Assembly: GCA_003644825.1 (NCBI GenBank)
Contig: QNDJ01000076.1
Location: 1 to 7,010, forward strand
DNA: 7,010 nt
Source of the DNA: B21-G16 sp003644825 [NCBI: Candidatus Zhuqueibacterota bacterium]
Lineage (GTDB): Bacteria > SM23-31 > B21-G16
Direction: 5' to 3'
Shown in pieces: positions 1-7,010 of this stretch. Numbering within the stretch: position 1 is the stretch's first letter; every line of letters starts with the position of its first letter. Below the pieces are notes generated by a model that did no database searches, was not told the DNA's origin, and was given only the letters and a program-made list of their open reading frames with translations. The translations under genes and the position numbers were made by a program.

Positions 1-11
1 ATGCCTGACCT
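1..11. repeat. Truncated copy of the TGCCTGACCT palindrome
   Basis: The first 11 bases, ATGCCTGACCT, are identical to bases 156-166, the last loop base and right arm of the complete hairpin at 142-167. The left arm would lie before the window starts. If the missing part matches, this is a second copy about 155 bp from the first, which makes the palindrome a repeated element and not a one-off hairpin. Confidence 0.55.
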
Positions 12-67
12 ACAGTTCTGGTTATATTATATTCATAGTTCGTGAATAGTTTCCACATAATAAAGAG

Positions 68-94
68 ATTGCTTCGTCCATACGGACTCGCAAT
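68..94. repeat. Imperfect palindrome, GAGATTGCTTCGTCC type
   Basis: ATTGC (68-72) pairs with GCAAT (90-94), and GTCC (76-79) pairs with GGAC (84-87). An internal loop of 3 versus 2 bases separates the two stems, and the terminal loop is ATAC. The surrounding string from GAGATTGCTTCGTC to CTCGCAATGACA resembles, from memory, a dispersed intergenic palindrome seen in several unrelated bacterial genomes and metagenome bins. That resemblance is recall, not a search result. Confidence 0.5.
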
Positions 95-117
95 GACAAT
101 TCAAGTTTTAAACAAGA

Positions 118-131
118 GCTCCGATAGGAGC
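118..131. repeat. Short perfect palindrome GCTCC-GATA-GGAGC
   Basis: A perfect 5-bp GC-rich stem (118-122 with 127-131) encloses the four-base loop GATA. It lies 10 bp from the larger hairpin at 142-167. No T-run follows on either strand, so it does not look like an intrinsic terminator. It is probably part of the same composite repeat region. Confidence 0.5.
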
Positions 132-141
132 AGTATGTTAA

Positions 142-167
142 CAGGTCAGGCAGGGATGCCTGACCTG
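142..167. repeat. Perfect 11-bp inverted repeat CAGGTCAGGCA-GGGA-TGCCTGACCTG
   Basis: CAGGTCAGGCA (142-152) and TGCCTGACCTG (157-167) are exact reverse complements separated by the tetraloop GGGA. The stem is strong and GC-rich in an AT-rich background. There is no poly-T tract beside it, so it is not a standard intrinsic terminator. Its right arm recurs at the very start of the window. It could be a dispersed palindromic element, an end of a small non-autonomous mobile element, or a binding site; the window alone does not decide. Confidence 0.7.
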
Positions 168-394
168 CATCCTGTGTTCAATTACATTCGCAGAACAAGT
201 AATCATTCAAAAATGGTTTTTACACAGTCGGGAGATTTGTCTGCAACGACAGTTGAGGTGGTATTACTTTTACAGTTTTCTTAAAATAATAATATTGGAC
301 GTTTAATAAATAAAATTTTATAAGTCATTCTTTTCTATCTAACAATTGGGATAAATTTCCTCATATAAATGGTACTACAATTTTTCAATGTAAA

Positions 395-1246
395 CTATGA
401 TTTCTCCACAAGAGATTTCAATACAGCAAGATTCTCAATGTCTTCCTTCATATCTGGTCCTTTTGGGGTTTCAAGAATTTTAGGTATGTTCACAAATCGC
501 TCATCATTCATTATAAATCTGAATGCTTCCAACCCTAAAAATCCTTTACCAATATGTTCGTGTCTATCAATTTTTGAACCAAGTTCCTTTTTTGAATCAT
601 TCAAATGAATAACCTTCAATTTTTCCATACCTATAACTTCATCAAACTCCTTCATTGTTTTATTGTAAGCCTTTTCATCTCTTATATCATATCCAGCAGC
701 AAAAGTATGAGCAGTATCATAACAGCAACCAAACCTATTTTTATCCATAACACTGTCAATAATTCGGGCAATATGTTCAAATCTATAACCAAGGTTTGTT
801 CCCTGTCCTGCAGTAGTCTCAAGGCAAATAATTACTTTAAAACCTTTGCTTCTTTCCAGTAACTGATTAAAAGAATCGATTAAAACCTTCATACCTTCAT
901 CTTCTCCAGCGCCAAGGTGAGCCCCTGGATGCATTACAAGATATGGTATATTAAGAAGTTCGCATCTTTCCATCTCAATAAAAAAAGATTCAATAGATTT
1001 TTTCAGCACTTCTTTTCTGTTTGCAGCAAGATTTATAAGATACGAATCATGGGCAACAATCGGGTTAATATGATATTTTACACGATTTTGTTTAAACCTT
1101 AATATTTCATCATCTTTTAGTTCTTTAGCTTTCCATTGGTTATTACTTTTAGTAAAAATCTGAATAGAAGAACATCCAATGCTATATCCCCTTTCTATTG
1201 ATTTATCAACCCCTCCTGCAATTGACATATGTGCACCTAAAAGCAT
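395..1246 (-). CDS. nfo: Endonuclease IV (AP endonuclease, deoxyribonuclease IV)
   Basis: This is a 283-residue TIM-barrel AP endonuclease of the Nfo/AP2Ec family, close to the usual length of 280-285. It cleaves DNA 5' to abasic sites and acts on some oxidised bases in base excision repair, in the cytoplasm. All nine residues matching the trinuclear zinc ligands of E. coli Nfo are visible: H66, H106, E143, D177, H180, H214, D227, H229 and E259. The family signatures appear in order: MHPGAH (105-110), CYDTAHTFAAGYD (175-187) and HLNDSK through HIGKGFLG (214-238). The start is supported by AGAGGTGA (1251-1258), 4 nt before the ATG. An intrinsic terminator ends about 16 nt upstream, so nfo is probably not simply part of the sigma/anti-sigma operon. 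I found no convincing promoter of its own and no terminator after it. Confidence 0.97.
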   Translation of the reverse strand: MLLGAHMSIAGGVDKSIERGYSIGCSSIQIFTKSNNQWKAKELKDDEILRFKQNRVKYHINPIVAHDSYLINLAANRKEVLKKSIESFFIEMERCELLNIPYLVMHPGAHLGAGEDEGMKVLIDSFNQLLERSKGFKVIICLETTAGQGTNLGYRFEHIARIIDSVMDKNRFGCCYDTAHTFAAGYDIRDEKAYNKTMKEFDEVIGMEKLKVIHLNDSKKELGSKIDRHEHIGKGFLGLEAFRFIMNDERFVNIPKILETPKGPDMKEDIENLAVLKSLVEKS

Positions 1247-1262
1247 TTTTTCACCTCTTATT

Positions 1263-1299
1263 AAAAAAACGCAAAAAGCCCTTTTAAAATAAAAAGGGC
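1263..1299 (-). terminator. Intrinsic terminator of the sigma/anti-sigma operon
   Basis: Read on the minus strand, GCCCTTTT (1299-1292) and AAAAGGGC (1285-1278) form a perfect 8-bp stem with a 6-base loop. It is followed at once by TTTTT (1277-1273), GCG, and a second run of seven T (1269-1263). The stem lies 34 bp after the anti-sigma stop codon. On the plus strand the stem is not followed by T residues, so it works in one direction only. Its T-tract ends 16 bp before the nfo ATG. Confidence 0.85.
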
Positions 1300-1332
1300 A
1301 ATCAAACCAAATTTATGCTGACCAAGCCTATT

Positions 1333-1941
1333 CTAATCTTTTTTCTTCTTTACGTAATTTACTTTATCTTTCAGATTATTTTTCTCTAATGATGATTTAA
1401 TACCAGTAGAATCTATTGAAGAGGATTTAAGATTATTTGATTGAGAAAAAGAGCTAATTTTGTTTACATTATTCAATCCCTGTGATGTAACTTTAACCGG
1501 TGGAATAGCAATTGGTTGGCCCGCTTTGTTATTAATCACTTTATCACTCACAATATTTTTTTCATTGAACTTACTTTCAACTTTAGAGGTGTTATTCTGA
1601 ATAATTGTGATAACAGAAATCAAAGCAATAACACCTACAAGTGCACCTATAGCTGGTTTCACAGGAAAAGAATTAATGGAAAAAAGTCTTTTATCATTGA
1701 ATTTTTTCACATTATTAAGTTCGCTTTTAAGTCTTTCTCTTAACAGGATTTCAAACCTCGGAGAAGCCTGAACTTTTCTCAGATTTTTCAAATAATTCTT
1801 AATAGTTAAAGTCCTTTTCACAATTAAAGAACAATCATTACAGGATGCTAAATGCTCTTCAATCTCAGCCTTTAAGAATTGTGAAACATCCCCGTCAATA
1901 TAATCTGATATAAAAGATTGAAACTCTTTACAACTGATCAT
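1333..1941 (-). CDS. Zinc-finger (ZAS) transmembrane anti-sigma factor
   Basis: A 202-residue partner of the ECF sigma factor encoded 13 nt upstream. The N-terminal part (about 1-75) is a ZAS-type anti-sigma domain with C4 and the H30-x3-C34-x2-C37 zinc motif; in this family it binds the sigma factor and holds it inactive. Residues about 95-114 are one hydrophobic transmembrane helix. Residues about 116-202 should lie outside the membrane; they are rich in Ser, Asn and Lys, end in four lysines and one aspartate, and match no domain I recognise. I chose ATG at 1941 over the in-frame TTG at 1947 because GGAG (1953-1950) is 8 nt from the ATG but only 2 nt from the TTG. Release of the sigma factor would need proteolysis or a zinc/redox change; which one is not visible here. 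Confidence 0.88.
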   Translation of the reverse strand: MISCKEFQSFISDYIDGDVSQFLKAEIEEHLASCNDCSLIVKRTLTIKNYLKNLRKVQASPRFEILLRERLKSELNNVKKFNDKRLFSINSFPVKPAIGALVGVIALISVITIIQNNTSKVESKFNEKNIVSDKVINNKAGQPIAIPPVKVTSQGLNNVNKISSFSQSNNLKSSSIDSTGIKSSLEKNNLKDKVNYVKKKKD

Positions 1942-1949
1942 AGGCAATT

Positions 1950-1953
1950 CTCC
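1950..1953 (-). promoter_or_regulatory. Ribosome binding site that sets the anti-sigma start
   Basis: GGAG on the minus strand lies just past the sigma-factor stop codon and 8 nt before the ATG at 1941. This spacing favours the ATG and argues against the slightly longer TTG-initiated frame beginning at 1947. The tight 13-nt gap to the sigma stop suggests translational coupling of the pair. Confidence 0.6.
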
Positions 1954-1954
1954 A

Positions 1955-2557
1955 TTATTTTTTCGAATCCTTTAATAATTCACTTAATTTTTCCTGAAGT
2001 TTCAACCTGCCCCGATTCACTCTTGACTTTACTGTTCCTAAAGGGATCTTTGCTATATTACTTATTTCTTCATAAGAAAGTTCCTGAATATCTCTTAAAA
2101 TTATAACTTCTTTAAATTTTTTTGATAAAGAATTAATTGCCTTTTGTATCATTTCATCTTGAATTGAGAGGTCAACTCTCTCTTCAGGTCCTTTTTTCAA
2201 ATCCCGAAGCTCATAGTCTTTATTGTTATATCCTAAATTACTTATGGACAGTAATTTTCTTCTTTTTCTTCTCCGAAGCTCTGTTTTTGCCAGGTTTCCG
2301 GTTATTGTATATATCCAGGTAGAAAATTTCGCTACATTTTTATATGCATCTTTCTTCCTAAATACCCTGAGAAAAGTTTCCTGAACAATATCCTCAGAAT
2401 CTTCAAGGTCACCTAAAAATCGGTAGGCAAAATTAATTAACTGATCTTTATACCTTTTAACAATAAGGTCAAATGCATACAGATCTCCATTCTGAAATCT
2501 CTCTATTAGCTCCTCGTCTGAAGGCGTTAAATCTTCTTTATCTGACTCTGATTTCAT
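1955..2557 (-). CDS. ECF-family RNA polymerase sigma factor (RpoE-like)
   Basis: A 200-residue group 4 (extracytoplasmic function) sigma factor with only regions 2 and 4. Region 2 spans about 27-100, with the core-binding segment DSEDIVQETFLRVF (53-66) and the -10 recognition part around FSTWIYTITGNLAKTELRRR (78-97). A linker covers 101-133. Region 4 spans about 134-188, with a helix-turn-helix at 158-181 (ELSYEEISNIAKIPLGTVKS) that reads the -35 element. The next gene encodes its anti-sigma factor. The ATG has no Shine-Dalgarno sequence, and no other ATG, GTG or TTG lies near the N-terminus, so the start is probably right and translation may be leaderless from the promoter at 2561-2589. The signal it answers and its regulon cannot be read here. 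Confidence 0.95.
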   Translation of the reverse strand: MKSESDKEDLTPSDEELIERFQNGDLYAFDLIVKRYKDQLINFAYRFLGDLEDSEDIVQETFLRVFRKKDAYKNVAKFSTWIYTITGNLAKTELRRRKRRKLLSISNLGYNNKDYELRDLKKGPEERVDLSIQDEMIQKAINSLSKKFKEVIILRDIQELSYEEISNIAKIPLGTVKSRVNRGRLKLQEKLSELLKDSKK

Positions 2558-2560
2558 TTA

Positions 2561-2589
2561 TCTAACAATTATTATAATATTAAAGTTCC
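2561..2589 (-). promoter_or_regulatory. ECF-type autoregulatory promoter of the sigma gene
   Basis: On the minus strand, GGAACTTT (2589-2582) is followed by 15 bases and GTTAGA (2566-2561). This matches the known layout of RpoE-type ECF promoters, GGAACTT with about 16 bases before a GTC/TCTGA-like -10 element. It lies in the 39-bp gap between the holA stop and the sigma ATG. ECF sigma genes commonly activate themselves, so this is probably such a site. The -10 element ends 3 bp before the ATG, placing the expected transcription start at or beside the start codon. A TATAAT also lies in the spacer (minus strand, about 2575-2570), but without a sigma-70 -35 at the right distance. Confidence 0.65.
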
Positions 2590-2596
2590 AATTTTT

Positions 2597-3598
2597 TTAT
2601 TTATTTTGTAATTTACACAAATTGTAAACTAAAACTGTTCCTATAGTTAAATTATTTTGATAACTCCTCTTTGAGTTATAATCAGCTTCAAGGAGAAATT
2701 CAAAGCTTTTCTTTATAGATTCTTCAGAAAAATTCTCTGCCTCTTTAAGATAATTCTTCCAGTAAAATGGAGCCACTCCTATCTCCTTTCGTAAATCATC
2801 TGTATTTTTTTTTAATGACTTCGAAAAAACTATTCTTCCTATAATACTCATATACCACCCAATCATACGGATTATTTTTTGCAAAGGTTCGCCAAGTTCA
2901 ATCATTCTTGAAACTATATAAAGTGCTTTAAGAGTATTTTTTTCTCCAATAGCTCTATTAAGCTCAAAAACGCTAAATTTCCTGGTAGTTCCCACAACAT
3001 TTTCTACATCTTCAACCTCTATTTTATTTCTTTCTCCTATATATAACAGGCATTTATCAATCTCATTTGCTATAGTACGAATATTTAAACCAACACTTTC
3101 GAACATTAACATTACCGCTTCTTCAGATATATTTTTCCCTGATATATACACTCTTTCTTTTATCCAGGTAAGTATGTCTCTTTCATAAAATTTCTTACAT
3201 TCAAAATGACAGGATTTATTCTTAAGTTTTTCAAAAAATTTTATCCCTGTTGGAAGTTTACCAGCCTCAAAAATCAATACAGTAGTTTCATTTGGTGAAT
3301 CTAAATATCTATTTAACAGGCCTATTATCCGGGAATTTAATCTATCACAATCTTTTATAACAACACTCTTATAAGGAGAAAACATTGAGTAAGAAGTAAT
3401 ACAATTATACAGTTCCCCACCTTCAACTTCATCACCATAAAACGTATTTACATTGAAACCTCTTGTTTCTTTCCTAAAACATTTATTCAGAATAAGATTT
3501 ATTGTTTCTTCCCTTAAAAACTCCTCTTCACCAGTTATTAAATATAATGGTTCAAGTTTATTTGAAACAATTTCTTTCAGGCTTTTAATTTTCTTCAT
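2597..3598 (-). CDS. holA: DNA polymerase III delta subunit
   Basis: A 333-residue clamp-loader delta subunit, usual length for the family (about 320-345). In the cytoplasm it opens the beta sliding clamp and helps load it on primed DNA. The N-terminal fold begins with the typical PLYLITGEEEFLREE (17-31). The middle has the conserved KFSVFELNRAIGEK (207-220), and EPLQKIIRMI (237-246) starts the helical C-terminal collar domain. The last helices show the family ending LLEADYNSKRS (302-312) and then LVYNLCKL (323-330). As is normal for delta subunits, there is no Walker A motif. The ATG overlaps the end of the small transporter subunit gene by 14 nt, with a purine-rich AAAGAGA in front, so it is probably cotranscribed with the uppP cluster. 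The ECF promoter follows its stop codon. Confidence 0.93.
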   Translation of the reverse strand: MKKIKSLKEIVSNKLEPLYLITGEEEFLREETINLILNKCFRKETRGFNVNTFYGDEVEGGELYNCITSYSMFSPYKSVVIKDCDRLNSRIIGLLNRYLDSPNETTVLIFEAGKLPTGIKFFEKLKNKSCHFECKKFYERDILTWIKERVYISGKNISEEAVMLMFESVGLNIRTIANEIDKCLLYIGERNKIEVEDVENVVGTTRKFSVFELNRAIGEKNTLKALYIVSRMIELGEPLQKIIRMIGWYMSIIGRIVFSKSLKKNTDDLRKEIGVAPFYWKNYLKEAENFSEESIKKSFEFLLEADYNSKRSYQNNLTIGTVLVYNLCKLQNK

Positions 3599-3707
3599 TC
3601 TCTTTTTTTCTTTTTTCTTTTTTCATAGCAATACCCGCAGAAACAACAAATCCCCCCCATATTATACAACCAAAAATAATAAAACTTACTATAGCAGATG
3701 TTTCCAT
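3585..3707 (-). CDS. MetS-like small subunit of the NSS transporter (40 aa)
   Basis: A 40-residue membrane protein directly behind the NSS transporter; TAA of the transporter and this ATG are separated by one base (TAATATG). It starts METSAIVSFIIFGCIIWGG: a single transmembrane helix at about 5-27 with the WGG motif (17-19) typical of the small subunits that accompany some NSS transporters, such as MetS of the methionine/alanine importer MetPS. The C-terminus (29-40) is highly charged, rich in Lys and Glu. The small subunit is known to be needed for activity of some such transporters; here that role is inferred from sequence and position. AAGG, 9 nt upstream, can serve as ribosome binding site. 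The last 14 nt overlap holA. Codons 17-19 contain a run of seven G, unusual in this AT-rich DNA. Confidence 0.82.
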   Translation of the reverse strand: METSAIVSFIIFGCIIWGGFVVSAGIAMKKEKRKKENEEN

Positions 3708-3708
3708 A

Positions 3709-5172
3709 TTATTCAACCTTAAAGTTAAAATTTCTTTTCATAAGCCAGTTATTCAACAAAATAAAAATTATGAAAATTAAACCCCATTGAAGTACACAGG
3801 TTCCTACGCTACCCGGGAAAAATGGGTTCCACCAGGTTCTCGGATTACCAGAAATAGCAACAGAAAACCACCATACAATTAAAAATAAAAACTCAAGTGG
3901 TATAAGAAATTTTACAATAAAATCAAACCATTTTCCAACTGTAACTTCATTACCTATAGTATTTACAAGATTATCACGGAATTTTACCACTCCATATTTA
4001 ATTGCTGCAAGGGCAATAAACATTCCACTCACCAATAAACCTAAACCCCAGACCCAGTCCTGATTTTCAAAAAATCTTATATAAAGTGCCGAAGGAATAC
4101 CAAAAATAAACGCAGAAATTCCGACTATCATAATTGAGTTTTTACGAGATAAACCAATATCCATCACATTTCGTGTAGCAAGTTCTATCTGCGCTATTAA
4201 AGAAGATAAAGCCGCAAATGAAAGTGCAAGAAAAAATATTACCTGAAAAATTCTACCAAAAACCATCTGGTTAAACAAAGCTGGAAACCATATAAAACTG
4301 AGGCCTGTATTTGCTGGTCCTGTTTGCTGAATTAAATCCATTGCCTCCGCTGGCCTTAATGCAAATACAATACATACAACAGATATTCCAGCCAATAATG
4401 AAGCAGAATTATTTCCAAATCCCGTTATAATTGAATTCAATACTATATCTTCTTTCTTTTTGACATATACCGCATAAGTTAACAGTAAACCCCAGCCAGC
4501 ACCTGTTGACCAGGCCGATTGAGTAAGCCCCTGAAGCCATATTTTATAGTCCAGCAAATCAGATAATTTGACTTTGAACATAAAATTTAACCCAGATGAA
4601 GCCCCCGGTAATGTTATACTTCTTATAGCAGCTATTACCAAAAGAATAAATAATGAAGGTATTAAATATTTATTTACTTTTTCAATTCCTCTTACAACTC
4701 CACGATAGATAATATACGAACCTATTAGCATCGAGAAAAAATGAAAAATTAAAGGTTGATATTTTGTTCCTATGAAATGATTCCAGTATGGTAATCCATC
4801 CGAAAAATTTAGTTCACCCAGAATTGAAGCAACAAGATATTTAAGACACCAACCCATAACTACTGAATAATAAAAAGTTATTGCTGTGGCACAGAATCCA
4901 ACATACCCCCCCATCCATCCAAATCCTCTTCCCATTATGGTTCCAAATGCACCAATCGTTCCTTTTCTTGACTCTTTTCCCATAGCAAATTCAAGAACAA
5001 GTAACGGAATAGACCAGAGAAAAAGAAATATCACCCAGGGTATTAAAAAAGATCCACCGTGATTTGTTGCAATAATTCTGGGAAAACGCCAGATGTTTCC
5101 TGTTCCAACTGCCATTCCAAGAGCTGTAAGAATTAACCCCCATCTCGAACTAAAAACCTCTTTTTTCTCCAT
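3709..5172 (-). CDS. Sodium-dependent transporter, NSS (SLC6-like) family
   Basis: A 487-residue polytopic inner-membrane protein of the neurotransmitter:sodium symporter family (LeuT fold), about 12 helices and usual length. These carriers import amino acids or related small molecules with Na+. TM1 carries the hallmark GMAVGTGNIWRFP (19-31): N26 and R29 align with LeuT N27 (Na1 site) and R30 (extracellular gate). The unwound part of TM6 is around SAWSTGAGWGLLLTYAVYV (219-237), and TM8 has the serine pair 323-324 expected at the Na2 site. The substrate cannot be assigned from sequence alone; the MetS-like subunit behind it would fit a methionine or alanine importer of the MetPS type, which is an inference. 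uppP ends 18 nt upstream, with AAGGGG between, so the genes are probably cotranscribed. Confidence 0.93.
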   Translation of the reverse strand: MEKKEVFSSRWGLILTALGMAVGTGNIWRFPRIIATNHGGSFLIPWVIFLFLWSIPLLVLEFAMGKESRKGTIGAFGTIMGRGFGWMGGYVGFCATAITFYYSVVMGWCLKYLVASILGELNFSDGLPYWNHFIGTKYQPLIFHFFSMLIGSYIIYRGVVRGIEKVNKYLIPSLFILLVIAAIRSITLPGASSGLNFMFKVKLSDLLDYKIWLQGLTQSAWSTGAGWGLLLTYAVYVKKKEDIVLNSIITGFGNNSASLLAGISVVCIVFALRPAEAMDLIQQTGPANTGLSFIWFPALFNQMVFGRIFQVIFFLALSFAALSSLIAQIELATRNVMDIGLSRKNSIMIVGISAFIFGIPSALYIRFFENQDWVWGLGLLVSGMFIALAAIKYGVVKFRDNLVNTIGNEVTVGKWFDFIVKFLIPLEFLFLIVWWFSVAISGNPRTWWNPFFPGSVGTCVLQWGLIFIIFILLNNWLMKRNFNFKVE

Positions 5173-5190
5173 ATCTCATTTACCCCTTCA

Positions 5191-6006
5191 TTAACAAAAT
5201 GCAAAATAATACAAACTAATTAAACCAACGATAAAACAGTATATGCTGAATAAATGAAATTTGCCATCAATTGTCATTTTCATCAAAACCTTTATTGCCC
5301 AGTATCCAGAAATAAACGCTATGACAAAACCACCTGACAGGTTTAATACTTCTATACTACTGATTCCCTGATAAAACAAATTTAAAACCTCTTTAAAAGT
5401 AACTCCTAAAATTACAGGAACAGAAAGAAAAAATGAAAACTTCACCGCAGTTTCTCTCGGCAAACCCAGAAAAAGACCACCAGAAATTGTTAATCCGGAG
5501 CGCGAAATACCAGGAAATACTGCAAGTGCCTGACATATACCAACAATAAACGACTCCTTTATTCCAAGATTTATATTTTTCTCTCCTGAAATCTTCGTTA
5601 AATAAAGAACAATTCCTGTAAAAATCAGAAAAATTGATACAAGTTCAGGTTTATTAAAAGCCTTTACAACTATATCCTCAATAAAAAATCCAGAAATCCC
5701 TGCAGGTATAGAACCTACAATAATAGCCACAGCAAGCCTAAAATTATATTCTTTTTGAAATTTATTCTTTAGATAATCTCTCTTTAATATTTTAATATCA
5801 AAAACAGAAACTATAATATTTAAAAAATCTTTCCAGAAAACAACCAGCAAAGCTATTAATGTTGCAAAATGCAAAAAAACTTCATTAATTAAACTATTAT
5901 TGTTTCCACCAACAAGAGCTTCAAAAATAGCAAGATGGCCAGAACTGGATACCGGAAGAAATTCAGTTAAACCCTGAATCAAACCAGAAATTAATGAATT
6001 AATCAA
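5191..6006 (-). CDS. uppP: Undecaprenyl-diphosphate phosphatase (BacA/UppP)
   Basis: A 271-residue integral membrane enzyme, normal length, that removes one phosphate from undecaprenyl diphosphate. This recycles the lipid carrier for peptidoglycan and other envelope polymers and can give bacitracin resistance. Both family signatures are intact: QGLTEFLPVSSSGH (11-24), with E15 and H24 matching E. coli E21 and H30, and PGISRSG (165-171), with R169 matching R174. Several hydrophobic helices fill the rest. The start is a TTG at 6006. An in-frame TAG ends only 3 bases upstream, so no longer start exists; AGGGA directly abuts the TTG, which is too close for an ordinary Shine-Dalgarno, while a weaker AAGAG lies 11 nt away. 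The N-terminus is therefore slightly uncertain. It is the first gene after the promoter at 6041-6069. Confidence 0.96.
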   Translation of the reverse strand: MINSLISGLIQGLTEFLPVSSSGHLAIFEALVGGNNNSLINEVFLHFATLIALLVVFWKDFLNIIVSVFDIKILKRDYLKNKFQKEYNFRLAVAIIVGSIPAGISGFFIEDIVVKAFNKPELVSIFLIFTGIVLYLTKISGEKNINLGIKESFIVGICQALAVFPGISRSGLTISGGLFLGLPRETAVKFSFFLSVPVILGVTFKEVLNLFYQGISSIEVLNLSGGFVIAFISGYWAIKVLMKMTIDGKFHLFSIYCFIVGLISLYYFAFC

Positions 6007-6040
6007 TCCCTAACACACTCTTAAAATTCTATTTTGAAAA

Positions 6041-6069
6041 AATATACCTTTAAATCGAAAAACTTTCAA
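6041..6069 (-). promoter_or_regulatory. Sigma-70-type promoter for the uppP operon
   Basis: On the minus strand, TTGAAA (6069-6064), a 17-bp spacer and TATATT (6046-6041) form a near-consensus housekeeping promoter. It lies in the 85-bp gap between the pgeF stop and uppP. Transcription would start near 6034, giving a leader of about 28 nt before the uppP TTG. AT-rich DNA produces such matches by chance, but both hexamers, the exact spacing and the position in the largest internal gap support it. Confidence 0.6.
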
Positions 6070-6091
6070 GTAAAAAATAAAAATTGACTTT

Positions 6092-6826
6092 CTAACAATA
6101 AAGCCCAATTATACCGATCATTCTCCCTTTTAAACTTTTATCTCTCCTATATGAATAAAATAATTCGGCATTACAACTTGTGCAAAACGGAGAAATCTCA
6201 ATATTATTCAATTTCACTCCCTCATTTATAAGCCGGTCTGTAACTATGCCTGTCAAATCTAATCTAACTTTATTTTTTTTCTCCTTCCTAATATATTTCG
6301 AGCCAAATGATAGAGCATCTTCCTTATCAAACTCATAACAACACTGTTTTATATGAGGACCAATTACACAATATAAATTATTAACATTAAAAGATTCTAT
6401 TTCCTTTTCCAAAATATTTAATGACTTTTCAATTATTCCTTTTTTCAACCCCTTCCATCCGCAGTGAACAAGCCCGATTAACTCTATCTTTGGTATGTAG
6501 AAATATACTGGAACACAATCTGCAACAGTTATAACAAGAAAATTTCTCTTTTCAAATGTAAACATTCCATCTCCACATCCCCTAAAACCGCTTTTCTTAA
6601 CCAGTTTTACAACATTGCTGTGAGTCTGCTTCAGATATGATATATTACTCAAAGGAACTCCAATGGAATCAAATAATTTTTCTTGATATAGAACCCAGTG
6701 TTTTTTTTCATTAGATATACTATATGTTTGTGTTTTTCTTGTAGTTACAGCAGCAAATATATTTTTAAATTCTTTGAAAATATTAAACTTAATAATCAAA
6801 TTACATTTAACCTCTTCAAAATACAT
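6092..6826 (-). CDS. pgeF: Peptidoglycan-editing factor / YfiH-family multicopper-oxidase-fold protein
   Basis: A 244-residue cytoplasmic protein of the YfiH (DUF152, LACC1-like) family. Members have been described as polyphenol oxidases, purine nucleoside phosphorylases/adenosine deaminases, and in E. coli as PgeF, which removes mis-incorporated amino acids from peptidoglycan precursors. The family metal-site residues are present: H69 in KQTHS, C104 in TVADCVPVYF and H121 in GLVHCGWKG. Also visible are GDGMFT (85-90), GPHIKQCCYE (156-165) and the C-terminal CTSCN through YSYRRDK (215-230). Which of the reported activities holds here cannot be told from sequence. The start is uncertain: ATG at 6826 has CAGG directly against it, while the in-frame TTG at 6799 has GAAGAGG 11 nt upstream. 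The larE-like stop is 59 bp upstream and the genes may be cotranscribed. Confidence 0.9.
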   Translation of the reverse strand: MYFEEVKCNLIIKFNIFKEFKNIFAAVTTRKTQTYSISNEKKHWVLYQEKLFDSIGVPLSNISYLKQTHSNVVKLVKKSGFRGCGDGMFTFEKRNFLVITVADCVPVYFYIPKIELIGLVHCGWKGLKKGIIEKSLNILEKEIESFNVNNLYCVIGPHIKQCCYEFDKEDALSFGSKYIRKEKKNKVRLDLTGIVTDRLINEGVKLNNIEISPFCTSCNAELFYSYRRDKSLKGRMIGIIGLYC

Positions 6827-6827
6827 C

Positions 6828-6881
6828 CTGAATATTCTTTATATTAGAAGAGAAATTAAAATAAATGAAATTAATATTCAG
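6828..6881 (-). repeat. Inverted repeat CTGAATATT/AATATTCAG over the pgeF ribosome binding site
   Basis: On the minus strand CTGAATATT (6881-6873) and AATATTCAG (6836-6828) are exact 9-bp reverse complements separated by 36 bases. The second arm ends one base before the pgeF ATG and contains the only Shine-Dalgarno-like bases there, so if it folded it would hide the start. It is AT-rich with a long loop, so chance is a serious alternative. Confidence 0.3.
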
Positions 6882-6885
6882 AAAT

Positions 6886-7010
6886 TTAATCTTTTTTTAT
6901 ACCTAAATTCATACTTCCAGTTCTATAACCTTCCAGATCAACAGTAATATATAAATATCCAAGGTTTTTAAAAAACTTTACAATATTTTCTCTTATTTGA
7001 GGGTTTAATA
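6886..7010 (-). CDS. larE: LarE-like ATP-dependent sulfur transferase (C-terminal fragment)
   Basis: Forty codons and a TAA stop are open to the window edge; the rest of the gene lies beyond 7010. The translated end reads REN..KFFKNLGYLYITVDLEGYRTGSMN, and the stretch TVDLEGYRTGSMN closely resembles the conserved C-terminus of LarE (typically LDLEGYRxGSxNE). LarE is a PP-loop enzyme that gives sulfur to the pyridinium dithiocarboxylate precursor of the nickel-pincer cofactor of lactate racemase and related enzymes. The PP-loop and sulfur-donating cysteines lie outside the window, so the assignment rests on this tail only. After the LarE motif the usual NEVL is replaced by NLGIKKD. Confidence 0.7.
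   Translation of the reverse strand, partial: LNPQIRENIVKFFKNLGYLYITVDLEGYRTGSMNLGIKKD

What the first reader, a model, noticed from the sequence alone, without database searches (positions are those of the whole stretch)
2555..2589. Autoregulatory ECF promoter with a probably leaderless sigma-factor message
GGAACTTT-N15-GTTAGA on the minus strand closely follows the RpoE-type ECF promoter layout and sits just before the sigma gene. The -10 element ends 3 bp before the ATG, so transcription should begin at or within a base or two of the start codon. There is also no Shine-Dalgarno sequence and no alternative start codon. A leaderless, self-activating ECF sigma gene would make its translation different from that of its SD-led anti-sigma partner, which could set the ratio of the two proteins.
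Basis: partly seen in the sequence, partly recalled or inferred. Interest (0 to 1): 0.6.

Follow-up and report, generated by a model that had tools for sequence, protein, structure and literature searches.

The report
Self-driven sigma promoter at start codon
A stress-response switch gene carries, right in front of its start codon, a promoter that its own protein very probably recognises, but the spacing suggests that the message made there may begin just past the start codon and so make the switch's inhibitor rather than the switch itself.

Summary
In detail: minus strand 2589-2561 reads GGAACTT-N16-GTTAGA, three bases before the ATG (2557-2555) of an ECF sigma gene that is followed by a zf-HC2 anti-sigma gene. 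Conservation says the promoter is real: 3 of 4 orthologs of the window's class and 50 of 71 read from another phylum have the -35 (0.035 and 1.4 expected), and the same -35/-10 pair precedes a BamD-like lipoprotein gene in 7 of 30 loci (0.74 expected for the -35). So "autoregulatory ECF promoter" is well supported. "Leaderless" is not: E. coli sRNA promoters of this type, the measured limits of start-site choice, and (moderately) a conserved step in this family put +1 seven bases after the -10. Here that is the base after the ATG (2554). In ten orthologs of the other phylum the nearest start codon lies upstream of predicted +1, at or inside the -10; in one clade mostly with a Shine-Dalgarno in the promoter spacer. 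I judge it about even that this promoter makes a message that cannot yield full sigma, only anti-sigma (negative feedback), while sigma comes from read-through out of holA. A leaderless self-activating sigma message is the main rival. No 5' ends have been mapped.

The parts
2583..2589 (-). -35 element GGAACTT of the ECF promoter
   Evidence: GGAAC[TC]T before 3 of 4 class orthologs and 50 of 71 orthologs read from another phylum
2567..2582 (-). 16-nt spacer
   Evidence: spacer 15 in 36 and 16 in 14 of 52 orthologous promoters
2561..2566 (-). -10 element GTTAGA
   Evidence: family consensus GTTNAA
2554..2555 (-). predicted +1 (base 7 after the -10 = 2554, or base 6 = 2555)
   Evidence: E. coli calibration, start-site limits, YR step at bases 6-7 in orthologs; not measured
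1955..2557 (-). ECF sigma factor gene (200 aa), ATG at 2557-2555
   Evidence: Pfam Sigma70_r2 and r4_2; TIGR02937 above cutoff
1333..1941 (-). anti-sigma factor gene: N-terminal zf-HC2, then a hydrophobic stretch read by eye as a membrane segment
   Evidence: PF13490; GGAG 8 nt before the ATG
2597..3598 (-). holA (DNA polymerase III delta), ends 39 bp before the sigma ATG; probable source of read-through transcription
   Evidence: TIGR01128; a holA profile hits upstream of the sigma gene in 74 of 75 orthologous loci
3597..3707 (-). MetS-type small transporter subunit overlapping the holA start (the span is the part tested; the frame runs on past 3597)
   Evidence: PF16951

Best explanation
It is the autoregulatory promoter of a holA-linked, RpoE-like ECF sigma factor, placed so that its start point falls at or just after the sigma start codon. 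Shown by sequence: the -35/-10 pair, its conservation in two phyla, and the anti-sigma gene downstream. Inferred: the sigma factor itself reads it; +1 is at 2554 (or 2555); the 5' end therefore lacks an intact AUG for sigma; sigma is made from longer messages that read through from the transporter-holA operon; the stress-induced message from this promoter mainly yields the SD-led anti-sigma, a negative feedback that resets the response.
For: Conservation: 3 of 4 class orthologs against 0.035 expected, 50 of 71 in another phylum against 1.4. GGAACTTTTN{12,14}GGTTRAAA, a pattern written after seeing such promoters, hits 3 of 10 genomes once each, always at the sigma gene, control 0, and 7 of 10 not at all. 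The motif precedes a BamD-like TPR lipoprotein gene in 7 of 30 loci, all 7 with GTT at spacing 15-16, 0.74 expected for the -35 alone; two of the seven are the loci by which the gene was noticed and a third was among the same pattern hits. Start point: E. coli micA, rybB and micL (sigmaE targets, recalled) begin 34 nt after the first -35 base, with 6 bases between -10 hexamer and +1. Starts more than 1 bp upstream of modal base 7 are rare (PMC5730371, passages). In orthologs the YR step at bases 6-7 is the commonest among bases 1-12: 15 of 36 promoters with a start codon behind +1, 9 of 10 of the others. In those ten, all outside the window's phylum, the nearest start codon upstream begins 11-15 bases before predicted +1 and none follows until at least five codons before query residue 18; six of the ten have none up to 15 codons past residue 18. 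CGA at bases 6-8 recurs in 8 of the ten, in two clades with different reading frames (by eye), which argues against a coding reason. In one clade of 8 rows 6 carry an SD inside the promoter spacer, against 4 of the 41 promoters outside it.
Against: No transcript data. The calibration comes from another phylum and another sigma factor. The base-7 signal is only moderate in the larger group: purines are as frequent at base 10 (31 of 36 each) and the YR step reaches 14 of 36 at bases 11-12 and 21 of 36 at bases 13-14. In the window's class base 6 is G, so there is no YR step at 6-7. The -10 to ATG gap is exactly 3 in 3 of 3 promoter-bearing class members, and two of them have C-A at the ATG's A, as a leaderless start would like. 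The anti-sigma has a 4-base SD only in the window among the four class members; close coupling to sigma's stop (1-13 nt) would hamper anti-sigma translation from a sigma-less message. One class member (L008) lacks the promoter. 36 of 49 promoter-bearing orthologs have a start codon behind +1, where positive feedback is the simple reading. Four of the ten (L174, L175, L186, L191) have a later in-frame TTG or ATG near residue 17 or 31 that could give a shortened sigma.
Confidence: 0.47

Rival explanations
1. Leaderless positive feedback: +1 is the A of the ATG (2557), and ribosomes start on a 5'-terminal AUG, giving less sigma per message than SD-led anti-sigma.
For: The gap of 3 nt between -10 and ATG is constant in 3 of 3; C-A at the start in L006 and L007. 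Precedent: M. tuberculosis sigE promoter P2 is read by SigE polymerase and gives a leaderless mRNA (PMC10027907, passages).
Against: Needs a start at the 4th base after the -10, where the 7th is found in E. coli promoters of this type, 6-9 is the usual range, and the family's YR step is at 6-7. Constant spacing within one clade is also expected from common descent: the other two clades keep starts at -14 and -15 just as strictly. No sign of widespread leaderless starts in 294,550 bases of this genome: a TANNNT lies near 18 of 84 starts without SD, against 201 of 1182 internal ATGs.
Confidence: 0.29
2. The promoter is real, but sigma is expressed mainly from upstream read-through and the promoter has several start points, so it gives a mixture of messages with and without the AUG; no strong sign of feedback.
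For: holA lies 39 bp upstream and no terminator-like site was found at 1900-3700, though shuffles give only 0.5; 26 of 75 orthologs lack a promoter by my score, and in all 26 holA still stands upstream.
Against: Conservation of both elements and the YR step at bases 6-7 suggest one preferred start point.
Confidence: 0.2
3. Chance resemblance in AT-rich DNA.
For: Loose pattern at background level genome-wide.
Against: Conservation 3 of 4 and 50 of 71 against 0.035 and 1.4 expected.
Confidence: 0.03

Closest known systems
E. coli RpoE (sigmaE) promoters and regulon
   Same: -35 GGAACTT, spacer 15-16, GT at the start of the -10, anti-sigma gene downstream, BamD-like (YfiO) lipoprotein among likely targets in relatives
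   Different: -10 is GTTNAA, not GTCTGA/GTCTTA as in the E. coli promoters read here; sigma is linked to holA; start codon at or upstream of predicted +1
M. tuberculosis sigE promoter P2 (leaderless, SigE-dependent; PMC10027907 and PMC3898074, passages)
   Same: self-activated ECF promoter whose start coincides with the sigma start codon
   Different: there leaderless 5' ends are mapped; here the -10 is about 3 bp too close, and nothing is mapped
C. glutamicum SigH-dependent rshA promoter (PMC3489674, abstract and passages)
   Same: sigma-dependent promoter that yields anti-sigma only, proposed to shut the response down
   Different: there a separate promoter that drives the anti-sigma gene alone; here it would be the promoter in front of sigma itself, made sigma-less by the start-codon position

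Membership tests
ECF sigma factor (group IV sigma-70) | regions 2 and 4 present, no region 3 | tested here: met
   PF04542 32-100 and PF08281 135-187, no region 3 match listed
ECF sigma factor (group IV sigma-70) | adjacent anti-sigma gene | tested here: met
   PF13490 zf-HC2, ATG 13 nt after the sigma stop
RpoE equivalog (TIGR02939) | score above curated cutoff | tested here: not met
   127.5 bits, cutoff 236.15
SigW equivalog (NF007223, TIGR02948) | score above curated cutoff | tested here: not met
   150.7 of 209 and 130.9 of 243.1
RpoE-type promoter | GGAACTT -35, spacer 15-16 | tested here: met
RpoE-type promoter | -10 as in E. coli (GTCTGA/GTCTTA in micA and rybB) | tested here: not met
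   GTTAGA here, GTTNAA in the family
Autoregulated ECF promoter | read by the sigma factor that it precedes | tested here: inconclusive
   conservation at the gene and rarity elsewhere support it; no binding or expression data
Leaderless mRNA | 5' end at the A of the AUG | tested here: inconclusive
   geometry points 2-3 nt downstream; no 5' end mapped

The most novel reading that the evidence does not exclude
An ECF sigma factor's own promoter stands, in three places on the sigma tree, so that the sigma start codon lies at or upstream of +1; in one clade mostly with the sigma Shine-Dalgarno nested in the promoter spacer and the start codon in the -10. The autoregulatory message then cannot encode full-length sigma and feeds only the anti-sigma: the usual positive loop is turned into a negative one by moving the start codon a few bases.
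Probability: 0.4. Interest if true: 0.66.

Novelty: new variant of a known kind. Interest (0 to 1): 0.5.

Why it matters
ECF sigma genes are commonly taken as positive feedback loops when a self-type promoter lies upstream (review PMC8103513, passages). If the start codon sits at or before +1, that inference is wrong in sign, and a simple measure, the distance from -10 to start codon, would tell positive from negative loops across uncultured phyla. It also links a conserved holA-sigma-anti-sigma locus to envelope functions through a BamD-like target.

Tried and rejected
Loose genome-wide pattern searches did not reveal a regulon in the window's genome (56 hits, control 62) or its three relatives (10 hits, control 8). 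GGAACTTTN{13,15}GTTRRA in 20 genomes gave 25 hits against 20 in the control, 7 of the 25 the sigma gene itself. The BamD-like target could not be tested in the window's genome (no match at E 1e-8). A widespread leaderless habit of the organism was tested and not seen. A sigma-70-like string in the end of holA (2650-2621) exists, but such strings are no more frequent than in shuffles (6 against 8.1). A paper on sigmaE promoters that I wanted (10.1371/journal.pbio.0040002) is not held, so the calibration rests on E. coli sRNA annotation. Rows dropped:'s spacer and -10 table three loci (L162, L167, L183) were excluded by hand; the 50 of 71 of the same call was counted without that exclusion. 2 of the 73 orthologs of the other phylum (G078, G110) were not fetched. 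The score threshold leaves out some weak promoters (L009, L166, L187) that the 50 of 71 includes.

Full report
What is there. The window is a contig of a 2.48 Mb, 493-contig genome of unnamed kinship. On the minus strand lie pgeF, a BacA/UppP gene, an SNF transporter, a MetS-like small subunit overlapping holA, holA, an ECF sigma gene, a zf-HC2 anti-sigma gene and nfo. The finding's string is at 2589-2555 exactly as described.

Is the promoter real? The sigma gene has orthologs at E 1e-40 in 4 of the 6 held genomes of its phylum, each behind holA and before an anti-sigma gene. Three of these four carry GGAACTT-N15/16-GTNNNA directly before the ATG: GTTAGA TAA ATG, GTTATA TAC ATG, GTAGTA TAC ATG; the fourth (L008, GTG start) has none. 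In a second phylum 73 of 82 genomes have an ortholog at E 1e-55. I read 71 of the 73: 50 have GGAAC[TC]T in the 120 nt before the N-terminus, 1.4 expected from dinucleotide shuffles; for the window's class it is 3 of 4 with 0.035 expected. Spacers are 15 (36 of 52) or 16 (14 of 52) and the -10 is GTTNAA (three loci excluded by hand). A strict pattern, written from these promoters, hits 3 of 10 whole genomes once each, always at this gene, and 7 not at all. A holA profile hits upstream of the sigma gene in 74 of 75 loci; the one miss (L175) has only 253 nt of sequence there. A contig labelled Ignavibacteriae (L035) has holA, the sigma gene and, read by eye, GGAACAT-N16-GTTAAA as well.

A second target. 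Among 25 hits of a looser pattern, sites lay before two related TPR lipoproteins of two genomes. A search for that protein in 29 genomes gave 30 loci, the lowest-scoring of which look like ordinary TPR proteins. Seven of the 30 have GGAACTT within 260 nt upstream against 0.74 expected, all seven with GTT at spacing 15-16, as GTTGAA, GTTCAA or GTTACA. Two of the seven are the loci by which the gene was noticed, and a third was among the same pattern hits. The protein scores above the Pfam cutoff for YfiO, the BamD family. This fits an envelope-stress role like that of RpoE. The window's own genome had no match to this protein at the threshold used.

Where does transcription start? In E. coli K-12 the annotated 5' ends of the sRNAs micA, rybB and micL, which I recall as sigmaE targets, lie 34 nt after the first base of the -35 heptamer; for micA and rybB this is the 7th base after the hexamers GTCTGA and GTCTTA. 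For E. coli RNA polymerase the modal start is 7 bp after the -10, and starts more than 2 bp downstream or more than 1 bp upstream of it are rare (PMC5730371, passages). In this family base 7 is a purine in 31 of 36 promoters with a start codon behind it and G in 10 of 10 without, with C before it in 9 of 10. The pyrimidine-purine step at bases 6-7 is the commonest among bases 1-12 in both sets (15 of 36 and 9 of 10). Against this, base 10 is as purine-rich in the larger set (31 of 36), and the step is commoner still at bases 13-14 there (21 of 36), a place near many of the ATGs (all). In the window base 7 is 2554, the first base of codon 2; base 6 is the G of the ATG; the A of the ATG is base 4. 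The same holds for L006 and L007.

What the orthologs show. Of 75 orthologs, 49 pass my promoter score. In 36 a start codon lies behind predicted +1; the ATG is 5 to 15 bases behind it in 35 of them and 32 behind it in one, at times with an AGGA-type SD. No ATG lies 0 to 4 bases behind, though three rows also have a GTG at -1 and one a TTG at +4. In 13 there is no ATG, GTG or TTG between +1 and five codons before query residue 18: the three of the window's class by 3 bases, and ten others whose nearest upstream start codon begins 11-15 bases before +1, at or inside the -10. Of these ten, six have no later start codon up to 15 codons past residue 18, while four (L174, L175, L186, L191) have a TTG or ATG near residue 17 or 31. 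The ten fall in two clades of the other phylum; with the window's class that makes three places on the tree. The well-supported branches force at least 3 changes, gains or losses; the fewest that the tree needs is 8 (quick tree, many weak branches). In one clade of 8 rows, six have an SD inside the promoter spacer, against 4 of the 41 promoters outside it, and the SD is set for a TTG or GTG in the -10: there sigma seems to be translated from messages that come from upstream, across its own promoter. CGA at bases 6-8 recurs in 8 of the ten, in two clades with different codon frames, which fits an initiator rather than a protein constraint (by eye). An anti-sigma ORF was found downstream in 62 of 74 orthologs by its HxxxCxxC motif, at least one of them (L100) doubtful. 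In the second of the two clades I found such an ORF behind all four members without a start codon past +1, in three of them without that motif.

Mechanism. I therefore think that this promoter, once sigma is freed, gives a message that begins at 2554 or 2555, lacks sigma's AUG, and is translated from the anti-sigma SD (GGAG, 8 nt before 1941): a brake. Sigma would come from read-through out of the transporter-holA operon (39 bp gap; no terminator-like site found, but only 0.5 expected in shuffles). The closest precedent for a sigma-dependent, anti-sigma-only promoter is rshA of C. glutamicum (PMC3489674, abstract and passages). Against my reading: no transcript has been mapped; two class members have C-A at the ATG and none has a pyrimidine at base 6; the anti-sigma SD is clear only in the window among the four class members; and constancy of the 3-nt gap could be read as selection for a 5'-AUG, though the other clades keep their own distances just as strictly.

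Literature limits. Searches for leaderless with ECF sigma factor and autoregulation, leaderless mRNA with anti-sigma factor, holA with ECF sigma factor, promoter overlap with start codon and anti-sigma-only feedback were read as listings. I saw no title there on a start codon inside a sigma factor's own -10, but I read only passages of seven papers and the abstract of one of them, and most subscription journals are not held.

Noticed in passing
L197, L198, L199, L203, L204, L207, L209 (upstream of the BamD-like TPR lipoprotein gene): A second conserved target of the same promoter type: GGAACTT-N15/16-GTTGAA or close to it, well upstream of the start codon. In three of them (L203, L204, L209) the gene before it ends like ClpB (by eye and recall, not tested).
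   Followed up: partly
L083, L086, L087, L090 downstream of sigma: Anti-sigma-like ORFs without the HxxxCxxC zinc motif; in L083, L086 and L087 the next ORF looks like an HtrA-type protease (by eye).
   Followed up: no
window 3597-3707, minus: Small MetS-type transporter subunit overlapping the holA start, which ties the SNF transporter and holA into one probable operon.
   Followed up: partly
window 1-34 and 156-189; window 65-97: A 34-nt direct repeat at 71% identity, and between the copies a palindrome-like stretch (ATTGCTTCGTC...GACTCGCAATGAC, by eye; the repeat tool listed no inverted pair) that looks like a dispersed repeat element.
   Followed up: no
L008 upstream of its sigma gene: The ortholog in G003 shows no such promoter and begins with GTG, while holA-sigma-anti-sigma order is kept.
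   Followed up: no
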